Assembly: GCA_019261985.1 (NCBI GenBank)
Contig: JAFAQY010000091.1
Coordinates: 1 to 64,000 of the forward strand
Length of the DNA: 64,000 bases
DNA from: Bryobacterales bacterium
Lineage (GTDB): Bacteria; Acidobacteriota; Terriglobia; Bryobacterales; Bryobacteraceae
Direction: 5' to 3'
The first letter of the stretch is position 1. Every line of letters starts with the position of its first letter. The translations under genes and the position numbers were made by a program. The notes below the pieces were generated by a model. It did not search any database, was not told the origin of the DNA, and worked only from the letters and a program-made list of their open reading frames with translations. This document shows positions 1-64,000 of the stretch, in pieces.

Positions 1-586
1 GATCCATACTTGCGGAGGACGGCAACACGATTAGATCGGCGCTGAGTCCCAAAAAAATGCCGGTGAACTCCTTCGGCGCGACGCCTATAATCGTTAAGCC
101 ATTGTTGAGCCGGAGCGTTGTGCCCACGATATTCGGGTCGGCGCCCCCGCGCTGCCAGCAAGCATAGGTCAGCACCGCGGCGTTAAGCTTCTTATCGTCA
201 TCGCCGCGGGCGAACAGCCGGCCGAGAAGCGGGCGCATGCCCATCGCTGAAAAATAATTGTCCGTGACCAGTTCGACCAGTACTTCGCCACGGTCCTCCA
301 TCCATTCCTTTGATAAGTAGGTGGAGAAGGCCGCAATATCCGAGAACGTCCACGTTTGATCGCGCAGGAATTTATACGCGGGATAGGAGCTACGCTCGGC
401 CACGCTCTCGGGCGATCGATTGTAGATCGTGACGAGGCGTCCTGGATCGGCCGCAGCCGGAGGCCGCAACAAGATGTAGTTCGAAATGCCAATCCCGGCA
501 ATTCCGATGGCCAGCGCGATCGCGAGCGAAAACACGGCGATCCTTGCGAGCTTCCAATTCTTCCGCAATGTCCTCAGGCGGGGCAT
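1..586 (-). CDS. FtsX-like ABC permease, ADOP/MacB type (partial, 5' end only)
   Basis: The ORF track misses this gene because it runs off the left edge without a stop. Read on the minus strand from the ATG at 586 it gives a basic N-terminus, one membrane segment (about residues 15-42, with SLAIALAIGIAGIGIS), then a MacB_PCD-like periplasmic domain containing YPAYKFLRDQ, DNYFSAMGMRPLLGRLF and IIGVAPKEFTG. These are typical of the ADOP family of acidobacterial permeases, which resemble MacB/FtsX transporters. The rest of the protein, including the later membrane helices, lies outside the window. It is divergent from xseA across about 80 bases. The transported substrate cannot be told from sequence. 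Confidence 0.8.
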   Translation of the reverse strand, partial: MPRLRTLRKNWKLARIAVFSLAIALAIGIAGIGISNYILLRPPAAADPGRLVTIYNRSPESVAERSSYPAYKFLRDQTWTFSDIAAFSTYLSKEWMEDRGEVLVELVTDNYFSAMGMRPLLGRLFARGDDDKKLNAAVLTYACWQRGGADPNIVGTTLRLNNGLTIIGVAPKEFTGIFLGLSADLIVLPSSASMD

Positions 587-666
587 GGTCGCGCTGAACC
601 AGTATACCGACCCAGTACCGCCAGAGGGTTTCCTGATTCGGTGAGATCATGAGTGCTTAGGAATCC

Positions 667-2007
667 ATGGAACAACTGGCCCTCAGTTGGGAGCCCACTC
701 GCCGCGCCTTCACCGTCGCCGAGCTGACGGATGAATTGCGAGGGCTGCTCTACAGGAACTTCACCGACATCTGGGTTTCCGGCGAAATCTCTGGAACCAA
801 ACTGCCTGCGAGCGGCCACTTTTATTTCACTTTGAAAGATGGAACCGCGCAGCTCCGCTGTGTCTGCTATCGCCTGACCGCTCGATATCTGAAGTTCAAG
901 CCGCGCGATGGAGTCGCGGTTTTGGTTCGCGGCCGCCTGGATGTGTATGAGCAGCGCGGCGAAGTACAGATGATCGTGGATTTGCTCGAACCGCAAGGCC
1001 ATGGCGCGCTCCAGTTCGCCTTCGAGCAACTGAAGCAAAAGCTCGCCGCGGAGGGGCTGTTCGAGCAGGCGCGCAAGCGTCCACTGCCGTCTTTGCCTGA
1101 GCGGATCGGCATTGTGACTTCGCCGTCGGGCGCCGTCATTCGCGACATTCTGAACATTCTCGAACGCCGCTGTCCCGGCCGGCACGTGCGAATTTATCCA
1201 ACCCCGGTACAGGGCGAGGGCGCCGCGGGCCAAATCGCGAACGGGATTGATCACTTTAGCCGAACGCGCTGGGCCGAAGTGGTGATCGTCGCGCGTGGCG
1301 GTGGATCGCTTGAAGATCTGTGGGCGTTTAATGAGGAAGTCGTCGCGCGGGCCATCGCGGCCTGCTCGCCGCCGGTTATTTCGGCCGTCGGCCATGAAAC
1401 GGATTTCACCATCGCCGATTTCGTTGCCGACCTGCGCGCGCCCACTCCGTCGGCGGCGGCCGAAATGGTAACCGCTACGCGCCAGAGCCTGATCGACCGC
1501 ATGGACGCCGCGCAAAATAAATTGAGGCAAGCGGCGCGCCTCACGCTCGCGCTGGCGGCACGGCGATTTCATACGGTGGAGTTCGATCCGGCGCGCTTGC
1601 ACCGAACCCTGGGCCGGCGCATGCAGCGTATCGACGAACTGGACTACCGGATGCGCGACGCGGTCCGGGCCGCGCTCGAACGGCGGAAACGCGCGTGCGA
1701 AACGATCGGTTCGCGCCTGTTGCGGCTGGACGTCCGATTGCGCATCGCTGGCGGCCGCCATAGGCTGGAGGCGTGCGAATCCAAGCTTCACCAGCGCATG
1801 CGCCTGCAATTGAGCCACGCTCGCGGCGCGCTTGGCCCGCTGGAGGCACACTTGGCGCAGCTAAGCCCGCTGAAAATTTTGGAGCGCGGCTACGCAATCG
1901 TGGAGCGCGAAGGAAAATTAGTGAAGGCCCCCGCCGATGCGCCGGTGGGATCGGATGTGCGAATGCGTCTGGCGCGAGGCGAGCTGCGCGCGAAGGTGAC
2001 ACAGTGA
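667..2007 (+). CDS. xseA: Exodeoxyribonuclease VII large subunit
   Basis: 446 aa, the usual XseA length. It has an N-terminal OB-fold (about residues 15-105), the catalytic domain with IGIVTSPSGAVIRD near 147-160, RGGGS at 210-214 and GHETDFT at 242-248, and a long helical C-terminal region. Exonuclease VII degrades single-stranded DNA to oligonucleotides in repair and recombination. The family normally pairs with XseB. No xseB follows here; the next gene is a secreted peptidase whose GTG start overlaps the xseA stop by 4 bases, so the two are translationally coupled. The ATG at 667 matches the family N-terminus. Confidence 0.95.
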   Translation: MEQLALSWEPTRRAFTVAELTDELRGLLYRNFTDIWVSGEISGTKLPASGHFYFTLKDGTAQLRCVCYRLTARYLKFKPRDGVAVLVRGRLDVYEQRGEVQMIVDLLEPQGHGALQFAFEQLKQKLAAEGLFEQARKRPLPSLPERIGIVTSPSGAVIRDILNILERRCPGRHVRIYPTPVQGEGAAGQIANGIDHFSRTRWAEVVIVARGGGSLEDLWAFNEEVVARAIAACSPPVISAVGHETDFTIADFVADLRAPTPSAAAEMVTATRQSLIDRMDAAQNKLRQAARLTLALAARRFHTVEFDPARLHRTLGRRMQRIDELDYRMRDAVRAALERRKRACETIGSRLLRLDVRLRIAGGRHRLEACESKLHQRMRLQLSHARGALGPLEAHLAQLSPLKILERGYAIVEREGKLVKAPADAPVGSDVRMRLARGELRAKVTQ

Positions 2008-4448
2008 ACAAATTCCTTTTCACCTTATCGGTACTCGCCGTGTCCTGTACGGCAGCCGCGCAGGACCGCCCAAAACCTTCCGAAGGCGCGGATCTTGCGA
2101 AGCAGATCCTATCCGCGGGCCTGGATGAGACGCAGTGCTATCGGGTTCGCGACCTAAGCCTGATCAAAGAAGACCTGCGGCTGTATTTAACCGAAGGATA
2201 TTTAATGTTCGCCAAGCCCGTGCGCGGCGAGCGCTGGGCCGCGGTTTTCTCCGGTGAAGTGGAGGGCGGGGACGGCGAGGTGCTGCTGCTCCCGCCGTTT
2301 CGTGGTGAACGCCAGAGCCTCGCTAAGTTCACTCAGTCGCCCAACCTGGACGAGCATTTTAGCGGCGCGCTGCTGCTGTTCACCGATGATTCCGCCGCGA
2401 AGCTTCTGGACCAGGTCACACGAGAAAACCGCGGCAAGCCCGCGCCTGAGATCGGACCGTTGTTAACGGAAACGTGGGGGCCCGTATTGGGCAATATTGT
2501 GCCTGGATTTGAGTTGCGATTAGTGGGCGATCTGCTGACCCCGCGCGCTAGCCGAGGCGGTCTGATGTTCGCGGCGGTTGCCGGAAAGACGTTGGGCGCT
2601 TTCGACCTGTTTTACGATTCCCGCGCGGTAGAACAAGTCCTCGCGGGCCGCATGGTCGAACACAACAGCCGTTACACCTATGACGTTTGGACCAGTTTCC
2701 CCGCGCGCTCCTTTCGTAACGGCACATCGCCGCCGCCGCCGGATTTCGTGTCGGAGCGCTTTCAAATCGATGCTTCCCTCGATTCGAGTCTACGCCTGAA
2801 GGCGACCACGCGTATTTCCATTAAAGTCCGCGATGCCGCCATCAAGGCGTTGCCTTTCGAAGTCTCGCGCGCGATCGAGGTTACCGGTGCGCGGGTTGAC
2901 GGTAAGCCCGCGGAGTTCCTGTTTCGCGATTCGGATCGGGCTCGTGCCCTCCGCACCGATGAAAACGACGGTTTTCTCTTAATCTCGCCTGAGCCGCTCG
3001 CAAGCGGCAGCGTTCATCAGATCGAGTTCGAAGAAGAAGGGTCCGTGATCTCGACCGCAGGAAAGGACGTGTACTATGTGCGCGCCCGGTCGAACTGGTA
3101 TCCGCGCGGTGGAACCGACCTTTCCCTTTACGATCTCTCATTCCGTTATCCGCGCCATTTGACGCTGGTCACGGCTGGGGATCTGATCGAGGATCGCGCG
3201 GAGGGCGACTGGCGCTATACGCGGCGTCGTACGTCGACGCCGATCCGCGTCGCCGGTTTTAATCTCGGCGATTACGCGCATGTGACCTCCGCCGGGCCAG
3301 GGTTCAAGGTTGAAGTTTACGGGAATCGAAGCCTGGAAGCTTCGCTTGTGCCGAAGCCTCAGGACAGCGTCCCCGAAACGGCGATTTCGGCTTCCCAGGG
3401 TCCCACGGGTCGAGGGGGCCGCCGTGCGCCTCCGTTGCCGGTTCCGCCTGCTCCTGCATTGCCGCCCGATCCGCTTGCGCGCCTTCACGCGGTAGCGGCG
3501 GATGTTTCCTCAGCCGTGCAGATGTTTTCCAACTGGTTCGGCCCGCCTGTGGTGCCGAATTTGACCGTTGCACCCATCCCCGGAACTTTCGGTCAAGGAT
3601 TTCCGGGCTTGTTATACCTTTCGACGCTCGCGTATCTGGATCCCGGCGCGCGGCCGCCCCAGGTTCGGGGGTCTCGCGATCAGGTGTTCTTTTCCGATCT
3701 CTTGCAGGCGCATGAGGCCGCTCATCAGTGGTGGGGGAATGTGGTGTTGCCCGCCGGCTATCAGGATGACTGGTTGCCGGAGGCTCTGGCTAACTATTCC
3801 GCGCTGCTTTACCTGGAAAGGAAAAGCGGCGTGAAGGCGATGCAGGACGTGTTGGAACAGTATCGCGATTCTTTGGTTAAGAAAGGCGATGACGGGCAAA
3901 CCGTGGAATCCGCGGGTCCGATTACATTGGGTTTTCGTTTGGAGTCGGCCGAGCCGCGGAACGCGTGGAACATCATCACGTATGACAAAGGAGCATGGGT
4001 TTTCCATATGTTGCGGCGGCGTTTGGGTGATGAGCAGTTCTTGAAAATGCTGGCCGAATTGCGGAGGCGCTACGAGGGGCGGCGCGTCTCCACTGCCGAT
4101 GTTCGCGCATTGACGAAGCAATTCCTGCCTGCCCGCGTGCGGGCGTCAATGATCGATTCCTTTTTCGATAACTGGGTTTACTCCACTGGAATCCCGGCGC
4201 TGAAATTGACGTACACGGTGAAAGGCGCGGCCCCGGCGGTCAGATTATCCGGAAAAGTGGAGCAAAGCGGCGTCGACGACGACTTTTCGATCGAAGCTCC
4301 AGTCGAAGTCCAGTTCGCGAAGGGCGGGACACAGACCATCTGGGTGGAGACGACAAACGCCGGCGCGAACTTCTCGGCGACCTTGAAGCAGCTTCCGGCA
4401 AAAGTCTCGATTCCCACCGGCACAGGCGTGCTGGCAACACGGAAATAA
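2004..4448 (+). CDS. Secreted M1-family zinc metallopeptidase
   Basis: The ORF track begins at 1773 inside xseA. The likely start is the GTG at 2004, which overlaps the xseA stop and places a signal peptide (NKFLFTLSVLAVSCTAAAQ) at the N-terminus, giving 814 aa. Zinc ligands are clear: HEAAH at residues 570-574 followed by Glu593 in WLPEAL, which is the HExxH-x18-E spacing of M1 gluzincins. The usual GAMEN exopeptidase motif upstream is replaced by a QGFPGLLYLS stretch, so strict aminopeptidase activity should not be assumed. A proline-rich linker lies near residues 460-495. A periplasmic or cell-surface location is inferred from the signal. Confidence 0.87.
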   Translation: MNKFLFTLSVLAVSCTAAAQDRPKPSEGADLAKQILSAGLDETQCYRVRDLSLIKEDLRLYLTEGYLMFAKPVRGERWAAVFSGEVEGGDGEVLLLPPFRGERQSLAKFTQSPNLDEHFSGALLLFTDDSAAKLLDQVTRENRGKPAPEIGPLLTETWGPVLGNIVPGFELRLVGDLLTPRASRGGLMFAAVAGKTLGAFDLFYDSRAVEQVLAGRMVEHNSRYTYDVWTSFPARSFRNGTSPPPPDFVSERFQIDASLDSSLRLKATTRISIKVRDAAIKALPFEVSRAIEVTGARVDGKPAEFLFRDSDRARALRTDENDGFLLISPEPLASGSVHQIEFEEEGSVISTAGKDVYYVRARSNWYPRGGTDLSLYDLSFRYPRHLTLVTAGDLIEDRAEGDWRYTRRRTSTPIRVAGFNLGDYAHVTSAGPGFKVEVYGNRSLEASLVPKPQDSVPETAISASQGPTGRGGRRAPPLPVPPAPALPPDPLARLHAVAADVSSAVQMFSNWFGPPVVPNLTVAPIPGTFGQGFPGLLYLSTLAYLDPGARPPQVRGSRDQVFFSDLLQAHEAAHQWWGNVVLPAGYQDDWLPEALANYSALLYLERKSGVKAMQDVLEQYRDSLVKKGDDGQTVESAGPITLGFRLESAEPRNAWNIITYDKGAWVFHMLRRRLGDEQFLKMLAELRRRYEGRRVSTADVRALTKQFLPARVRASMIDSFFDNWVYSTGIPALKLTYTVKGAAPAVRLSGKVEQSGVDDDFSIEAPVEVQFAKGGTQTIWVETTNAGANFSATLKQLPAKVSIPTGTGVLATRK

Positions 4449-4492
4449 AGGGCCGGTTTTCGCCAGCGCTCAACGTTGTTAGAATCTTGCGC

Positions 4493-6370
4493 ATGCATGT
4501 TTCCACCCTGTGTAGGACAAGCTTAAGCTTGTCCGGGACAAGCTTAAGCTTGTCCTACTTACTGGTTCCTCTAATCGCGTGCGCTGCCGACGATCCTTAT
4601 GCAGCGCAGCTTTTCAAGCTGCATTGCGCATCGTGCCACGAAGCTGCCGCAGCCTCGCCGGGGGCGCGCATTCCACCTGTTTCTCAGCTCAAGGCGATGA
4701 CTCCAACTGCCATTCTGCGAACGCTCGAAAGCGGCATCATGAAATCGCAAGCGGCGGTTCTGTCGACGAATGAGCGGCAGGCCGTGGCGAACCTCCTTGG
4801 CACGCCGTTGACCACCGAGCGCAAGCGCGACGAGATCGCCAATCCTTGCCTCGCGAATGCCGGATGGAAGGAAGGCCCAAGCTGGAGCGGTTGGGGACCG
4901 GGGCTGGCCAACACGCGTTTTCAGCCGGCGAAAGAAGCCGGATTGCGCGCGGAAGATGTGCCCAAACTTACTCTGAAATGGGCGTTCGCGTTTCCCGATA
5001 GCGCAGTCCTGCGTTCGCAACCCGCGGTCTATCGGGGCCGCGTGTTCGCGGGAAGCCAGGATGGTAGCGTTTACTCGCTCGATGCCGCTACGGGCTGCGT
5101 GTACTGGAGTACGACAGTTCAAGCGGAAGTGCGCTCGGGGATTACCGTCGCCGAGACCGGCGGCAAGCCCGCGCTGTTCTTCGGCGATTCTTCCGGCAAC
5201 CTCTACGGACTGGATGCCACAACCGGAACGCAATTATGGAAGACTGCGCTCGATGAGCATCCCGCATCGAAAGGTAGTTCCACACCGTCTTTCTATCAAG
5301 GACGGCTCTATGTGGGCGTGTCGTCGCTTGAAGAAGCGCTGGCCGTGGCGCCGGGCTACGTCTGTTGCACCTTCCGCGGAAGCGTTTCCGCGATTCAGGC
5401 CGCCGATGGAAAACTTCTTTGGAAGCGGTACATGATCACGGAGAGCGCCAAGCCGCAGCCGAAATCGAAGAACGGGTCGGCTGTGATGGGTCCGTCGGGC
5501 GTAGGCGTCTGGACGTCTCCCACGCTCGATCCCGAGCGCGACACCATGTACGTCACCACGGGCGATAACTATTCCGATCCTCCCACTTCCATGAGCGATT
5601 CGGTAGTGGCGATGCGTATGTCCACGGGAGACATTCTGTGGTCTAAGCAGCTCACTTCGGGCGATGCGTGGAACAGCTCGTGCTATCTCGCAGGTCGCGT
5701 GAACTGCCCGGACTCCGACGGCCCGGATTTCGATTTCGCATCGTCGGCATCGCTGGTTTCGTTAGCGAACGGGAAGCGCGCGTTGGTTGTCGGCCAGAAA
5801 TCCGGAATTGCATACGCGCTCGATCCGGACAAGCAGGGTCAAATATTATGGCAATCGCGAATCGGCAAAGGCGGAACCGTGGGTGGCGTCGAGTGGGGCG
5901 GAGCCACTGACGGCCGCAGTTTTTATGTTGCTTTATCGGATGTCGGATTTCAGGTCGCGCTAATACCGGGCACCAATGACCGGCAATACGAGCTCGATCC
6001 GAAGCAAGGCGGCGGGATCTTCGCGTTCCGCATCGATAACGGCGAAAGGCTATGGCAGACCCCTCCACCGGGCTGCGGCAACCGCCGTCCATGCAGCCCC
6101 GCGCAATCCGCTGCAATAACCGCGATTCCGGGAGCCGTATTTTCCGGGTCGCTGGATGGCCATCTGCGCGCATACTCGGCGGCAAACGGAAAAATCATTT
6201 GGGATTACGACACGGACCGCGACTTTAAGACCGTGAACGGCCTTAAAGGACACGGTGGCGCGCTAGATGTAGGCGGCCCAATTGTCGCCGGCGGGCTGCT
6301 GTTTGTACAATCCGGCTCCGCGCAGAGGAACGGCTTACCAGGCAATGTTCTGCTAGCATTCGGTCGCTAG
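4493..6370 (+). CDS. Secreted cytochrome c / PQQ beta-propeller dehydrogenase-like protein
   Basis: The track starts at a TTG (4487); the ATG at 4493 is preferred, giving 625 aa. After a signal peptide there is one c-type heme site, CASCH at about residues 45-49, then a PQQ-type beta-propeller with repeated blades such as GSVYSLDAATG, GNLYGLDATTG and GHLRAYSAANG. The arrangement matches PQQ-dependent alcohol (polyvinyl-alcohol type) dehydrogenases with an N-terminal cytochrome domain. The substrate is not determinable. The signal-peptide region is largely encoded by a 47-bp palindromic repeat (see separate entry), which is unusual. The gene starts 44 bases after the M1 peptidase and could share its transcript. 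Confidence 0.85.
   Translation: MHVSTLCRTSLSLSGTSLSLSYLLVPLIACAADDPYAAQLFKLHCASCHEAAAASPGARIPPVSQLKAMTPTAILRTLESGIMKSQAAVLSTNERQAVANLLGTPLTTERKRDEIANPCLANAGWKEGPSWSGWGPGLANTRFQPAKEAGLRAEDVPKLTLKWAFAFPDSAVLRSQPAVYRGRVFAGSQDGSVYSLDAATGCVYWSTTVQAEVRSGITVAETGGKPALFFGDSSGNLYGLDATTGTQLWKTALDEHPASKGSSTPSFYQGRLYVGVSSLEEALAVAPGYVCCTFRGSVSAIQAADGKLLWKRYMITESAKPQPKSKNGSAVMGPSGVGVWTSPTLDPERDTMYVTTGDNYSDPPTSMSDSVVAMRMSTGDILWSKQLTSGDAWNSSCYLAGRVNCPDSDGPDFDFASSASLVSLANGKRALVVGQKSGIAYALDPDKQGQILWQSRIGKGGTVGGVEWGGATDGRSFYVALSDVGFQVALIPGTNDRQYELDPKQGGGIFAFRIDNGERLWQTPPPGCGNRRPCSPAQSAAITAIPGAVFSGSLDGHLRAYSAANGKIIWDYDTDRDFKTVNGLKGHGGALDVGGPIVAGGLLFVQSGSAQRNGLPGNVLLAFGR
4512..4558. repeat. 47-bp near-perfect double palindrome inside a signal-peptide coding region
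   Basis: Two copies of the 20-bp perfect palindrome GGACAAGCTTAAGCTTGTCC (4515-4534 and 4536-4555) are separated by one G. The outer GTA/TAC bases extend symmetry, so the whole 47 bp is one inverted repeat around base 4535. It encodes about residues 7-22 of the PQQ protein (CRTSLSLSGTSLSLSY). It resembles the double-hairpin intergenic repeats elsewhere in the window in layout but not in stem sequence. Confidence 0.9.
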
Positions 6371-6377
6371 CCCGCCG

Positions 6378-6423
6378 TGGGGCAGGATGCCATCCTGCGC
6401 GCGGTTGCCAACCGCGCTGGTCT
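6378..6423 (+). repeat. Double-hairpin intergenic repeat (REP-like), copy A
   Basis: Directly after the PQQ gene stop. Hairpin 1 is GCAGGATG-C-CATCCTGC (6382-6398) and hairpin 2 is GCGCGGTTG-C-CAACCGCGC (6399-6417); both are perfect and abut. The left flank CGTGGGGCAGG matches other copies. It may act as a transcript 3'-end structure, but there is no U-tract. Confidence 0.8.
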
Positions 6424-6547
6424 GGCTTACGCAAGACCCGGTCAGGCGGTTTGGCACTCCGTAGGTGCGCAACTGCCCACCGCTCCCGTTTCGGGAAGTA
6501 GAGTGCAGCAGGAATGTTCTACCTTCAGCCGTTGCGGGGGGGCGTAG

Positions 6548-6688
6548 GGGCGGCTGATTGTAGAACGGCGAAAGCGTCCGAGCTATACGCTCGAGGAGCT
6601 CTTAGCCCAATGCAAACCAAATGCCCGGCGCGCGCGAATGGACCGCGGCTGGCTGAATGCGTAGCCAACCGGCCGTGAACTCATCTGA
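6548..6688 (+). pseudogene. mazE-like antitoxin remnant
   Basis: Reading codons from 6548 gives RLIVERRKRPSYTLEELLAQ followed later by GWLNA, a stop codon, then PTGRELI and the final TGA. This matches the C-terminal half of MazE/ChpBI-type antitoxins (YTLEELLAQC...EWL...GREL). There is an in-frame stop just upstream (6545-6547) and an internal stop near the end, and no N-terminal DNA-binding half is visible. Its TGA overlaps the ATG of the mazF remnant (TGATG), which is the normal arrangement of an intact operon. Too short for the ORF track. Confidence 0.7.
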
Positions 6689-6837
6689 TGAAGCGAGGCG
6701 AGATCTGGCTTGTCAGCGTCGACCCAATGTCAGGACACGGGCAAAAAGGGCAGCGGCCAGTGCTGATCGTTTCGCCCGAGGCGTTTAATCGCGTCATCGA
6801 TGAAGTGCTCGCAAGGCTCGCGCCGATTTTTGAGTAG
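6688..6837 (+). pseudogene. mazF/PemK toxin remnant with internal deletion
   Basis: A 49-codon open frame from ATG 6688. It starts with MKRGEIWLVSVDP and RPVLIVSPEAFNRV, the conserved N-terminus of MazF/PemK endoribonucleases, then jumps directly to DEVLARLAPIFE, which looks like the family C-terminus. Roughly 60 central residues of a normal protein of about 110 aa are missing, including most of the RNase fold. The frame is kept across the deletion, so a short peptide could still be made, but toxin activity is very unlikely. Confidence 0.8.
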
Positions 6838-6851
6838 CTCACCCTTTAACG

Positions 6852-7286
6852 CTATTTCACGTTTATGGTCAAAGCCGCATTGACTAAGTGGCCGCTCGCG
6901 TCGGCGGCTGTGAGCGTGTACGTGGTTGTCTTTTTCGGAAAGGCCTCAATGCATCGGGTCATTGCGGGTTTGAGCGGCTCGATTTCGGGCTCGATTTTCA
7001 GACTGACTGCATTAGCTACGCCGTAGCACAGCAGCACGCGGCCGCCTGGGTGCGTCACCGCCGTATCCGCGGCGAAATTTAGAATTTTCAGCTCATCGCC
7101 GAACTGCGCTTGGATCTGCCCCCCCGCGACGATGTCGTGCTCGAGGGTGCGCTTCTCCGCGTTGCGCTCGGCCGCTCGGGCGCCGGTGTAACGCGAATAC
7201 ATGACCCAACCTGCGTATGCCGCCGCTATAACGACGGCGGCGGTCGAGTAGGGAAGGATACGGCGGATTACGTCGGTGGGCGCCAT
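6852..7286 (-). CDS. Small single-pass membrane protein at the end of the gcv operon
   Basis: 144 aa. A short cytoplasmic start is followed by a membrane segment at about residues 13-28 (TAAVVIAAAYAGWVMY), a charged linker, and a C-terminal all-beta-looking domain ending TYTLTAADASGHLVNAALTINVK, which resembles an Ig-like strand pattern. The family is not recognised. Its start overlaps the 3' end of gcvPB by 19 bases, so it is very likely co-transcribed and translationally coupled. A link to glycine metabolism is not implied by its sequence. Confidence 0.65.
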   Translation of the reverse strand: MAPTDVIRRILPYSTAAVVIAAAYAGWVMYSRYTGARAAERNAEKRTLEHDIVAGGQIQAQFGDELKILNFAADTAVTHPGGRVLLCYGVANAVSLKIEPEIEPLKPAMTRCIEAFPKKTTTYTLTAADASGHLVNAALTINVK

Positions 7287-8749
7287 TTCAGAATCGGCCT
7301 CCGGGCCGCCGCGACCTCGTCGACTTTCGCAATGCGCGTCGAATGCGGGGCTTTCAGAACGAGTTTCGGATCGTTTTCAATCTCGTTCGCGATGTCGATC
7401 ATCGCCTCGGCAAACAGGTCGAGTTCAAGCTTGCTCTCGGTTTCGGTCGGCTCGATCATGAGCGCGCCGTGAACGATCAACGGAAAACTCACCGTGTAGG
7501 GATGGAAGCCGTAATCAATCAGACGCTTGGCGATGGCGCCCGTCGGAGCTCCGCGGGCAGCCTGGCGGCGATCGGTGAACACGCACTCGTGCATGCTCGG
7601 CGCATCATACGCGATTTCGTAGCAACCCTCCAGCAGCTTACGCAGATAGTTTGCGTTAAGGAGAGCATCCAGAGTCGCGCGCTTCAGGCCATCTCCGCCA
7701 TGCGCCATTATGTAGGCGAGCGCGCGGACGAGAACGCCGAAGTTTCCGTAGAACGCTCGCACGCGGCCGATAGATTGCGGACGGTCGTAGTCCCAGCGCC
7801 AGCCATCGTCGGTGCGCTTGAGCCGCGGCAACGGAAGAAACGGTTCCAGGAATTTCTTCACCGCCACCGGACCGGAGCCCGGACCGCCGCCGCCGTGCGG
7901 AGTGGAAAACGTCTTGTGCAGATTCAAGTGCATCACGTCGACCCCGAAATCGCCCGGGCGCGCGATACCCACGAGAGCGTTCATGTTCGCGCCGTCCATG
8001 TACAGCAGCGCGTCTTTAGCGTGAAGAATTCGCGCAATATCTCCGATCTGCTCCTCGAACACGCCCACCGTGTTCGGATTCGTCAGCATGAGCGCGGCGA
8101 CATCCTGATCGACCATACGCTCGAGCGCCGCGGTGTCCACCATGCCCCGCGCATTCGAGGCTATATGCGCCACTTCATACCCGGCCATATGCACCGTGGC
8201 CGGATTCGTGCCGTGCGCCGAATCAGGAACAAGAACGCGCCTACGAGCATTGCCGAGCGATTGAAGCCAGGCACGCACGAGCAAAAGGCCTGTGAATTCG
8301 CCCTGCGCTCCCGCCGCCGGCTGGAGCGTCACCGCGTCCATGCCCGTGATTTCCGCGAGCGCCGCCTCCAGCGTGGCGGTGATTTCCATCGCGCCTTGCG
8401 AGCGCGAGTCCGGCTGATAGGGATGAATCCAGGCAAGGCCGTCCGTCCGCGCGACCGCTTCGTTCACGCGTGGGTTGTATTTCATGCTGCAAGAGCCCAG
8501 CGGATAAAGGCCGAGGTCGATCGCATAGTTCCATGTGGAGAGCCGGGTGAAGTGGCGGATGGCATCGACTTCGCTCACTTCCGGAAAATCTTCGATTTCC
8601 GAACGGGTATTCTCCGCGCCGAGCGCAGCGATGGGATCTAGCGAGGGCACATCCAGATCCGGGAGTTGGTAGCCCATTTTGCCGGGCGAGCTGATTTCGA
8701 ACAGAAGCGGCTCGTTTTGAGTGGGGTGCGGGCGGACTTTTTTAATCAC
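7268..8749 (-). CDS. gcvPB: Glycine dehydrogenase (decarboxylating) subunit 2
   Basis: 493 aa, the C-terminal half of the two-subunit P-protein. It carries the PLP lysine in [17 protein letters not shown] (Lys279), with [10 protein letters not shown] and the glycine-rich loop after the lysine. With GcvPA it decarboxylates glycine and passes the aminomethyl group to lipoyl-GcvH. The split-subunit form is usual in acidobacteria and many thermophiles. The start overlaps the end of gcvPA by 8 bases. Confidence 0.96.
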
Positions 8750-10046
8750 GTCGATTCACCGCCGCGGCGACCACATCCATATCCGAGCGGCCGGTCATTT
8801 CCGTGCAGCAGAACAGCATGGCGTCTTTGAGTTCGGGATAAAAGCGATCCAGCGGCAGGCCGCCGATGATTCGCTGCGCCCCCAGAGCAAAGTTAATCTG
8901 CTGTGGATCGCCCACAACCGCGGCAAATTCGTTGAAATACGGCCCGCTAAAGAGGCGGTGCAGTTTCCCGCCGAGATAATGCGCTTTCGAGAGGTTCTGT
9001 AACGCGAGCTCTCGCAAACCCTGCTTGCCGTATACGGCCATGAACACAGTAGCCATTAGAGCGATGAGAGCCTGATTGGTGCAGATATTCGAAGTCGCCT
9101 TTTCGCGGCGGATGTGCTGCTCGCGCGCGGAAAGCGTCAGACAAAATGCGCGGTTTCCGTTCGCGTCTTTGGTCTCGCCCACCAGACGCCCGGGAAGCTG
9201 ACGCATGTGCTTTTCCTTGCAGGCCAAAACGCCCGCGAATGGCCCGCCGTAGCTGGGCGCGATGGCGAAGCTTTGCAACTCCCCGGCGACAATGTCGGCA
9301 TCGCGGGGAGGTTCCAGAAGGCCGAGCGATACCGCTTCCGTAAAAACGACGATCAGCAGAGCTCCGCGCGCATGCGCGAGCGATGCGGCTTGCTTTACAT
9401 TTTCGACAATGCCGAAAAAGTTCGGCGATTGCACAATCACGGCGGCCGTACGCGTATCGAGCTTGCTTTCGAGATCGCCAATATCGATGCCGCCGGAATC
9501 GCGATCGTAGGCGATCTCTTCCGCTTCCACGCGATAAGTCCGGAGGACTTCACGGTACTCCGGATGAACGCTGCGCGCCACGAGCACGCGGCCGCGTCCG
9601 GTCGCCCGCATGGCCATCAGCGCCGCTTCCGGAACGGCCGAAGATCCGTCGTACATGGAAGCATTCGCCACATCCATGCCGGTCAACTGGCAGATCATGG
9701 TTTGAAATTCGAAGATCGCGGTGAGCGTGCCTTGCGAGATCTCGGCTTGATAAGGCGTGTAGGAAGTGAGAAACTCGCCGCGCGAAATCACGGTATCCAC
9801 CAACACGGGCCGGTAATGGCGATAAACGCCCGCTCCGAGGAAATTCGCATACCCAGCGGCATTCCCTGCGCCGCGCGCGCGGAAATAATCGATAATTTCG
9901 TATTCGCTTTTGCCCCGGGGAAGATTCAGGGGACGGTCCAGCAACACCTCCTTCGGAAGGTGCGCGTAAAGATTTTCCAACCGGGCGAGGCCGAGCGTAT
10001 CGAGCATCTGGCGCCGCTCCGAATCAGACTTCGGTAGATAACGCAA
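8742..10046 (-). CDS. gcvPA: Glycine dehydrogenase (decarboxylating) subunit 1
   Basis: 434 aa, the N-terminal half of the split P-protein. It shows typical segments such as [36 protein letters not shown] and [28 protein letters not shown]. It forms the heterodimeric glycine decarboxylase with GcvPB. It lies 6 bases after gcvH and overlaps gcvPB, so the order gcvT-gcvH-gcvPA-gcvPB makes one operon. Confidence 0.96.
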
Positions 10047-10052
10047 AGAGGC

Positions 10053-10433
10053 TTATTCTGCTCCCACGTAGGCTTGGTAATCGGCGGCGGAAAGGAGTGC
10101 TTCGATCTCGGAAGGCGCCGTCACTCTGATTTTAACAAGCCACGCTTCGCCATGAGGGTCTTCGTTGAGCTTTTCGGGTTTTGTCGCGAGAAGTTCGTTT
10201 ACTTCCATGACCTCGCCGGAAAGGGGCGAGAAGATATCGCTGACTGCTTTTACGGACTCCACGGAACCCATGGTTTTGCCCTGCTCCACGTTCGCTCCCA
10301 ATTTGGGGAGATCCGCGTACACGATATCGCCGAGTTCCTCTTGGGCGTGATGGGTGATGCCGACCGTGGCGATATTGCCTTCCACGCGCACCCACTCGTG
10401 CTCCTTTGTATAGCGATAATTCTCGGGATACAT
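10053..10433 (-). CDS. gcvH: Glycine cleavage system H protein
   Basis: 126 aa. It is the lipoyl carrier that shuttles the aminomethyl intermediate among the P, T and L proteins. The lipoylation site is Lys62 in GSVESVKAVSDIFSP. The N-terminus YRYTKEHEWV is canonical. It sits three bases downstream of gcvT and six upstream of gcvPA. The lipoamide dehydrogenase (L protein) is not in this window. Confidence 0.97.
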   Translation of the reverse strand: MYPENYRYTKEHEWVRVEGNIATVGITHHAQEELGDIVYADLPKLGANVEQGKTMGSVESVKAVSDIFSPLSGEVMEVNELLATKPEKLNEDPHGEAWLVKIRVTAPSEIEALLSAADYQAYVGAE

Positions 10434-10436
10434 GGG

Positions 10437-11543
10437 TTATCGACCTCGCTTGTAGAAAGGTGTGGCAACGGTGACCGCATCCACGGCCTGGCCCCGCACA
10501 AGAATGCCTATGTTCCGTCCGGTTTGCGCCCGGGCCGCGGGCAAGTAACATAAACCGATATTTTTGTTTAGAGTGGGCGAAGGACCGCCGCTGGTGACCC
10601 AACCGGCGGGCGATCCTTCCACGTATATTTCATAGCCATCGCGGCCGATGCCGCGGCCCCGCATTTCAAAGCCGGTGAGCTTGCGCGAGGGTCCATGCTG
10701 CTTGCGCTTCGTCAGCGCGTCGCGGCCGATAAAGGATTCCTTGTCAAGCTTAACGATCCAGCCCAGGCCGGCTTCGTAGGGTGTGGTGGTCGCGTCGATT
10801 TCATGGCCGTAGAGCGCCATTTTCGCCTCGAGCCGCAGAGTGTTGCGGGCTCCCAATCCACAGGGCAGAATTCCGAATTCCGCGCCCGCGGTCAGGACAT
10901 CTTCCCAGATGCGGGGAGCTTCCGCGGGCGGAACGTAGATCTCGAATCCGTCTTCGCCAGTGTAGCCGGTTCGGGCGATGCGTGCCGGAGCGCCGCTGAT
11001 CCGGCCATCGGTGAAGCCATAGTAGCGGATTGCGGCGAGGTCCGTGGGCGTGAGCTTTTGGAGCGTGTTCCATGCGAGAGGGCCCTGAACCGCAAGCTGC
11101 GCGTAGCGCTCACCCGCGTTCTCGACGGTGGCGTTGAAACGATTGTGTGCGGCGATGTGGCCGTAGTCCTTGTCCTGATTCGATGCGTTGACGCAAAGGA
11201 AATAATGGTCATTCGCGACTTTGTGGACCAGGATGTCATCGACGAAGCCGCCGTGCTCGTAAAGGAGCGCCGAATATTGGATCTGCCCGGGGCTCAAGCG
11301 CGAGCCGCCGTTGGTCGTTACGTAGTCTACAAGCTGCCCGGCTTCCGGCCCGCGGATCTCGATTTCCCCCATATGGCTGACATCGAACAGTCCCACGCGG
11401 CGACGAACCGCGTGATGCTCTTCGATGATGCCGGAGTACTGCACCGGCATATCCCAGCCGCCAAAATCGACCATTTTCGCGCCCATGCGGCGATGAATTT
11501 CGTTGAGCGGAGTAGTCCTCAGTAGTTGGGACGCAAGGCTCAT
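10437..11543 (-). CDS. gcvT: Aminomethyltransferase (glycine cleavage T protein)
   Basis: 368 aa. It transfers the methylene group from aminomethyl-lipoyl-GcvH to tetrahydrofolate and releases ammonia. Family segments include MVDFGGWDMPVQYSG near the start, YTGEDGFEIYVP mid-protein and the C-terminal barrel ending RGQAVDAVTVATPFYKRGR. First gene of the gcv operon. The 100 bases upstream, before motB, were read for a glycine riboswitch and none was recognised, so regulation is probably by a protein or by transcription from a simple promoter. Confidence 0.96.
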   Translation of the reverse strand: MSLASQLLRTTPLNEIHRRMGAKMVDFGGWDMPVQYSGIIEEHHAVRRRVGLFDVSHMGEIEIRGPEAGQLVDYVTTNGGSRLSPGQIQYSALLYEHGGFVDDILVHKVANDHYFLCVNASNQDKDYGHIAAHNRFNATVENAGERYAQLAVQGPLAWNTLQKLTPTDLAAIRYYGFTDGRISGAPARIARTGYTGEDGFEIYVPPAEAPRIWEDVLTAGAEFGILPCGLGARNTLRLEAKMALYGHEIDATTTPYEAGLGWIVKLDKESFIGRDALTKRKQHGPSRKLTGFEMRGRGIGRDGYEIYVEGSPAGWVTSGGPSPTLNKNIGLCYLPAARAQTGRNIGILVRGQAVDAVTVATPFYKRGR

Positions 11544-11643
11544 GAATGCCCTAAAGTTAGCACAATCGGCGTGTTGCGCAAGTTGCGATCGCCGCCACTG
11601 AACGATGCGCCGTGATAGTAGCGCCGGGCCGAACCGATAGCGG

Positions 11644-12426
11644 CTATTGCGGCGCCTGCTTCGCAGGTTCTGCCAGCACGCCCTGTTCGTTCAAAATGAC
11701 GATATCGGCCCGGCGATTGCGGGCGCGGCCTTCTTCGGTCTCATTGGAAGCCGCCGGGGCGCTATCGGCGTAGCCCGCTATCGACATGCGCGTTCGCGGC
11801 ACGCCGAAGCGCGAAGAGAGCAACTCCAGCAAGGCGATACTCCGGGCGGCTGACAATTCCCAATTACTGCGAAACCGCGCGGTGCGGATAGGGACCGAAT
11901 CGGTATGCCCTTCCAGCCGCACGGGATTGGGAACTTTGTCGATCGCGGACGCGACCTTTTCAAGGCCGTCGTAGGCCTCTGGCGAGATGACGTCCTCGCC
12001 GGAAGGGAACAGCGCAGCCTGATTGAAGCTGATCACCAGTCCGCGGGGCTGCATGTTTATTTGAATCCGTCCCGATTCGATTTCCTTCTTCAATTCCTCG
12101 GTGAGGATCTTAAGAGAGGGAACTAATTCGGCCGTTTGCTGCTTTTCCGCGGCAGGTTTCTCCATGCCGCCGGGACCATGCTGCATCGCGTTTCCGTGGC
12201 CTCGATCGCCCACGGTTCCTCCCAGAATGGCGGCCAGAATCGCGGGCATGTGATCGCCTTCCAGAGCTTTTTTAACGGATTCGGCAACCTGCTGCGCCTT
12301 GCCTTTGTCCGCTTGAGAGGACGCGAACATCACGACAAAAAAAGCGAACAACAGAGTGATGAAATCGGCGTAGGAGACCAGCCAGCGCTCGTGATTCTCC
12401 TGCTGTGGCCGTTTTTTCCGGCGCAT
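11644..12426 (-). CDS. motB: Flagellar stator protein MotB
   Basis: 260 aa. The short cytoplasmic N-terminus RRKKRPQQENHERW leads into a single membrane helix with the proton-binding aspartate in SYADFITLLFAFFVVMF (Asp21). A linker rich in Gly/Gln follows, then a C-terminal OmpA/MotB peptidoglycan-binding domain (LEGHTDSVP, NWELSAARSIALLELL, NRRADIVI). It forms the stator with MotA. The motA stop and motB ATG overlap at 12426, so the pair is coupled. Confidence 0.93.
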   Translation of the reverse strand: MRRKKRPQQENHERWLVSYADFITLLFAFFVVMFASSQADKGKAQQVAESVKKALEGDHMPAILAAILGGTVGDRGHGNAMQHGPGGMEKPAAEKQQTAELVPSLKILTEELKKEIESGRIQINMQPRGLVISFNQAALFPSGEDVISPEAYDGLEKVASAIDKVPNPVRLEGHTDSVPIRTARFRSNWELSAARSIALLELLSSRFGVPRTRMSIAGYADSAPAASNETEEGRARNRRADIVILNEQGVLAEPAKQAPQ

Positions 12427-13262
12427 TAAGCCGCCTCCCTACGCGACCTGCGATCTTTTTCTTCGACGGCGCGCGTTCCCGTGAACGCTTCCAGCCGGGC
12501 GCGAATCAGTTTCGGGTTCAGACCTTCCACGATCCCAAGAATGCCGTCGAGTATCAGTTCTTTTCTCTGAAGCTGCCGGTGCGCGCGGGCCTTGATCTTG
12601 TTCGCTGCCGGAAGAAAGAACAGATTGGCCGATCCCACCCCATAAACGGTGGCCACAAACGACACGGCAATCCCATGCCCCACCTCGTCGATATTCGCGA
12701 GGCTTTTCATTACTTGAATCAACCCCAATACGGCGCCGATGATGCCGATGGTGGGCGCAAACCCTCCCGCGCTTTCAAATACCTTCGCTTCCGCGTCCGA
12801 ATTCTGCTCGTCGATATCGATCTCCAGTTGCAGGATGGAACGGATCTCCTGCAAATCCGCGCCGTCCACCGCCAAATTCAGCGCCTTGCGAAGAAAGGGG
12901 TCTTCAATTTCGTTCGCGATTTCCTCTAGCGATACCAGACCATGCTTGCGAGCCTTGGCCGCGTATCCGATAACCTCTTCCATGGCGGCTTCGAGATCCG
13001 GCGAAGAATCCATAAGAACTCCCGCCAGCCGCCCGATCGCGCCTTTTAGGGTTTTCAGCGGCGTCGAAACCATCACCGCGCCCGTCGTGCCTCCGAACAC
13101 AATCAGAGCGGCGGTGAATTGAGCGACATCTTTTACTTTGCCGCCGTCGATCAGCAGACCTCCCACGATCCCGGCAAGTGCCACCGTCAGCCCCGCCAAG
13201 GTTATGAAATCGAGCCGCGCACCGCCCTTGGATCGTTCCGGCATGGTCAACTCAGCGCGCAA
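12426..13262 (-). CDS. motA: Flagellar stator protein MotA
   Basis: Up to 278 aa; the true start may be the second methionine (MPERSKGG), six residues in. It is a four-helix stator subunit: LDFITLAGLTVALAGIVGGLLI, FTAALIVFGGTTGAVMV, then a long cytoplasmic loop, then FAPTIGIIGAVLGLIQVM and VSFVATVYGVGSANLFFLP. The conserved Pro in FAPTIG is present. It couples ion flow to torque on the flagellar rotor. It is flanked by flbD upstream and motB downstream, an order also seen in other flagellar loci. No other flagellar genes are in the window. Confidence 0.93.
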   Translation of the reverse strand: MRAELTMPERSKGGARLDFITLAGLTVALAGIVGGLLIDGGKVKDVAQFTAALIVFGGTTGAVMVSTPLKTLKGAIGRLAGVLMDSSPDLEAAMEEVIGYAAKARKHGLVSLEEIANEIEDPFLRKALNLAVDGADLQEIRSILQLEIDIDEQNSDAEAKVFESAGGFAPTIGIIGAVLGLIQVMKSLANIDEVGHGIAVSFVATVYGVGSANLFFLPAANKIKARAHRQLQRKELILDGILGIVEGLNPKLIRARLEAFTGTRAVEEKDRRSRREAA

Positions 13263-13518
13263 CGCAGCCCGGCGTCTCGAAGTCGGAGCCAGTCGGGAGC
13301 GTTTGGGTTCCGACGCCGGACCGAAACACTGGTCTTCGCGCTGCGATTTGCCGCCGGAACGCGATCACCCGCCGGATAATTTCATCAGCCGATTCCAGGA
13401 CCATGAACTTCTGCCCGTTCGTGAGGCTCACGATGGTGTCCGGCGTTGTCTCAATGTGTTCGATAAGGTCCGAGTTGAGGACCAGAGGGACATGGTTAAT
13501 CCGCGTGACCTGGATCAT
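13252..13518 (-). CDS. FlbD-family flagellar protein
   Basis: The ORF track starts at 13536. Starting at the ATG at 13518 gives MIQVTRINHVPLVLNSDLIE, the exact style of FlbD N-termini, for 88 aa. FlbD proteins are small (60-80 aa), found beside motA in several phyla; their function is poorly known and they are unrelated to the Caulobacter regulator of the same name. The core IETTPDTIVSLTNGQKFMVLES is well conserved. The C-terminal extension after about residue 55 is Arg-rich and not family-typical. The 3' end overlaps the motA start by 11 bases. Confidence 0.85.
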   Translation of the reverse strand: MIQVTRINHVPLVLNSDLIEHIETTPDTIVSLTNGQKFMVLESADEIIRRVIAFRRQIAARRPVFRSGVGTQTLPTGSDFETPGCVAR

Positions 13519-13572
13519 GCCGTTCGGCCCAGGCAATAAGGGCCTTTGGACACTTATCGGCGGCTTCGCGGC

Positions 13573-14010
13573 TTATTTGAGCAGTCGCACAATTTCCCGC
13601 AGTTCTTTGCGAACCGCGTCCAGCGCGGCGGCAGCGCCGTCGAAAAGCACGGCTTGACGCGCCACCGGAGCATCGTCCGCCTTACCGGGCTTGGCCGAAG
13701 CGCGCGCCGCCACCGCCTTAGGCCGGGTCTCCAGGAATTTGCGCGCCCCTTCAATCGTGAAGCGCTGCTCGTAAAGCAGGCGCTTGATTTCGAGCACCAT
13801 CTCGACGTCCTTACGGCGGTACAACCTGTGGCCGGTACCCGACTTCTTCGGGCCCAGCAAAGGAAACTCCGATTCCCAGAAACGTAGGACGTATGGCTTG
13901 ATTCCCGCCAAGCGCGCCACCTCGCCTATCCGGAAGTAGAGCTTATCGGGGATTTCCCCCGTCTCCTCCGCCACTGCTGGCTGAATCGTGTTGTCGTCAG
14001 GCGAATTCAT
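13573..14010 (-). CDS. MerR-family transcriptional regulator
   Basis: 145 aa. After about 25 acidic residues comes a MerR winged-helix domain, FRIGEVARLAGIKPYVLRFWESEFP, followed by GHRLYRRKDVEMVLEIKRLLYEQRFTIEGARKFLE. The FWESEFP form and the TIEGAR motif place it in the branch that is common in deltaproteobacteria and acidobacteria upstream of unrelated genes, rather than the metal-sensing branch. No effector-binding cysteines are present and the C-terminal part is a short helix. It is divergent from rlmB with only 19 bases between the two starts. Targets are unknown. Confidence 0.85.
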   Translation of the reverse strand: MNSPDDNTIQPAVAEETGEIPDKLYFRIGEVARLAGIKPYVLRFWESEFPLLGPKKSGTGHRLYRRKDVEMVLEIKRLLYEQRFTIEGARKFLETRPKAVAARASAKPGKADDAPVARQAVLFDGAAAALDAVRKELREIVRLLK

Positions 14011-14029
14011 GACGGTACCCTTAATTCTA

Positions 14030-14773
14030 ATGTCCCTGCTGGTTGGAATTCATCCCGTTCGGGAGGCCCTACGGGCGGGCCGGCCTCTGGACCGTGTGAT
14101 AATGGCTCGCGGCGCCGCCGGGCCGCGCTTGCAGGAACTGATCGACCTTTGCCGCGCACGCAATATTCCGCTGCGGTTTGAATCCCGGGAGCAAGTGGAC
14201 CGTGAGGCCGCCGGCGCCAACCACCAGGGTGTGGTTGCGTATGGCGCGGTCGAAAACTATGCGGCCCTGGAAGATACCGCCTCGTCTGCGGGCTTACATG
14301 TGGTGCTGGATGGGATTGAGGACCCGCACAACCTCGGCGCGGTGATCCGCACGGCGCATGCCGCCGGGGCCGCCGCCGTCGTCATTCCACAGCGCCGCGC
14401 CGTGGGCCTGACGGAGACCGTAGCCCGCGCGGCCGCCGGAGCGCTGGCTTATATCCACATCGTCCGCGTGACCAATATCAACAGGGCGCTGGAAGATCTA
14501 AAGAGGCGAGGATACTGGATTTATGGTTTAGATGAACGCGGCTCCGAAATCTTCGACGAGATCGATTATGCCGCGCCCACGGCGCTGGTTTTCGGAGCAG
14601 AGGGCCGCGGTTTGCATGAGCAAACGGCCAAACATTGCGATTTCCTGGTCCGCATTCCAATGCAGGAAGGCGCGGTGGCATCGCTGAATGTAAGCGTAGC
14701 CGCGGGTGTGGTTCTGTTTAACTGGCGCAGGCGGCGGAAGGCTCCCCGCGCCTCCCATGAACCAAAAACCTAG
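14030..14773 (+). CDS. rlmB: 23S rRNA (guanosine-2'-O)-methyltransferase, TrmH/SpoU family
   Basis: The track starts at 13988, overlapping the MerR start. The ATG at 14030 gives MSLLVGIHPVREALRAGR, the typical RlmB N-terminus, for 247 aa. An N-terminal substrate-binding domain is followed by the SPOUT fold with its three motifs: LDGIEDPHNLGAVIRTAHAA, FGAEGRGL and IPMQEGAVASLNVSVAAGVVL. RlmB uses SAM to methylate the ribose of a guanosine in the 23S rRNA peptidyl-transferase region. A tRNA-specific TrmH relative cannot be fully excluded. Confidence 0.9.
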   Translation: MSLLVGIHPVREALRAGRPLDRVIMARGAAGPRLQELIDLCRARNIPLRFESREQVDREAAGANHQGVVAYGAVENYAALEDTASSAGLHVVLDGIEDPHNLGAVIRTAHAAGAAAVVIPQRRAVGLTETVARAAAGALAYIHIVRVTNINRALEDLKRRGYWIYGLDERGSEIFDEIDYAAPTALVFGAEGRGLHEQTAKHCDFLVRIPMQEGAVASLNVSVAAGVVLFNWRRRRKAPRASHEPKT

Positions 14774-14819
14774 TTACTTATCCGTAACTTCCAAGCAAAT
14801 ATGTTACTCTCAGTTCTTA

Positions 14820-16124
14820 ATGCGAACTGTCGATCTGATCCATCGCAAGCGCGACGCCGAAGAACTGTCGGCCGAAGAAATCGGTTTCCTCGTTGACGGT
14901 TACACAGGGGGAACGATACCGGATTACCAAATGTCCGCCTTCCTCATGGCGGTTTATTTCTCCGGGATGACGGACCGCGAGGTAAGCGCTTTAACTGAGC
15001 GCATGACCAGCTCCGGGGAAATGGTCGACTTGGCTTCCGTTCCAGGAATTAAAGTGGATAAGCATTCCACCGGGGGCGTGGGAGACAAAACCAGCCTGAT
15101 CGCGGCGCCCCTGGCGGCGGCGGCAGGCGTGACCGTGCCCATGATCTCGGGCCGCGCCCTCGGCCATACGGGCGGAACGCTCGACAAGCTGGAATCCATC
15201 CCCGGCTTTCGGACCAATCTTTCCACCGACGAATTTCGCGAGCAACTGATCAAGCTCCGCCTCGCGTTTATCGGCCAGACGCCGCAAGTCGCGCCCGCGG
15301 ACGGAAAGTTCTACGCCCTGCGCGACGCGACCGCAACTGTCGAATCCATCCCGCTGATCGCTTCCTCGATCATGTCGAAGAAAATGGCCGTCGGGTTGGA
15401 CGCGCTGGTGCTCGATGTAAAAGTCGGTAACGGTGCGTTCATGAAAAAGCAGGTGGACGCTCGGCGTTTGGCGCAGATGATGGTGGGCATCGGCCGGCGT
15501 CTCGACAAGCGCGTGCAGGCTCTGATCACCGACATGAACCAGCCGCTCGGCTATGCGGTTGGCAATGCGCTCGAAGTTATGGAAGTTTCTCAAACATTGC
15601 AAAACGCGGGGCCTTCGGACTTGACCCGCCTTTCGCTCGAACTCGCCGCGCGCATGATTTATCTTGGCAAAATAACCGCGTCTCTCGAAGAAGCTCGCGA
15701 GCTGGCGCAGACCATGCTCCTCGACGGTTCCGGATATCGCAAATTGAAGGAAGTGATCGCGGCGCAGGGCGGCAATCCCCTGGTGCTCGACCGCTTCGAG
15801 CTGCTTCCCAATGCGACCGGCGCGCGAGAGATAACATCGCCGCGCGCCGGGTATATAAGCGCGATCGATGCCGAATACATCGGCATGGCGTCTTCGATGA
15901 TTGGAGCCGGCCGCGATACCAAGGAAGACGGAATCGACCCTGCGGTGGGAGTGATTTTGGAAGTGAAGCCCGGACAAAAGGTCGATGCCGGAAGCGTGCT
16001 GTGCCGCCTATACTATACGAGAGACGAGCGGGTGGAAGAAGCCGCTCAGTTGGTCGAAGATGCGTTCCGGATTTCCTCCGCCGCCCCGGAGGAGCGTGCT
16101 TTGATCCTGGAAGTTGTTGGATAG
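14820..16124 (+). CDS. Pyrimidine-nucleoside / thymidine phosphorylase
   Basis: The ATG at 14820 gives MRTVDLIHRKRDAEELSAEEIG and 434 aa, the family length; the track's earlier start (14706) overlaps rlmB. The phosphate and pyrimidine-binding signature KHSTGGVGDKTS is present near residue 80, with GRALGHTGGTLDKLESIPGF after it, and the C-terminal PYNP domain ends the protein. It phosphorolyses uridine and/or thymidine to base plus (deoxy)ribose-1-phosphate. It heads a nucleoside salvage cassette with the transporter and purine phosphorylase that follow. Confidence 0.92.
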   Translation: MRTVDLIHRKRDAEELSAEEIGFLVDGYTGGTIPDYQMSAFLMAVYFSGMTDREVSALTERMTSSGEMVDLASVPGIKVDKHSTGGVGDKTSLIAAPLAAAAGVTVPMISGRALGHTGGTLDKLESIPGFRTNLSTDEFREQLIKLRLAFIGQTPQVAPADGKFYALRDATATVESIPLIASSIMSKKMAVGLDALVLDVKVGNGAFMKKQVDARRLAQMMVGIGRRLDKRVQALITDMNQPLGYAVGNALEVMEVSQTLQNAGPSDLTRLSLELAARMIYLGKITASLEEARELAQTMLLDGSGYRKLKEVIAAQGGNPLVLDRFELLPNATGAREITSPRAGYISAIDAEYIGMASSMIGAGRDTKEDGIDPAVGVILEVKPGQKVDAGSVLCRLYYTRDERVEEAAQLVEDAFRISSAAPEERALILEVVG

Positions 16125-16125
16125 C

Positions 16126-16170
16126 TGTGGGGCAGGTTGCCAACCTGCGGCGGGTTGCCAACCCGCCTGT
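16126..16170 (+). repeat. Double-hairpin intergenic repeat, copy B
   Basis: Begins at the stop of the pyrimidine phosphorylase gene. Hairpin 1 is GCAGGTTG-C-CAACCTGC (16132-16148) and hairpin 2 is GGCGGGTTG-C-CAACCCGCC (16149-16167), with the shared left flank TGTGGGGCAGG. It lies in the 5' untranslated region of the downstream transporter if the genes are co-transcribed, so it could attenuate or stabilise that transcript. Confidence 0.85.
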
Positions 16171-16218
16171 CCGGGTGTTGTCGGCAGCGTGCCCGAAGCA
16201 TAGCAGGCGATTAGCGTA

Positions 16219-17445
16219 GTGGAACGTTTCACCGGAATTCTGGGTATTCTCGCTGTTCTAGCCGTAGCGGCTCTTTTCTCTACTGCGCGAAGCGCGATCA
16301 AGCCTAGAGTCCTCGCCTGGGGTCTTGGCCTTCAGTTTGCCTTCGCATTTCTGGTTTTGAAAACCCCGCTCGCGCGCGGCTTTCAAGCCGTCGGCTCCGG
16401 CGTCAATCATCTGCTGGACTATTCCGCCGAAGGCAGCAAGTTCGTCTTCGGCGACAAACTGGGCGCGCCTAGCGACATGTTCGGCACGATTTTCGCTTTT
16501 CAGGTGCTGCCGATCATCATCTTTATCGCGTCCTTCTTTGGAATTATGTATTACCTCGGCATCATGCAGTTGTTTGTGCGCGCGATGGCCGTGGTGATGC
16601 AGCGCGTCATGGGCACCAGCGGCGCGGAATCCATGAACGTCGCCGCCAGCATCTTCATGGGCCAGACGGAAGCGCCGCTGACCATTCGTCCTTTTCTCGC
16701 CGGCATGACGGAAAGCGAGCTTTTCACCGTTATGTCCAGCGGAATGGCGCACGTGTCGGGCGCGGTGATGGCTGCCTACGTTCTGATCGCGCACGTCGAG
16801 ATCCGCCACTTGCTTACGGCCGTAATCATGACGGCGCCTGCGACGCTGATGCTTGCCAAAATGCTGATTCCCGAAACCGGCAAGCCCGAAACCTTAGGCG
16901 GTGTGAAGATCGAAGTCGAAAGGCCTGGAGTCAATATCATCGATGCGGCTTCCCGCGGCGCATCGGACGGGCTCCATCTGGCGCTGAATGTCGGCGCTAT
17001 GCTGATCGCCTTTATCGGGCTAATCGCGTTGGTCAATGGAATTCTGGGCGGTATCCACTCCACGCGCCTCTTCGGCTGGCTGCCGCCGACGTTGCAGGGA
17101 ATCCTGGGCCATATTTTCGCGCCTGTCGCCTGGCTGTTGGGAGTCAAATGGAACGACTGCGCCACCGTCGGAAACCTGCTGGGCACGCGCCTCATTCTCA
17201 ACGAGTTTGTAGCCTACGCGGACTTAGGTAAAATAGGAGCTTCACTAGATCCTAGGAGTTTCGTTATCGCGACCTACGCCTTGTGCGGGTTCGCGAACCT
17301 GAGTTCCATTGCGATTCAAGTCGGCGGGATTGGCGCGCTTGCTCCGTCTCGCAAGTCTGATCTGGCTCGCTTAGGTCTCAAGGCCGTGGCCTGTGGAACC
17401 ATGGCGAATTTTATGTCCGCCTGCATCGCGGGAATGCTGGTTTAG
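16219..17445 (+). CDS. Concentrative nucleoside transporter (CNT/NupC family)
   Basis: 408 aa from a GTG at 16219. It is strongly hydrophobic with about ten membrane segments. Family motifs are visible: GQTEAPLTIRPFL in the middle and GTRLILNEFVAYADL towards the end, both of which line the nucleoside site in CNT structures. It imports nucleosides with sodium or proton symport. Its position between two nucleoside phosphorylases supports the role in salvage. A double-hairpin repeat separates it from the upstream gene. Confidence 0.92.
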   Translation: MERFTGILGILAVLAVAALFSTARSAIKPRVLAWGLGLQFAFAFLVLKTPLARGFQAVGSGVNHLLDYSAEGSKFVFGDKLGAPSDMFGTIFAFQVLPIIIFIASFFGIMYYLGIMQLFVRAMAVVMQRVMGTSGAESMNVAASIFMGQTEAPLTIRPFLAGMTESELFTVMSSGMAHVSGAVMAAYVLIAHVEIRHLLTAVIMTAPATLMLAKMLIPETGKPETLGGVKIEVERPGVNIIDAASRGASDGLHLALNVGAMLIAFIGLIALVNGILGGIHSTRLFGWLPPTLQGILGHIFAPVAWLLGVKWNDCATVGNLLGTRLILNEFVAYADLGKIGASLDPRSFVIATYALCGFANLSSIAIQVGGIGALAPSRKSDLARLGLKAVACGTMANFMSACIAGMLV

Positions 17446-17509
17446 GACGGCCGTTAGTTGGCCCCAACGAAGGGCATCAGCGGTATGAGTTTGTTCGGAG
17501 GGTAACAAT

Positions 17510-18313
17510 ATGGGCAAGGTCGGTGTCGTGCTCGGCAGCGGTCTCGGCGCCTTTGCGGAAGGCCTGCGCGGACGCGTCGAAACTCCCTATTCACAAATCG
17601 AGGGCTGGCCGGTTTCTACCGCGACCGGGCATGCGGGAAAGCTGGTAACCGGCCTCATCGGCGAAACCGAAGTCATTGTGCTGGCGGGCAGGGCGCATCT
17701 TTACGAGGGCTACACGGCGCACCAGACGGCGTTCGGGATTCGCGAGCTTCATCGCCGCGGAGCGAAGAGCGTGGTCCTGACCAACGCCGCGGGCGCCATC
17801 AACGTAAAATATTCCCCCGGGGATCTGGTGTTGATCTCCGACCACATTAACCTGTTGGGTGTGAACCCGCTCAGCGGACCCAACGACGAATCGCTGGGGC
17901 CTCGCTTTCCGGATTTGAGCGATGCCTACTCGCGGGAATACCGTGACATTGCGAAACAGGCCGGCGCATCGTTCGGGCTTTCGTTATCGGAAGGCGTCTA
18001 TGCCGCCGTCCCGGGGCCGAGCTACGAAACCCCCGCCGAGATCCGCTATTTGCGCATCATTGGGGCGGACCTGGTCGGGATGTCCACCGTCCCCGAAACC
18101 ATTGCGGCGAATCATCTGGGAATGAAGGTCCTGGCCATTTCCTGCGTGACAAACATGGCCGCGGGCATACTGCCCAAGAAGTTAGACCACGCCGAGGTGC
18201 TCGAAACCGGCGAGCGGGTTCGGGAAAAGCTGATCCAACTGCTAAATAATCTTATACCGCGGATTGCAGGCAGTGGAGCGGACAATCGGTTTTCGTCATC
18301 TGCTTCTCCCTAA
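17510..18313 (+). CDS. Purine-nucleoside phosphorylase (trimeric type)
   Basis: 267 aa, the length of trimeric PNPs such as PunA. Motifs include VVLGSGLG at the start (phosphate loop), GRAHLYEGY (active-site His), TNAAGAIN, GPSYETPAEIR, LVGMSTVPE and SCVTNMAAG with the base-binding Asn. It converts inosine or guanosine plus phosphate to the base and ribose-1-phosphate. A good ribosome-binding site (GGAGGG) lies 8 bases before the ATG. Last gene of the salvage cassette. Confidence 0.94.
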   Translation: MGKVGVVLGSGLGAFAEGLRGRVETPYSQIEGWPVSTATGHAGKLVTGLIGETEVIVLAGRAHLYEGYTAHQTAFGIRELHRRGAKSVVLTNAAGAINVKYSPGDLVLISDHINLLGVNPLSGPNDESLGPRFPDLSDAYSREYRDIAKQAGASFGLSLSEGVYAAVPGPSYETPAEIRYLRIIGADLVGMSTVPETIAANHLGMKVLAISCVTNMAAGILPKKLDHAEVLETGERVREKLIQLLNNLIPRIAGSGADNRFSSSASP

Positions 18314-18353
18314 ATCGATGCGGCCGTAATACGGCGGCGCTATAGGCTTCCAT

Positions 18354-18866
18354 TCAGCTCGCCTCGAGCGTGGCTCGAATATCGCGAAGCGTAATTACAA
18401 GCGTCATCGCCTCAGCCGGACATGGGTCAAAACCGAGCGCGATATAGAACTTTCGCGCCTCCTCAGAAATGGCGTGGACGACGATTCCGCGGACTCCAAT
18501 CGCGTTCGCCGCCTGGGCAATGCGGCGGGCCGCATCTCGAAACAGCGCGCGTCCAAAGCCCCGCCCCTGATAACTTCGATCAACCGCCAGACGGGCCAGC
18601 ACCACAACGGGAATGGGATCCGGAATGTTCCTTCGGAACCTGCCTGGGACCGCTGCTTGCACGATGGCGCCGGAGGCGAGGGCATAATAGGCGATAACGG
18701 TCTTTCCCTCGCAAACCACGTACGTCCTGGAAGCGCCATTTGCTTGGTTTACCCGGGCGCGGCGTCTGAGCCAATCATCCAAGACCGGCTCGCCCGAAGC
18801 GAAGTTGTCAAACTGATGCTCGTCGCTGAGTGGCTCGGGTGGCGAGAGAGGCTCACCTATTCCCAC
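18354..18866 (-). CDS. GNAT-family acetyltransferase toxin (TacT-like)
   Basis: 170 aa. GNAT fold with LARLAVDRSYQGRGFGRALFRDAARR (acyl-CoA-binding motif A, Q/RxxGxG) and a C-terminal ISEEARKFYIALGFDPCP strand-helix. The N-terminus LSDEHQFDNFASGEPVLDDWLRRRARVN is typical of TacT-type toxins that acetylate aminoacyl-tRNAs. The upstream DUF1778 gene overlaps its start by 10 bases, the standard order for this toxin-antitoxin class. The specific tRNA target is not determinable. Confidence 0.88.
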   Translation of the reverse strand: MGIGEPLSPPEPLSDEHQFDNFASGEPVLDDWLRRRARVNQANGASRTYVVCEGKTVIAYYALASGAIVQAAVPGRFRRNIPDPIPVVVLARLAVDRSYQGRGFGRALFRDAARRIAQAANAIGVRGIVVHAISEEARKFYIALGFDPCPAEAMTLVITLRDIRATLEAS

Positions 18867-19141
18867 GGCGCGCGTGTCTGCATAGTCTTCCGAAGCTGCT
18901 TATTCGCCTTCGGCGGGGCATCCAAGCGTGCCAGGAATTGACGATATGCCTTAGGATCTATCATAAACACAGTGCGATCCAGAACCGTGTCTTCGGCCGC
19001 GCGGCGAGCAGCATCCAGAACAAAATCCGTCCGGTTTTTGCCTGCGATTTCCGCTGCCCGATCGATCAGTTCGCGGACCCGCGGCTTGATGCGAAGATTG
19101 AGCGCTTCGCGTTTATTGGCTTCGTGTTGTGTTGCTCGCAC
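18857..19141 (-). CDS. DUF1778 antitoxin (TacA-like ribbon-helix-helix)
   Basis: 94 aa from a GTG at 19141, chosen because AGGAGG lies five bases upstream. The ribbon-helix-helix stretch EALNLRIKPRVRELIDRAAEIAGKNRTDFVLDAARRAAED is the DUF1778 signature, followed by a toxin-binding tail with FMIDPKAYRQFLARLDAPP, the segment that wraps GNAT toxins. It neutralises the acetyltransferase encoded downstream and should autoregulate through a site in the upstream spacer. Confidence 0.9.
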   Translation of the reverse strand: MRATQHEANKREALNLRIKPRVRELIDRAAEIAGKNRTDFVLDAARRAAEDTVLDRTVFMIDPKAYRQFLARLDAPPKANKQLRKTMQTRAPWE

Positions 19142-19168
19142 ATCGTCCTCCTAAATCCAGCATAGCAG

Positions 19169-19191
19169 CCGTAACGACGTTGTCTTTACGG
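19169..19191 (-). promoter_or_regulatory. Candidate TacAT operator/promoter
   Basis: An inverted repeat, CCGTAA (19169-19174) and TTACGG (19186-19191), surrounds a central AACGACGTT that is itself palindromic. On the minus strand it overlaps a possible promoter (AAGACA, 16 bases, TATGCT). It sits about 28 bases upstream of the antitoxin start, where ribbon-helix-helix antitoxins bind. The call is from symmetry only. Confidence 0.35.
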
Positions 19192-19235
19192 AGGCATGAT
19201 TAGAGGCTGCCCGGCGGAGCCAGAGCCATACGAGT

Positions 19236-20465
19236 TTACAGGCGGTAGATCGTAACCCCGCTCAACAGCTTCGGATAGAAATCCGTGGACTTTTGCGGCA
19301 TCACCCCTCCGGCGAAGGCGATGCGCGCCATATCCTCCATCGGGGTCGGCTCCAATAGAAATGCGATCTGCGCACTGTGGTCTTTGACTTGAGCGACGGC
19401 GGCATCGATTCCGCGAACGTACGTGATGTATTTCTCCTCGCGCACCGCCTCCTCGCCGATGCCCAACATATCGCCCAGGATCTCCTGATGAAGAACGGGG
19501 ACATCGAGTTCCTCTTCTTCGCGCGGCCGCTCCAGCAAGTGAATCGCGCCGCGCGTTACGGCGGCGATCCGAACGCGATCCGGCTGTGGAATCTGCAACG
19601 CTTTCCTCACCCCATCGACGGATTCGCATGTCGTCACCGTCCACCCATTCGCCGCATGCTCCAGGAATTTCCGTCCGTCGAATCCATCCAGGTTCCGCAG
19701 GACTCGATGCGTCGCCAGAATCTTCAGCCCCGGCGAGTGCATATTCACGAACGTCATCATCACGTACCCGGCCGAGGGAATGCCTCGCGATTCGTTGCGA
19801 AACGCCAGAGCGGTTTCATAACGATGGTGACCGTCGGCGATCAGCAGCTTTCGCGGCGCCAGTAGCTCCTGGATTTCCTCGATCGTGGCCGGATCCGTAA
19901 TGGCCGACAAACGGTGACGCGCTTGATAGTCGTCCAGCACATCCATCAGGGGCTTGCCGCCGTCTAACAGCCGGTCTACGTCCTGTTCCGGGTCTGGATA
20001 GAGCATGAAGATTTGTCCGAAGTGCGCGTGGGCCGCGCGGAGCAGATTCAGGCGATCCTTCTTCGGTCCGGAAAGCGTCTGCTCATGACGGTGCACCACT
20101 TTCGCCGAGTAATCCTCGATCTTTCCTAAACCGATGAAGCCCTTCCGCACCGCGCGCTCGCCCGTGTCGGGCACTTCGAATTCCTGCGAGTACGCGTAGA
20201 AGGCGGGAACGGAATCCTGCGCCAGAATGCCTTCTTGGATCCAGTTCTCGAGATAATCAGCGGCTCGCGTATATACGTTGTTCTTGTCGTCGTCGGACGC
20301 GAATCGCTCGCCCAGGATGATGCGGACGAGGTTGAAGGGGCTATTCTCCAGATACCGGGCTTGCATCTCCGGGCTGATCTTGTCGTAAGGCTGCGTCACC
20401 AGCCGCGCGGGATCGCCGGCTTTCGCGGTATAGCGAAATGCTTTGAACGGTTTTACAATCGCCAC
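19236..20465 (-). CDS. DUF1015 family protein
   Basis: The track starts upstream at 20555 inside lgt. The GTG at 20465 gives VAIVKPFKAFRYTAKAGDPARLVTQPYDKIS, the conserved DUF1015 N-terminus, and 409 aa. The motif ADGHHRYETALAFRNE is the family hallmark and could form a nucleotide or metal site. The biochemical role of DUF1015 is unknown. The start codon overlaps the lgt stop (TAGTG), so the two genes are coupled. Confidence 0.88.
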   Translation of the reverse strand: MAIVKPFKAFRYTAKAGDPARLVTQPYDKISPEMQARYLENSPFNLVRIILGERFASDDDKNNVYTRAADYLENWIQEGILAQDSVPAFYAYSQEFEVPDTGERAVRKGFIGLGKIEDYSAKVVHRHEQTLSGPKKDRLNLLRAAHAHFGQIFMLYPDPEQDVDRLLDGGKPLMDVLDDYQARHRLSAITDPATIEEIQELLAPRKLLIADGHHRYETALAFRNESRGIPSAGYVMMTFVNMHSPGLKILATHRVLRNLDGFDGRKFLEHAANGWTVTTCESVDGVRKALQIPQPDRVRIAAVTRGAIHLLERPREEEELDVPVLHQEILGDMLGIGEEAVREEKYITYVRGIDAAVAQVKDHSAQIAFLLEPTPMEDMARIAFAGGVMPQKSTDFYPKLLSGVTIYRL

Positions 20466-21250
20466 TAGGCGGGCACCGGTTTGGAGATTCTGGCCGCCCC
20501 GGTTGGACGGAGCAGGAGCAGGCCGCCAGCAAGAGCCACTCCAATTGCGATCCACTGCGTGATGGAAAGCGGCAGCCCGAACGGCAGAGCTTGTTCGTGG
20601 AAGCGGGTAAATTCGATCAGGAAGCGGATGACTGAGCTAACAACCAAATAAAGGCCGATAATCTTTCCCGGTTCGTGCGGCTTGCCGAAGCGCCACATCA
20701 AATAGCCGAACAACAACGCCTCCGTCGCAAATTCGTAGAGTTGGGAAGGATGTAAAGGCGTCTCGAGCGGGACGCCGGTCAACGCCCACGCCTGCGGATT
20801 GTGAAATGTCACGGCCCAGGGCAGATGCGTCTCCTTGCCCCAGCAGCAGCCAGCGGCAAAACAACCCAAACGCCCGATGGCATGGCCAATGGCGATGCCC
20901 GGAGCGAAGCAGTCGGCCGTTTCCAAAAACGGCAGCTTGGACCGGCGCATGTACAGGAAAGCCACAATCAGCGCCAGAATCAGGCCCCCTTGAAACACAC
21001 CCGCCGCTTGCAAAAAGCCGAGCGAGAATACCTGCACATCCGGCCAATCGAACCAGATCATCAGCAGCTTTGCGCCGAGCAATCCGGCAAGAGCGACGTA
21101 CACTGCCAGATTGGTGACAAGATCGCCGTTCAAGCCGCTGCGGCGCGCAAGCCGAACCGTGATCCAGAGGCCTACCAGGAAACCTAGAGCGACCAGAACG
21201 CCGTATGTGGGGATATAGAACTTGCCGAATTCGACGAGCTTCGGGAGCAA
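20465..21250 (-). CDS. lgt: Phosphatidylglycerol-prolipoprotein diacylglyceryl transferase
   Basis: 261 aa, seven predicted membrane segments. The Lgt signature is present as GHAIGRLGCFAAGCCWGKET, and the N-terminus contains FGKFYIPTYGVLVALGFLVG. Lgt transfers diacylglycerol from phosphatidylglycerol to the lipobox cysteine of prolipoproteins in the inner membrane, the first step in lipoprotein maturation. It is followed without a gap by the DUF1015 gene. Confidence 0.95.
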   Translation of the reverse strand: MLPKLVEFGKFYIPTYGVLVALGFLVGLWITVRLARRSGLNGDLVTNLAVYVALAGLLGAKLLMIWFDWPDVQVFSLGFLQAAGVFQGGLILALIVAFLYMRRSKLPFLETADCFAPGIAIGHAIGRLGCFAAGCCWGKETHLPWAVTFHNPQAWALTGVPLETPLHPSQLYEFATEALLFGYLMWRFGKPHEPGKIIGLYLVVSSVIRFLIEFTRFHEQALPFGLPLSITQWIAIGVALAGGLLLLRPTGAARISKPVPA

Positions 21251-21279
21251 GCTTCAGCATAGCATCCGAAGATTAAACG

Positions 21280-22287
21280 CTACTTTCCTGTTTTCTTGCC
21301 CTGCGCGGCCGCGATAACTTTTTCCCGCTCCCCGCGCGACCACGCATCCTGAATCTGATCTTCCGAGTACCCGGCGATGCGCCCGACCAAAATAAACGCG
21401 GGCAGGGCATGCGGCAGGGTCTTCCAGCGCGCCATCTCCACCAGCGAGAGTAAAGCCCGCTCGCGTAACTGGGCGAGGATGCCGGCATCGCGCGTGTCGG
21501 TTAGAATTTGCAGCGCCGACATTCCGCGGTTGCGGTCCGACCAAGCCAGCGAATTAAGCATCTCGATGAACCACGTTGGCTCGATTCTGATGCCCGCCTT
21601 GGGATTTAGCCGCGCGTACACGGCCAATGCCATCAGGCCGCGCGCCGCAATATCGCGCACGCCCGGATCGGCATCCTTCATCGCGAACTGCATCTCAGTC
21701 AGCGCGACCTTCTTATCAGGCGCGTAGCCGATGATGTAGACGGCGGCGGCGCGCTGATCCTCGTCCTCTGAATCGTGCAGGACCATTCGCAAATCCTCGA
21801 GATGCTGTTCGGCTACCGACGGGAACATATCCTGAACCGCGCGCGCGGTCTGATCGGCCATCCGCGAATAGCCTTCCGTCAGATCTTCGGCGGTCGATCC
21901 CCGGCGCACCGCATCGTTGAACACTTCCTGAAACCTGCGGTAAGCCGCGAGTACCTCATCGGGAAGCTTCGAATCGCCCTCGGGCGGATCGCGCAATTCG
22001 AAATGCGGCGCTCCGCGCTCCTCGATTCCGACATAAAGGATCATCTTGTCGTCGTCGCAACAGACTGCCTCTAAATGCGATTCGATTACTCCCGAGAGCT
22101 TATCCAGGCTCTCCTCCGCGTTGCCCTTCGACGGGGGAAGGAAATCGCCCTCCCGCACGCCGAGCGTCTGCCGGATCTTCGCCTCCGAGATCTTCCGCAG
22201 CCCGAAAAAATCGATGGTTCCGATGCGCGGCGGCGATTGCGCGGCAGCAGCAGCAGCGAGCAACAAGGCGAGTGAATACCGGCGCAT
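21280..22287 (-). CDS. Secreted protein with POTRA-like N-terminus and helical repeats
   Basis: The ATG at 22287 gives a clean signal peptide, MRRYSLALLLAAAAAAQ; the track start 28 codons upstream is unlikely. The mature protein of about 318 aa begins IGTIDFFGLRKISEAKIRQTLGVREGDFL, which has the strand-helix-helix-strand rhythm of a POTRA domain. From about residue 130 the sequence is helical and resembles HEAT-type repeats (AAVYIIGYAPDKKVALTEMQFAMKDADPGVRDIAARGLMAL). I do not recognise a named family. A periplasmic scaffold role is only an inference. Confidence 0.75.
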   Translation of the reverse strand: MRRYSLALLLAAAAAAQSPPRIGTIDFFGLRKISEAKIRQTLGVREGDFLPPSKGNAEESLDKLSGVIESHLEAVCCDDDKMILYVGIEERGAPHFELRDPPEGDSKLPDEVLAAYRRFQEVFNDAVRRGSTAEDLTEGYSRMADQTARAVQDMFPSVAEQHLEDLRMVLHDSEDEDQRAAAVYIIGYAPDKKVALTEMQFAMKDADPGVRDIAARGLMALAVYARLNPKAGIRIEPTWFIEMLNSLAWSDRNRGMSALQILTDTRDAGILAQLRERALLSLVEMARWKTLPHALPAFILVGRIAGYSEDQIQDAWSRGEREKVIAAAQGKKTGK

Positions 22288-22318
22288 GAATCGTTGGACG
22301 CGGCGGCGCGGGCCGCCG

Positions 22319-22774
22319 TTATAGCTGTTTTTCCGCAAGCGGGCCGACCACCGGCAAAACCCACCGCTCATTGTTATAAGCCTTGTACATCAGCGCCAGC
22401 CATAAAACAAAAACGCCCAAGCCGAACGCGGACCAGATGGAGGCGGAGATCACCCAGCCGGCGAAAGGAATCAACATGAAGCTGTGGGTCACGATGTTGA
22501 GAATGATGCTGACCACGATCACTGCAATCCAGGCGAAGATCGACTGGAAAGCGTGAAACCGGATGTTCCGGTTGCGATTATACGGCTCCATCACCAGAAA
22601 CAGCACACCCGTCAATACGCCGAGCAGATAACACAACGCGGCGGCGACATTTTCCTGTAAACCTGGCAGCGCGGCCGATGCGCGCGGTGGTGGCGCCGCT
22701 CCGGGAGCCGCCGCTCCGCAATTGCCGCAGAAATTTCCGCGCAACTCAGAGCCGCAATGGGAACAAAAGGGCAT
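22319..22774 (-). CDS. DUF4870-type membrane protein with N-terminal zinc ribbon
   Basis: 151 aa. An N-terminal zinc ribbon (CSHCG...CGNCG) is followed by a Pro/Ala linker and three membrane segments: VAAALCYLLGVLTGVLFLVM, FQSIFAWIAVIVVSIILNIV and GWVISASIWSAFGLGVFVLWLAL. The spacing with NRNIRFHAFQSI between the first two is characteristic of the DUF4870/TIC20-like fold. Such proteins are widespread in soil bacteria and their function is unknown. Confidence 0.8.
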   Translation of the reverse strand: MPFCSHCGSELRGNFCGNCGAAAPGAAPPPRASAALPGLQENVAAALCYLLGVLTGVLFLVMEPYNRNRNIRFHAFQSIFAWIAVIVVSIILNIVTHSFMLIPFAGWVISASIWSAFGLGVFVLWLALMYKAYNNERWVLPVVGPLAEKQL

Positions 22775-22842
22775 CTTTGCTCTCCAATTTACACCAGATA
22801 GCGAGCGGAATACCCCGGGCCGGCCCGACCGGCGCCCGAGTG

Positions 22843-23166
22843 TTAACCGCGTGAGCCGACGTGAATTACCTTTCCTGGCTGTGCCGCGTCAATGGCGGCC
22901 GACAGCTCCGGCAATAATGGACGGTAGTATTCCATCCGATTCCTTCGGACGTGCATGATGATGATTCCAAATGTGAGCTTATCCAGATTGTGCTGGAACT
23001 CGAAACCGCGGTCCGTCACGAACACGTCGAATCTCCCTTGGATCGCGTCTATCAAATGGTGATCTCGAATCTGGCGCCATTCAGTCGTGACCGCAGTCAC
23101 AACGTCGTGTTCTGAGAATGCCTGTCGCAATCGCGGGTTCACGCATTCATCGATCAGGATACGCAC
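22843..23166 (-). CDS. DUF5615 PIN-like toxin
   Basis: 107 aa. It starts MRILIDECVNPRLRQAF, the DUF5615 (PIN-like) signature with acidic residues at 6-7, and later has DVFVTDRGFEFQHNL with another acidic pair. DUF5615 proteins are presumed PIN-fold RNases of toxin-antitoxin pairs. Its start overlaps the end of the DUF433 gene upstream by 13 bases, the standard order for this pair. The catalytic acids look intact, so it may be active. Confidence 0.85.
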   Translation of the reverse strand: MRILIDECVNPRLRQAFSEHDVVTAVTTEWRQIRDHHLIDAIQGRFDVFVTDRGFEFQHNLDKLTFGIIIMHVRRNRMEYYRPLLPELSAAIDAAQPGKVIHVGSRG

Positions 23167-23393
23167 TCGATGAGCCGGTCCTTGGCCAGCTCTAGGAATT
23201 GCACCGCCTGATCGCGATTTACGACTGGAAAATCGTTCAGGAAATGGTCCAGCGTGTCGCCCTCCTCAATGTAGTCGAGGAGCGTTTGGACGGGAACCCT
23301 TGTCCCCGTGAAGCACGGGGTCCCGTGCATGATTTCGGGGTCTACCGAAACTATTTCTGCAATACGAGCTTTTTGCTCGGATCTCACATCCAT
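23154..23393 (-). CDS. DUF433 antitoxin
   Basis: 79 aa. The sequence IVSVDPEIMHGTPCFTGTRVPVQTLLDYIEEGDTLDHFLNDFPVVNRDQAVQFLELA is a full DUF433 winged-helix domain. DUF433 proteins accompany DUF5615 PIN-like toxins and act as their antitoxins and DNA-binding autoregulators. Only 18 bases separate its start from the upstream DUF218 gene, so it probably shares that transcript or has a promoter inside the DUF218 gene. Confidence 0.87.
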   Translation of the reverse strand: MDVRSEQKARIAEIVSVDPEIMHGTPCFTGTRVPVQTLLDYIEEGDTLDHFLNDFPVVNRDQAVQFLELAKDRLIECVS

Positions 23394-23411
23394 AGTTTAG
23401 GGCAGGGTACC

Positions 23412-24005
23412 TCACATGTGCAGCCACGTAGCCGCCGTCTTCATCCACTCGAATAAGAACGTCTTCCGCCCTTCGCGGTCGTGCCACCACGCATGTGTCG
23501 TAAAGTGCGTGTCCGGAGCCGATACCACAATAAACTGAATGCCCGGCGCGGCTGATCGAAATTCATTGCCCGCGCGACGGGTGTGATATGTGCTCGTAAC
23601 CAGCAGCACGCGATGTGCGCCCAACTTCCTAAATTCTTGCGCGGCGGCTATGGCTTCTTCGTGAGTGGAACTCGCCAGGTTGGGAAAAGGTACAAAGTAC
23701 GATTGCGGATAACCCGCGCGCACGGCAAACGGGATCGCCAAATCGCATTCATTCAGGCCATACAGGCCGTAAGGCCCGCTGATAACGGCTTGAGAGACGT
23801 ACCCTTCCCTCGCAAGCGCGGCTGCCCGAAGAATGCGGTTGCCGGTCTGATCTCCGGCCGGGACGAATGCCACATCGGCATGCTGCGGAGGATCGGATTT
23901 ATCTAAAAACCCGCCCAATCCGGCCAGGATTTGGTTGTGCAGGAGGGCGCAGCCCGCGACCGCCGCCAAACAGCCCAGCGCAATGAGCCGCAGTGCCCGA
24001 TTCAC
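23412..24005 (-). CDS. DUF218 (SanA/YdcF/ElyC-like) envelope protein
   Basis: 197 aa with an N-terminal signal or membrane anchor (LRLIALGCLAAVAGCALL). The DUF218 core includes ADVAFVPAGDQTGNRILRAAALAREG, STHEEAIAAAQEF and VLLVTSTYHTRRAGNEFR. Relatives SanA and ElyC affect envelope integrity and peptidoglycan precursor lipid metabolism in enterobacteria, but the reaction is not settled. Eleven bases separate it from the upstream membrane-protein gene, suggesting an operon. Confidence 0.82.
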   Translation of the reverse strand: MNRALRLIALGCLAAVAGCALLHNQILAGLGGFLDKSDPPQHADVAFVPAGDQTGNRILRAAALAREGYVSQAVISGPYGLYGLNECDLAIPFAVRAGYPQSYFVPFPNLASSTHEEAIAAAQEFRKLGAHRVLLVTSTYHTRRAGNEFRSAAPGIQFIVVSAPDTHFTTHAWWHDREGRKTFLFEWMKTAATWLHM

Positions 24006-24016
24006 CTATCTAATAT

Positions 24017-24661
24017 TTACTTTTCGTCGGAGCTGCGCTGATCCAAGTGACCGACGGTCTTCAGGCGCTGGAACATCCGCTCCACTTCTTCTTCCTCTTC
24101 GGGAAGCAGAAGCTGGTAACGCGGCGCTGGAAGCTGCTTTTGCGCGGTTTTGGAAGGCTCGCCCCAGAACTGGCGGTAGGGAATGCCATCCAGCAGCGCT
24201 TCGCGCGAGTACCGCCGCAAATATCGCAGCAGGCTACCGCAGGAATCGGCATCGCCGGGATGCACCAGCAGAACCCGGGTATCCTCGCCGTTTTCCCCGC
24301 GCAATGTCAGGTGAACGGCAAGGGGAATATTCCATCCGGTCTGATCCAGGCGGCGAATGGAGCTCCACGCGATCTGGCGCGTGCCGACCTTCAGATGTTT
24401 CTCATCGATCTCAATCGCCGGGCGGAACGCGAGCATCAAGAGAACCACTGCCGGTAATGCAAAAAGAATGGCCGCAAGCCATGCGGGACTGAAGCTCGCC
24501 GGAAACCCCACCCAATCGGGAACCCAGGCTCGTACGATCTCCTCCCAAGAGGCGCCCCAGCGCAACGCGATTCCAGCCGAGAGCAACATTCCCGCGGTCG
24601 CGGCAAGACCCATCGAAAGGTACCGTCGTGAGGGAGTAAAGCGAACCACCGGGCGACTCAC
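24017..24661 (-). CDS. Membrane protein with PH-like domain
   Basis: 214 aa. Two hydrophobic segments lie at about residues 17-34 (GLAATAGMLLSAGIALRW) and 58-78 (AWLAAILFALPAVVLLMLAF), followed by FRPAIEIDEKHLKVGTRQIAWSSIRRLDQT, the pattern of bacterial PH-like (bPH) domains. An acidic tail (LLPEEEEEVERMF) completes the protein. No named family or substrate. It appears to head a short operon with the DUF218 gene. Confidence 0.72.
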   Translation of the reverse strand: MSRPVVRFTPSRRYLSMGLAATAGMLLSAGIALRWGASWEEIVRAWVPDWVGFPASFSPAWLAAILFALPAVVLLMLAFRPAIEIDEKHLKVGTRQIAWSSIRRLDQTGWNIPLAVHLTLRGENGEDTRVLLVHPGDADSCGSLLRYLRRYSREALLDGIPYRQFWGEPSKTAQKQLPAPRYQLLLPEEEEEVERMFQRLKTVGHLDQRSSDEK

Positions 24662-24720
24662 ATTTCTAGGCTACACCATCTTCCGGCAAAGCTCGAATCA
24701 GTTTTTCCCGACGCTGAAGC

Positions 24721-24773
24721 TGTGGGGCAGGCTTGAGCCTGCGGCGGGATTCAGCCCGCCTGTAAACGGTTAC
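24721..24773 (+). repeat. Double-hairpin intergenic repeat, copy C (near-consensus)
   Basis: Left flank TGTGGGGCAGG, hairpin 1 GCAGGC-TTGA-GCCTGC (24727-24742), hairpin 2 GGCGGG-ATTCAG-CCCGCC (24743-24760), then a right flank ending CGGTTAC. The right flank is shared with copies D and G, so the conserved unit extends beyond the hairpins. It lies between two convergent or tandem minus-strand gene ends and touches the stop codon of the next gene. Confidence 0.88.
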
Positions 24774-25063
24774 TAAGCGTTAGAAGCTTCCGTGCGCGTG
24801 CAGCAGTCATGCGTGTATTCATGCCGCATCAGCGCCGACCGCGCTTCGTCAAGGTTCTTGCGCGCCCGTTCCGCGCGCTGCCAAGCTTGATTAAACTCGC
24901 CGCCCGGCGCATAGGGGAGCACTTCCACCGCGTCGCTGAAACTTTTCGCCGCCAGGCGATAGAGTTCCACGAAAGCGCACCATTCCGCACAGGGCGTTTT
25001 CTGTGCCTGTGACCTCCTTGCATGGAGACGAATCGGGGGAGCGGCCATTGTTGATACGGACAT
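24773..25063 (-). CDS. Small hypothetical protein
   Basis: The ATG at 25063 (MSVSTMAAPPIRLH) gives 96 aa; the track start at 25123 adds 20 residues that look non-coding. The protein is helical, with EWCAFVELYRLAAKSFSDAVEVLP and AWQRAERARKNLDEARSALMRHEYTHDC forming two probable amphipathic helices, and has several cysteines. It has no recognised domain. The stop codon overlaps the end of repeat copy C. Confidence 0.6.
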   Translation of the reverse strand: MSVSTMAAPPIRLHARRSQAQKTPCAEWCAFVELYRLAAKSFSDAVEVLPYAPGGEFNQAWQRAERARKNLDEARSALMRHEYTHDCCTRTEASNA

Positions 25064-25400
25064 CGTTAACCTCTGGTTCGTGGAATCGTGTTGGTGTCGG
25101 ACGCAGGCGCCAACATGCGTCATTACTCTTCTACTTTTCGGACAGGGAAATCAGCATCTTTAGAGAACTCTGAGGAGAGAATCTAAAAGTGCTCGGCGGC
25201 TTTCAGAGGACGTTCAGTACCGCTATTACAATGTTAAACCTTTTCTGTTTCCCTCTTCAAGAAAAAAATTTAATTACCCCCATTTTTGATTATTTGAACT
25301 TCTTCGACGAACATAGCCAACGGGCCGCCACTCATTGCTTCCATCCTTCAAGACAGTCTATTTCTAAGCCAAACGACCTACCGAGTTATAGTCGAAGTAA
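25064..25400. other. Intergenic spacer with an AT-rich island
   Basis: About 337 bases between divergent genes. The part from roughly 25185 to 25390 is much more AT-rich than its surroundings, with an A7 run followed by TTTAATTA near 25263-25276. A 71-aa frame (25189-25404, plus strand) crosses it but has no good ribosome site and no family resemblance. It probably holds the promoters of both flanking genes, though no single promoter could be fixed. Confidence 0.5.
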
Positions 25401-26342
25401 GTGAGTCTGCCCCTTTTCGATCAGACCCCCGCGTTCGACCGTGCCGGATTGGCACATAGCTTACAGGGGCTGGCCCGGCAAGGCGTCTGGATCGGAACCA
25501 GCTCATGGAAATATGAGGGTTGGCTCGACCAGATCTACACGCGTGACCGGTATCTACTTAGAGGACGCTTCTCCCCGCAGGCGTTTCAGGAAAACTGTCT
25601 CGCGGAATACGCCGAAACCTTTCCAATCGTGTGCGGGGACTTTTCCTTCTATCAATTCCCCACCCCGGAGTTCTGGCGGAAGCTGTTCGCCTCCGCGCCC
25701 CCGGCGCTGCGATTCGCGCTAAAAATCCCGGAAGAGGTCACGGCGGAAGAGTTCCCAAAGCACCCACGTTACGGACCGCGCGCCGGATCGAAAAACGATT
25801 CCTACATGAATGCCGAAGCGCTGCGTCTGCAATTCCTGCAGCCACTGGAGCCTTATGCGGCAAGGATCGCAACTTTAATATTCGAATTCGGCGCCCGAGG
25901 CGCGAGCACGCGGCGCTTTGTGTCACGGCTCGAAACGCTGCTCGGGCAATTACCCGATAGATTCCGGTATGCCGTTGAAGTCCGCAATAGACAGTATCTA
26001 CAACCCCGGTATTTCAAGTGTCTGGGTTCGCACCGTGCCGCGCATGTTTTGAATTCCTGGACACGCATGCCTCTTTTATCCGAGCAGATGACTTTGCCCG
26101 ATGTATTTCCCACGGATTTTACAGTGGTACGCGCATTATTGCGGCCGGGGCGGAATTATGCCGATGCAGTCGCACAATTTCAGCCATATAAGGAAGTCCG
26201 CGATGAAAACCCCGAGGTGCGCGATTCCTTGCGCGCGCTGATCAAACGCATGCGCGAGGAGCGCCGTGCCGCCTACATATTCGTCAACAACCGCCTGGAA
26301 GGGAATGCACCCGAAACCATTCGCGCGGTGGTCGAAGGATGA
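25401..26342 (+). CDS. DUF72 (YecE-like) protein
   Basis: 313 aa from a GTG at 25401. The DUF72 TIM-barrel-like fold shows in GVWIGTSSWKYEGWLDQIYTRD near residue 30, then FYQFPTPEFWRKLFASAPPALRFALKIPEEVT, YAVEVRNRQYL and the late AYIFVNNRLEGNAPETIRA. The family is widespread and uncharacterised. The usual length is about 240-300 aa. Its stop overlaps the hrpB start by four bases (ATGA), so the two are coupled. Confidence 0.87.
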   Translation: MSLPLFDQTPAFDRAGLAHSLQGLARQGVWIGTSSWKYEGWLDQIYTRDRYLLRGRFSPQAFQENCLAEYAETFPIVCGDFSFYQFPTPEFWRKLFASAPPALRFALKIPEEVTAEEFPKHPRYGPRAGSKNDSYMNAEALRLQFLQPLEPYAARIATLIFEFGARGASTRRFVSRLETLLGQLPDRFRYAVEVRNRQYLQPRYFKCLGSHRAAHVLNSWTRMPLLSEQMTLPDVFPTDFTVVRALLRPGRNYADAVAQFQPYKEVRDENPEVRDSLRALIKRMREERRAAYIFVNNRLEGNAPETIRAVVEG

Positions 26343-28606
26343 AACTGCCGGTCGACGAGCTGCTGCCGGCAATTACCGCTGCTCTCGCCCGCGGCCCGAA
26401 CCTCGTAATCGAAGCCCCGCCCGGGGCGGGAAAGACGACGCGAGTTCCACCCGCGCTCCTTTCGCATGTCCGGGGCGAAATTTTGGTTCTCGAACCAAGG
26501 CGCCTCGCCGCCCGTATGGCCGCCCGGCGCGTCGCCTCGGAGCTGGGGGAAAGCCTTGGCGAAACCGTCGGATATCAGGTCCGCTTTGAGGACATTGGCG
26601 GCCCGCGGACGCGTTTGCGGTTCGTAACCGAAGGTGTATTGACTCGCAGGTTTCTTTCCGATCCTTCGCTAGAGCGCGTGGGCGCGGTGATCCTGGACGA
26701 GTTTCACGAGCGGCATTTAGAAGGAGACCTGGCCCTTGCCCTCCTCCGCCGGGTGCAGGCCGAAGGCCGCCGCGACCTGAAGATCATCGCAATGTCGGCG
26801 ACCTTGGACGCCGCTCCGATTGCACGATTCCTTGGAGATTGTCCCGTGGGAGATTGTCCCGTGCTTCGGACAGAAGGCAAGCTGCACGCGCTTTCGATTG
26901 AGTACACGCCACACTCAGGCGCGGCACTAGAGGCGCAAGTCGCGGGCACCGTTGAGCGTTTAGTGAAGGCGGGTCTCACCGGAGATGTGCTGGTGTTTCT
27001 TCCAGGCGCGGCCGAGATCCGGCGGGCAGCGGACGCGCTTTCACGGCTTAAGGACCGTGCCGGACTGCTCGTGTTGCCGCTACACGGCGATCTCACCCCG
27101 GCCGAGCAGGATCTTGCGGTATCGCCCGCGGATCGCCCCAAGGTGATCCTATCCACCAACATCGCGGAAAGTTCGCTGACGATTGAAGGTGTCACGACGG
27201 TAATCGATAGCGGCCTCGCCCGTGTCGCCGCTGACTCGCCCTGGACTGGAATTCCAACCTTGCACGCTCAGCGAATTAGTCAAGCTTCGGCAACTCAGCG
27301 AGCGGGCCGCGCTGCCCGGACGATGCCCGGCCGCGTGATCCGGCTTTACACCGCGGAAGATTTCCATCGCAGACCCGCGGCCGATACGCCGGAGATCGCA
27401 CGCCGCGAGCTGTCGCAAACCGTGCTGATGCTGCGTGCGATGAGAATTCGCGATTTGCATTGGCTCGAGCCGCCGCCCGAAGCGGCCCTCGCCGCGGCGG
27501 AAGCCCTGCTCGACAAACTCGAGATCACGCCCGAAATGGCGGATCTTCCGCTGCCGCCGCGTCTCGCGAAATTGTTGCATGACGCCGTCCGTCTTGGCGT
27601 ACCCGAAAAAGGATGTGCGGTAGCGGCCGTCCTCAGTTCAGGCGAGCGTGGATCGTCCGATCTGTTGACGCTCGTCGAATCGCCGTGGCAGCCGCAAACG
27701 AAGCGGATATTCGATCAGCTTCGGCGCCGCTTCCGCGGCCGCGACGATCGGAAAGCAGGCGATACGGCGATTCTGCAAGCTGTACTGGCCGCCTTTCCGG
27801 ATCGCGTCGCGCGCCACCGGCGCGATGGCGACCTGCTGCTCTCCTCGGGCGGCTCCGCGCGGCTCCCGGTGAGATGGAAAAGCCGCAGCCATGAGTTCCT
27901 TATCGCCATTGATGTCGAGGAGCGGCGCGACCGGGGCCTGCCTCTGGTCCGCTTGGCCGCGCCGATCGAGCCTGAATGGCTGCTTGAAAAATCCACCGAG
28001 CGGACCGCCCTTGAATGGAACCGCGCGGCCGAACGTGTTGAGCAGGTGACCGCGCTGCTTTACGATCAGCTCGTGATTGAAGAGACACGCGCGCCCGCGC
28101 CGCCAGCTGGTGACACAGCCCGGTTGCTTGCCGCAAAAGCGCGCGAAGTAGATATCGGCCGCTTCCTGGATCGTGATGAACTTGAGCAAACGGAAGCCCG
28201 CGCCGCGTTCGCGGGCATTAATATCAATGTGAGTGCCGCGCTCGATGAGCTCTGCCAAGGCCGTACAAGCTTCGCCGAGCTTTCCTCCGCCGGATTGCTA
28301 ACCGCGCTCACACCACCCCGCCTGAACCAGCTCGCGCCCGAGCGCATCGCGCTTCCAGGCGGCCGCCAGGTAAAGGTTCACTACGAACGCGGCAAACCGC
28401 CGTGGATAGAATCCCGTTTGCAGGATTTCATGGGCATGCGTGAAACGCCGCGAATCGCGGGGGTACCGCTTGTCGTTCACCTGCTCGCGCCGAACCGCCG
28501 CCCGGTTCAGGTTACGACGGATTTGGCCGGCTTCTGGCAGCGCTTGTATCCGCAAGTCCGCCGGGAGCTATCGCGCCGCTATCCAAAGCATCATTGGCCG
28601 GAGTAG
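26339..28606 (+). CDS. hrpB: ATP-dependent helicase HrpB (DEAH-box type)
   Basis: 755 aa, somewhat shorter than enterobacterial HrpB. Walker A is APPGAGKTTRVP (GAGKT at 29-33), the DExH box is DEFHERHL (from residue 120), motif III is MSATLD, and motif V/VI is STNIAESSLTIEGVTTVIDSGL and QRAGRAAR. A helicase-associated domain and the HrpB-specific C-terminal domain follow (GGRQVKVHYERGKPPWIESRLQDFMG). The biological role in bacteria is not well defined. It contains a 15-bp in-frame tandem duplication at 26834-26863 (GDCPVGDCPV). Confidence 0.94.
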   Translation: MKLPVDELLPAITAALARGPNLVIEAPPGAGKTTRVPPALLSHVRGEILVLEPRRLAARMAARRVASELGESLGETVGYQVRFEDIGGPRTRLRFVTEGVLTRRFLSDPSLERVGAVILDEFHERHLEGDLALALLRRVQAEGRRDLKIIAMSATLDAAPIARFLGDCPVGDCPVLRTEGKLHALSIEYTPHSGAALEAQVAGTVERLVKAGLTGDVLVFLPGAAEIRRAADALSRLKDRAGLLVLPLHGDLTPAEQDLAVSPADRPKVILSTNIAESSLTIEGVTTVIDSGLARVAADSPWTGIPTLHAQRISQASATQRAGRAARTMPGRVIRLYTAEDFHRRPAADTPEIARRELSQTVLMLRAMRIRDLHWLEPPPEAALAAAEALLDKLEITPEMADLPLPPRLAKLLHDAVRLGVPEKGCAVAAVLSSGERGSSDLLTLVESPWQPQTKRIFDQLRRRFRGRDDRKAGDTAILQAVLAAFPDRVARHRRDGDLLLSSGGSARLPVRWKSRSHEFLIAIDVEERRDRGLPLVRLAAPIEPEWLLEKSTERTALEWNRAAERVEQVTALLYDQLVIEETRAPAPPAGDTARLLAAKAREVDIGRFLDRDELEQTEARAAFAGININVSAALDELCQGRTSFAELSSAGLLTALTPPRLNQLAPERIALPGGRQVKVHYERGKPPWIESRLQDFMGMRETPRIAGVPLVVHLLAPNRRPVQVTTDLAGFWQRLYPQVRRELSRRYPKHHWPE
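26834..26863 (+). repeat. 15-bp exact tandem duplication within hrpB
   Basis: GGAGATTGTCCCGTG occurs twice without a gap, adding five residues (GDCPV twice) in the loop after the MSATLD motif. The frame is preserved. It looks like a recent slippage duplication. Confidence 0.9.
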
Positions 28607-28622
28607 GGGTATTCTGCTTCGC

Positions 28623-28829
28623 TCACTTCGCTTTGGCGTCCTGCTCGGTGGCCCTTTCGCGCGTCCGCTTACGAGATAGAGCCCGGCGTTTCGGGTCTTT
28701 ATCCACAGAAGCGCGCTTACTCGGCGCACCGGCAGCCGACCGGCCCGGAGCCTCGCCTCCCAATACAACGCTGTACCGTTCTTCGAGCGCTAAAATCTCG
28801 TCGAAGGTCATTACATCAACAGGCGGCAT
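28623..28829 (-). CDS. Small hypothetical protein
   Basis: 68 aa. The start is supported by a strong ribosome site (AGGAGAGG about five bases before the ATG). An N-terminal VMTFDEILALEERYSVVLGGE is followed by a long basic, Lys/Arg-rich tail, so it may bind nucleic acid or be unstructured. It lies 19 bases downstream of the GNAT-like gene and could be the last gene of that cluster. No family recognised. Confidence 0.55.
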   Translation of the reverse strand: MPPVDVMTFDEILALEERYSVVLGGEAPGRSAAGAPSKRASVDKDPKRRALSRKRTRERATEQDAKAK

Positions 28830-28848
28830 AAACCTCTCCTACTTGCGA

Positions 28849-29505
28849 TTATACGTTCTTTGGCGCAGCGGCAGCAGCTTGCCATTTTGCTTCCAGAGTT
28901 TGTTTCAGGTGAAGATACGCTGCCCGTGGGACGATCATTAGGTCTTCCGTATCCTTGTGCCAGTTTACGAATTTGTCGTAAAAGCTCTTAGAGTTCTGCG
29001 TGCACTCTCCCCAGATCGCCGCCGCTTCAATCTGATCTGCGGCAAAACAGATGTGATGAAGGAAGGCTACTCCCACTCCGGAAGCCGTTTTATCGATCAG
29101 GTCTGGGCGCGCGGTTACCACATCAAGAGCAATGCTATTGCACCACGTCCGCCGGTAATTGCATAACCCGATGATTCTCCGGTTCGAGGAGGCTCTGGCT
29201 ACAGCCAAAACGCTCACTTCTACACGCGGATTATCGATCACCATCTCCTTTAACCGGTGCACGGAAAGCGCGGTTTCCCCGAAACTATGAGCCTGATCCC
29301 AAAGTCTCGTTGCATGTCCAGCCAGCCACAGCGAGTCGCGCTGCGACGGACTCGGACTCTCAATCGATTTATCCCAGCGCTTGATTTCCGCGCGCAAATG
29401 ATTCAACTGCGCTTTATTCCCGGCATAAAGTATCTGGATTTGGCCTCTGCTTACAGGTATCGATGTGCCCTGCGGAATACAACTGCTCCAGGGTGTATTG
29501 GCCAT
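28849..29505 (-). CDS. Probable GNAT-fold protein
   Basis: 218 aa. The second half has the strand-helix order of GNAT acyltransferases: VEVSVLAVARASSNRRIIGLCNYR, SIALDVVTARPDL, GVGVAFLHHICFAADQ (a loose acyl-CoA loop) and IWGECTQNSKSFYDKF. The canonical RxxGxG/A loop is weak, so this is a fold guess. The first 70 residues have no recognised domain. The start codon overlaps the stop of the hydrolase gene by one base, so they are coupled. Confidence 0.6.
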   Translation of the reverse strand: MANTPWSSCIPQGTSIPVSRGQIQILYAGNKAQLNHLRAEIKRWDKSIESPSPSQRDSLWLAGHATRLWDQAHSFGETALSVHRLKEMVIDNPRVEVSVLAVARASSNRRIIGLCNYRRTWCNSIALDVVTARPDLIDKTASGVGVAFLHHICFAADQIEAAAIWGECTQNSKSFYDKFVNWHKDTEDLMIVPRAAYLHLKQTLEAKWQAAAAAPKNV

Positions 29506-31001
29506 CAGTTCCAGTCCCGCGTTTCGAGGTGAACTTTCGCGGTCGGGCCAAGAGCGGCATACGCCCGCTCCGGCACAGGGACGTCCGCATCCGCGCGGCT
29601 GCCGCCATCCAGCAGGATAAGCGGCATAGGAGTGTCGGGGCTACGATTCAACGATGCCCACGAATATTTGGCAGCGTATGTCAAATCCGCTCCCAGGGGC
29701 TGCCGTTCGATCTCCACGATCAAATAATCCGACCACAACGGCAGGCGCGCCATGTGACCGGCGACTACAGGATAGCCGTTTACATACTCGTGCTCGTGCA
29801 CCGCGATGTATATGCTAAAAACCTCGCGGTGCCCGGGCATCTTTCCGTCCAGCAGGAAATTCGTAAATAAAGGCAGTACCCGATGCATTCCAACGTTCTG
29901 GCGGTTTAAAGTAATCGGGCAAAAATGGTTCAGCGTGCGCTGATGCAACAGCATCGGCAAGCTCTTGATGCCGATCTCGACTTCAAAGTGATATGCCTTG
30001 TCGCGTCCACCGTGTGTTAGGGGGTCGAACGGAAGGTTGAAATCCGTTAAAGTAGCTTTGGCCTGCACATCGCCGAAAAGAAACCGCCGCAAATTCTGAT
30101 AGCCCTCCTCCGAATTCACCATTCCAAAGCGACCGCTATGGCAGCGGTGAATAAAAGCTTGATGCGCTCCGTATAGGTATGCGTTCTCGATTTGCACAAG
30201 TCCATCGCTTTGCGGGCCTACCGAAAAACGCGACAAACCGTAAGCTACTTCATAATCGCGGGCGTTTGTGCCCACAATGCACAGCGTTCTTTCATTCGGG
30301 AACGCATTGGCGGAGCGTGGATCGAACCTCGCGGGCGGAGAGGCCGTGGCCCGGGTTCCAGGCGTCAGGAATTCATACATCCGCTGACGCCCGAAATTGT
30401 CTGAATCCGCAATTCCCAGCCAGTCGCGTGCTCGCTCCAGAACGCCGTGGCCGACCTCGAACTCGATGCCGCCATGCGGCGTTCCGAACGTCACGAATTT
30501 ATCGATAAGCTGGCTACTTTGGCCGCCGTTGTCCGGAATTATTTTTTCGGTTAAGCACCGGCACACCAAACCACCCATCGAGTGCGCAACCAAGTACACA
30601 CGGTCGCAGCCGGTCTCGGTCTGAACGTGAAGAATAAACTCGTACAGACTCTTTGCCGCCTCTTCGATCGTGAGCCGCCGTCCGCGCGGCCGGCCGTCTT
30701 CGAACGTGCGTGAGGTTTCGTCATAGAAGCGAAAAATCCAGACTGTACGCTGCGATTCGGTAACTCCTTCGGCCGTTTGACGGCTGCCTAGAAATGCATC
30801 GCTGTATCCGTAGTCCGTCACCAGACGCAAAATCGGACTCTCGAAAGCGAAAAACGTCGCATGGCCATCTTGATTTATCCGGTAGTGAGTTGCGCCTTGA
30901 TTGAAGCCGTAGAACGGATCGTCTACCGTATCCTCGACTTCAGATTGCGTCATCGCGTAGCCGCGGACATAGACGATCGGGCGGAAGCTGTCGGAAGGCA
31001 T
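29505..31001 (-). CDS. Alpha/beta-hydrolase (lipase/PGAP1-like) with C-terminal beta domain
   Basis: 498 aa with no signal peptide. It opens PIVYVRGYAMT, has the nucleophile elbow VYLVAHSMGGLVCRCL near residue 155, FVTFGTPHGGIEFEVG after it, and a plausible late His in GAHQAFIHRCHSGRFG. This is the layout of cytoplasmic lipases/esterases of the PGAP1-like group. The last 160 residues are strand-rich and unassigned. It leads a three-gene minus-strand group with the GNAT-like protein and the small basic protein. The substrate is unknown. Confidence 0.78.
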   Translation of the reverse strand: MPSDSFRPIVYVRGYAMTQSEVEDTVDDPFYGFNQGATHYRINQDGHATFFAFESPILRLVTDYGYSDAFLGSRQTAEGVTESQRTVWIFRFYDETSRTFEDGRPRGRRLTIEEAAKSLYEFILHVQTETGCDRVYLVAHSMGGLVCRCLTEKIIPDNGGQSSQLIDKFVTFGTPHGGIEFEVGHGVLERARDWLGIADSDNFGRQRMYEFLTPGTRATASPPARFDPRSANAFPNERTLCIVGTNARDYEVAYGLSRFSVGPQSDGLVQIENAYLYGAHQAFIHRCHSGRFGMVNSEEGYQNLRRFLFGDVQAKATLTDFNLPFDPLTHGGRDKAYHFEVEIGIKSLPMLLHQRTLNHFCPITLNRQNVGMHRVLPLFTNFLLDGKMPGHREVFSIYIAVHEHEYVNGYPVVAGHMARLPLWSDYLIVEIERQPLGADLTYAAKYSWASLNRSPDTPMPLILLDGGSRADADVPVPERAYAALGPTAKVHLETRDWN

Positions 31002-31059
31002 AGGGCTGATTGTATACTCGACGGCGTATCGCGGTGTGAGTTCAATTATCCGAAAGTTG

Positions 31060-31205
31060 GCTTGCGCTCAAAAGGACTCGTCAAATATCGCCGAGATCGG
31101 ATTTCACTTACTGATTTAGGCCGCGCTGCCCTTGACCGCCTTTCCCGGACCAGAGCGCAAATTACTTACTGTGCTTTTGCAGCGCTACCCAGCGTGTATG
31201 TGTAG
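31060..31205 (+). pseudogene. Possible winged-helix regulator C-terminal remnant
   Basis: The frame ending at the TAG at 31203-31205 contains GLVKYRRDRISLTDLGRAALDRLSRT, similar to the wing and C-terminus of Crp/Fnr- or MarR-type regulators (GL-x-Y-x-RG-x-I-x-L-x-D). No DNA-recognition helix or effector domain is found upstream in any frame. It may be a decayed gene tail or chance resemblance. Confidence 0.28.
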
Positions 31206-31243
31206 ATTGTGAGAATCCTGCCAAATTCATCGAGCGTTCCGAG

Positions 31244-31429
31244 ATGTCCGGCAAAGAGAAATACGAACAAGGAGTGGAAAAGATGGTTGACGATAAGCGC
31301 GCCCAGGCCAACGCCGAGGCAGCAAGCGCCAAGCAGATCGCGGACAGCTTGGTTTGGCTTATTCAGGGGTTCGTCTACCGCGGTTGTTGTCCTCACGGTA
31401 GCTTGCGCCAGCCATTGCAAAGGAAATGA
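31244..31429 (+). CDS. Doubtful small ORF
   Basis: 61 aa, MSGKEKYEQGVEKMVDD followed by an Ala/Lys-rich helix and a short hydrophobic part. The first 40 codons use C/G-ending codons as neighbours do, but the ribosome site is weak and an antisense frame of similar length overlaps it. No family. Listed only because it is the better of two competing frames. Confidence 0.22.
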   Translation: MSGKEKYEQGVEKMVDDKRAQANAEAASAKQIADSLVWLIQGFVYRGCCPHGSLRQPLQRK

Positions 31430-31486
31430 CCGCCACGAGCAGCGTGTTCTCTGAGAATTCCGTACGTTTCTCGCAGTAACGCCAAT

Positions 31487-32083
31487 CTATATTTCCAACA
31501 AATAACCCTTTTTGCCGACGTTCATTGCCCGCGTCTTCCCAATCTGCACGACCGTCCCTTCGGCCTCGTGAATGTGCCCGCAAAAGAAGTACCGCGGCTG
31601 CACCCGTTCGATGAATTCAGCGATAGAGCGGCTGCCGGCATGCAGGCCGTCATGGATGCGATCGAGCGCGGTGTTAAGAGGCGGGCTATGGCAGATCATC
31701 ACCAGCGGGCTAAAGTCGTCGAATGTGCCTAACCGCGCGGCCAACTCCTCTTCGGTGTACTCTCCCGGAGTATCGAATGGCGTCGGACTCGAATGCCCGA
31801 GCCCGCCCCAATGCACGCCTCCCGCTTCGAACCGCTGGCCGTGAAAATTCGTAAATCCGAACTTCCGGCACAACGCGGCGATATCGGCCTCCGATTCGTG
31901 ATTCCCAGGCAGCACATAAACCTTATCCGCGCGATGCTCCATGGCTTTGCCCATCGCATCCAGCCCGCGTCCCCAATTGACCAAATCGCCGGCGGCGAAA
32001 TAGTAATCCGCGTCAACGCGCATCAGGTTCTCAAGCGCGCGAACGTCGTTGTGTAGATCGGAGAAGATCAGCGCGCGAGTCAT
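31487..32083 (-). CDS. Calcineurin-like metallophosphoesterase
   Basis: 198 aa. All metal-binding motifs are present in order: FSDLHND at the start, AAGDLVNWG, LPGNHESE, MICHSPPLN and FCGHIHEAEG. This is the compact YfcE/MJ0936-like class with two metal ions that hydrolyses phosphoesters. The physiological substrate is unknown. The start overlaps the S41 protease stop by four bases. Confidence 0.88.
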   Translation of the reverse strand: MTRALIFSDLHNDVRALENLMRVDADYYFAAGDLVNWGRGLDAMGKAMEHRADKVYVLPGNHESEADIAALCRKFGFTNFHGQRFEAGGVHWGGLGHSSPTPFDTPGEYTEEELAARLGTFDDFSPLVMICHSPPLNTALDRIHDGLHAGSRSIAEFIERVQPRYFFCGHIHEAEGTVVQIGKTRAMNVGKKGYLLEI

Positions 32084-33555
32084 CTACTTGCGGCCGTCGT
32101 CAGCCTGGCGAGCCCGCGCTGCACCACCGGGTCGCGGGCCATTTCGATTTCGTCGCCCTTGGCCACGCCGAATTTGAGCGTCGCGATCTCCTGCTTCAGC
32201 CGGCTCTGAATCCATGGCCGCTCGCTCGACCACTCCGCCGGGGAGGGTTGGATCGAGTGCGCCGAACAGTACACCTTAAAGTCATCCAGCACGGCTGCGG
32301 TCACGTCGAAATTTTCGGGGATTTCATGGTCGCGTATATACTCGCCGGAGAAGGAAGTCAGCACGCCGGAAGCGTCTAAAACCGCTCGCAACCGCGTTTG
32401 CGCCTCCGGAAAAACTACTTCGTCGGGTTGAATGCCGCCGCCGCCATTCACTATACGGCCGGAATCGGTCTTGTACGGACCCTTATCCACCACGGTGGCC
32501 GCGCCAAGCTGCCCTTCTCCTAGCGGCTTCTGGATGGATCGTCCGCTGGGCGTGTAATAAAACGCCGTGGTCAATGCCAGGCCGCTGTTGCCGCTCAAAG
32601 TGAATACCTGCTGCACAAGGCCCTTGCCGTAAGTCGGCTCGCCGAAAACCAGCGCGCGGTCATGATCCTGCAACGCGCCGGATAATATTTCGGACGCGCT
32701 CGCCGTTCGGGCGTTCACCAGGACCACAAGTGGAAATTCATAGCCCTTGTCGAGTTTGGGCACGCGGACCACTTGATCTTCGGCGGTCCGGCCGCGCGCG
32801 GAGAAGACCACCTGATCGGGTTTCAGAAACAGCGCTGCGACCTCCAACGCGGCTTGCACCGACCCGCCCGGATTATTGCGCAGATCCAAAATCATGCCTT
32901 TGAGATTCGCGCCGCCGAGTTTTTCGATCGTGTCCCGCACCAGTTTTCCGGTGGGATCCTCAAATCCGGTGATGCGCAGATAGCCCACATCGGGAGCAAC
33001 ATGGAAAGCGCGGTCGACACTTGGAGTATTCACCAAATCGGGCGACATATCGATGCGCATCAGCATCCCGCCCGGGCGCACGACATCCAACGTCACATCA
33101 TGCTGCCGGGCTTCGGAAAGAAGCTGGATGAGCTGCTCAAATTCGAGCCGGGCCAGCGCGATGTTATTAATGCCGACAATTTCGTCACCAGCCGAAAGTC
33201 CCGCCTTCGCGGACGGCGTCCCCGGCAGCGCCTGAAGCACAATGACCCGGCCCGGGAGCACGCTGACGATGCTGCCGAAACCCTTCTGCTCGCTGCGCTC
33301 CATCTGTTGAAGCTGTTGAAACTGACCCGGGTCGAAGAAGCTCGAATGCGGATCGAGCGTCCGGAGCATTCCAGGGATCGCGCCCTGATAGAACGCCATG
33401 TCGGGTTCCACCGGGTCCGCAGCTTCGCCGATCACGACGTTAAACACATCGATCAGCTTTTTGACTTCCGGAAGCAGCTTCTGCGCAGGGTCCGGGTCCG
33501 CTCCGGAAAGGGCAGCGCAAGCAAACAACAATGGCAGCAGTCGGCGGGTAAGCAC
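32080..33555 (-). CDS. S41-family carboxy-terminal processing protease (CtpA-like)
   Basis: 491 aa with a signal peptide (LTRRLLPLLFACAALSGA). A PDZ domain covers about residues 85-175 (GSIVSVLPGRVIVLQALPGTPSAKAGLSAGDEIVGINN), followed by the S41 catalytic domain with GMILDLRNNPGGSVQAALEVA, the serine motif TASASE (284-289) and Lys311 in EPTYGKGLVQQ. It is expected to cleave periplasmic proteins at their C-termini. It is upstream of, and overlaps, the phosphoesterase gene. Confidence 0.93.
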   Translation of the reverse strand: MLTRRLLPLLFACAALSGADPDPAQKLLPEVKKLIDVFNVVIGEAADPVEPDMAFYQGAIPGMLRTLDPHSSFFDPGQFQQLQQMERSEQKGFGSIVSVLPGRVIVLQALPGTPSAKAGLSAGDEIVGINNIALARLEFEQLIQLLSEARQHDVTLDVVRPGGMLMRIDMSPDLVNTPSVDRAFHVAPDVGYLRITGFEDPTGKLVRDTIEKLGGANLKGMILDLRNNPGGSVQAALEVAALFLKPDQVVFSARGRTAEDQVVRVPKLDKGYEFPLVVLVNARTASASEILSGALQDHDRALVFGEPTYGKGLVQQVFTLSGNSGLALTTAFYYTPSGRSIQKPLGEGQLGAATVVDKGPYKTDSGRIVNGGGGIQPDEVVFPEAQTRLRAVLDASGVLTSFSGEYIRDHEIPENFDVTAAVLDDFKVYCSAHSIQPSPAEWSSERPWIQSRLKQEIATLKFGVAKGDEIEMARDPVVQRGLARLTTAASR

Positions 33556-33615
33556 GAAAAAACCTAAAATCCTAGGGTAGCGGAAAGCTCTGTCTGTCCG
33601 CGAAAGGATGTGCGC

Positions 33616-33687
33616 TGTGGGCCAAGCTTTAGCCGAGCTTTAGCCAGCTTTAGCCTGCGGCGGGCTTCAGCCCGCCTGAGCGGTTAC
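33616..33687 (+). repeat. Double-hairpin intergenic repeat, copy D (expanded first hairpin)
   Basis: The first hairpin is replaced by three tandem copies of an AGCTTTAGCC unit (33624-33653). The second hairpin is intact and perfect, GGCGGGCT-TC-AGCCCGCC (33659-33676), followed by the right flank ending CGGTTAC (33681-33687) shared with copies C and G. The triplication suggests slippage in this element. Confidence 0.8.
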
Positions 33688-34095
33688 AGCAACTAGGCGG
33701 CCGGCGAACGTGGCTAGCGAGACGTTCAAAGCCACAGCGCCGTAGCCGTACTACCGGCCGGCGCGCAAGCAGCGCCGCGCGGCGGCGGCGCGGAGCTCGC
33801 CGCCAACTCCGCGATCATCTCGGCAAAGGCGGTCGCAATGCGCGCGAGCCCGAACCCAGTTCACGTCGGCCACAGTACCGGAACCTTCAAGAACCCAACC
33901 TGTTGCATCGCAAAGCGGCACGCGACCCCGCCACCGCGTGGTAACCCGATGAGAGTGAGATGAATCAATTATCCACCCCACTGGCTTCGTTTATTCGACT
34001 TGGCGCCACACTGGGTTCGTTTTTCCGAGCCGGGGGTTGCAGGGACAACCAAGCGCCTATAACTGCAAATTATGTCCAAACCAACTATTATTGAT
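33688..34095. other. Intergenic spacer upstream of leuB with a 30-bp repeat
   Basis: No supported gene. A 230-base open frame on the minus strand (33751-33981) has no family match. At 33979-34028 two copies of a 30-bp unit beginning CACTGG(C/G)TTCGTTT lie head to tail. The short plus-strand frame through them, from the ATG at 33960, reads LASFIRLGATLGSFFRAG, a pattern I associate with repeated non-coding sequence in related genomes, not with a protein family. Confidence 0.45.
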
Positions 34096-34125
34096 TTGCC
34101 AAATCCACGCCCCTAGCAGGATAAT
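34096..34125 (+). promoter_or_regulatory. Candidate leuBCD promoter
   Basis: TTGCCA (34096-34101) and GATAAT (34120-34125) are 18 bases apart, each one mismatch from the sigma-70 consensus. The ATG of leuB is at 34140, so transcription from here would give a leader of about 8 bases, close to leaderless. No attenuator or T-box could fit downstream of this promoter. A weaker upstream TATAAC (about 34061) is an alternative. Confidence 0.42.
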
Positions 34126-34139
34126 AATAATTCGCTCGA

Positions 34140-35216
34140 ATGAATCTGAAAATCCTCCTCCTGCCCGGCGACGGAATCGGGGTCGAAGTAACGAATGCGG
34201 CCGCCGACGTGTTGAAAGCGGTCGCCAAGACGTTCGGTCACACCCTGGACTTGAGCGAAGGCCTTTTAGGCGGCATCGCGATTCACAAAACCGGCGTGCC
34301 TCTTCCCGAGGAAACCAAGAATCTGGCAATGCAGGCGGATGCGACGCTGATGGGCGCCGTCGGCTTGCCGGAGTTCGACACCGCTCCGCCGAGCCAGCGG
34401 CCGGAAGCCGGGCTGCTCGGCCTTCGAAAAGCCCTCGATGTTTTCGCGAACCTCCGTCCCGTGGTCACCTATCCCGAGCTGATCGAATCTTCGCCGCTCA
34501 AAAATCACGTGGTCTCGGGCACGGACATGATCATCGTGCGCGAGCTGACCGGCGGCTTGTATTATGGCCAGCCGCGTGGAATCGGCAACAATCGCGGATT
34601 TAATACGATGTCATACACGCGCGCCGAAGTCGAGCGCGTCACCCACATGGCCTTCAAGTTGGCGCGCAACCGCCGGAAGAAGGTCACAAGTGTCGACAAA
34701 TCCAACGTGCTTGAGGTGTCGCAGTTCTGGCGCCAAGTGGTCTCGGAGATCGGACCGCAATACCCGGACGTGCAGCTTGAGCATATGCTGGTGGACAACG
34801 CCGCGATGCAAATGGTGCTGCGGCCCACGCAGTTCGATGTGATGCTCACGGAAAACACTTTCGGCGATATTTTGAGCGACATCGGCGGCATTCTCGCCGG
34901 CTCGATCGGGATGCTGCCGTCGGCGTCGCTTGGCGCGACGAAAGGTCTTTACGAACCGGTGCACGGCTCGGCCCCGGACATAGCCGGGCAGAACAAAGCC
35001 AATCCGCTGGGCGCGATCGGCAGCGTCGCGGCGATGCTTGAATATACGTTCGGGCTGGTGAAAGAAGCTCAGGCGTTGAACGCCGCCATCGGCAAAGTGC
35101 TGGCGTCGGGAAGAGTAACCGCCGATCTGCGCCCCAAAGGCACGCCCGCAACCACGCAGGAGGTCGGCGAAGCAGTAGGTCAAGCTTTAGCTTTGACCCG
35201 AGTTGAGGCAATATGA
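34140..35216 (+). CDS. leuB: 3-isopropylmalate dehydrogenase
   Basis: 358 aa. It oxidises and decarboxylates 3-isopropylmalate to 2-oxoisocaproate with NAD in leucine synthesis. Motifs: [18 protein letters not shown] at the start, [34 protein letters not shown] and the metal-binding [19 protein letters not shown] with [18 protein letters not shown]. Its stop overlaps the leuC start (ATGA). It leads a leuB-leuC-leuD operon; leuA is not beside it and the only leuA-like sequence in the window is broken. Confidence 0.96.
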
Positions 35217-36616
35217 AAGCGCGCACAATTGTAGAAAAGATCTGGGATAACCACGTCGTAACGCAACAGCCCGGCGCGCCCGCGCTGCTGTATATCGACC
35301 TTCACCTGGTCCACGAAGTCACTTCCCCGCAGGCGTTTTCCATGCTGCGCCAGCGGGACCTCAAGGTCCGCCGTCCGGATCTCACCGTTGCGACCATGGA
35401 CCACAGCACGCCCACGTACTCCCGAACGCTTCCCGTCCTGGATCCCGCCGGCGCTGCGCAGCTTGAGCAGATGGAAAAGAACTGCGCCGAGTTCGGCATC
35501 CGCTTGTATAACCGCCTGAGCGACCATCAGGGCATCGTGCACGTGATCGGCCCCGAGCAAGGCCTCACCCAGCCGGGAATGACGATCACCTGTGGCGATA
35601 GCCACACCGCAACTCACGGAGCGGTCGGCGCGCTCGCATTCGGCATCGGCACCAGCCAGGTTGGCCACGTGCTCGCGACCCAGTGCCTTTTGCAGACGCC
35701 TTCAGAAACCTACGCCATTCAAGTGGACGGCGCTCTGAAGAAAGGTGTATCGGCGAAGGACATTATCCTGGCGGTAATCGCGAAGATCGGCATTGGCGGG
35801 GGCACCGGCTGCGTGTTCGAGTACATCGGCTCGACCATTCGCGGCCTATCGATGGAAGAGCGGATGACGATCTGCAATATGTCCATCGAAGGCGGCGCGC
35901 GCGCCGGCTTGGTTGCCCCGGACGACACAACGTATCAGTACCTGAATGGCCGCGAGTTCGCTCCGCGGGGCGGTGCGTGGGATGCCGCTGTTTCGTGCTG
36001 GAAACAACTGCCGACGGATGAAGGCGCCGAGTACTCCAAGCACTTGCGCCTGGATGCCGGCGAGCTCGAGCCGATGGTCACATTCGGAACCAATCCGGGC
36101 ATGGGCATTCCGATTTCGGGCGCCATCCCCAATCCTTCCAGCATCTCCGATCCGATGGCGAAATCCGATCTCGTGAAAGCGCTGCATTACATGGCGCTCG
36201 AGCCTGGTAAGCCGCTGCTCGGACATCCGATCAATGTCGTGTTTGTCGGAAGCTGCACCAATTCGCGCATCTCCGATCTTCGCGCCGCGGCATCCGTAAT
36301 CAAGGGTCGAAAAGTCAATCCGAAAGTGCGCATGCTGGTAGTCCCGGGTTCGCAGCAGGTCAAGAAGCAGGCCGAGGCCGAGGGCCTCGACAAAATATTC
36401 CGCGAAGCCGGAGCAGATTTCCGCGAAGCCGGCTGCTCTATGTGCCTGGCGATGAACGGCGACCAGCTCGAACCGGGCGAATACAGCGTATCCACCAGCA
36501 ACCGCAACTTCGAAGGCCGGCAAGGCAAAGGCGGGCGGACGCTGCTAGCCAGCCCCCTGACCGCCGCGGCCTCGGCAGTCACCGGCGTAGTAACCGACGT
36601 GAGGACGCTATTGTAG
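35213..36616 (+). CDS. leuC: 3-isopropylmalate dehydratase large subunit
   Basis: 467 aa. With LeuD it isomerises 2- to 3-isopropylmalate using a 4Fe-4S cluster. The cluster cysteines are visible in [15 protein letters not shown] and in [12 protein letters not shown]. Substrate-binding segments include [32 protein letters not shown]. It overlaps leuB by four bases and is separated from leuD by a 79-base spacer that holds a double-hairpin repeat. Confidence 0.97.
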
Positions 36617-36660
36617 GGCGGGTTGCCAACCCGCGCGCGATTGCCAATCGCGCTGGCCGG
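36616..36660 (+). repeat. Double-hairpin repeat, copy E, between leuC and leuD
   Basis: Starts at the leuC stop. Hairpin 1 is GCGGGTTG-C-CAACCCGC (36618-36634) and hairpin 2 is GCGCGATTG-C-CAATCGCGC (36635-36653), both perfect. As it lies inside an operon, it could adjust the leuC:leuD ratio or stabilise the upstream mRNA. Confidence 0.85.
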
Positions 36661-36695
36661 CGGGTGAGCATCCTGCGCACAGAACCGGAGTTCCC

Positions 36696-37283
36696 ATGAA
36701 ATTCCAAACATTAGAAAGCAAAACCGTAGTCATCCCCACCGACAACATCGACACCGATCAGATCATCCCCGCGCGCTATCTGAAAGCCATCTCCAAGGAC
36801 GGTCTCGGCGAGGGCCTTTTCCGCGATTGGCGCTTCAACGCCGATGGCACTCCCAAACCCGACTTCCCGATGAATCGCCCCGAAGCGAAAGGGGCGCAGA
36901 TTCTCGTGGCCGGCGACAACTTCGGTTGCGGCAGCTCGCGCGAGCACGCTCCGTGGGCACTGACCCAAAACGGCATCCGGGCAGTGATCAGCACATCATT
37001 CGCCGATATCTTCAAAGGCAACGCGCTGAAGAACGGCCTGCTGCCGGTGATCGTCCCGCCGGATGCGCACTCGGAATTGCTGCATTCTCCTGGAGCCGTC
37101 GTGAAGATCGATCTCCGCTCTCAAACTCTTGTGCTCCCGGACGGCCGCACGGTCGAGTTCCCGATCGACGGCTTCGCCAAGCACTGCCTGCTTGAGGGCG
37201 TCGACGAGCTAGGCTACATGCTTCAGCAAAAAAGTGCTATCGCGGCGTACGAAGCCGCGCACCCAAGTTCCATTCGAGCTTGA
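36696..37283 (+). CDS. leuD: 3-isopropylmalate dehydratase small subunit
   Basis: 195 aa, the normal LeuD length. The swivelling-domain motifs are [14 protein letters not shown] and [17 protein letters not shown], and the C-terminal part carries [22 protein letters not shown]. It partners LeuC. The ATG at 36696 follows GGAG at about seven bases. The gene is the last of the operon; the convergent vapC begins 20 bases after it. Confidence 0.96.
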
Positions 37284-37303
37284 AAACCGGGCCCGAGTCG
37301 CTG

Positions 37304-37735
37304 CTAATGCAACAAAAGGGCACACTTCCCCGCTCGCTTCGCCAGTGCGCGATCGAAGGTAACTAAAACACCGTCATGCGCGGTGGCAAATGCGAGCAGG
37401 TAGGCGTCTGCCCATAATTTCGGCGAGGCATTGCCCGCGGAGGTCTGCGTCCGAAACGATGGATCCAAGCCCTGAGGCTCCGCCAGAAGGGCGACCCGGT
37501 CGTCTTCAAACAACTTCTCATAGGCGCGCCACGCGCCTCGCATGCTCAAGGGGCGGCCATTCATCGCGGCCGCGGTACTTAACAGGCGAAGCACGCCCAT
37601 TTGCGTCAGACGGGAAAATCCGATCACTTCATCGGTGGTATTAGGCAACCAGGTCAGGGCTTCCGAACGGTATATATGATCTTCTAACAGAATCGCCAAC
37701 CAGACATTAATATCAGGGAAGCTGGAGGAGCTCAT
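37304..37735 (-). CDS. VapC-type PIN-domain toxin
   Basis: 143 aa. PIN-domain acids are seen in FPDINVWLAIL (Asp8), in LWADAYLLAFATAHDGVLVTFDRAL and in the middle; the fold and length match VapC RNases. The ending FDRALAKRAGKCALLL is typical. The start overlaps the antitoxin gene by 23 bases. The RNA target is unknown. Confidence 0.87.
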   Translation of the reverse strand: MSSSSFPDINVWLAILLEDHIYRSEALTWLPNTTDEVIGFSRLTQMGVLRLLSTAAAMNGRPLSMRGAWRAYEKLFEDDRVALLAEPQGLDPSFRTQTSAGNASPKLWADAYLLAFATAHDGVLVTFDRALAKRAGKCALLLH

Positions 37736-37970
37736 GGATCTGTTCGTTTGTGAGGTCGAACGGCTTGCCTCGAGAGGGCACGATCGGTCGCGTCAAGTCT
37801 AAGCGGCGTTGCCGGCGCTCCGGCAGTGCATCTTGCACCGCCTGCTCAATGCTTTTGAGTATGAGCTGACGAGCGGAGCAGCCCTTGCGCGCCGCTGCTT
37901 CATGCAGACGGCGGTGTAGTTCTCTTGGGACGTCAATACTGGTACGAATGGAATGAGATCCCATAACCAT
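37713..37970 (-). CDS. VapB-type ribbon-helix-helix antitoxin
   Basis: 85 aa. The DNA-binding stretch HSIRTSIDVPRELHRRLHEAAARKGCSARQLILKSIEQAV is a ribbon-helix-helix of the CopG/Arc class, with a C-terminal tail (FDLTNEQIHELLQLP) that would contact the PIN toxin. The ATG at 37970 is preceded by GAGGG at about six bases; a second in-frame ATG two codons later is possible. A perfect palindrome lies just upstream (37982-38003). Confidence 0.87.
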   Translation of the reverse strand: MVMGSHSIRTSIDVPRELHRRLHEAAARKGCSARQLILKSIEQAVQDALPERRQRRLDLTRPIVPSRGKPFDLTNEQIHELLQLP

Positions 37971-37981
37971 ATTGTCCCTCG

Positions 37982-38003
37982 GGTTGACTTAAATAAGTCA
38001 ACC
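37982..38003. promoter_or_regulatory. 22-bp perfect palindrome, probable vapBC operator
   Basis: GGTTGACTTA-AA-TAAGTCAACC, with ten-base arms and a two-base centre. It is 11 bases upstream of the vapB start codon. It contains TTGACT on both strands, so it would overlap the -35 region of a vapB promoter. Ribbon-helix-helix antitoxins bind such palindromes to repress their own operon. Confidence 0.7.
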
Positions 38004-38028
38004 GAGGCGTTGATGCTGCTGCCTGCCC

Positions 38029-38901
38029 TCACTGAGTCTGTTGACCCAAGTGAGTGGCGATGCACCAACTATTGCCCCAATTGTCTTCCACAACGCCGAG
38101 CCGGTCGCCATAGGGCTGATTTGCCGGCGACAACAACGATTTCGCGCCGGCAGCTAGCGCTTGGCCGTACAGACTGTCGGCATCCGGAACGTAAAGATAA
38201 AGGCTTGCCGGCATGGGCGTGGTTTCGCCCATCTCCAGAATGGCGGTGCCGATCCGCAACGCGGCATGCATTACCCGGCCCTCGGGCGATTTAAAAACCC
38301 CCAACTCTTCCGCGTTGAAGGCCCGCTTGAGGAAATCGATCAGGCCGAGCACATCGGTGTGGTGCAGATACGGCGTGACGGTCCTCATGCCTTCCCAAGC
38401 CGCCACTCCAGGAAAGCGAGTGGCGATATACCAGAGGTTGCCTGTGGGGTCCTTCACGCCCCCTTGGCGCTCGCCGTACGGCCTGTCCTCCGGCACACGT
38501 AATGACTCACCCCCCGCCGCAATCGCCCGGTCATAGACGGCGTCGACATCCGGGACATACAGATGTAGGGCTAAAGGCGTTTCGCGTCCGCGTGCTCCGC
38601 CGCCGCACATCAGCATTGAATCGCCGATCTGAACCTCGCAATGAAGGTGACCGGAGCCGCCTATGGATCTTCCGGTTTCAACCGCGCCGAACGCGTCTTT
38701 GACAAATTGAACCAGCCGCTCGGGGTCGGCGACGGTCAGATAAGGCGTGACGGTGGTGAATCCTTTCCGCACGCCTGTGGTTTCAGTTGCTGCTGTCATA
38801 CGTATTTTCCTTTCCAGTTCACTCCGTAAACGATCTTGAAACTCCCGGCTGGGACATTCGGCCAACGCAGCTTCGATCCGAGCTATCTCTTGATCAGCCA
38901 T
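38029..38901 (-). CDS. Tandem VOC/glyoxalase-domain protein
   Basis: The ATG at 38901 overlaps the end of the sigma-factor gene by eight bases and gives MADQEIARIEAALAECPSRE, for 290 aa. A 32-residue charged helix (CPSREFQDRLRSELERK) precedes two VOC domains, FTTVTPYLTVADPERLVQFVKDAFGA and MRTVTPYLHHTDVLGLIDFLKRAF. Each has PhnB-like features (SLYLYVPDADSLYGQALAAGA). It is the overlapping partner of an ECF sigma factor where an anti-sigma factor would be expected. The substrate is unknown. Confidence 0.82.
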   Translation of the reverse strand: MADQEIARIEAALAECPSREFQDRLRSELERKIRMTAATETTGVRKGFTTVTPYLTVADPERLVQFVKDAFGAVETGRSIGGSGHLHCEVQIGDSMLMCGGGARGRETPLALHLYVPDVDAVYDRAIAAGGESLRVPEDRPYGERQGGVKDPTGNLWYIATRFPGVAAWEGMRTVTPYLHHTDVLGLIDFLKRAFNAEELGVFKSPEGRVMHAALRIGTAILEMGETTPMPASLYLYVPDADSLYGQALAAGAKSLLSPANQPYGDRLGVVEDNWGNSWCIATHLGQQTQ

Positions 38902-39421
38902 GCGCGGCCTCCCATTGCTCTCGCAGATGTTCCAGCGCCCTGCGTTGAAGCTGCTTGACCGCGCCCTCGGTCTTGCCCAGCATCGCCGCGATTTCAAGCA
39001 GGCTTCGCTGCTCCACGTACCTCAATTCAATGACGCGGCGCTGAGTTTCCGGCAAGCGATCGACCAGTTGGAACAGCATGGCGCGCCGCTCGAAATCCGT
39101 ATGGGAGCCCGCGGTTTCCGGCAGCGGTCCGGCCGATTCCTTCCCGGTCTTCTGCCATCTGTCGATTAAAACGTTAGCCGCGATGCGCAGCAGCCAGGCT
39201 ATGAAGGGCACGCCTCGCCATTCGTATGCGCCCAGATTCTCCAACGCTCGGCGAAACACCTCCGACGTAACGTCTTCCGCTTCGGCGCGATTCGGCGCGC
39301 GCCGGATCGCGTATGCCCAAACCCGGTGGAAATAGCTGTCGTAAAGGTCCAAAAAGCGCTCGGGATCGGCCTGGGCGGCCGCCACCAGTTTCCGCTCGTG
39401 CTGCGATTCCAGGCTGCTCAA
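38894..39421 (-). CDS. ECF-family RNA polymerase sigma factor
   Basis: 175 aa with region 2 (YDSYFHRVWAYAIRRAPNRAEAEDVTSEVFRRALENL) and region 4 (LPETQRRVIELRYVEQRSLLEIAAMLGKTEGAVKQLQRRALEHL), separated by a short linker. No C-terminal extension. It is divergent from valS and overlaps the VOC gene. A candidate ECF-type promoter of the same gene lies at 39437-39462 on the minus strand, consistent with autoregulation. Confidence 0.92.
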   Translation of the reverse strand: MSSLESQHERKLVAAAQADPERFLDLYDSYFHRVWAYAIRRAPNRAEAEDVTSEVFRRALENLGAYEWRGVPFIAWLLRIAANVLIDRWQKTGKESAGPLPETAGSHTDFERRAMLFQLVDRLPETQRRVIELRYVEQRSLLEIAAMLGKTEGAVKQLQRRALEHLREQWEAAHG

Positions 39422-39436
39422 CGCGTTTCCGTTAAG

Positions 39437-39504
39437 AATAACTGCAAAAGCCGCGCAAAGTTACGGGTCCGTGCTCAACTTTCGCGGCTCGGTCGCTTGT
39501 TAAA
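39437..39504. promoter_or_regulatory. Candidate divergent ECF-type promoter pair
   Basis: Both strands of the sigma/valS spacer carry an AACTTT box followed by a CGCGGCT stretch and then a GTTA box. On the plus strand AACTTT is at 39477-39482 and GTTAAA at 39499-39504 (16 bases apart). On the minus strand AACTTT is at 39462-39457 and GTTATT at 39442-39437 (14 apart). The AACTT/GTTA pattern resembles ECF promoters. The 14-base spacing is short, so the minus one is less sure. Confidence 0.35.
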
Positions 39505-39517
39505 ATCGTAGTTCCCC

Positions 39518-42043
39518 ATGCAAATCGAAAAAGTGTATGAACCTCAACGGTTCGAGCCGCATTGGGCTAAGTGGTGGGTCGACGAGAAGCTGTTCCACGT
39601 CGAAGCGGCGCCCGCCGGCAGTGAAAACAGCGAACCCTATTTTTCGCTCGTAATTCCGCCGCCGAACGTCACCGGATCCTTGCACATGGGGCATATGTTC
39701 GAGCACGCCATTATCGACGCGCAGATCCGGTGGCGGCGCATGACCGGCGTCAGAACCCTATGGGTGCCGGGCACAGATCACGCTGGAATCGCTACCGAAC
39801 TGATGGTCGATCGCCAACTGGCGAGCGAAGGACTGAGCAAGCGCGATCTCGGGCGCGAGAAATTTATTGAGCGCGTGTGGCAGTGGAAGGAACAGTTCGG
39901 CGGCCGCATCGTCGAGCAGATGAAGCGGGCGGGCGTGAGCTGCGATTGGTCCCGTGAACGTTTCACCCTGGATGCCGGCCTTTCGCGCGCCGTGCGGGAA
40001 GCATTCGTTCGCCTGTACGACAAGGGCTTGATCTATCGCGCGAATTACATCGTTAACTGGTGTCCCCGGTGCCAGACTGTGCTCTCGGATCTTGAAGTCG
40101 AGCACGAGGACATGCCGGGTCACCTCTGGCACATTCGCTATCCAGTCGAGGGCTCGAACGTGAAGCTGGTTGTGGCTACCACGCGGCCGGAAACGATGCT
40201 CGGCGATACCGCGGTTGCCATTAATCCGAACGACCCGCGTGCGCTGGAGCTGCGAGGCAAGTTCGCGCGGCTGCCGTTAATGGAACGATTGATTCCGATC
40301 GTCCTTGATGAGATGGCCGAATTGGGCTTCGGCTCCGGCGCGGTGAAGATCACGCCCGCGCACGATCCGAACGACTTCGAGGCGGGGCGGAGGCACAATC
40401 TCGAAAGCATCCAGGTGATTGACGAACACGCGAACATGACGGCGGCCGCGGGCGAGTTTGCAGGCCTGGATCGCTTCGAGGCCCGAAAGCGGGTGGTCGA
40501 AGAACTGGAAAAACGCGGCTTGATGGAAAAAATCGAGCCGTACGCACTAAGCGCCGGCAAATGCCATCGCTGTAAAACCATTGTCGAACCGCTGGTTTCA
40601 AAACAATGGTGGATGAGCATGAAGCCGCTCGCCGCGCCCGCGATTCGGGCCGTCGAGGACGGGCGCATTCAGTTCGTGCCCGCGAACTGGGCCAAAACTT
40701 ACTACGAATGGATGTACAACATTCGCGATTGGTGCATCTCGCGGCAGCTGTGGTGGGGCCATCGCATCCCGGCGTGGCATTGCGGCGATTGCAAACAGGT
40801 CACCGTCGCGCGCCAGGATCCGGACCGCTGCGCGCATTGCGGCTCGGCCAATATCCAGCAGGAAACCGACGTTCTCGATACCTGGTTTTCAAGCGGATTG
40901 TGGCCGTTTTCAACGCTCGGCTGGCCGGATGATACGCCGGATCTGCGCACCTTCTATCCGACATCGCTGCTCGTCACCGGCTTCGACATTATATTTTTCT
41001 GGTGCGCGCGCATGATCATGTTCGGATTGGAAATGATGGGCGATGTGCCATTCCGTCAAGTGCACATTCACGGCCTGGTGCGGGACGCAGAACGCGTGAA
41101 GATGTCCAAGACCAAGGGGAACGTGATCGACCCGCTGGTGATCAATGAGAAATACGGCACGGACGCGGTGCGTTTCGGGCTCCTGGTGAGCGCCGCTCCC
41201 GGAAACGATATCGCCTTAAGCGAAGACCGCATCGACGCCGAGAAGGCCTTTGCAAATAAGATCTGGAACGCATCGCGGCTGCTGTTCAGCAAGCCCCGCG
41301 AGGGCTCGGGCGAGCCGGTTTCGCTCGCCGACCGATGGATTCGCATGCGCCTGAACGATTGCGCCGATACCGCCAACAAAGCCTTCGAGCAGCATCGCTA
41401 TCATGAGGTAGCCGAGACGCTGTACCACTTCTGGTGGGGCGATTTTTGCGACTGGTATCTGGAGTTCAAGAAGTCCGAAGCGGATTGGAGCTATGCGTAT
41501 GTCGTGCACGAAAAAGCGCTGCGGCTTTTACATCCGTTAATGCCGTTTCTGACGGAGGAGCTCTGGCATAGACTCCAACCGGAAGGCCGTTCCATTGCAT
41601 TGGCGCAATACCCGGCCTTCGATCCCGCACAAAAGGATTGCGAAGCCGAAGAGCAGATGAAACTGCTTCAGGAGCTTGTGACGGAGGCTCGCGCCATCCG
41701 CGCCGATAACAAGATCGAACCCCGGCGACCCATTGCTGCCGCCACGAATCAATCTTTGGACGACGCGCGCCGGGGCATGATTGAGCGGCTCGCGAATATA
41801 ACACTAAAGTACGATCCGGCATTGAAGCAGCGATTGAAACTAGACATTCCGGTGGACCGCGCCCGGCTGGAAAAGGAGAACGGGCAACTTGAAAAACAAA
41901 TCGCCGCGCTGGACCGTCAGTTAGCGAACGACGAGTTTGTCGCGAAAGCGCCGGAGAACGTTGTCACGGGCATGCGAGCCAAGAAGGCGGAGTACGAAAA
42001 GAAGCTCGCCGATAATCGCGCAGCGCTCGCCGCGGAAGCATGA
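39518..42043 (+). CDS. valS: Valyl-tRNA synthetase
   Basis: 841 aa, a little short for ValRS. The class I motifs are PPPNVTGSLHMGHM (HMGH at 56-59) and KMSKTKGN (from about residue 528), with an editing domain between (VATTRPETMLGDTAVAINP). Zinc-like cysteine pairs (CHRCK, CAHCG) lie in the catalytic insert. The C-terminus is the valyl coiled coil (RLEKENGQLEKQIAALDRQL) ending FVAKAPENVVTGMRAKKAEYEKKL. Its stop overlaps birA by four bases. Confidence 0.96.
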   Translation: MQIEKVYEPQRFEPHWAKWWVDEKLFHVEAAPAGSENSEPYFSLVIPPPNVTGSLHMGHMFEHAIIDAQIRWRRMTGVRTLWVPGTDHAGIATELMVDRQLASEGLSKRDLGREKFIERVWQWKEQFGGRIVEQMKRAGVSCDWSRERFTLDAGLSRAVREAFVRLYDKGLIYRANYIVNWCPRCQTVLSDLEVEHEDMPGHLWHIRYPVEGSNVKLVVATTRPETMLGDTAVAINPNDPRALELRGKFARLPLMERLIPIVLDEMAELGFGSGAVKITPAHDPNDFEAGRRHNLESIQVIDEHANMTAAAGEFAGLDRFEARKRVVEELEKRGLMEKIEPYALSAGKCHRCKTIVEPLVSKQWWMSMKPLAAPAIRAVEDGRIQFVPANWAKTYYEWMYNIRDWCISRQLWWGHRIPAWHCGDCKQVTVARQDPDRCAHCGSANIQQETDVLDTWFSSGLWPFSTLGWPDDTPDLRTFYPTSLLVTGFDIIFFWCARMIMFGLEMMGDVPFRQVHIHGLVRDAERVKMSKTKGNVIDPLVINEKYGTDAVRFGLLVSAAPGNDIALSEDRIDAEKAFANKIWNASRLLFSKPREGSGEPVSLADRWIRMRLNDCADTANKAFEQHRYHEVAETLYHFWWGDFCDWYLEFKKSEADWSYAYVVHEKALRLLHPLMPFLTEELWHRLQPEGRSIALAQYPAFDPAQKDCEAEEQMKLLQELVTEARAIRADNKIEPRRPIAAATNQSLDDARRGMIERLANITLKYDPALKQRLKLDIPVDRARLEKENGQLEKQIAALDRQLANDEFVAKAPENVVTGMRAKKAEYEKKLADNRAALAAEA

Positions 42044-42750
42044 CCCGGCGCATCGAGCGCTTCGAACGGGTAGATTCCACCATGACCATTGCCGCGAAGC
42101 TCGCGGCCGAGGGATGCGCCGGCGGAACGATTGTGATCGCCGATGAGCAGACGGCGGGAATCGGGCGTCATGGGCACTCCTGGGTTTCAGAAAAAGGCAC
42201 AGGACTCTACGCATCGATGGTGCTACGTCTGCCCGTTGAAGCGCGGGCGCTTCCGGTGGTGATGCTCGCGCTCGGACTGGCCGCGCGCGACGCGATCATC
42301 GAGCTTACAACGCTTGTGCCGGATCTGCGATGGCCCAACGATATCCTTATCGCCGGAAAGAAAAGCGCGGGAATTTTGGCGCAGCTAGAAGGCGATGCAA
42401 TCATCGCCGGTATTGGAATCAACATCGCGCAGACGCATTTCCCGCCGGGCCTCGAGACGCCGGCGACATCATTGGTTCTCGAAGGCGCGCGAGTGGATCG
42501 GGAGGAATTACTGGCCGCGCTCGCCGGGGCGGTGGACAGGTATTGCGCAATTCTGGTCGATGAGGGCGCCGGCGCCATTGTGCGGATATTTGAGGCGAGC
42601 TCAAGTTACGCCCGCGGCCGGCGAGTCCGCGTTCAACAAACGAATAGCGCAATCGAAGGCGTCACGGAAGGCTTGGACGAGAGTGGTTTCTTGATGGTGC
42701 GGCAGGATGACGGGAATATAACGACCGTTTTGGCGGGCGGCGTACGTTAA
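42040..42750 (+). CDS. birA: Biotin--[acetyl-CoA-carboxylase] ligase
   Basis: 236 aa, the short form without the N-terminal DNA-binding domain, so it is a ligase only and not the biotin repressor. Motifs: FERVDSTMTIAAKLAAEG, ADEQTAGIGRHGHSWVSEKGTGLYAS (biotinyl-AMP loop), RWPNDILIAGKKSAGILAQLE and IAGIGINIAQTHFP. It attaches biotin to the carboxylase carrier protein. It overlaps valS by four bases. Confidence 0.94.
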   Translation: MTRRIERFERVDSTMTIAAKLAAEGCAGGTIVIADEQTAGIGRHGHSWVSEKGTGLYASMVLRLPVEARALPVVMLALGLAARDAIIELTTLVPDLRWPNDILIAGKKSAGILAQLEGDAIIAGIGINIAQTHFPPGLETPATSLVLEGARVDREELLAALAGAVDRYCAILVDEGAGAIVRIFEASSSYARGRRVRVQQTNSAIEGVTEGLDESGFLMVRQDDGNITTVLAGGVR

Positions 42751-42829
42751 AAATCGGGTGCGAATCCGCGCAATCGTCGCGCCGTGCTTTGGTTTAACAT
42801 GATACAGAACGGCCCGGAGGATAACACCT

Positions 42830-44773
42830 ATGGCAAAGTCCAAGAAGACGTCGGTTGCGCGGCGGGGTTTTTTAAAGGGCGCCGCGGCGGGGGCTGCGGC
42901 GCTGGTTGCCACGCCCGTGATCGAAGCACAAGCTCCGGCTCCGTCCGGCCGGCCGGCTGCGTTGCCTCCCACCGCGGCACAACGCGCGGTTGAGAATTCA
43001 CCGCCTCCCATCGAAGATATTCAGATTGTCGAGCGTCCCGGCTCGGATTACATGGTGGACGTGTTCAAGTCCCTCGGGATCGAGTATCTGTTTGCGACGC
43101 CGGGGTCAAGCTTCCGGGGCATTCACGAATCCGTTATCAACTACGGCGGGAACAAGCCCGAATTCATCACCTGCATGCACGAAGAGTGCTCGGTGGCGAT
43201 GGCGAACGGTTACGCCAAAATCGAGGGCAAGCCGGTGCTGGTCTGCGCCCACGGAACTGTAGGTATCCAGCATGCGGCCATGGCGATTTACAACGCCTAC
43301 TGCGATCAGGCGCCGGTATTTGTCATTGCCGGCAATATCGCCGATGCCGCCGGGAGGCGAGGGCGCGTGGAGTGGCTGCACGCTGTTCAGGATGTCGGCG
43401 CGACCGTGCGCGAATACACAAAGTGGGACGATAGCCCGGCTTCGCTGACACATTTCGGCGAGTCGGCGGTGCGAGCGTATCAACTCGCGATGACCCCGCC
43501 GACGATGCCCGTGCTGCTGGCGGCGGATGGTGTCCTTCAGGAATCGCCCGCGCCCAGCGATTTCGACTGGCGCATCCCGAAACTGCCGAAGATTACCTCG
43601 CCTTCGGGCGATCAGTCGGCAGTCAACGAATTGGCTCAGATGTTAGTCGGCGCCGAGAATCCGCTGATTGTGGCGAGCCGCTCGGCGCGCACGCCCAACG
43701 GCTTAAAGCTGCTGGTGGAGCTTGCAGAAACGCTGCAATGCGGAGTTATCGATCAGCAGCGCCGCATGAATTTCCCCACGCGGCATCCGCTGAATCAGAC
43801 GCAGCGTACGCGCGCCGCGGTTGCGGATGCAGACCTGATACTGGGCCTGGAAGTGTACGACTTCTTCGGGGTCGTGCACGCCCTCGGCGGTCAGGTCCGG
43901 GTCATTCCGCGAACGATTACGAAGCCCGGGGTAAAGCTGGTCTCGATCAGTTCGAGCGATCTCTTTTATAAGAGCAATTACCAGAACTTCCAGCGCTATC
44001 AGGATGTCGACCTGTCGATTCCCGCGGACGCCGAAGCTACGCTGCCGGCGTTGATCGAAGCGGTGAAGCGGCTGCTCACCGATGATCGCAAAAGGGCGCT
44101 CCAATCTCGCGGAGCGAAGCTTGCGGAAGCGAGCCGTCAGGCGCTGGAGCAAGCCCGTACGGCCGCATCCTATGCCTGGGACGCCAGTCCGGTCAGCACC
44201 GCGCGGCTGTCCGCGGAACTGTGGGCACAGATTAAAAACGAAGACTGGTCGCTGGTTTCTGACACATTTTGGGTAAGCAACTGGCCGCTGCGCCTGTGGG
44301 ATATGAACAAGCACTATCACTTTATCGGCGGCGCGGGTGGCGAGGGCGTGGGCTATCTGGCTCCGGCGGCGCTCGGCGCGGCCGTGGCGAATAAGAAACA
44401 CGGACGCCTCAGCGTCTCGATCCAAAGCGATGGCGACTTGATGATGGCGAACGGCGTTCTGTGGACTTCCGCGCATCACCGCATCCCGCTGCTGACGGTG
44501 ATGCACAACAATCGCGCCTATCATCAGGAGATCATGCAGCTCCAGCGCGTGGCCAACCAGCATAATCGCGGCGTGGATATCGACAAGTGCAAGATCGGCA
44601 CTGCTATTGAGAACCCGAATATCGATTACGCGAAGCTCGCGCAGAGCATGGGCGTGCAGGCGGAGGGGCCGATTACGGATCCGAAGGATCTTTCAGCGGC
44701 GATTCGGCGGGGGATTGAAGTGGTCAAGCGCGGCGATCCGTATTTGATCGACGTTGTGACGCAGCCGAGGTGA
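42830..44773 (+). CDS. Tat-exported ThDP-dependent enzyme
   Basis: 647 aa. The N-terminus has a twin-arginine signal, VARRGFLKGAAAGAAALVATPV, so it is folded in the cytoplasm and exported. The rest is a complete ThDP-dependent enzyme of the acetolactate synthase/benzoylformate decarboxylase superfamily: the activating Glu in CMHEECSVAMANGYAKIEG, a middle cofactor-like domain, and the ThDP motif from SDGDLMMANG to VMHNNRAYHQE. The FAD-binding and oxidoreductase activity cannot be judged from sequence. A ribosome site (GGAGG) precedes the ATG. Its stop is three bases before a cytochrome c gene, and the two probably work together in the periplasm. Confidence 0.88.
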   Translation: MAKSKKTSVARRGFLKGAAAGAAALVATPVIEAQAPAPSGRPAALPPTAAQRAVENSPPPIEDIQIVERPGSDYMVDVFKSLGIEYLFATPGSSFRGIHESVINYGGNKPEFITCMHEECSVAMANGYAKIEGKPVLVCAHGTVGIQHAAMAIYNAYCDQAPVFVIAGNIADAAGRRGRVEWLHAVQDVGATVREYTKWDDSPASLTHFGESAVRAYQLAMTPPTMPVLLAADGVLQESPAPSDFDWRIPKLPKITSPSGDQSAVNELAQMLVGAENPLIVASRSARTPNGLKLLVELAETLQCGVIDQQRRMNFPTRHPLNQTQRTRAAVADADLILGLEVYDFFGVVHALGGQVRVIPRTITKPGVKLVSISSSDLFYKSNYQNFQRYQDVDLSIPADAEATLPALIEAVKRLLTDDRKRALQSRGAKLAEASRQALEQARTAASYAWDASPVSTARLSAELWAQIKNEDWSLVSDTFWVSNWPLRLWDMNKHYHFIGGAGGEGVGYLAPAALGAAVANKKHGRLSVSIQSDGDLMMANGVLWTSAHHRIPLLTVMHNNRAYHQEIMQLQRVANQHNRGVDIDKCKIGTAIENPNIDYAKLAQSMGVQAEGPITDPKDLSAAIRRGIEVVKRGDPYLIDVVTQPR

Positions 44774-44776
44774 TTC

Positions 44777-45112
44777 ATGAGAATGCTCTCGATTATTCCT
44801 TTAATTGCCGTTGCCCTCTTCGCCCAATCGCCACAGGCCGGCAATGCGGAAAACGGCAAGAAACTATTCGTAAAGTTCGGCTGTTATACGTGTCACGGAT
44901 ATCAAGGCCAAGGCGGAGCGGCGGGCGCGAAGCTTGCGCCGAAGCCGATCGCCACGGCCGCGCTGATCGCTTATGTGCGCCATCCCTCCGGCAGCATGCC
45001 GCCGTTCACGGCGAAAGTGGTGAGCGACGCGGAGCTGACCGACATTCATGCCTTTCTCGCGAGCGTTCCTTCGCCGCCCGTGGCGAAGGACATTCCGCTC
45101 CTTAATCAGTGA
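44777..45112 (+). CDS. Small secreted c-type cytochrome
   Basis: 111 aa with a signal peptide (MRMLSIIPLIAVALFAQS) and one heme site, CYTCH, in GKKLFVKFGCYTCHGYQGQGG. The distal ligand is probably Met in SGSMPPFTAKVVSDAEL. The C-terminal helix is DIHAFLASVPSPP. It follows the Tat-exported ThDP enzyme by three bases and is likely its electron acceptor. Confidence 0.9.
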   Translation: MRMLSIIPLIAVALFAQSPQAGNAENGKKLFVKFGCYTCHGYQGQGGAAGAKLAPKPIATAALIAYVRHPSGSMPPFTAKVVSDAELTDIHAFLASVPSPPVAKDIPLLNQ

Positions 45113-45151
45113 CGGCGGTCCGACCCTCCACCGGGCAGTGGCATTGACAAT

Positions 45152-45694
45152 TTGGCCTCTATCGTTGAGCAGTATCACGCGATGATCGCCAGTGCGATCA
45201 TTCACGACGGGGATCCCGTTGAGCTGCTCGAAGGCGTCCTGGTCAAAAAGGCGCGAAAGAGTCCAGCGCATCGATTTGCGACATACAAAACCCGGAAGCT
45301 GTGTGAGCGCCTAGCGTCGACTGGTCGGTATGTAGATTCGCATGCGCCGATTACGCTTGGCTCAAGCGAGCCAGAGCCCGATGTGGCGATCATCCACGGT
45401 GAGTACCGCGACTATACTGACCGTCATCCTGGGCCAGGCGATATCGCACTGGTGGTCGAGATCGCGGATGCAACGCTCGATCGTGACCGAATTCTCAAGC
45501 GTCGCATCTATGCGTCTGCTGGAATCCCGGTTTATTGGGTGTTGGATCTGAACCGGAGGAGGCTGGAAGTCTTCTCAGACCCTAAGGGCGACAACTACTC
45601 GCGCTGCACGATGTACGAATCGCATCAACGGATCGAGGTCGTACTGGACGGATCGCCGGCCGGAACAATTCTGTTGAGCGATTTACTGCCGTAA
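45152..45694 (+). CDS. Uma2-family (DUF820) putative endonuclease
   Basis: 180 aa from a TTG at 45152. The segment VEQYHAMIASAIIHDGDPVELLEGVLVKK is the classic Uma2 start. Acidic PD-(D/E)xK residues appear in PEPDVAI and ALVVEIADATLDRDRILKRRIYASAGIPVYWVLDLNRRRLEVF. The family is very common in cyanobacteria and acidobacteria and its biological target is unknown. No partner gene is adjacent. Confidence 0.85.
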   Translation: MASIVEQYHAMIASAIIHDGDPVELLEGVLVKKARKSPAHRFATYKTRKLCERLASTGRYVDSHAPITLGSSEPEPDVAIIHGEYRDYTDRHPGPGDIALVVEIADATLDRDRILKRRIYASAGIPVYWVLDLNRRRLEVFSDPKGDNYSRCTMYESHQRIEVVLDGSPAGTILLSDLLP

Positions 45695-45702
45695 CAGACG
45701 TA

Positions 45703-47187
45703 TTAGTTCCCTATCAAATCCATTGCGTACACACCGCGATTCTGTGTCACCCCAAGCAGCCGGTCCGGACTTCCAGGCATAACCAGTAAGGCCTGAAAAC
45801 CCTCACTTGCGTCGCCTATGGGGGCGAACTTCTTCCAACTCCGGCCATCGTCGGTGCTGATGAACACCGTGCTGTACTGGGCTGCGAAGAGCACCCCTTT
45901 GCGCGACGGGTGCTTGCAAATTGCACTCACGGTGCTGGCCCCTAGAACTCCTTCAACCGGCCTCCAGGTCTTGCCCGCGTCATCCGATCGCATCAAACCG
46001 TGAACGGTTGCCAGGAGCAGGCCGTGGCTGTCCGTCGTCACCGTCTTCTGCATTTTCTCCAGAGCTGGATCCTGGTCCATGGGCGCCGGCTTCCATTCGG
46101 AGCCGTCCAGACGGATGATCGAAGTACCGCCCGGTTCCGGGGCGCTGACATACAGCGTTTTCTCCAGAAGAGCAATGGCGCCGATGCGGCGATTTGCGAA
46201 GCCGCGGTTCACAGCCTGGAGCGTTTGTCCGAGATCATCGCTGCGGAACAGGCCCGCATCGGTGGCCACGAAAATGCGATCCGGCTTTCCGGAATCGAAG
46301 GCGATGTACCGTGTGGGCAGGTCCGACAGTTTCCGCCAGCTCGCGCCGTTATCGTCGGATCTCACCAGCCCGAAAGTAGTGCCTGCCAAGAGCACGTTCA
46401 TTTTCACTGGATTTTGCGTGATGTGATACGTCCGCGCCGAAGCGCCTTTGGCTTTGGTCAGCGGCTTCCATTGCTCGCCGCTGTCCAGGCTCCGGTACAT
46501 CCCGCCGCAGACGCTCGCGAATAGCGTTTGGCGACGGCGTCCGTCGATAAGAATCGAGAACACGTCGGAATCGTCGAACATGCCTTGCGGAATGAAATCC
46601 CAACTCGCTCCGTTGTCCGTTGTCTTCCAGGGCAAGTGCGGCGTACCCGCGTAAATTATTTTCGGGTCCACTTGATCGAACGCCAGCGAGACGACGGGTT
46701 TCGGTCCGGGCTTATCGGGCGAGCCGGCGCGTTCCCAATTTTCTCCGGCATCGCGGCTGAGATACACTCCGTCCACTGTTCCGGCGCCCATCAGGCGTGA
46801 ATCGCGCCACATCGCGATTGCCCATACGCTCTTTATTCCAGCGAGGTGTTTCCAGGTGGCTCCGCTGTCCGAAGTCCGATAGATGCCCGAATATTCCGGA
46901 TCGTCGCTGGCGACTCCAGCGAAGTAGATGCCCGGATTGTGAGCATCTACAACAAAGGCGTGAAGCGTAGAGCGGAGCTGGGCGGGGAACGGTATGGCCC
47001 GCCAGGAGCCGCCTTCATCGTCGGAGCGGAAAATTTGTGCATTGCCGGTTGCGGCCAGAACCCGGCCGGGATGATGGCGATCGACTTGAACGATTGCAGC
47101 GGGTCCGCCAAACGGACCGATAGCTTCCCACCCCGCCCATATGGGTGAGCAGACCAACGCTGCTAAAAGCGAAAAAGGTGCTCTCAT
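45703..47187 (-). CDS. Secreted BNR/sialidase-type beta-propeller repeat protein
   Basis: The ATG at 47187 gives a signal peptide (MRAPFSLLAALVCSPIWAGW) and 494 aa. The track extends further upstream only because a 33-bp repeat is open in this frame. About nine repeats of the form FRSDDEGGSWRAIPF, YRTSDSGATWKHL, YLSRDAGENWERA, WKTTDNGASWDFI, VRSDDNGASWRKL, MRSDDAGKTWRPV and FISTDDGRSWKKF indicate a beta-propeller of the sialidase/VPS10 type. No catalytic acid-base set is evident. Likely an exported structural or binding protein. Confidence 0.82.
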   Translation of the reverse strand: MRAPFSLLAALVCSPIWAGWEAIGPFGGPAAIVQVDRHHPGRVLAATGNAQIFRSDDEGGSWRAIPFPAQLRSTLHAFVVDAHNPGIYFAGVASDDPEYSGIYRTSDSGATWKHLAGIKSVWAIAMWRDSRLMGAGTVDGVYLSRDAGENWERAGSPDKPGPKPVVSLAFDQVDPKIIYAGTPHLPWKTTDNGASWDFIPQGMFDDSDVFSILIDGRRRQTLFASVCGGMYRSLDSGEQWKPLTKAKGASARTYHITQNPVKMNVLLAGTTFGLVRSDDNGASWRKLSDLPTRYIAFDSGKPDRIFVATDAGLFRSDDLGQTLQAVNRGFANRRIGAIALLEKTLYVSAPEPGGTSIIRLDGSEWKPAPMDQDPALEKMQKTVTTDSHGLLLATVHGLMRSDDAGKTWRPVEGVLGASTVSAICKHPSRKGVLFAAQYSTVFISTDDGRSWKKFAPIGDASEGFQALLVMPGSPDRLLGVTQNRGVYAMDLIGN

Positions 47188-47199
47188 CGTGTGCGACAG

Positions 47200-47285
47200 G
47201 GGTGGGCCGAAGCGCACTCGCCTTCGATCATAGAGTGGGCCGAAGCCCACTCCGCTTCCATCATGGAGTGGGCCGAAGCCCACTC
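47200..47285 (-). repeat. Three head-to-tail 33-bp hairpin units
   Basis: GAGTGGGCCGAAGCCCACTC occurs at 47233-47252 and 47266-47285; a third, slightly altered copy (GGGTGGGCCGAAGCGCACTC) is at 47200-47219. The exact period is 33 bases. Each is a hairpin with stem GAGTGGGC...GCCCACTC. Because 33 is a multiple of three, the array stays open in one frame and adds a spurious N-terminal extension to the BNR gene. Confidence 0.88.
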
Positions 47286-47290
47286 CTGGA

Positions 47291-49063
47291 TCATCTAGGA
47301 CAACCCAGAGTCTGCACGTTCAGCGATCTGGCCGTCTGCGCGCCCTGAGCGGATGGAGGCATCACCCCGCCCGTCGGGACGAACCAGACTTCCACGCGGC
47401 GGAACCGCGCTTGATCGTTCTGCCTTACCGCCTGACCCGCGCGCTCCTTCGTCGTGGAAGTTTCGCAGAAGTACGGCTGGTAATCCACACCATTGTCCGT
47501 CGCGCCTACACCCTTGATCTGGATTTTATCCGCAGGGAACCTGGCGCAGACGCCCGAACCCGCGCTGATTACGGCGGCTGCATTCTTGGCGCGATTCAAA
47601 TCCAGACCGACGCGCCGCACCTCGGCTTGCGAGATATGGCCGACGAAGACAACGGTTCCACCAGGATCGGAATCGAACAAGGTCTTCAGGTCCTCGAGCA
47701 ACACGCGTTTGCCGCAGTTATTGATGCGGTCGCTGTTTGGGTTAAACGTAACATCGGGCAGCCGCCGGGGCTGAACTTGCGCAGCCAGGTTCACCTGCAC
47801 GGTTGCCGTCGCCGTGCCCGTTTGGCCGCGTTGATCCGTAACCCGGGCAGTGAGAGTAATGGTCTTCTGCTGGGGCGTCGGCCCTGGAGGAGGGAACTGA
47901 ACGCCCGCGGAATTAAACGTCGTGCCGTTTACGGTTCCCTCTGAAGCGGTGTAGGTGATGGGCTCGAGATTCCCGCCGCATTGGCCAGGAGTAAAGTTGG
48001 CCGCGAGAGTCGCCGTGTCCCCGGCATTGATCGATGCGGGGGTAACGCGCAGAGTTCCGGTGGGGGGCTGAGCGGCTTGCACCGTAACGGTCGTCTGGGC
48101 AGTGCCCTGGGTGTAGCCTTCGGCGGTCGCCGTTGCCGCGATCGTGTACGTGCCGGGCTGACGGCCCGTGGAACCGAACGAGAAGTTCGGGCCTCGGCTG
48201 GTTTGCTGTCCATTTACGGTCCAGTCAAGCGTAGCGCCAGCGGGAGCGCCGGCCACGGTGATCGTGGCCATATCGCCTGGGCAGACTTGCGGCGCGCTGG
48301 GCGTTAGCCGGAGAGCTATCGGCTTTGGCGGCGGAGGCGGTGGCGGTGGTGGAGGTGGAGGCGGCGGTGGGGGCGGCGGCGGAGCCGGTTCCTTTTCACC
48401 GAAGGTAAACATCAGTCCCGCGGCATATCTCAAATTGTTCCGATTCTTGTTCGATGTCGTGCCGTTGATGAGCTCTTGCAGGCTCTTCGTCTCGAACCGG
48501 GTCAAATAATAGTCGAGCTGGACGGGACGAATGCGAACATGCTTACTTAGCTTGACGTCCAAGCCACCGCCCGCGGCCATGGCGAAGTTCGCCTGCGATG
48601 CTTCGAAGCGGCCGTTCGATGAAGGTATGGGAAGCGGAACACCGGATGGCGGCACGATTGGAGTCGGTGGAACCAGTATGGAGGACGCGGCAATGCTCGT
48701 CGTTGAACGGTTCACGCCGAACAATACGTGGAAATAAGGATCGACGCGCCTATTTCGCCCCACTGACAAGCGGGGCCCAAACAGGTAGCTGTAGGAGGTC
48801 GTGTCGACCTGGTAATCGTGGATGTTGCCGTTGTGATAACCGCCGAATTCACCTTCAAACGCGAAATGGTTGGTAAAGTTATATCCAAAATTAAATAGCC
48901 CGCCATTCATGGTGAATGCCGGGAATTTTCCGTCGGAATTGACACGCAGGAATGAATAACCGAAAAAGATATCGACTTTCGGATACTCCTGCGCGAACGC
49001 CGCGGCACTGAACAACATCATCAGTGGCAGCGCCTTTCCGACTACACGCCATCTGTCTCTCAT
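47291..49063 (-). CDS. OmpA-like outer-membrane protein with poly-proline linker and Ig-like repeats
   Basis: The ATG at 49063 has a ribosome site (GGAGAA) eight bases upstream and opens with a signal peptide (RVVGKALPLMMLFSAAAFA), giving 590 aa. Order of parts: an eight-strand beta-barrel-like domain (about 25-225), an unbroken proline run of about 20 residues, two Ig-like repeats (VCPGDMATITVAGAPAGATLDW and INAGDTATLAANFTPGQCGG), and a C-terminal OmpA peptidoglycan-binding domain (DVTFNPNSDRINNCGKRVLLEDLKTL). It is expected to link outer membrane and peptidoglycan. Confidence 0.87.
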   Translation of the reverse strand: MRDRWRVVGKALPLMMLFSAAAFAQEYPKVDIFFGYSFLRVNSDGKFPAFTMNGGLFNFGYNFTNHFAFEGEFGGYHNGNIHDYQVDTTSYSYLFGPRLSVGRNRRVDPYFHVLFGVNRSTTSIAASSILVPPTPIVPPSGVPLPIPSSNGRFEASQANFAMAAGGGLDVKLSKHVRIRPVQLDYYLTRFETKSLQELINGTTSNKNRNNLRYAAGLMFTFGEKEPAPPPPPPPPPPPPPPPPPPPKPIALRLTPSAPQVCPGDMATITVAGAPAGATLDWTVNGQQTSRGPNFSFGSTGRQPGTYTIAATATAEGYTQGTAQTTVTVQAAQPPTGTLRVTPASINAGDTATLAANFTPGQCGGNLEPITYTASEGTVNGTTFNSAGVQFPPPGPTPQQKTITLTARVTDQRGQTGTATATVQVNLAAQVQPRRLPDVTFNPNSDRINNCGKRVLLEDLKTLFDSDPGGTVVFVGHISQAEVRRVGLDLNRAKNAAAVISAGSGVCARFPADKIQIKGVGATDNGVDYQPYFCETSTTKERAGQAVRQNDQARFRRVEVWFVPTGGVMPPSAQGAQTARSLNVQTLGCPR

Positions 49064-49499
49064 TTCAGCTTCTCCAAAACAAATACAATCAAGTAATTTA
49101 AACAAACGGCCGCGCAAGTATGGGATGCCCGCCGCGGATACTTATCCCTGCAAAATTCCACGGTGGGGCCGGATTTAAACTATTGTGCGGTCCTGGTTTG
49201 CGATTTTCCCCTCACTGTCGATCTGCCCCTTATTCTACTCCAACTTAGACTGAAGAACTAGAGATTTTTTGGCGTCTGTGCGGAGCGGAAGCTTGTTGAC
49301 TCGAGAATCTGCCTGTGGAGCCCGGCCGGTCCATTTTGCAGGATGCAATTGGTTGTGGCCGCGGTGGATTGGTGCTGGCGGCTAGTGCTTGATTGTAGAA
49401 CTTCACCGCCCGGCCAAGGTGGGCTAAAGCTCGCCGCAGGCTGAAGCCCGCCCCACGGCAACGCCAACTTCCGGAATTCGGTACTCGGTCGCGTGTGCG
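49064..49499. other. Intergenic spacer between divergent envelope genes
   Basis: 436 bases. The first 140 bases are AT-richer and presumably hold the promoter of the OmpA-like gene. A T6 run follows at 49264-49270. A minus-oriented double-hairpin repeat occupies 49418-49456. Two minus frames across the region (49245-49553 and 49258-49467) have no family resemblance and were not accepted as genes. Confidence 0.5.
49418..49456 (-). repeat. Double-hairpin intergenic repeat, copy F (minus orientation)
   Basis: On the minus strand it reads GTGGGGCGGGCTTCAGCCTG followed by CGGCGAGCTTTAGCCCACC. Both stems have mismatches (CGGGC/GCCTG and CGAGC/GCCCA), so this copy is more degenerate. The CTT(C/T)AG loop pattern matches the other copies. 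It lies upstream of the heptaheme cytochrome gene. Confidence 0.72.
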
Positions 49500-51725
49500 A
49501 TGGTTATATATGCTGGCCGGGGCTGGCGCCAGAGGTGTGAGCTGAGCGTTCATTCGGGTTTGCGCTTAGGAATTATTGCCGTGGTCGTGGCGGGCGCCTT
49601 GACGGGGGCATGGGTGTACTTCAAACCTCAACGCGCGCAAGTCCCCGATCCCGCTAACGCGTATGTTGATCCGGCGGTGTGCGCCGACTGCCACGGCGAT
49701 ATTGCCGCGAAGTATGCCAAGACGGGTATGGGCCGGTCATTCCTGCGCCCAAACGCCGAGAATACGATCCAGGATTTTCCGCCCGGAAAGAAGTTCCATC
49801 ACAAAGCGTCGGACAGCTACTTCTCTATGTTCGAGCGCGGCGGGAAATTCTATCAGCGGCGCTGGCAGCTAGGGTTCGATGGGAAGGAAATCAACGTCGA
49901 CGAGAAACAAGTAGATTACGTTATTGGCTCCGGCAACCATTCGCGCACCTATCTTCATCTCACCAATCGCAACGCGCTCCAGGTTTTACCTTTGAGCTGG
50001 TACTCGGAAAAGGGAGGCTATTGGGACATGAGCCCCGCATACGATCAGCCGGATTACCCGGGATCGGTGCGCCCGGTCCACTACGAATGCATGTTCTGCC
50101 ATAACGCTTATCCGAAGATTCCGGAATCGGAGGCGCATTCCGCCGGTCCGGAAATGACTTTCACCCAACCTCTGCCTTTGGGGATCGACTGCCAGCGCTG
50201 CCATGGCCCCGGCGACCGGCATGTGCAAATAGCCTCCGCGGGCGGTAAGCCGGAAGCAATCCGTGCCGCGATTGTAAATTCGAAACGCTTGGATCCGGAC
50301 CGGCAAATGGAGGTCTGCCTGCAGTGCCACCTGGAAAGCACCAGCCTGGAACTGCCGCCCTTTATCCGGCGGTTCGATCGAAGCGCCTTTTCGTACGTGC
50401 CCGGGCAGCCTCTGGGCGATTTCGTTCTGCATTTCGATAAGGCGGGCGGTAACAACAACCGGTTTGAGATTGTAAACGCGGGTTACCGGCTTCGGGAATC
50501 GCAGTGTTTTTTGAAGAGTGAAAAGAAACTGCGCTGCACCACGTGTCACGATCCGCACGATATTCCGCGGGGGTTCGCCGCGACCGCGGGCTACAACGGC
50601 ATCTGTCAGAGCTGCCACGCCGCGGCAACGCTGAAAGCGGTCGCTTCCGTTCCGCATACCGCGGAGGCGGATTGCGTGGGCTGCCATATGCCGAAGCGCA
50701 GGACAGACGACGTGGTGCATGTGGTTATGACGGACCACTTGATTCAGCGGCGGAAACCGGAAGGGTATTTGCTGGCGGCGAAAACAGAAATCGTCGATCA
50801 CCCCGGCGGCGGATATCACGGAGAGGTTGTTCCATATTACCCTTCGCCGCTTCCCGATACTCCCGAGAACTCGCTTTACGCCGCCCTGGCGCAGATCAGA
50901 AGCGAGCGAAATTTGTCCGCCGGGGTGCCCCGCCTGGCGAGCCTGATCGATCGTTACCACCCAACGGAAGCCGGTTTTTATGCAGAACTTGGTCAAGGCT
51001 ACCGTGCGTCTCACGATTTTTCCCGCGCCATTCCCATGTTCGAAGAGGCCGCGCGCCGGGAGCCGACGGCGTTCCGGCTGGTCCAACTCGGCAACGCGCT
51101 GATGGAAGCCCGGCAGTTTCCGAAGGCTGAAGAAACGCTACGGCGAGCGATCGCGCTTGACCCTAATAACCCGACCGCATGGGGAACGCTGGGATGGACT
51201 TTGTGGCAACAGGACAAGGGAGCCGATGCGCGAACAGCATTAGATAACGCCGTGGCGTTGGATCCCGAACTCCCCGAGCTACGCAACAACTACGCGTCAA
51301 TCCTGTGGGGTTTGGGTGAACAGGCGGCGGCTGAGGCTCAGTTTCGGGAGGCGCTCCGAATTCAGCCCGGGATCGCGGAGTGGCGGTTGAATTTTGCCCG
51401 CGTGCTGGCGTCGCGCGGCGAGTTGGCGGAAGCTCGTTTCCAGTTCGAGCAATCCATTCGCCTGAATCCCGATTTGGCGGACGCCAGGTTGGATTATGGA
51501 CGGTTGCTGGCCGACCGCGGGGAACTTGTCGCGGCCGTACGCGAGTTGGAAACCGCGGTCCGTTTGCAGCCTAATCTTTTCCGCGCGCACTACGAACTAG
51601 CGATGGCTCTGGGGCGGAAGGGCGATTCCGCGGGAGCGATCGAGCACCTGCAGATCGCGGCCAGTGGGACGGACGCGGAGGCACGCGGGGCGGCGATTCA
51701 GGTGCTGCAACAGCTGCGTCGATAA
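49500..51725 (+). CDS. Heptaheme cytochrome c with C-terminal TPR domain
   Basis: 741 aa. A membrane anchor (LGIIAVVVAGALTGAWVYF) is followed by seven CxxCH sites: CADCH (61-65), CMFCH, CQRCH, CLQCH, CTTCH, CQSCH and CVGCH (about 392-396). From about residue 450 a run of tetratricopeptide repeats follows (AEETLRRAIALDPNNPTAWGTLGWTLWQQDKG, ARTALDNAVALDPELPELRNNYA). The cytochrome part resembles multiheme electron-transfer proteins; the TPR part should bind a protein partner. The first 20 residues are uncertain; a start slightly downstream is possible. Confidence 0.87.
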   Translation: MVIYAGRGWRQRCELSVHSGLRLGIIAVVVAGALTGAWVYFKPQRAQVPDPANAYVDPAVCADCHGDIAAKYAKTGMGRSFLRPNAENTIQDFPPGKKFHHKASDSYFSMFERGGKFYQRRWQLGFDGKEINVDEKQVDYVIGSGNHSRTYLHLTNRNALQVLPLSWYSEKGGYWDMSPAYDQPDYPGSVRPVHYECMFCHNAYPKIPESEAHSAGPEMTFTQPLPLGIDCQRCHGPGDRHVQIASAGGKPEAIRAAIVNSKRLDPDRQMEVCLQCHLESTSLELPPFIRRFDRSAFSYVPGQPLGDFVLHFDKAGGNNNRFEIVNAGYRLRESQCFLKSEKKLRCTTCHDPHDIPRGFAATAGYNGICQSCHAAATLKAVASVPHTAEADCVGCHMPKRRTDDVVHVVMTDHLIQRRKPEGYLLAAKTEIVDHPGGGYHGEVVPYYPSPLPDTPENSLYAALAQIRSERNLSAGVPRLASLIDRYHPTEAGFYAELGQGYRASHDFSRAIPMFEEAARREPTAFRLVQLGNALMEARQFPKAEETLRRAIALDPNNPTAWGTLGWTLWQQDKGADARTALDNAVALDPELPELRNNYASILWGLGEQAAAEAQFREALRIQPGIAEWRLNFARVLASRGELAEARFQFEQSIRLNPDLADARLDYGRLLADRGELVAAVRELETAVRLQPNLFRAHYELAMALGRKGDSAGAIEHLQIAASGTDAEARGAAIQVLQQLRR

Positions 51726-51749
51726 GGCGAGGGGCAGAACTGCTCCGCT

Positions 51750-52235
51750 TTAAAGCCGCAGCGCGGGCTCCGCGGATGTAGAGAATGTGGCAATGGTGGG
51801 TTTCACCAGGCGCTCGAAATCCGCGTAGGCCATCCGAATCAGCTCGTGGTGCGTTCCCGCGTTGAAGGCGATTTCCTTATCATGAGTGAGGCTCTCATCC
51901 ACGAAAACCCGCATTCCATAAAGCGGTCCGAACGGCGGCATAGCGCCGAGTTCGCACTCCGGAAAGTGATCGCGGAAATCGGTTTCGGATGCGAGGGCGA
52001 TGCGCGTTGCTCCGGCGGCTGCCTTAAGTAATGCGAGATCCACGTGATATGACGCGGGAAGAACGGCCATGGCCATCCCGCCCTCGATTTTGACAATTAC
52101 GGTTTTTGCCAGTTCCTGCCCTTTGACGTGAGCGAGGGAGGCGATTTCAAGCGCGGTGTACGCAGGTGAATGAGAGATCGTGACGTACTTGGCGTTGTGG
52201 CGATCCAAGAATTCGGTCAAATGTTGCGCGGGCAT
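51750..52235 (-). CDS. YbaK/ProX-type aminoacyl-tRNA deacylase
   Basis: 161 aa. The YbaK/EbsC fold shows in YVTISHSPAYTALEIASLAHVKGQELAKTVIVKIEGGMAMAVLPASYHVDLALLKAAAG, with the conserved Lys in ELAKTVIV, and GAMPPFGPLYGMRVFVDESL. These proteins hydrolyse mischarged tRNAs (for example Cys- or Ala-tRNAPro) in trans. Substrate specificity is not clear here. It is separated from the thioredoxin gene by a repeat array. Confidence 0.85.
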   Translation of the reverse strand: MPAQHLTEFLDRHNAKYVTISHSPAYTALEIASLAHVKGQELAKTVIVKIEGGMAMAVLPASYHVDLALLKAAAGATRIALASETDFRDHFPECELGAMPPFGPLYGMRVFVDESLTHDKEIAFNAGTHHELIRMAYADFERLVKPTIATFSTSAEPALRL

Positions 52236-52295
52236 GGTGACCTCCTATTCACTGGATGCGGTCGGCTTTTTAGCGTTCCGCGGGCGGAGGCGCTA

Positions 52296-52526
52296 GGGCT
52301 AGGGGCCGGGGGCCAGACGCCAGACGCCAGACGCCAGGCGCCAGACGCCAGGCGTGCCGTGAGGGCCGGATTGCGCCTGAGGCATTATTCGGCTTCCCGC
52401 GGCTTCCGTCAACCAGCTCGGCTCGCGGCGCGGCTCCGGCCCGCTGAGGCGCGAGCTGAACGCATGCGTTTCGGCGCCCGGCGTCTGGCGTCTGGCAACT
52501 GCCGTCTGGCGTCTGCCGTCCGCCCC
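52296..52526. repeat. Inverted tandem-repeat arrays framing a duplicated thioredoxin 3' end
   Basis: The left array (about 52303-52350) repeats GCCAGACGCC several times. The right array (about 52476-52520) repeats the inverse, GGCGTCTGGC. Between them, 52387-52459 copies the 3' end of the thioredoxin gene at 52537-52617: the first 31 bases are identical, then an eight- to nine-base gap and a few substitutions. On transcription the two arrays could pair into a long hairpin with the duplicated segment in the loop. Confidence 0.82.
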
Positions 52527-52979
52527 CTACGGCGCCATTCGGCTTCCCGCGGCTTCCGTCAACCAGCGGCGCATCTCGCTTCGCGGCGCGGCTCCGGCCC
52601 GCTGAAGCGCGGGCTGACCGTCCTGGAACACGATGAAGTTGGGAATCGATTGCACTCCGAACCGTGCGGCCAGCCGCGGATGGGCGTCCGTATCGACCTT
52701 CAGCACCAAAGCCTGGCCCCGCAATTCATTTGCGAGCGCGTGAACCTCCGGCGCCGCCATCCTGCATGGACCGCACCACGATGCCCAGAAGTCCACGAGG
52801 ACCGGCACCTTGGCTGATTGCACGACTTCATCGAACAACGCTTCATCGGACTCGACCGGCTCGCCGGCGGGGGCGAGTGCTGCCTTACAGTTGCCGCACC
52901 GCCCCGTATCCGCCAGATGCCGCCCCGGAATTCTGTTTTTCGTGCCGCAGGACCCGCAGACTGAGACAATTGAAGCCAC
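52527..52979 (-). CDS. Thioredoxin with N-terminal zinc ribbon (TrxC-like)
   Basis: The GTG at 52979 has GGAGAGG about nine bases upstream; the track start at 53048 is less likely. This gives 150 aa with a zinc ribbon (VCGSCGTKNRIP...CGNCK) and a thioredoxin fold with the active site FWASWCGPCRM, cis-Pro in QSIPNF. TrxC-type thioredoxins reduce protein disulfides in the cytoplasm. The end of the gene is duplicated in the downstream repeat array. Confidence 0.9.
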   Translation of the reverse strand: MASIVSVCGSCGTKNRIPGRHLADTGRCGNCKAALAPAGEPVESDEALFDEVVQSAKVPVLVDFWASWCGPCRMAAPEVHALANELRGQALVLKVDTDAHPRLAARFGVQSIPNFIVFQDGQPALQRAGAAPRSEMRRWLTEAAGSRMAP

Positions 52980-53052
52980 GTTAATCGTCCTCTCCGCTTT
53001 CAGTGTAGGCAATGCGATTGCCACGGTAGACTGTGTCTTCGGGCGCACGCGC

Positions 53053-53748
53053 GTGAATCATGCACTGGAGGTCGATCATTTATCTGTTCGCTTTGGCGAA
53101 CACCAGGTTCTCAAAGACCTTAGTTTCAATCTCGAGCACGGATCTTCTCTTGCCGTAATCGGGCCGAACGGCGCGGGCAAAACGGTCCTTTTTCAGGCCC
53201 TGATCGGGTCGGTTTCGTGCGAGGGGAATGTCCAATGGGCGCCGGATGTAAGTATCGGCTACGTCCCGCAAAAGCTGGATTTGGATCGGGACGTGCCGGT
53301 GGCGGGCACCGATTTTCTGAAGGCGCGCGCCAGCATCGCCCACGTATCCCAATCCTACATCGCGAGGGTGCTGGAACTGGTGGGGATTTCCGCGGAGGTC
53401 GCGCGAATTCCGATTGGCGAGTTATCGGGCGGACAGTTTCAGCGCCTGCTGATCGCGTTCGCGCTGTTGGGTAATCCCACCGTTCTTATGTTGGATGAGC
53501 CGACCGCGGGCATCGACGAGCCCGGACAGAAGCAATTAAACGAGCTGATAAACCGGCTGCAGGAGGAGCGCGGGCTTACCGTTCTCTTCATTTCGCACGA
53601 GCTTTCGGTTGTATATCGCTATGCCACGCACGTCCTGTGCCTCGGGCGGGGTACTACATGCTTCGGCTCGCCCCGCAAAATTCTAACCCCGCAACTGCTG
53701 CTCGACATCTACGGCTCGCCGGTCGATTATCACGTTCATGAGCACTGA
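53053..53748 (+). CDS. Metal-type ABC transporter ATP-binding protein (ZnuC/MntB-like)
   Basis: The GTG at 53053 gives VNHALEVDHLSVRFGEHQVLKDLSF and 231 aa; the track start at 52810 lies inside the thioredoxin gene. Walker A is GPNGAGKTVLF, the signature is LSGGQFQRLL, Walker B is VLMLDEPTAGID, and the H-loop is FISHELSVV. The group imports zinc or manganese. The permease gene overlaps its end by 11 bases. No periplasmic binding protein is next to the pair. Confidence 0.9.
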   Translation: MNHALEVDHLSVRFGEHQVLKDLSFNLEHGSSLAVIGPNGAGKTVLFQALIGSVSCEGNVQWAPDVSIGYVPQKLDLDRDVPVAGTDFLKARASIAHVSQSYIARVLELVGISAEVARIPIGELSGGQFQRLLIAFALLGNPTVLMLDEPTAGIDEPGQKQLNELINRLQEERGLTVLFISHELSVVYRYATHVLCLGRGTTCFGSPRKILTPQLLLDIYGSPVDYHVHEH

Positions 53749-54490
53749 GTACCTGCTGGTTTCAGTGGCCATGGCAGTGGCAGCGGGGCTGGTGGGCTGT
53801 TTCGCGGTGATGCGACGAATGGCGCTGGCGGCCGACGCTCTATCGCACGTTGCTCTGCCCGGGATAGGACTGGCGCTGGCGCTGCACGTTAATTCAGTTT
53901 TCGGCGCAGTGGCGATGCTCTTTTTCGGCGCCTTGCTGGTTTGGGCCATGGAGCGGAAAGCCCGGGTCGGCACGGAGACCGTGATCGGGGTGCTTTTTTC
54001 GGTGGCATTAGCGATCGGCAGCTTGATGACGTCCGGCGAGGACCTGATTGAAGCGCTGTTTGGCGGCACAGGAGCGCTGAGCAGGGTGGAAATCGCGTTT
54101 GGGCTCGCATCGGCCATCGCGGTTACGGTATTCATAATTACACAGCGAAATAAGTTGGTCGTGATTCTGGTTTCGCCGGACGTCGCGCGGACGGCGGGTA
54201 TCCAAGTTCGGCGGCTGAACCTGGTGTATCTCGAAATGTTCGCCCTAACGATCGCGTTGGGACTGCGATACCTCGGCGTTCTGCTGATGGGAGCGCTCAT
54301 CATTATTCCGGCCGCGACAGCTAAACGCCTGGCGAAAAATCTTACGGCGATGCTGTCGATCGCGGTTGGGGCCGCGGTGCTTTCAACGCTTGCTGGGACT
54401 TTTGTGGCGCAATCGCTCCATCGGGGGACGGGGCCGCTGATCGTTACGTTCGCCGCCGTACTTTTTCTTCTTAGCTTTGTCATTCGTTGA
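53738..54490 (+). CDS. Metal-type ABC transporter permease (ZnuB/MntC-like)
   Basis: 250 aa with about eight membrane segments, of the ABC-3 family. Conserved parts: VAAGLVGCFAVMRRMALAADALSHVALPGIGLAL, LFGGTGALSRVEIAF and RYLGVLLMGALIIIPAATAKRLAKNLTAML. It forms the channel for zinc or manganese import with the ATPase before it. The lack of an adjacent binding protein means metal identity cannot be inferred from context. Confidence 0.9.
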   Translation: MSTEYLLVSVAMAVAAGLVGCFAVMRRMALAADALSHVALPGIGLALALHVNSVFGAVAMLFFGALLVWAMERKARVGTETVIGVLFSVALAIGSLMTSGEDLIEALFGGTGALSRVEIAFGLASAIAVTVFIITQRNKLVVILVSPDVARTAGIQVRRLNLVYLEMFALTIALGLRYLGVLLMGALIIIPAATAKRLAKNLTAMLSIAVGAAVLSTLAGTFVAQSLHRGTGPLIVTFAAVLFLLSFVIR

Positions 54491-54560
54491 GGGCTTCCTC
54501 CCGGGCGCGGCGTCGAAAGGCCTCAGCGCGCCCGCTCGTGCTTAATTGTCAGAACCTCAC

Positions 54561-54610
54561 GTAACCGTTCAGGCGCGCTGAAGCGCGCCGCAGGCAGAGT
54601 CTGCCCCACA
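54561..54610 (-). repeat. Double-hairpin intergenic repeat, copy G (minus orientation)
   Basis: On the minus strand: TGTGGGGCAGACTCTGCCTG, then GGCGCGCT-TC-AGCGCGCC, then a right flank ending CGGTTAC. The second hairpin is perfect. The flanks at both ends match copy C, which shows that the conserved unit is longer than the hairpins. It lies just upstream of the aminotransferase gene. Confidence 0.85.
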
Positions 54611-54639
54611 GCGGGCGCGGGTTGTATCTTGAAAAGACA

Positions 54640-55950
54640 ATGACCAAGCAGGAAATCGTCCTCGCCAACCAAGAATGCCTGTTTCCTTCGGTTTTTCATT
54701 ACTACGCCGAGCCGCTGGTGCTTACGCGCGCGAAGGACCAGTATGTTTGGGATGCGGATGGGAACCGGTATCTGGATTTTTTCGGCGGCATCCTGACCGT
54801 CAGCGTTGGCCATTGCAACGAAAAAGTGAACCGCGCCGTGCATGAACAGGTGGATAAACTCCAGCATGTTTCGACGGTTTTTGCGACGGAGCCGCAGGCG
54901 GCGCTGGCGCGCAAGATCGCGGACATTGCCCCGGGGCGCGGGTGGAAATCGTTCTTCACATGCAGCGGCACCGAGGCGAATGAAACGGCTATTCTTGCCG
55001 CGCGTTGCTATACGGGCTCGACTGAAATCATCGCGCTCAGGCATTCTTATCACGGCCGGTCGGCACTGGCGATGGGCGTCACGGGTCACGCGAACTGGAA
55101 GGCAGGGCCGCCGGTTCAGCCCGGGATCGCGTTTGCGCATAACGCATATTGCTACCGCTGCCCTTTCGGCCTCGCTTATCCGAGCTGCGAAATCCGCTGC
55201 GCCCGGGACATTGAAGACTTGATCCGAACGACGACGAGCGGGCAGATCGCCGGGATGATCGCGGAACCGATACAGGGCGTCGGCGGCTTCATCACGCCGC
55301 CTGAAGAATATTTCCCAATCGTCGCGGACATCGTGCGCCGATACGGCGGCGTGTTCATCAGCGATGAGGTCCAAACCGCGTGGGGCCGAACCGGGCAGCG
55401 CTGGTGGGCCATCGAGCACTGGGGCGTCACGCCCGACATTATCACCAGCGCTAAGGGGCTGGCGAACGGATTCCCGATCGGACTCACCGCTGCTCGTCCG
55501 GAAGTCGCGGAGGGAATCAAAAAATTAACCATTTCCACATTCGGCGGCGGCCCAGTGCCAACGGCGGCCGCGAAGGCGGTGATCGATTTCATCGAAGATA
55601 ATAATCTCGCGATCAATGCGGCTGAGATGGGCGAATATCTCCGCGGCGGTCTTGAAGAGCTAAAGAGGAAATACCCGCTGATAGGCGACGTTCGCGGAAT
55701 GGGTTTGATGCAGGCGATGGAGCTGGTGCAGGACCAGAGCTCCAAGGCGCCCGCCGTCGCGGAGACAGCGCGGCTGATGGAAGCCGCGCGCGAGCGGCGC
55801 ATACTGATCGGCAAGGGCGGACTGCACGGCAACGTCATCCGCATCTCACCTCCGCTGAATATAAGCCGCAACGATATCGGGGATTTCTTGCACGCTCTCG
55901 ACGCGAGCCTTGCCCAGTTATGCGCGCCGGTTCTTCACGCAATCCGTTAG
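54640..55950 (+). CDS. Class III PLP-dependent aminotransferase (AGXT2-like)
   Basis: The ATG at 54640 (MTKQEIVLAN) gives 436 aa; a TTG 18 bases upstream is possible. PLP-binding residues: SGTEANETAIL, SDEVQTAWGRTG (Asp242) and ITSAKGLANGFPIG (Lys272). The layout resembles alanine-glyoxylate aminotransferase 2 and beta-aminoisobutyrate transaminases. The substrate cannot be fixed. It precedes a fused 2-oxoacid dehydrogenase E1 gene by 44 bases, which suggests use of the 2-oxoacid product. Confidence 0.87.
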   Translation: MTKQEIVLANQECLFPSVFHYYAEPLVLTRAKDQYVWDADGNRYLDFFGGILTVSVGHCNEKVNRAVHEQVDKLQHVSTVFATEPQAALARKIADIAPGRGWKSFFTCSGTEANETAILAARCYTGSTEIIALRHSYHGRSALAMGVTGHANWKAGPPVQPGIAFAHNAYCYRCPFGLAYPSCEIRCARDIEDLIRTTTSGQIAGMIAEPIQGVGGFITPPEEYFPIVADIVRRYGGVFISDEVQTAWGRTGQRWWAIEHWGVTPDIITSAKGLANGFPIGLTAARPEVAEGIKKLTISTFGGGPVPTAAAKAVIDFIEDNNLAINAAEMGEYLRGGLEELKRKYPLIGDVRGMGLMQAMELVQDQSSKAPAVAETARLMEAARERRILIGKGGLHGNVIRISPPLNISRNDIGDFLHALDASLAQLCAPVLHAIR

Positions 55951-55994
55951 TTCGTGGAGAGATTTGACGCTGCTAAACTGGCTATGGAAAATTA

Positions 55995-58088
55995 ATGGCA
56001 GCCATCACCGCGACCGGGCTCCACGGTGCCTCGACGCGCCTGGGGCGCGAGGATTTGCTCCGCGCTTATCGCATCATGTTTTTATCGCGGCGCATCGATG
56101 ACCGGGAAATCGTTCTCAAGCGTCAGAACAAGATTTTCTTCCAGATTAGCGGCGCGGGTCATGAAGCGATCCAGACCGCGGCGGGGTTTCATTTGCAGCC
56201 GGGCCACGATTGGTTTTTCCCTTACTATCGCGACCGCGCGTTGTGCCTTACTCTCGGCCTCACGGCCGAGCAAATGCTGCTGCAATCGGTGGGCGCCGAT
56301 AGCGACCCCAATTCCGGCGGGCGGCAGATGCCTTCGCACTGGAGCTCGTCGGGCCTGCATATTGTTTCGCCTTCTTCCGCCACCGGCACGCAGTTTTTGC
56401 CCGCCGTGGGCTGCGCTCAAGCGGGCCGTTTGCTGGATCCTTCGTCGGATGCAATCACCTTGGTCAGCACGGGCGACGGCGCCACTAGCGAGGGCGAATT
56501 CTGGGAGTCGCTGAATGCCGCCTGCCTGGAGCGTCTTGCGATCGTCTATTTGGTGCAAGACAACGGCTGGGCTATATCCGTTCCGGTGGAATGCCAGACT
56601 GCCGGCGGAAATATCGCGCAATTAGTGGAGCGCTTCCCCGGCCTTGAAGTGCTGGAGTGCGACGGGACTGATTTCGCCGCCTCCTACAATACGATGTCCG
56701 ACGCCATCGGACTGTGCCGCGGCCGGCGCACGCCCGTGCTCGTGCACGCCCTTTGCACGCGGCCTTACTCGCATTCCTTGTCGGATGACGAAAAGCTGTA
56801 CAAAACCGTCGCCGAACGCAAGGGCGAAGCCGCTCGCGACCCGATTGCGAAATTCCAGGAATGGCTGCTTTCCGAAGGCATGATCGATACCGAAGGCCTG
56901 GAGTACCTGCACCACGAAATTGATATTGAGGTGCAGCAGGCGACGCAGCACGCGCTCAAGGCCGCGCCGCCGCCCTCCGGCTCCGCGCTGCACTTTCTAT
57001 ATTCGGACCGCGTCGACCCCACCTCTGCCGAGTTCGCGGCCGAACCGCGCTTTTCGGGCGAGCCGCGCACCATGGTGGATGCGATTAACCGCACGCTGCA
57101 CGAAGAGATGCGGCGCAATGACAAAATCGTGGTGTTCGGCGAGGACGTGGCGGATTGCAGCCGCGAGCAGAACCTCGGGGAGGTGAAAGGCAAGGGTGGC
57201 GTCTTCAAAGCCACTCACGGGTTGCAGACGGCCTTCGGCTCGAAGCGGGTTTTCAATTCGCCGATTGCAGAAGCTGCGATAATCGGCCGCGCCGCGGGGA
57301 TGGCCACGCGGGGCCTTAAGCCGGTGGTGGAAATTCAGTTCTTCGATTACATCTGGCCGGCAATGATGCAGATTCGCGATGAGCTTGCAAGCCTGCGGTG
57401 GCGGTCCCACAACGGATTTTCCGCTCCGCTGGTGATTCGCGTGGCTATCGGCGGGTATCTGAATGGCGGCGCTGTTTATCACAGCCAGAGCGGCGAATCG
57501 ATTTTCACCCACATTCCCGGATTGCGGGTTGTGCTTCCTTCGACTTCGGCTGATGCTTGCGGGCTGCTGCGGACCGCGATCCGGTGCGACGATCCGGTGA
57601 TGTTTCTGGAGCACAAAAAGCTGTATCGCGAGGCTTACAATCGCTCGCCGCATCCGGGGCCGGACTATACGATCCCGTTCGGCAAAGCGAATATTGTGAA
57701 GCAAGGGTCGGGGCTCACCATCGTGACCTTCGGCGCGCTGGTGCAGAAATCACTGCAGGCCGCGATTCAAATGGAGCAAAAGTACCCCGACCGGACCGTG
57801 GAAGTGATCGACCTGCGCTCGCTTTCGCCCTACGATTGGGAGGCGATCCGAGCATCGGTGGAAAAAACCAATCGCGTGATGGTGGTTCACGAAGACTGCC
57901 TATCCTGGGGCTACGGCGCAGAAATCGCAGCCCGCATCGCGAGCGAGCTTTTCTCTTCACTGGATGCTCCGGTGGGTCGTGTCGCCGCGGTCGACACATG
58001 GATCGCCTACCATCCACAACTTGAGCACGAGATCCTGCCGCAAGTGGAAAATATCGCGGCGGAGGCGGACCGGCTGCTGTCTTATTAG
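55995..58088 (+). CDS. 2-oxoacid dehydrogenase E1, fused alpha-beta (branched-chain type)
   Basis: 697 aa. The first 350 residues are an E1 alpha ([40 protein letters not shown], ThDP motif [17 protein letters not shown] to DNGWAISVP at 160-195). A linker leads into an E1 beta ([71 protein letters not shown]). Fusion of alpha and beta occurs in several phyla. The best match by motif is branched-chain 2-oxoacid dehydrogenase, which uses an E2 and E3 not present here. It is preceded by an aminotransferase gene. Confidence 0.9.
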
Positions 58089-58263
58089 CTCGAGTAGAGC
58101 GTATGGACGGACATGGTCGATGCAATCTCTCGTTCAGATGAAAATCGTTGACGGCGTACGGAGTGAATTGAACTCCACGGAAAGGTAAATGACCGCTTAA
58201 AAGTAGACACAGGGCTTTAAGCTCGAAACGCCTCAACGCGCGACAGCCCCGTGGCGGACGAGA
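58089..58263. other. Convergent intergenic spacer
   Basis: 175 bases between the E1 gene and the convergent tannase-family gene. No hairpin with a U-tract, no repeat of the double-hairpin family and no plausible gene were seen. Confidence 0.5.
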
Positions 58264-59850
58264 TTAACGTGCGGTAGCGTTCAAGGCGCATGCGAAATTC
58301 TCCGCGACATTCGGATCGCCAGCGCCGCGATAATGGGCCGTTTGCGGATACGGGCATAGCGGGCGTGTCAGGGTCTTCGTGGAATCATCGACGGCTCTGC
58401 CCGATCCGACAAGTTTGGCCGGCGCCGCATCTTGCTCGACCCAGGCCTCAAGAGCCGAGAGGATATTGTGATCGGCGTCGATACGCGCGGAATTGACGCC
58501 ATTGCCGAAATCATTTGGGCCGATGCCGCCGCCGCAGTGCGCCATCCCGGGAACCAGAAACAGGCGATAAAAATCCATTGGGTCGGTCTTCTCACGCCGG
58601 CCATCCGGCAAGCGGCCGAGGAACGCACGCACGCTTTCGTAATACTCAATGGAACTCAACGGCGAAATGGCTGCGTCGCCCCAGCCGTGATACTGAATCA
58701 GCTTACCGCCGTTATCGCGAAATGAACGCAGGTCGGGATTGGTGGCATTCAGCACCGGTCCGGCCTTGGCGTCGCCGAACTCGACATCGGTATCGAAATT
58801 GAGCGTGCGGAAATCCCAGTTCGATTGCTCAAAGACGGCCTGCCCGTAATACGAATTTCCAAAACTCGCCTGTAGGGCTGGAATCCAGGTCGCCCAGCCG
58901 CCCGGAACAGCCTCGGTGCCCATGGGCCATCCCGGGAAAACTTGTTTGCCGGTGCGAGGATTCTTAGCTCCGCTATAAATCTTCCGCAATGCCGCGACCT
59001 GCCCTTCTGTGAGACAGTCGGATCCATCGCCCGCTTTGCAAAGCAATGAAGCCGGATCGAAGTTACAAGCCCGCGGATCTTCGAGGAGTCCGTCTTTCAC
59101 TCCATCCGACGCATCGCACTGGGCTACCACCGCCTTCTGAATGACAGGTAGCTTCGCGGGCGGGATGGGTGTTTCCGCCAGCGCCTGCTCATTCCATACG
59201 AAACCGGTAAATAAATGGGACCAGTTGTTTGCGGGCGCTCCGGCAATGATACCGTCGAAATCCTCCGGGTAGCGCTGCGCTTCCATCAGAGCTTCGCGTC
59301 CGCCATCGGAGCAGCCGGTGAAATAACTGCGCTCCGCATCGCGGCCGAAAAAGGCGCGCACGATGGCCTTTGCCTGGACGCTGGTTTCGTGAACGGCGCG
59401 ATAGCCGAAATCGATCAGCTTTTCCGGGTGGCCTATGGCCCAGGAAGCGCCTGGCGCAGCGGTGGTGTGGCCGTCGTCGGTCGCGGCGACTGCGTACCCT
59501 CGCCGCAGTGGACCGGCGGCGGAGCCTTGATTGATCTGCCCGGCCCAACCCCCGTTGCCTACTTGCAGATACTTTCCGTTCCAGCCGGAGACAGGAAGCC
59601 AAACCTGTAATCGAATCTCCGAGTCTTTCGATGGGCGCGCGATCGCTTGCACTTCGCAATGGGCGGGAGCGACAAGGGCAGCGCCATTCCCCACACCTGC
59701 CGGTGGCGCCGGCCCTTCGGGAACATCCACGGCAGAGGTAATCGTGGTATGCGGCAGGGTAATAGCTGAGAGGCTGGAACACGGCTGTTCAGCAAGTAGC
59801 GGCGGGATTGCCGCAAAGAGCAGCGCGGCGGCCAAAAGGCGAGTAGGCAT
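58264..59850 (-). CDS. Secreted tannase/feruloyl esterase-family protein
   Basis: 528 aa with a signal peptide (RLLAAALLFAAIPPLLA). The serine motif is FTGCSDGGREAL (Ser181), flanked by YAVAATDDGHTT before it, and the late Asp and His sit in HGWGDAAISPLSS and GMAHCGGGIGPNDFG. The CS-D-HC arrangement (Cys180 next to the Ser, Cys next to the His) is the disulfide-linked hallmark of this family. It should hydrolyse esters of plant phenolics such as gallate or ferulate, or related esters. Divergent from the leuA remnant. Confidence 0.9.
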   Translation of the reverse strand: MPTRLLAAALLFAAIPPLLAEQPCSSLSAITLPHTTITSAVDVPEGPAPPAGVGNGAALVAPAHCEVQAIARPSKDSEIRLQVWLPVSGWNGKYLQVGNGGWAGQINQGSAAGPLRRGYAVAATDDGHTTAAPGASWAIGHPEKLIDFGYRAVHETSVQAKAIVRAFFGRDAERSYFTGCSDGGREALMEAQRYPEDFDGIIAGAPANNWSHLFTGFVWNEQALAETPIPPAKLPVIQKAVVAQCDASDGVKDGLLEDPRACNFDPASLLCKAGDGSDCLTEGQVAALRKIYSGAKNPRTGKQVFPGWPMGTEAVPGGWATWIPALQASFGNSYYGQAVFEQSNWDFRTLNFDTDVEFGDAKAGPVLNATNPDLRSFRDNGGKLIQYHGWGDAAISPLSSIEYYESVRAFLGRLPDGRREKTDPMDFYRLFLVPGMAHCGGGIGPNDFGNGVNSARIDADHNILSALEAWVEQDAAPAKLVGSGRAVDDSTKTLTRPLCPYPQTAHYRGAGDPNVAENFACALNATAR

Positions 59851-59878
59851 GACGAATCTCCTCGAGATTTTTTCAACT

Positions 59879-59905
59879 GCCGCCGGCGATGTGAGCCGGC
59901 GCTAC
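59879..59905 (-). repeat. Short GC-rich hairpin
   Basis: On the minus strand GCGCCGGC-TCACATC-GCCGGCGGC folds into a strong stem. It does not share the loop or flanks of the double-hairpin family and may be a separate repeat. It is located in the spacer between the esterase and the leuA remnant. Confidence 0.55.
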
Positions 59906-59976
59906 TTGCGAAGCGGTCCAGGGGTCTTAATTCCCGGGCTTCCCATATTCCTCTTCGCTCCTCCCGACTATACTAG

Positions 59977-61895
<1,919 letters not shown>

Positions 61896-61939
61896 AGGAA
61901 GGAAATATCTAGTTTATCAGAGGGTTGCATGGTGCCCGA

Positions 61940-63160
61940 TCATCCGATCGTCGACTTCCCGCCCACGAAGCGCCGCAGCGGCTCCGGAACTGTCAGGCCG
62001 CCGCTGCCGGTTTGGTTGTTTTCCATGATGGCGAGCATGGCGCGATCGGTGATCATGGTGGCGGAGATGGTGTAGGGGAAGAAGGTCTTGTTGCCATCCT
62101 TCGCCTTCATGCCCAGCCGGCGGCTTTGGTAATCGAGCAGATTGGTGTTGGACTGGGTTTCCCGATATCCTCCAAATGCTGAAAACCAGCCTTCGACGTC
62201 GTACTTTTTGTAGCCAGGCGCGCCCATGTCGCCCGTGCAGACGCGTACCACGCGATAGGGAATGCCCAAGGCTTCCATAATCTGTTTCTCATTCAAAAGG
62301 CACTGCTCGTGCCAGTGCTCGGATTCTTCGGGACGACAGATGACGATTTGTTCGACCTTATGAAACTGATGGAGGCGAAATGCGCCGCGCGATTCTTTTC
62401 CGTACGAGCCGGCTTCCGTACGAAAGCAGGGGGTGAAAGCGGTATAAAGCAGCGGGAGCGAGGACGCGGGTATCGTTTCGCCCATGTGATACCCAAGCAG
62501 AGTTTGCTCGGAAGTTCCGATCAGGCACAGATCTTCGTTTTCGATTTTGTAGATGTCGTCTTTAAAGAAGGGCAGGTAGCCGGTGCCGAATAACGTCTCC
62601 TGTTTGGTTACGACGGGCGTGAACATCGGCAGAAAGCCTTTCGAGCCCAGCATCTCTAGCGCGATGCTAAAAATTCCCCATAACATCCTGGCGCCATCGC
62701 CTCGCCAGTAAGTGAATCCCGAGCCGGCAACATTCGCCGCGTGTTTTATATCGAGGATGTCCAACCGCGCGCCGATCGCGTCGTGAGCCTCGGGTTTGAA
62801 ATTGAACGTGGGGATTTGGCCGCATCTTTCAAGCTCGACGTTATCGGAATCGGTCTTGCCCTCGGGGGTATCCGGCGCGAGCAAATTGGGGAGGCGAGCC
62901 CACAAATAATCGCGCTCCGATCGTACCTCGGCTTCTTTTTGTCCCAGCTGGGCGATTTCATCGCGAATTTGCACAGCGCGTTCGCGATCCCCGCCCGCGA
63001 TCTGTTTGCGCTGGTGGCGGAGCTCCTCGAGCTTCGTCAGCGTGGCGCGCAACTCGGTATCCAGCGCCAGCAATTTGTCCACATCCACGTCCGACCCGCG
63101 CTTTACACACAACTCGCGTATCATGTCCGGCTGCTTCCGGACGAGTTCGAAATCAATCAT
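61940..63160 (-). CDS. serS: Seryl-tRNA synthetase
   Basis: 406 aa. The N-terminal tRNA-binding coiled coil (VDVDKLLALDTELRATLTKLEELRHQRKQIAGGDRERAVQIRDEIAQLGQ) is followed by the class II catalytic core: motif 2 FRTEAGSYGKESRGAFRLHQFHKVEQIVIC and motif 3 NKTFFPYTISATMITDRAMLAIMEN. Length is a little below the usual 420-430. Its start overlaps the stop of the membrane fusion protein gene by four bases. Confidence 0.96.
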   Translation of the reverse strand: MIDFELVRKQPDMIRELCVKRGSDVDVDKLLALDTELRATLTKLEELRHQRKQIAGGDRERAVQIRDEIAQLGQKEAEVRSERDYLWARLPNLLAPDTPEGKTDSDNVELERCGQIPTFNFKPEAHDAIGARLDILDIKHAANVAGSGFTYWRGDGARMLWGIFSIALEMLGSKGFLPMFTPVVTKQETLFGTGYLPFFKDDIYKIENEDLCLIGTSEQTLLGYHMGETIPASSLPLLYTAFTPCFRTEAGSYGKESRGAFRLHQFHKVEQIVICRPEESEHWHEQCLLNEKQIMEALGIPYRVVRVCTGDMGAPGYKKYDVEGWFSAFGGYRETQSNTNLLDYQSRRLGMKAKDGNKTFFPYTISATMITDRAMLAIMENNQTGSGGLTVPEPLRRFVGGKSTIG

Positions 63161-64000
63161 TCCGCTTTGTTCTCCTGCGCGACTGGCTCGACCTTCACGC
63201 CTTCGCGCGTTGCATCGCCGGGATTGGCGACGATCGTGTCTCCGGAGCGCAGACCCTGGGTGATCTCCAATTTGTCCCCGTAATCGCGACCTATGACGAC
63301 GGTTTGCAAATGGATCGTATGGTCCGGCCGGACCATTGCTACCCGCGTTCCCTCCGCGCGGAAAATGAGCGCTTCCGCGGGGATCACGAGGGGCGCGTTC
63401 GCAGTTGTACTATTCAAGTCCACTTGCGCGTACATACCGGGCAACAGCGAGCCCCCCGCATTTGGCACTTCGACCTCTACCAGCATGGTCCGGGTGGATG
63501 CATCGAGAGCGCTCGCCGTACGCGCGACTTTGCCCGGGAAACGGCGGCCGGGAAAAGTGGAAACGCTTAGGCTCGCGGCTTGGCCCGTATGCACGGCGCC
63601 GGCATTGGCTTGGGGCACGTTCACGTAGGTGCGCAACATCCCGGTTTGCGCGATGCGGTAAATCAACGTTGTGCCGGAAACGACCAGAGCGCCGGTATCC
63701 ACATTGCGAACCGTGATCACGCCATCGAACGGAGCCTTCACCACGCGATAGCTAAGAACGTCGTTGAGGCGCGCGATGTTCGCTTCTGCCGCCGCGACGT
63801 TGCTGCGCTGGGCCGCGATGGCCTTCTCCAGTGCTTGAACGTTGGCTGTCTGCGCTGTCAGTTGCGCCTGATACTGATCGTTATCCTGCTGTGAAACCAC
63901 TCCCGCGGCGGCAAGTTGCTTCCAGCGCTGGGCAGTTACGCGCGCGAGCTGCAGGTTGGCTTGGCCCTGTTCATGGTTGGCGAGCGCTTGTTCCAATGAA
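63157..64000 (-). CDS. RND efflux membrane fusion protein (HlyD/AcrA family, partial)
   Basis: The 5' end is beyond the window. Visible parts: the helical hairpin (LARVTAQRWKQLAAAGVVSQQDNDQYQAQLTAQTANVQALEKAIAAQRSNVAAAEAN), the lipoyl-like domain (VVKAPFDGVITVRNVDTGALV), and the beta-barrel and membrane-proximal domains (ALIFRAEGTRVAMVRPDHTIHLQTVVIGRDYGDKLEITQGLRSGDTIV). It links an inner-membrane pump to an outer-membrane channel. The pump gene is not in view and serS follows directly. Confidence 0.9.
   Translation of the reverse strand, partial: SLEQALANHEQGQANLQLARVTAQRWKQLAAAGVVSQQDNDQYQAQLTAQTANVQALEKAIAAQRSNVAAAEANIARLNDVLSYRVVKAPFDGVITVRNVDTGALVVSGTTLIYRIAQTGMLRTYVNVPQANAGAVHTGQAASLSVSTFPGRRFPGKVARTASALDASTRTMLVEVEVPNAGGSLLPGMYAQVDLNSTTANAPLVIPAEALIFRAEGTRVAMVRPDHTIHLQTVVIGRDYGDKLEITQGLRSGDTIVANPGDATREGVKVEPVAQENKAE

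Follow-up and report, generated by a model that had tools for sequence, protein, structure and literature searches.

A conserved gene pair for a predicted Tat-exported ThDP enzyme and a small cytochrome c in Acidobacteriota, and its possible role in periplasmic 2-oxoacid oxidation

Two adjacent genes in the window (the whole 64-kb stretch of DNA that was analysed) encode a ThDP enzyme and a small cytochrome c (Table 1). Open reading frames, Pfam domains and motifs confirm the arrangement described in the initial annotation, in which the gene of a ThDP enzyme with a twin-arginine signal and that of a cytochrome c with a signal peptide stand three bases apart: the stop codon of the enzyme gene ends at 44773, and the ATG of the cytochrome gene begins at 44777. 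A ribosome-site-like sequence lies across the enzyme stop, ahead of the cytochrome start, which fits translational coupling, and we consider such coupling of the two genes likely from this arrangement. Apart from the one in the cytochrome gene, no C-x-x-C-H-G motif preceded by a Met was found in any frame of the 64 kb. Upstream of the pair are housekeeping genes, which we take from the list of open reading frames to be a valyl-tRNA synthetase gene and a biotin-ligase-like gene, and downstream are a Uma2-family gene and a sortilin/BNR-repeat gene, so the context within the window gives no information about a pathway. No further periplasmic oxidoreductase gene was recognised beside the pair in the window flanks examined. 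At positions 49500-51725 the window encodes a 741-aa protein whose N-terminal half carries multihaem cytochrome motifs, combined with a long TPR array.

Table 1. Positions of the gene pair and its sequence features in the window.
Feature	Position	Strand	Basis
Shine-Dalgarno-like GGAGG, 9 nt 5' of the enzyme start codon	42816..42820	+	sequence
ThDP enzyme gene, 647 aa	42830..44773	+	TPP_enzyme_N/M/C
Twin-arginine signal region ARRGFLKGAAAGAAALVATPVIEAQ, about residues 1-33	42830..42928	+	motif, alignment
Glu118, aligned to catalytic Glu47 of benzoylformate decarboxylase (BFDC)	43181..43183	+	BFDC alignment
ThDP/Mg binding motif D534-G535 ... N560-N561	44429..44512	+	alignments
GAGGTGA, ribosome-site-like, overlapping the enzyme stop, 5' of the cytochrome start	44767..44773	+	sequence
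Monohaem class-I-like cytochrome c gene, 111 aa, Sec-type signal	44777..45112	+	hydrophobic N-terminus, Pfam
Haem-binding CYTCH	44882..44896	+	C-x-x-C-H-G invariant in 89 partner cytochromes
Met74 (MP motif; MPPF), probable second axial haem ligand	44996..44998	+	alignment

The Pfam domains TPP_enzyme_N, M and C cover residues 71-642 of the enzyme. All three domains that define the ThDP superfamily (PF02775, PF02776 and PF00205) are found above the Pfam cut-offs, with scores of 78.5, 74.4 and 39.2 bits against cut-offs of 21.9, 26.8 and 30.4, and the catalytic Glu and the ThDP/Mg motif of the superfamily are present as well (E118, D534-G535 and N560). The sequence VARRGFLKGAAAGAAALVATP lies near the N-terminus, and the features of a Tat substrate are found there, namely the conserved RRGFLKGAAAGAAALV from residue 11 and a hydrophobic region, the signal being called by motif and not by a trained predictor. 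In the AlphaFold model (mean pLDDT 77.5) the signal region has low confidence, as expected of a signal. The genome carries two TatC genes. By sequence, the solved proteins closest to the enzyme are benzoylformate decarboxylases (E 1e-24 with the single sequence, 1e-45 with a profile), and the nearest folds are those of glyoxylate carboligase, the top match, and BFDC. The enzyme does not reach the cut-offs of individual family models, with 153 bits against 493 for the BFDC equivalog NF005485, 252.6 bits, far below a curated 456, for the PRK08327 equivalog NF006203, and 86.6 against 742 and 81.3 against 792 for the pyruvate oxidase models PRK08611 and PRK09124.

The partner protein matches the Pfam families Cytochrome_CBB3 (6.6e-13) and Cytochrom_C (5.4e-8) and has the characteristics of a class I cytochrome, its domain of some 80 residues carrying a CxxCH motif and a distal Met. 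The M and P of the MP motif that follows the haem motif are conserved in 100% of 89 partner cytochromes; the haem motif is invariant by construction, as these sequences were extracted by requiring C-x-x-C-H-G. Searches with the cytochrome subfamily detect the cytochrome subunit of p-cresol methylhydroxylase, with cytochrome domains of the bc1 and cbb3 types scoring better. The partner cytochrome of Caballeronia (L189:10947-11567) is a tandem duplication with two haem motifs (diheme). The window's genome also encodes an orphan cytochrome of the same subfamily at 52% identity (contig C80, L206:5134-5526), which adjoins a DUF6644 gene and another gene, both for small membrane proteins; our guess is that it could serve enzyme copies that have no cytochrome neighbor.

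Among 61 related genomes searched, full-length members with 42-67% identity are encoded in most of those of the same genus, in up to several copies per genome and five in the window's own. A genome-wide pattern scan recovered at least 548 related stretches, the best 80 of which all belong to Acidobacteriota of several subdivisions, and in a sample of 396 genomes of the phylum close members occur in a minority of genera. On plasmids, full-length exported members were found in Caballeronia zhejiangensis (50%) and Novosphingobium sp. (43%); each has the leader, and a cytochrome gene comes next in each case; the Caballeronia pair comes after a ring-hydroxylating dioxygenase cluster. No fusion of enzyme and cytochrome was seen among 161 distinct relatives, a few long open reading frames looking like N-terminal over-extensions. 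A second, distant group of ThDP proteins from Acidobacteriota (25-29% identity) has a twin-arginine-like leader (e.g. SRRGLFEALAGLGFTAAAAQSLV) and no adjacent cytochrome (L017-L028, e.g. L020:1342-3237; L173, L175-L177, L184 and L185), and is possibly an independent exported lineage.

The view that the cytochrome is a dedicated partner is supported by gene order elsewhere: a cytochrome c of the same subfamily is encoded directly downstream of the enzyme in 91 of the 114 distinct exported homologues with at least 600 bases of downstream sequence. These 91 loci represent two phyla and come from several Acidobacteriota families and the Caballeronia and Novosphingobium plasmids, and their number rules out chance pairing. 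In roughly 20% of the exported members the cytochrome neighbor is absent, and at least one further copy in the window's genome is among these. Pairwise distances between enzymes and between cytochromes are correlated (r = 0.70, with 2000 shuffles never above 0.23), indicating that the two proteins have been inherited together, a result that says nothing on contact between them. The pair is confirmed as a real, conserved unit. In terms of the wider neighborhood, genes beyond the pair vary: a tannase, TcuA/TcuC and a PcaD-like hydrolase each recur in 2-3 of the 54 loci with full room, as does a gene presumed from gene order to be dihydroxyphthalate-decarboxylase-like (2-3 of 54). None of them defines a pathway. 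The Tat signal is likewise retained in orthologues, both arginines and the F-L of RRxFL being invariant in 23 diverse members, alongside the residues of the ThDP motif, and an RR or RK motif is present in 116 of 122 homologous open reading frame models, with most exceptions being mis-called or truncated starts. Signal-less, cytoplasmic orthologues were sought within the exported clade and none was found, apparent losses of RR being truncated or mis-called starts or proteins of the sister clade. Neither finding that the initial annotation named as refuting, orthologues without a Tat signal or rare adjacency of the two genes, was thus seen for the exported clade.

The phylogeny obtained (108 rows, quick search, midpoint root, some long end branches) places the exported proteins in one clade (SH-aLRT 98), which supports a single origin of the exported form. 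The sister group consists of 15 signal-less proteins from Pseudomonadota (SH-aLRT 94), joined to the exported clade at 100. Since the cytochrome is present in early branches of the exported clade, including both Proteobacteria, the pair is probably the ancestral state, with the cytochrome secondarily absent in about a fifth of the members. An operon of convenience, in which both proteins are exported and share no functional link, would account for the multiple exported members that lack an adjacent cytochrome, but the adjacency is kept across two phyla and among paralogues, the absences are scattered over the tree and need about nine changes, and none of the 15 sister loci has an adjacent cytochrome as against 91 of 114 exported ones (Fisher p 1e-9, relatedness ignored). 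We regard this explanation as very improbable.

A second contrast between the two groups concerns aldehyde dehydrogenase. An NAD aldehyde dehydrogenase gene lies within 5 kb in only 1 of 51 exported loci and in 10 of 15 sister loci (Fisher p 1e-7, relatedness ignored, the comparison resting on 15 plasmid loci that are phylogenetically non-independent), and an alpha-hydroxy-acid oxidase gene is found near two of the sister loci. The mandelate pathway proceeds from a 2-hydroxyacid to a 2-oxoacid, an aldehyde and finally an acid, and by analogy the simplest chemistry for the sister group would be the same sequence of steps. In the exported group the NAD-linked step, which is not expected in the periplasm, appears from gene content to have been replaced by the cytochrome. 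This exchange of aldehyde dehydrogenase for cytochrome is the main new evidence for the oxidative mechanism proposed below. Three plasmid loci (L192, L201 and L202) have an additional gene, adjoining the signal-less ThDP gene or close to it, with the annotation nadC (carboxylating nicotinate-nucleotide diphosphorylase).

The active-site residues were compared among these groups. Glu118, His141 (aligned with active-site H70 of BFDC), D534-G535 and N560 are invariant in the exported group, and Glu118 is also invariant in the cytoplasmic and second twin-arginine groups. In the exported group T, N, C or S mostly stands in place of the first Gly of the usual GDG motif, as might be expected if the exported protein had given up catalysis and acted as a binding or structural protein; the remaining catalytic and cofactor residues are nevertheless invariant or nearly so across 72 diverse sequences, and we give this explanation almost no credence. 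Four further positions, Y509, H565, E567 and the C-terminal R647, vary little or not at all within the exported clade and are mostly or always replaced in the signal-less sister group, which makes them candidates for a change of chemistry.

Taken together, the observations point to a periplasmic 2-oxoacid-decarboxylating ThDP enzyme whose oxidation step reduces the partner cytochrome, a reading that we favor tentatively and place just short of an even chance. The enzyme would take up ThDP and Mg2+ and fold in the cytoplasm before export by Tat, while the cytochrome would be exported by Sec and receive its haem outside. A 2-oxoacid, probably aromatic or otherwise bulky, would be decarboxylated on ThDP. 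Cytochrome c would then oxidise the resulting electron-rich ThDP-bound intermediate one electron at a time, and no aldehyde would be released for an NAD aldehyde dehydrogenase to act on. The acyl-ThDP would then be hydrolysed to the acid, and the reduced cytochrome would hand its electrons on towards a terminal oxidase. The exported pair may in this way replace the cytoplasmic pair of decarboxylase and aldehyde dehydrogenase. The initial annotation had suggested a periplasmic 2-oxoacid or aldehyde-releasing oxidation that feeds the respiratory chain; of this, a 2-oxoacid substrate is favored by the BFDC relatives and by the cytoplasmic cousins encoded beside aldehyde dehydrogenase and sometimes alpha-hydroxy-acid oxidase genes, whereas the electron route, the particular substrate and the export are what we infer.

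Direct electron transfer from ThDP to haem has a chemical parallel, as transketolase is assayed by ferricyanide reduction, in which a one-electron acceptor oxidises the ThDP carbanion (PMC3352088). A haem within tunnelling reach could conceivably do likewise. No flavin or Fe-S relay between ThDP and haem is recognisable in the enzyme, in which a flavin site is not evident; to our knowledge natural ThDP oxidases use FAD or Fe-S, and the lack of a recognisable relay counts against the direct mechanism. That the pair represents a new kind of ThDP oxidoreductase, in which a c-type haem oxidises the decarboxylated ThDP intermediate directly in the periplasm with no flavin or Fe-S relay, is a claim that we consider rather unlikely. 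A tightly bound flavin or other additional redox cofactor could instead relay electrons to the cytochrome, as in pyruvate oxidase. Flavin-containing ThDP oxidases exist and Tat export suits cofactor-loaded proteins, but in this family the central domain, which in acetolactate synthase and pyruvate oxidase holds the FAD, shows the lowest conservation and is Gly-rich in one clade (alignment of 23 members), and the best sequence matches are of the flavin-free BFDC type; a relay of this kind seems improbable. Glyoxylate carboligase binds FAD in a non-redox role.

The main rival to oxidation on the enzyme itself is that the ThDP protein is a non-oxidative periplasmic 2-oxoacid decarboxylase, carboligase or acyloin lyase, and that the cytochrome serves another dehydrogenase of the same pathway, for example a PQQ alcohol/aldehyde dehydrogenase acting either before the ThDP protein, to produce the 2-oxoacid, or after it, to oxidise the aldehyde that it releases. 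The closest folds are indeed those of non-oxidative enzymes, the enzyme has no visible redox relay, 9 of the 54 exported loci with room have a co-oriented PQQ dehydrogenase gene at a distance of up to 5 kb, and one locus (L127) has a compact run of ThDP enzyme, cytochrome c, second cytochrome c and PQQ dehydrogenase. Set against this, the cytochrome is coupled to the ThDP gene in 80% of loci and a PQQ dehydrogenase is near in about 17%, the distances of enzyme and cytochrome track each other, and the flanks examined in the window offer no other recognised periplasmic oxidoreductase gene. We judge the non-oxidative alternative a serious one, with about a third of our confidence.

In the open-access literature searched we found no earlier description of a Tat-exported ThDP enzyme paired with a cytochrome. 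Membrane-bound keto-sugar decarboxylation in acetic acid bacteria was considered as a precedent and set aside, as one review gives no ThDP gene for it. So far as we are aware, ThDP enzymes are regarded as intracellular, and flavin or iron-sulphur relays operate in those that supply electrons to respiration. The pair suggests an undescribed route by which soil Acidobacteria, some with several copies of the enzyme per genome, and at least two Proteobacteria burn keto acids outside the inner membrane. If this is true, the metabolism of a phylum that is among the most abundant in soil would include the oxidation of keto acids in the periplasm. The pair also bears on the possibility of direct haem reduction by a ThDP intermediate, and its two genes are small and easy to express.

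Among known systems, BFDC (MdlC; 1bfd, 4q9d) resembles the enzyme in its three-domain ThDP fold, catalytic Glu, active-site His and ThDP motif, but is only about 20% identical to it and has neither a Tat signal nor a cytochrome; it works in the cytoplasm, and its partners there are NAD(P) benzaldehyde dehydrogenases. Among family models, NF006203 (PRK08327, "thiamine pyrophosphate-requiring protein") fits best across the whole catalytic region; its 571 positions align only from residue 69 of the window's enzyme onward and carry no signal region. The signal-less relatives from Pseudomonadota (for example Sulfitobacter, L204, and Agrobacterium, L203) share 31-38% identity and the same core residues, yet are encoded beside aldehyde dehydrogenase and Rieske-type oxygenase genes and have no Tat signal and no cytochrome. 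Pyruvate oxidase (PoxB) belongs to the same ThDP superfamily and feeds electrons into respiration, but works at the cytoplasmic face through an FAD relay, with quinone or oxygen as acceptor. A likeness in manner of working is offered by the flavocytochrome p-cresol methylhydroxylase (1dii), in which an enzyme is served by a dedicated small monohaem cytochrome c as acceptor, although catalysis there falls to an FAD-containing subunit that has no relationship to ThDP enzymes.
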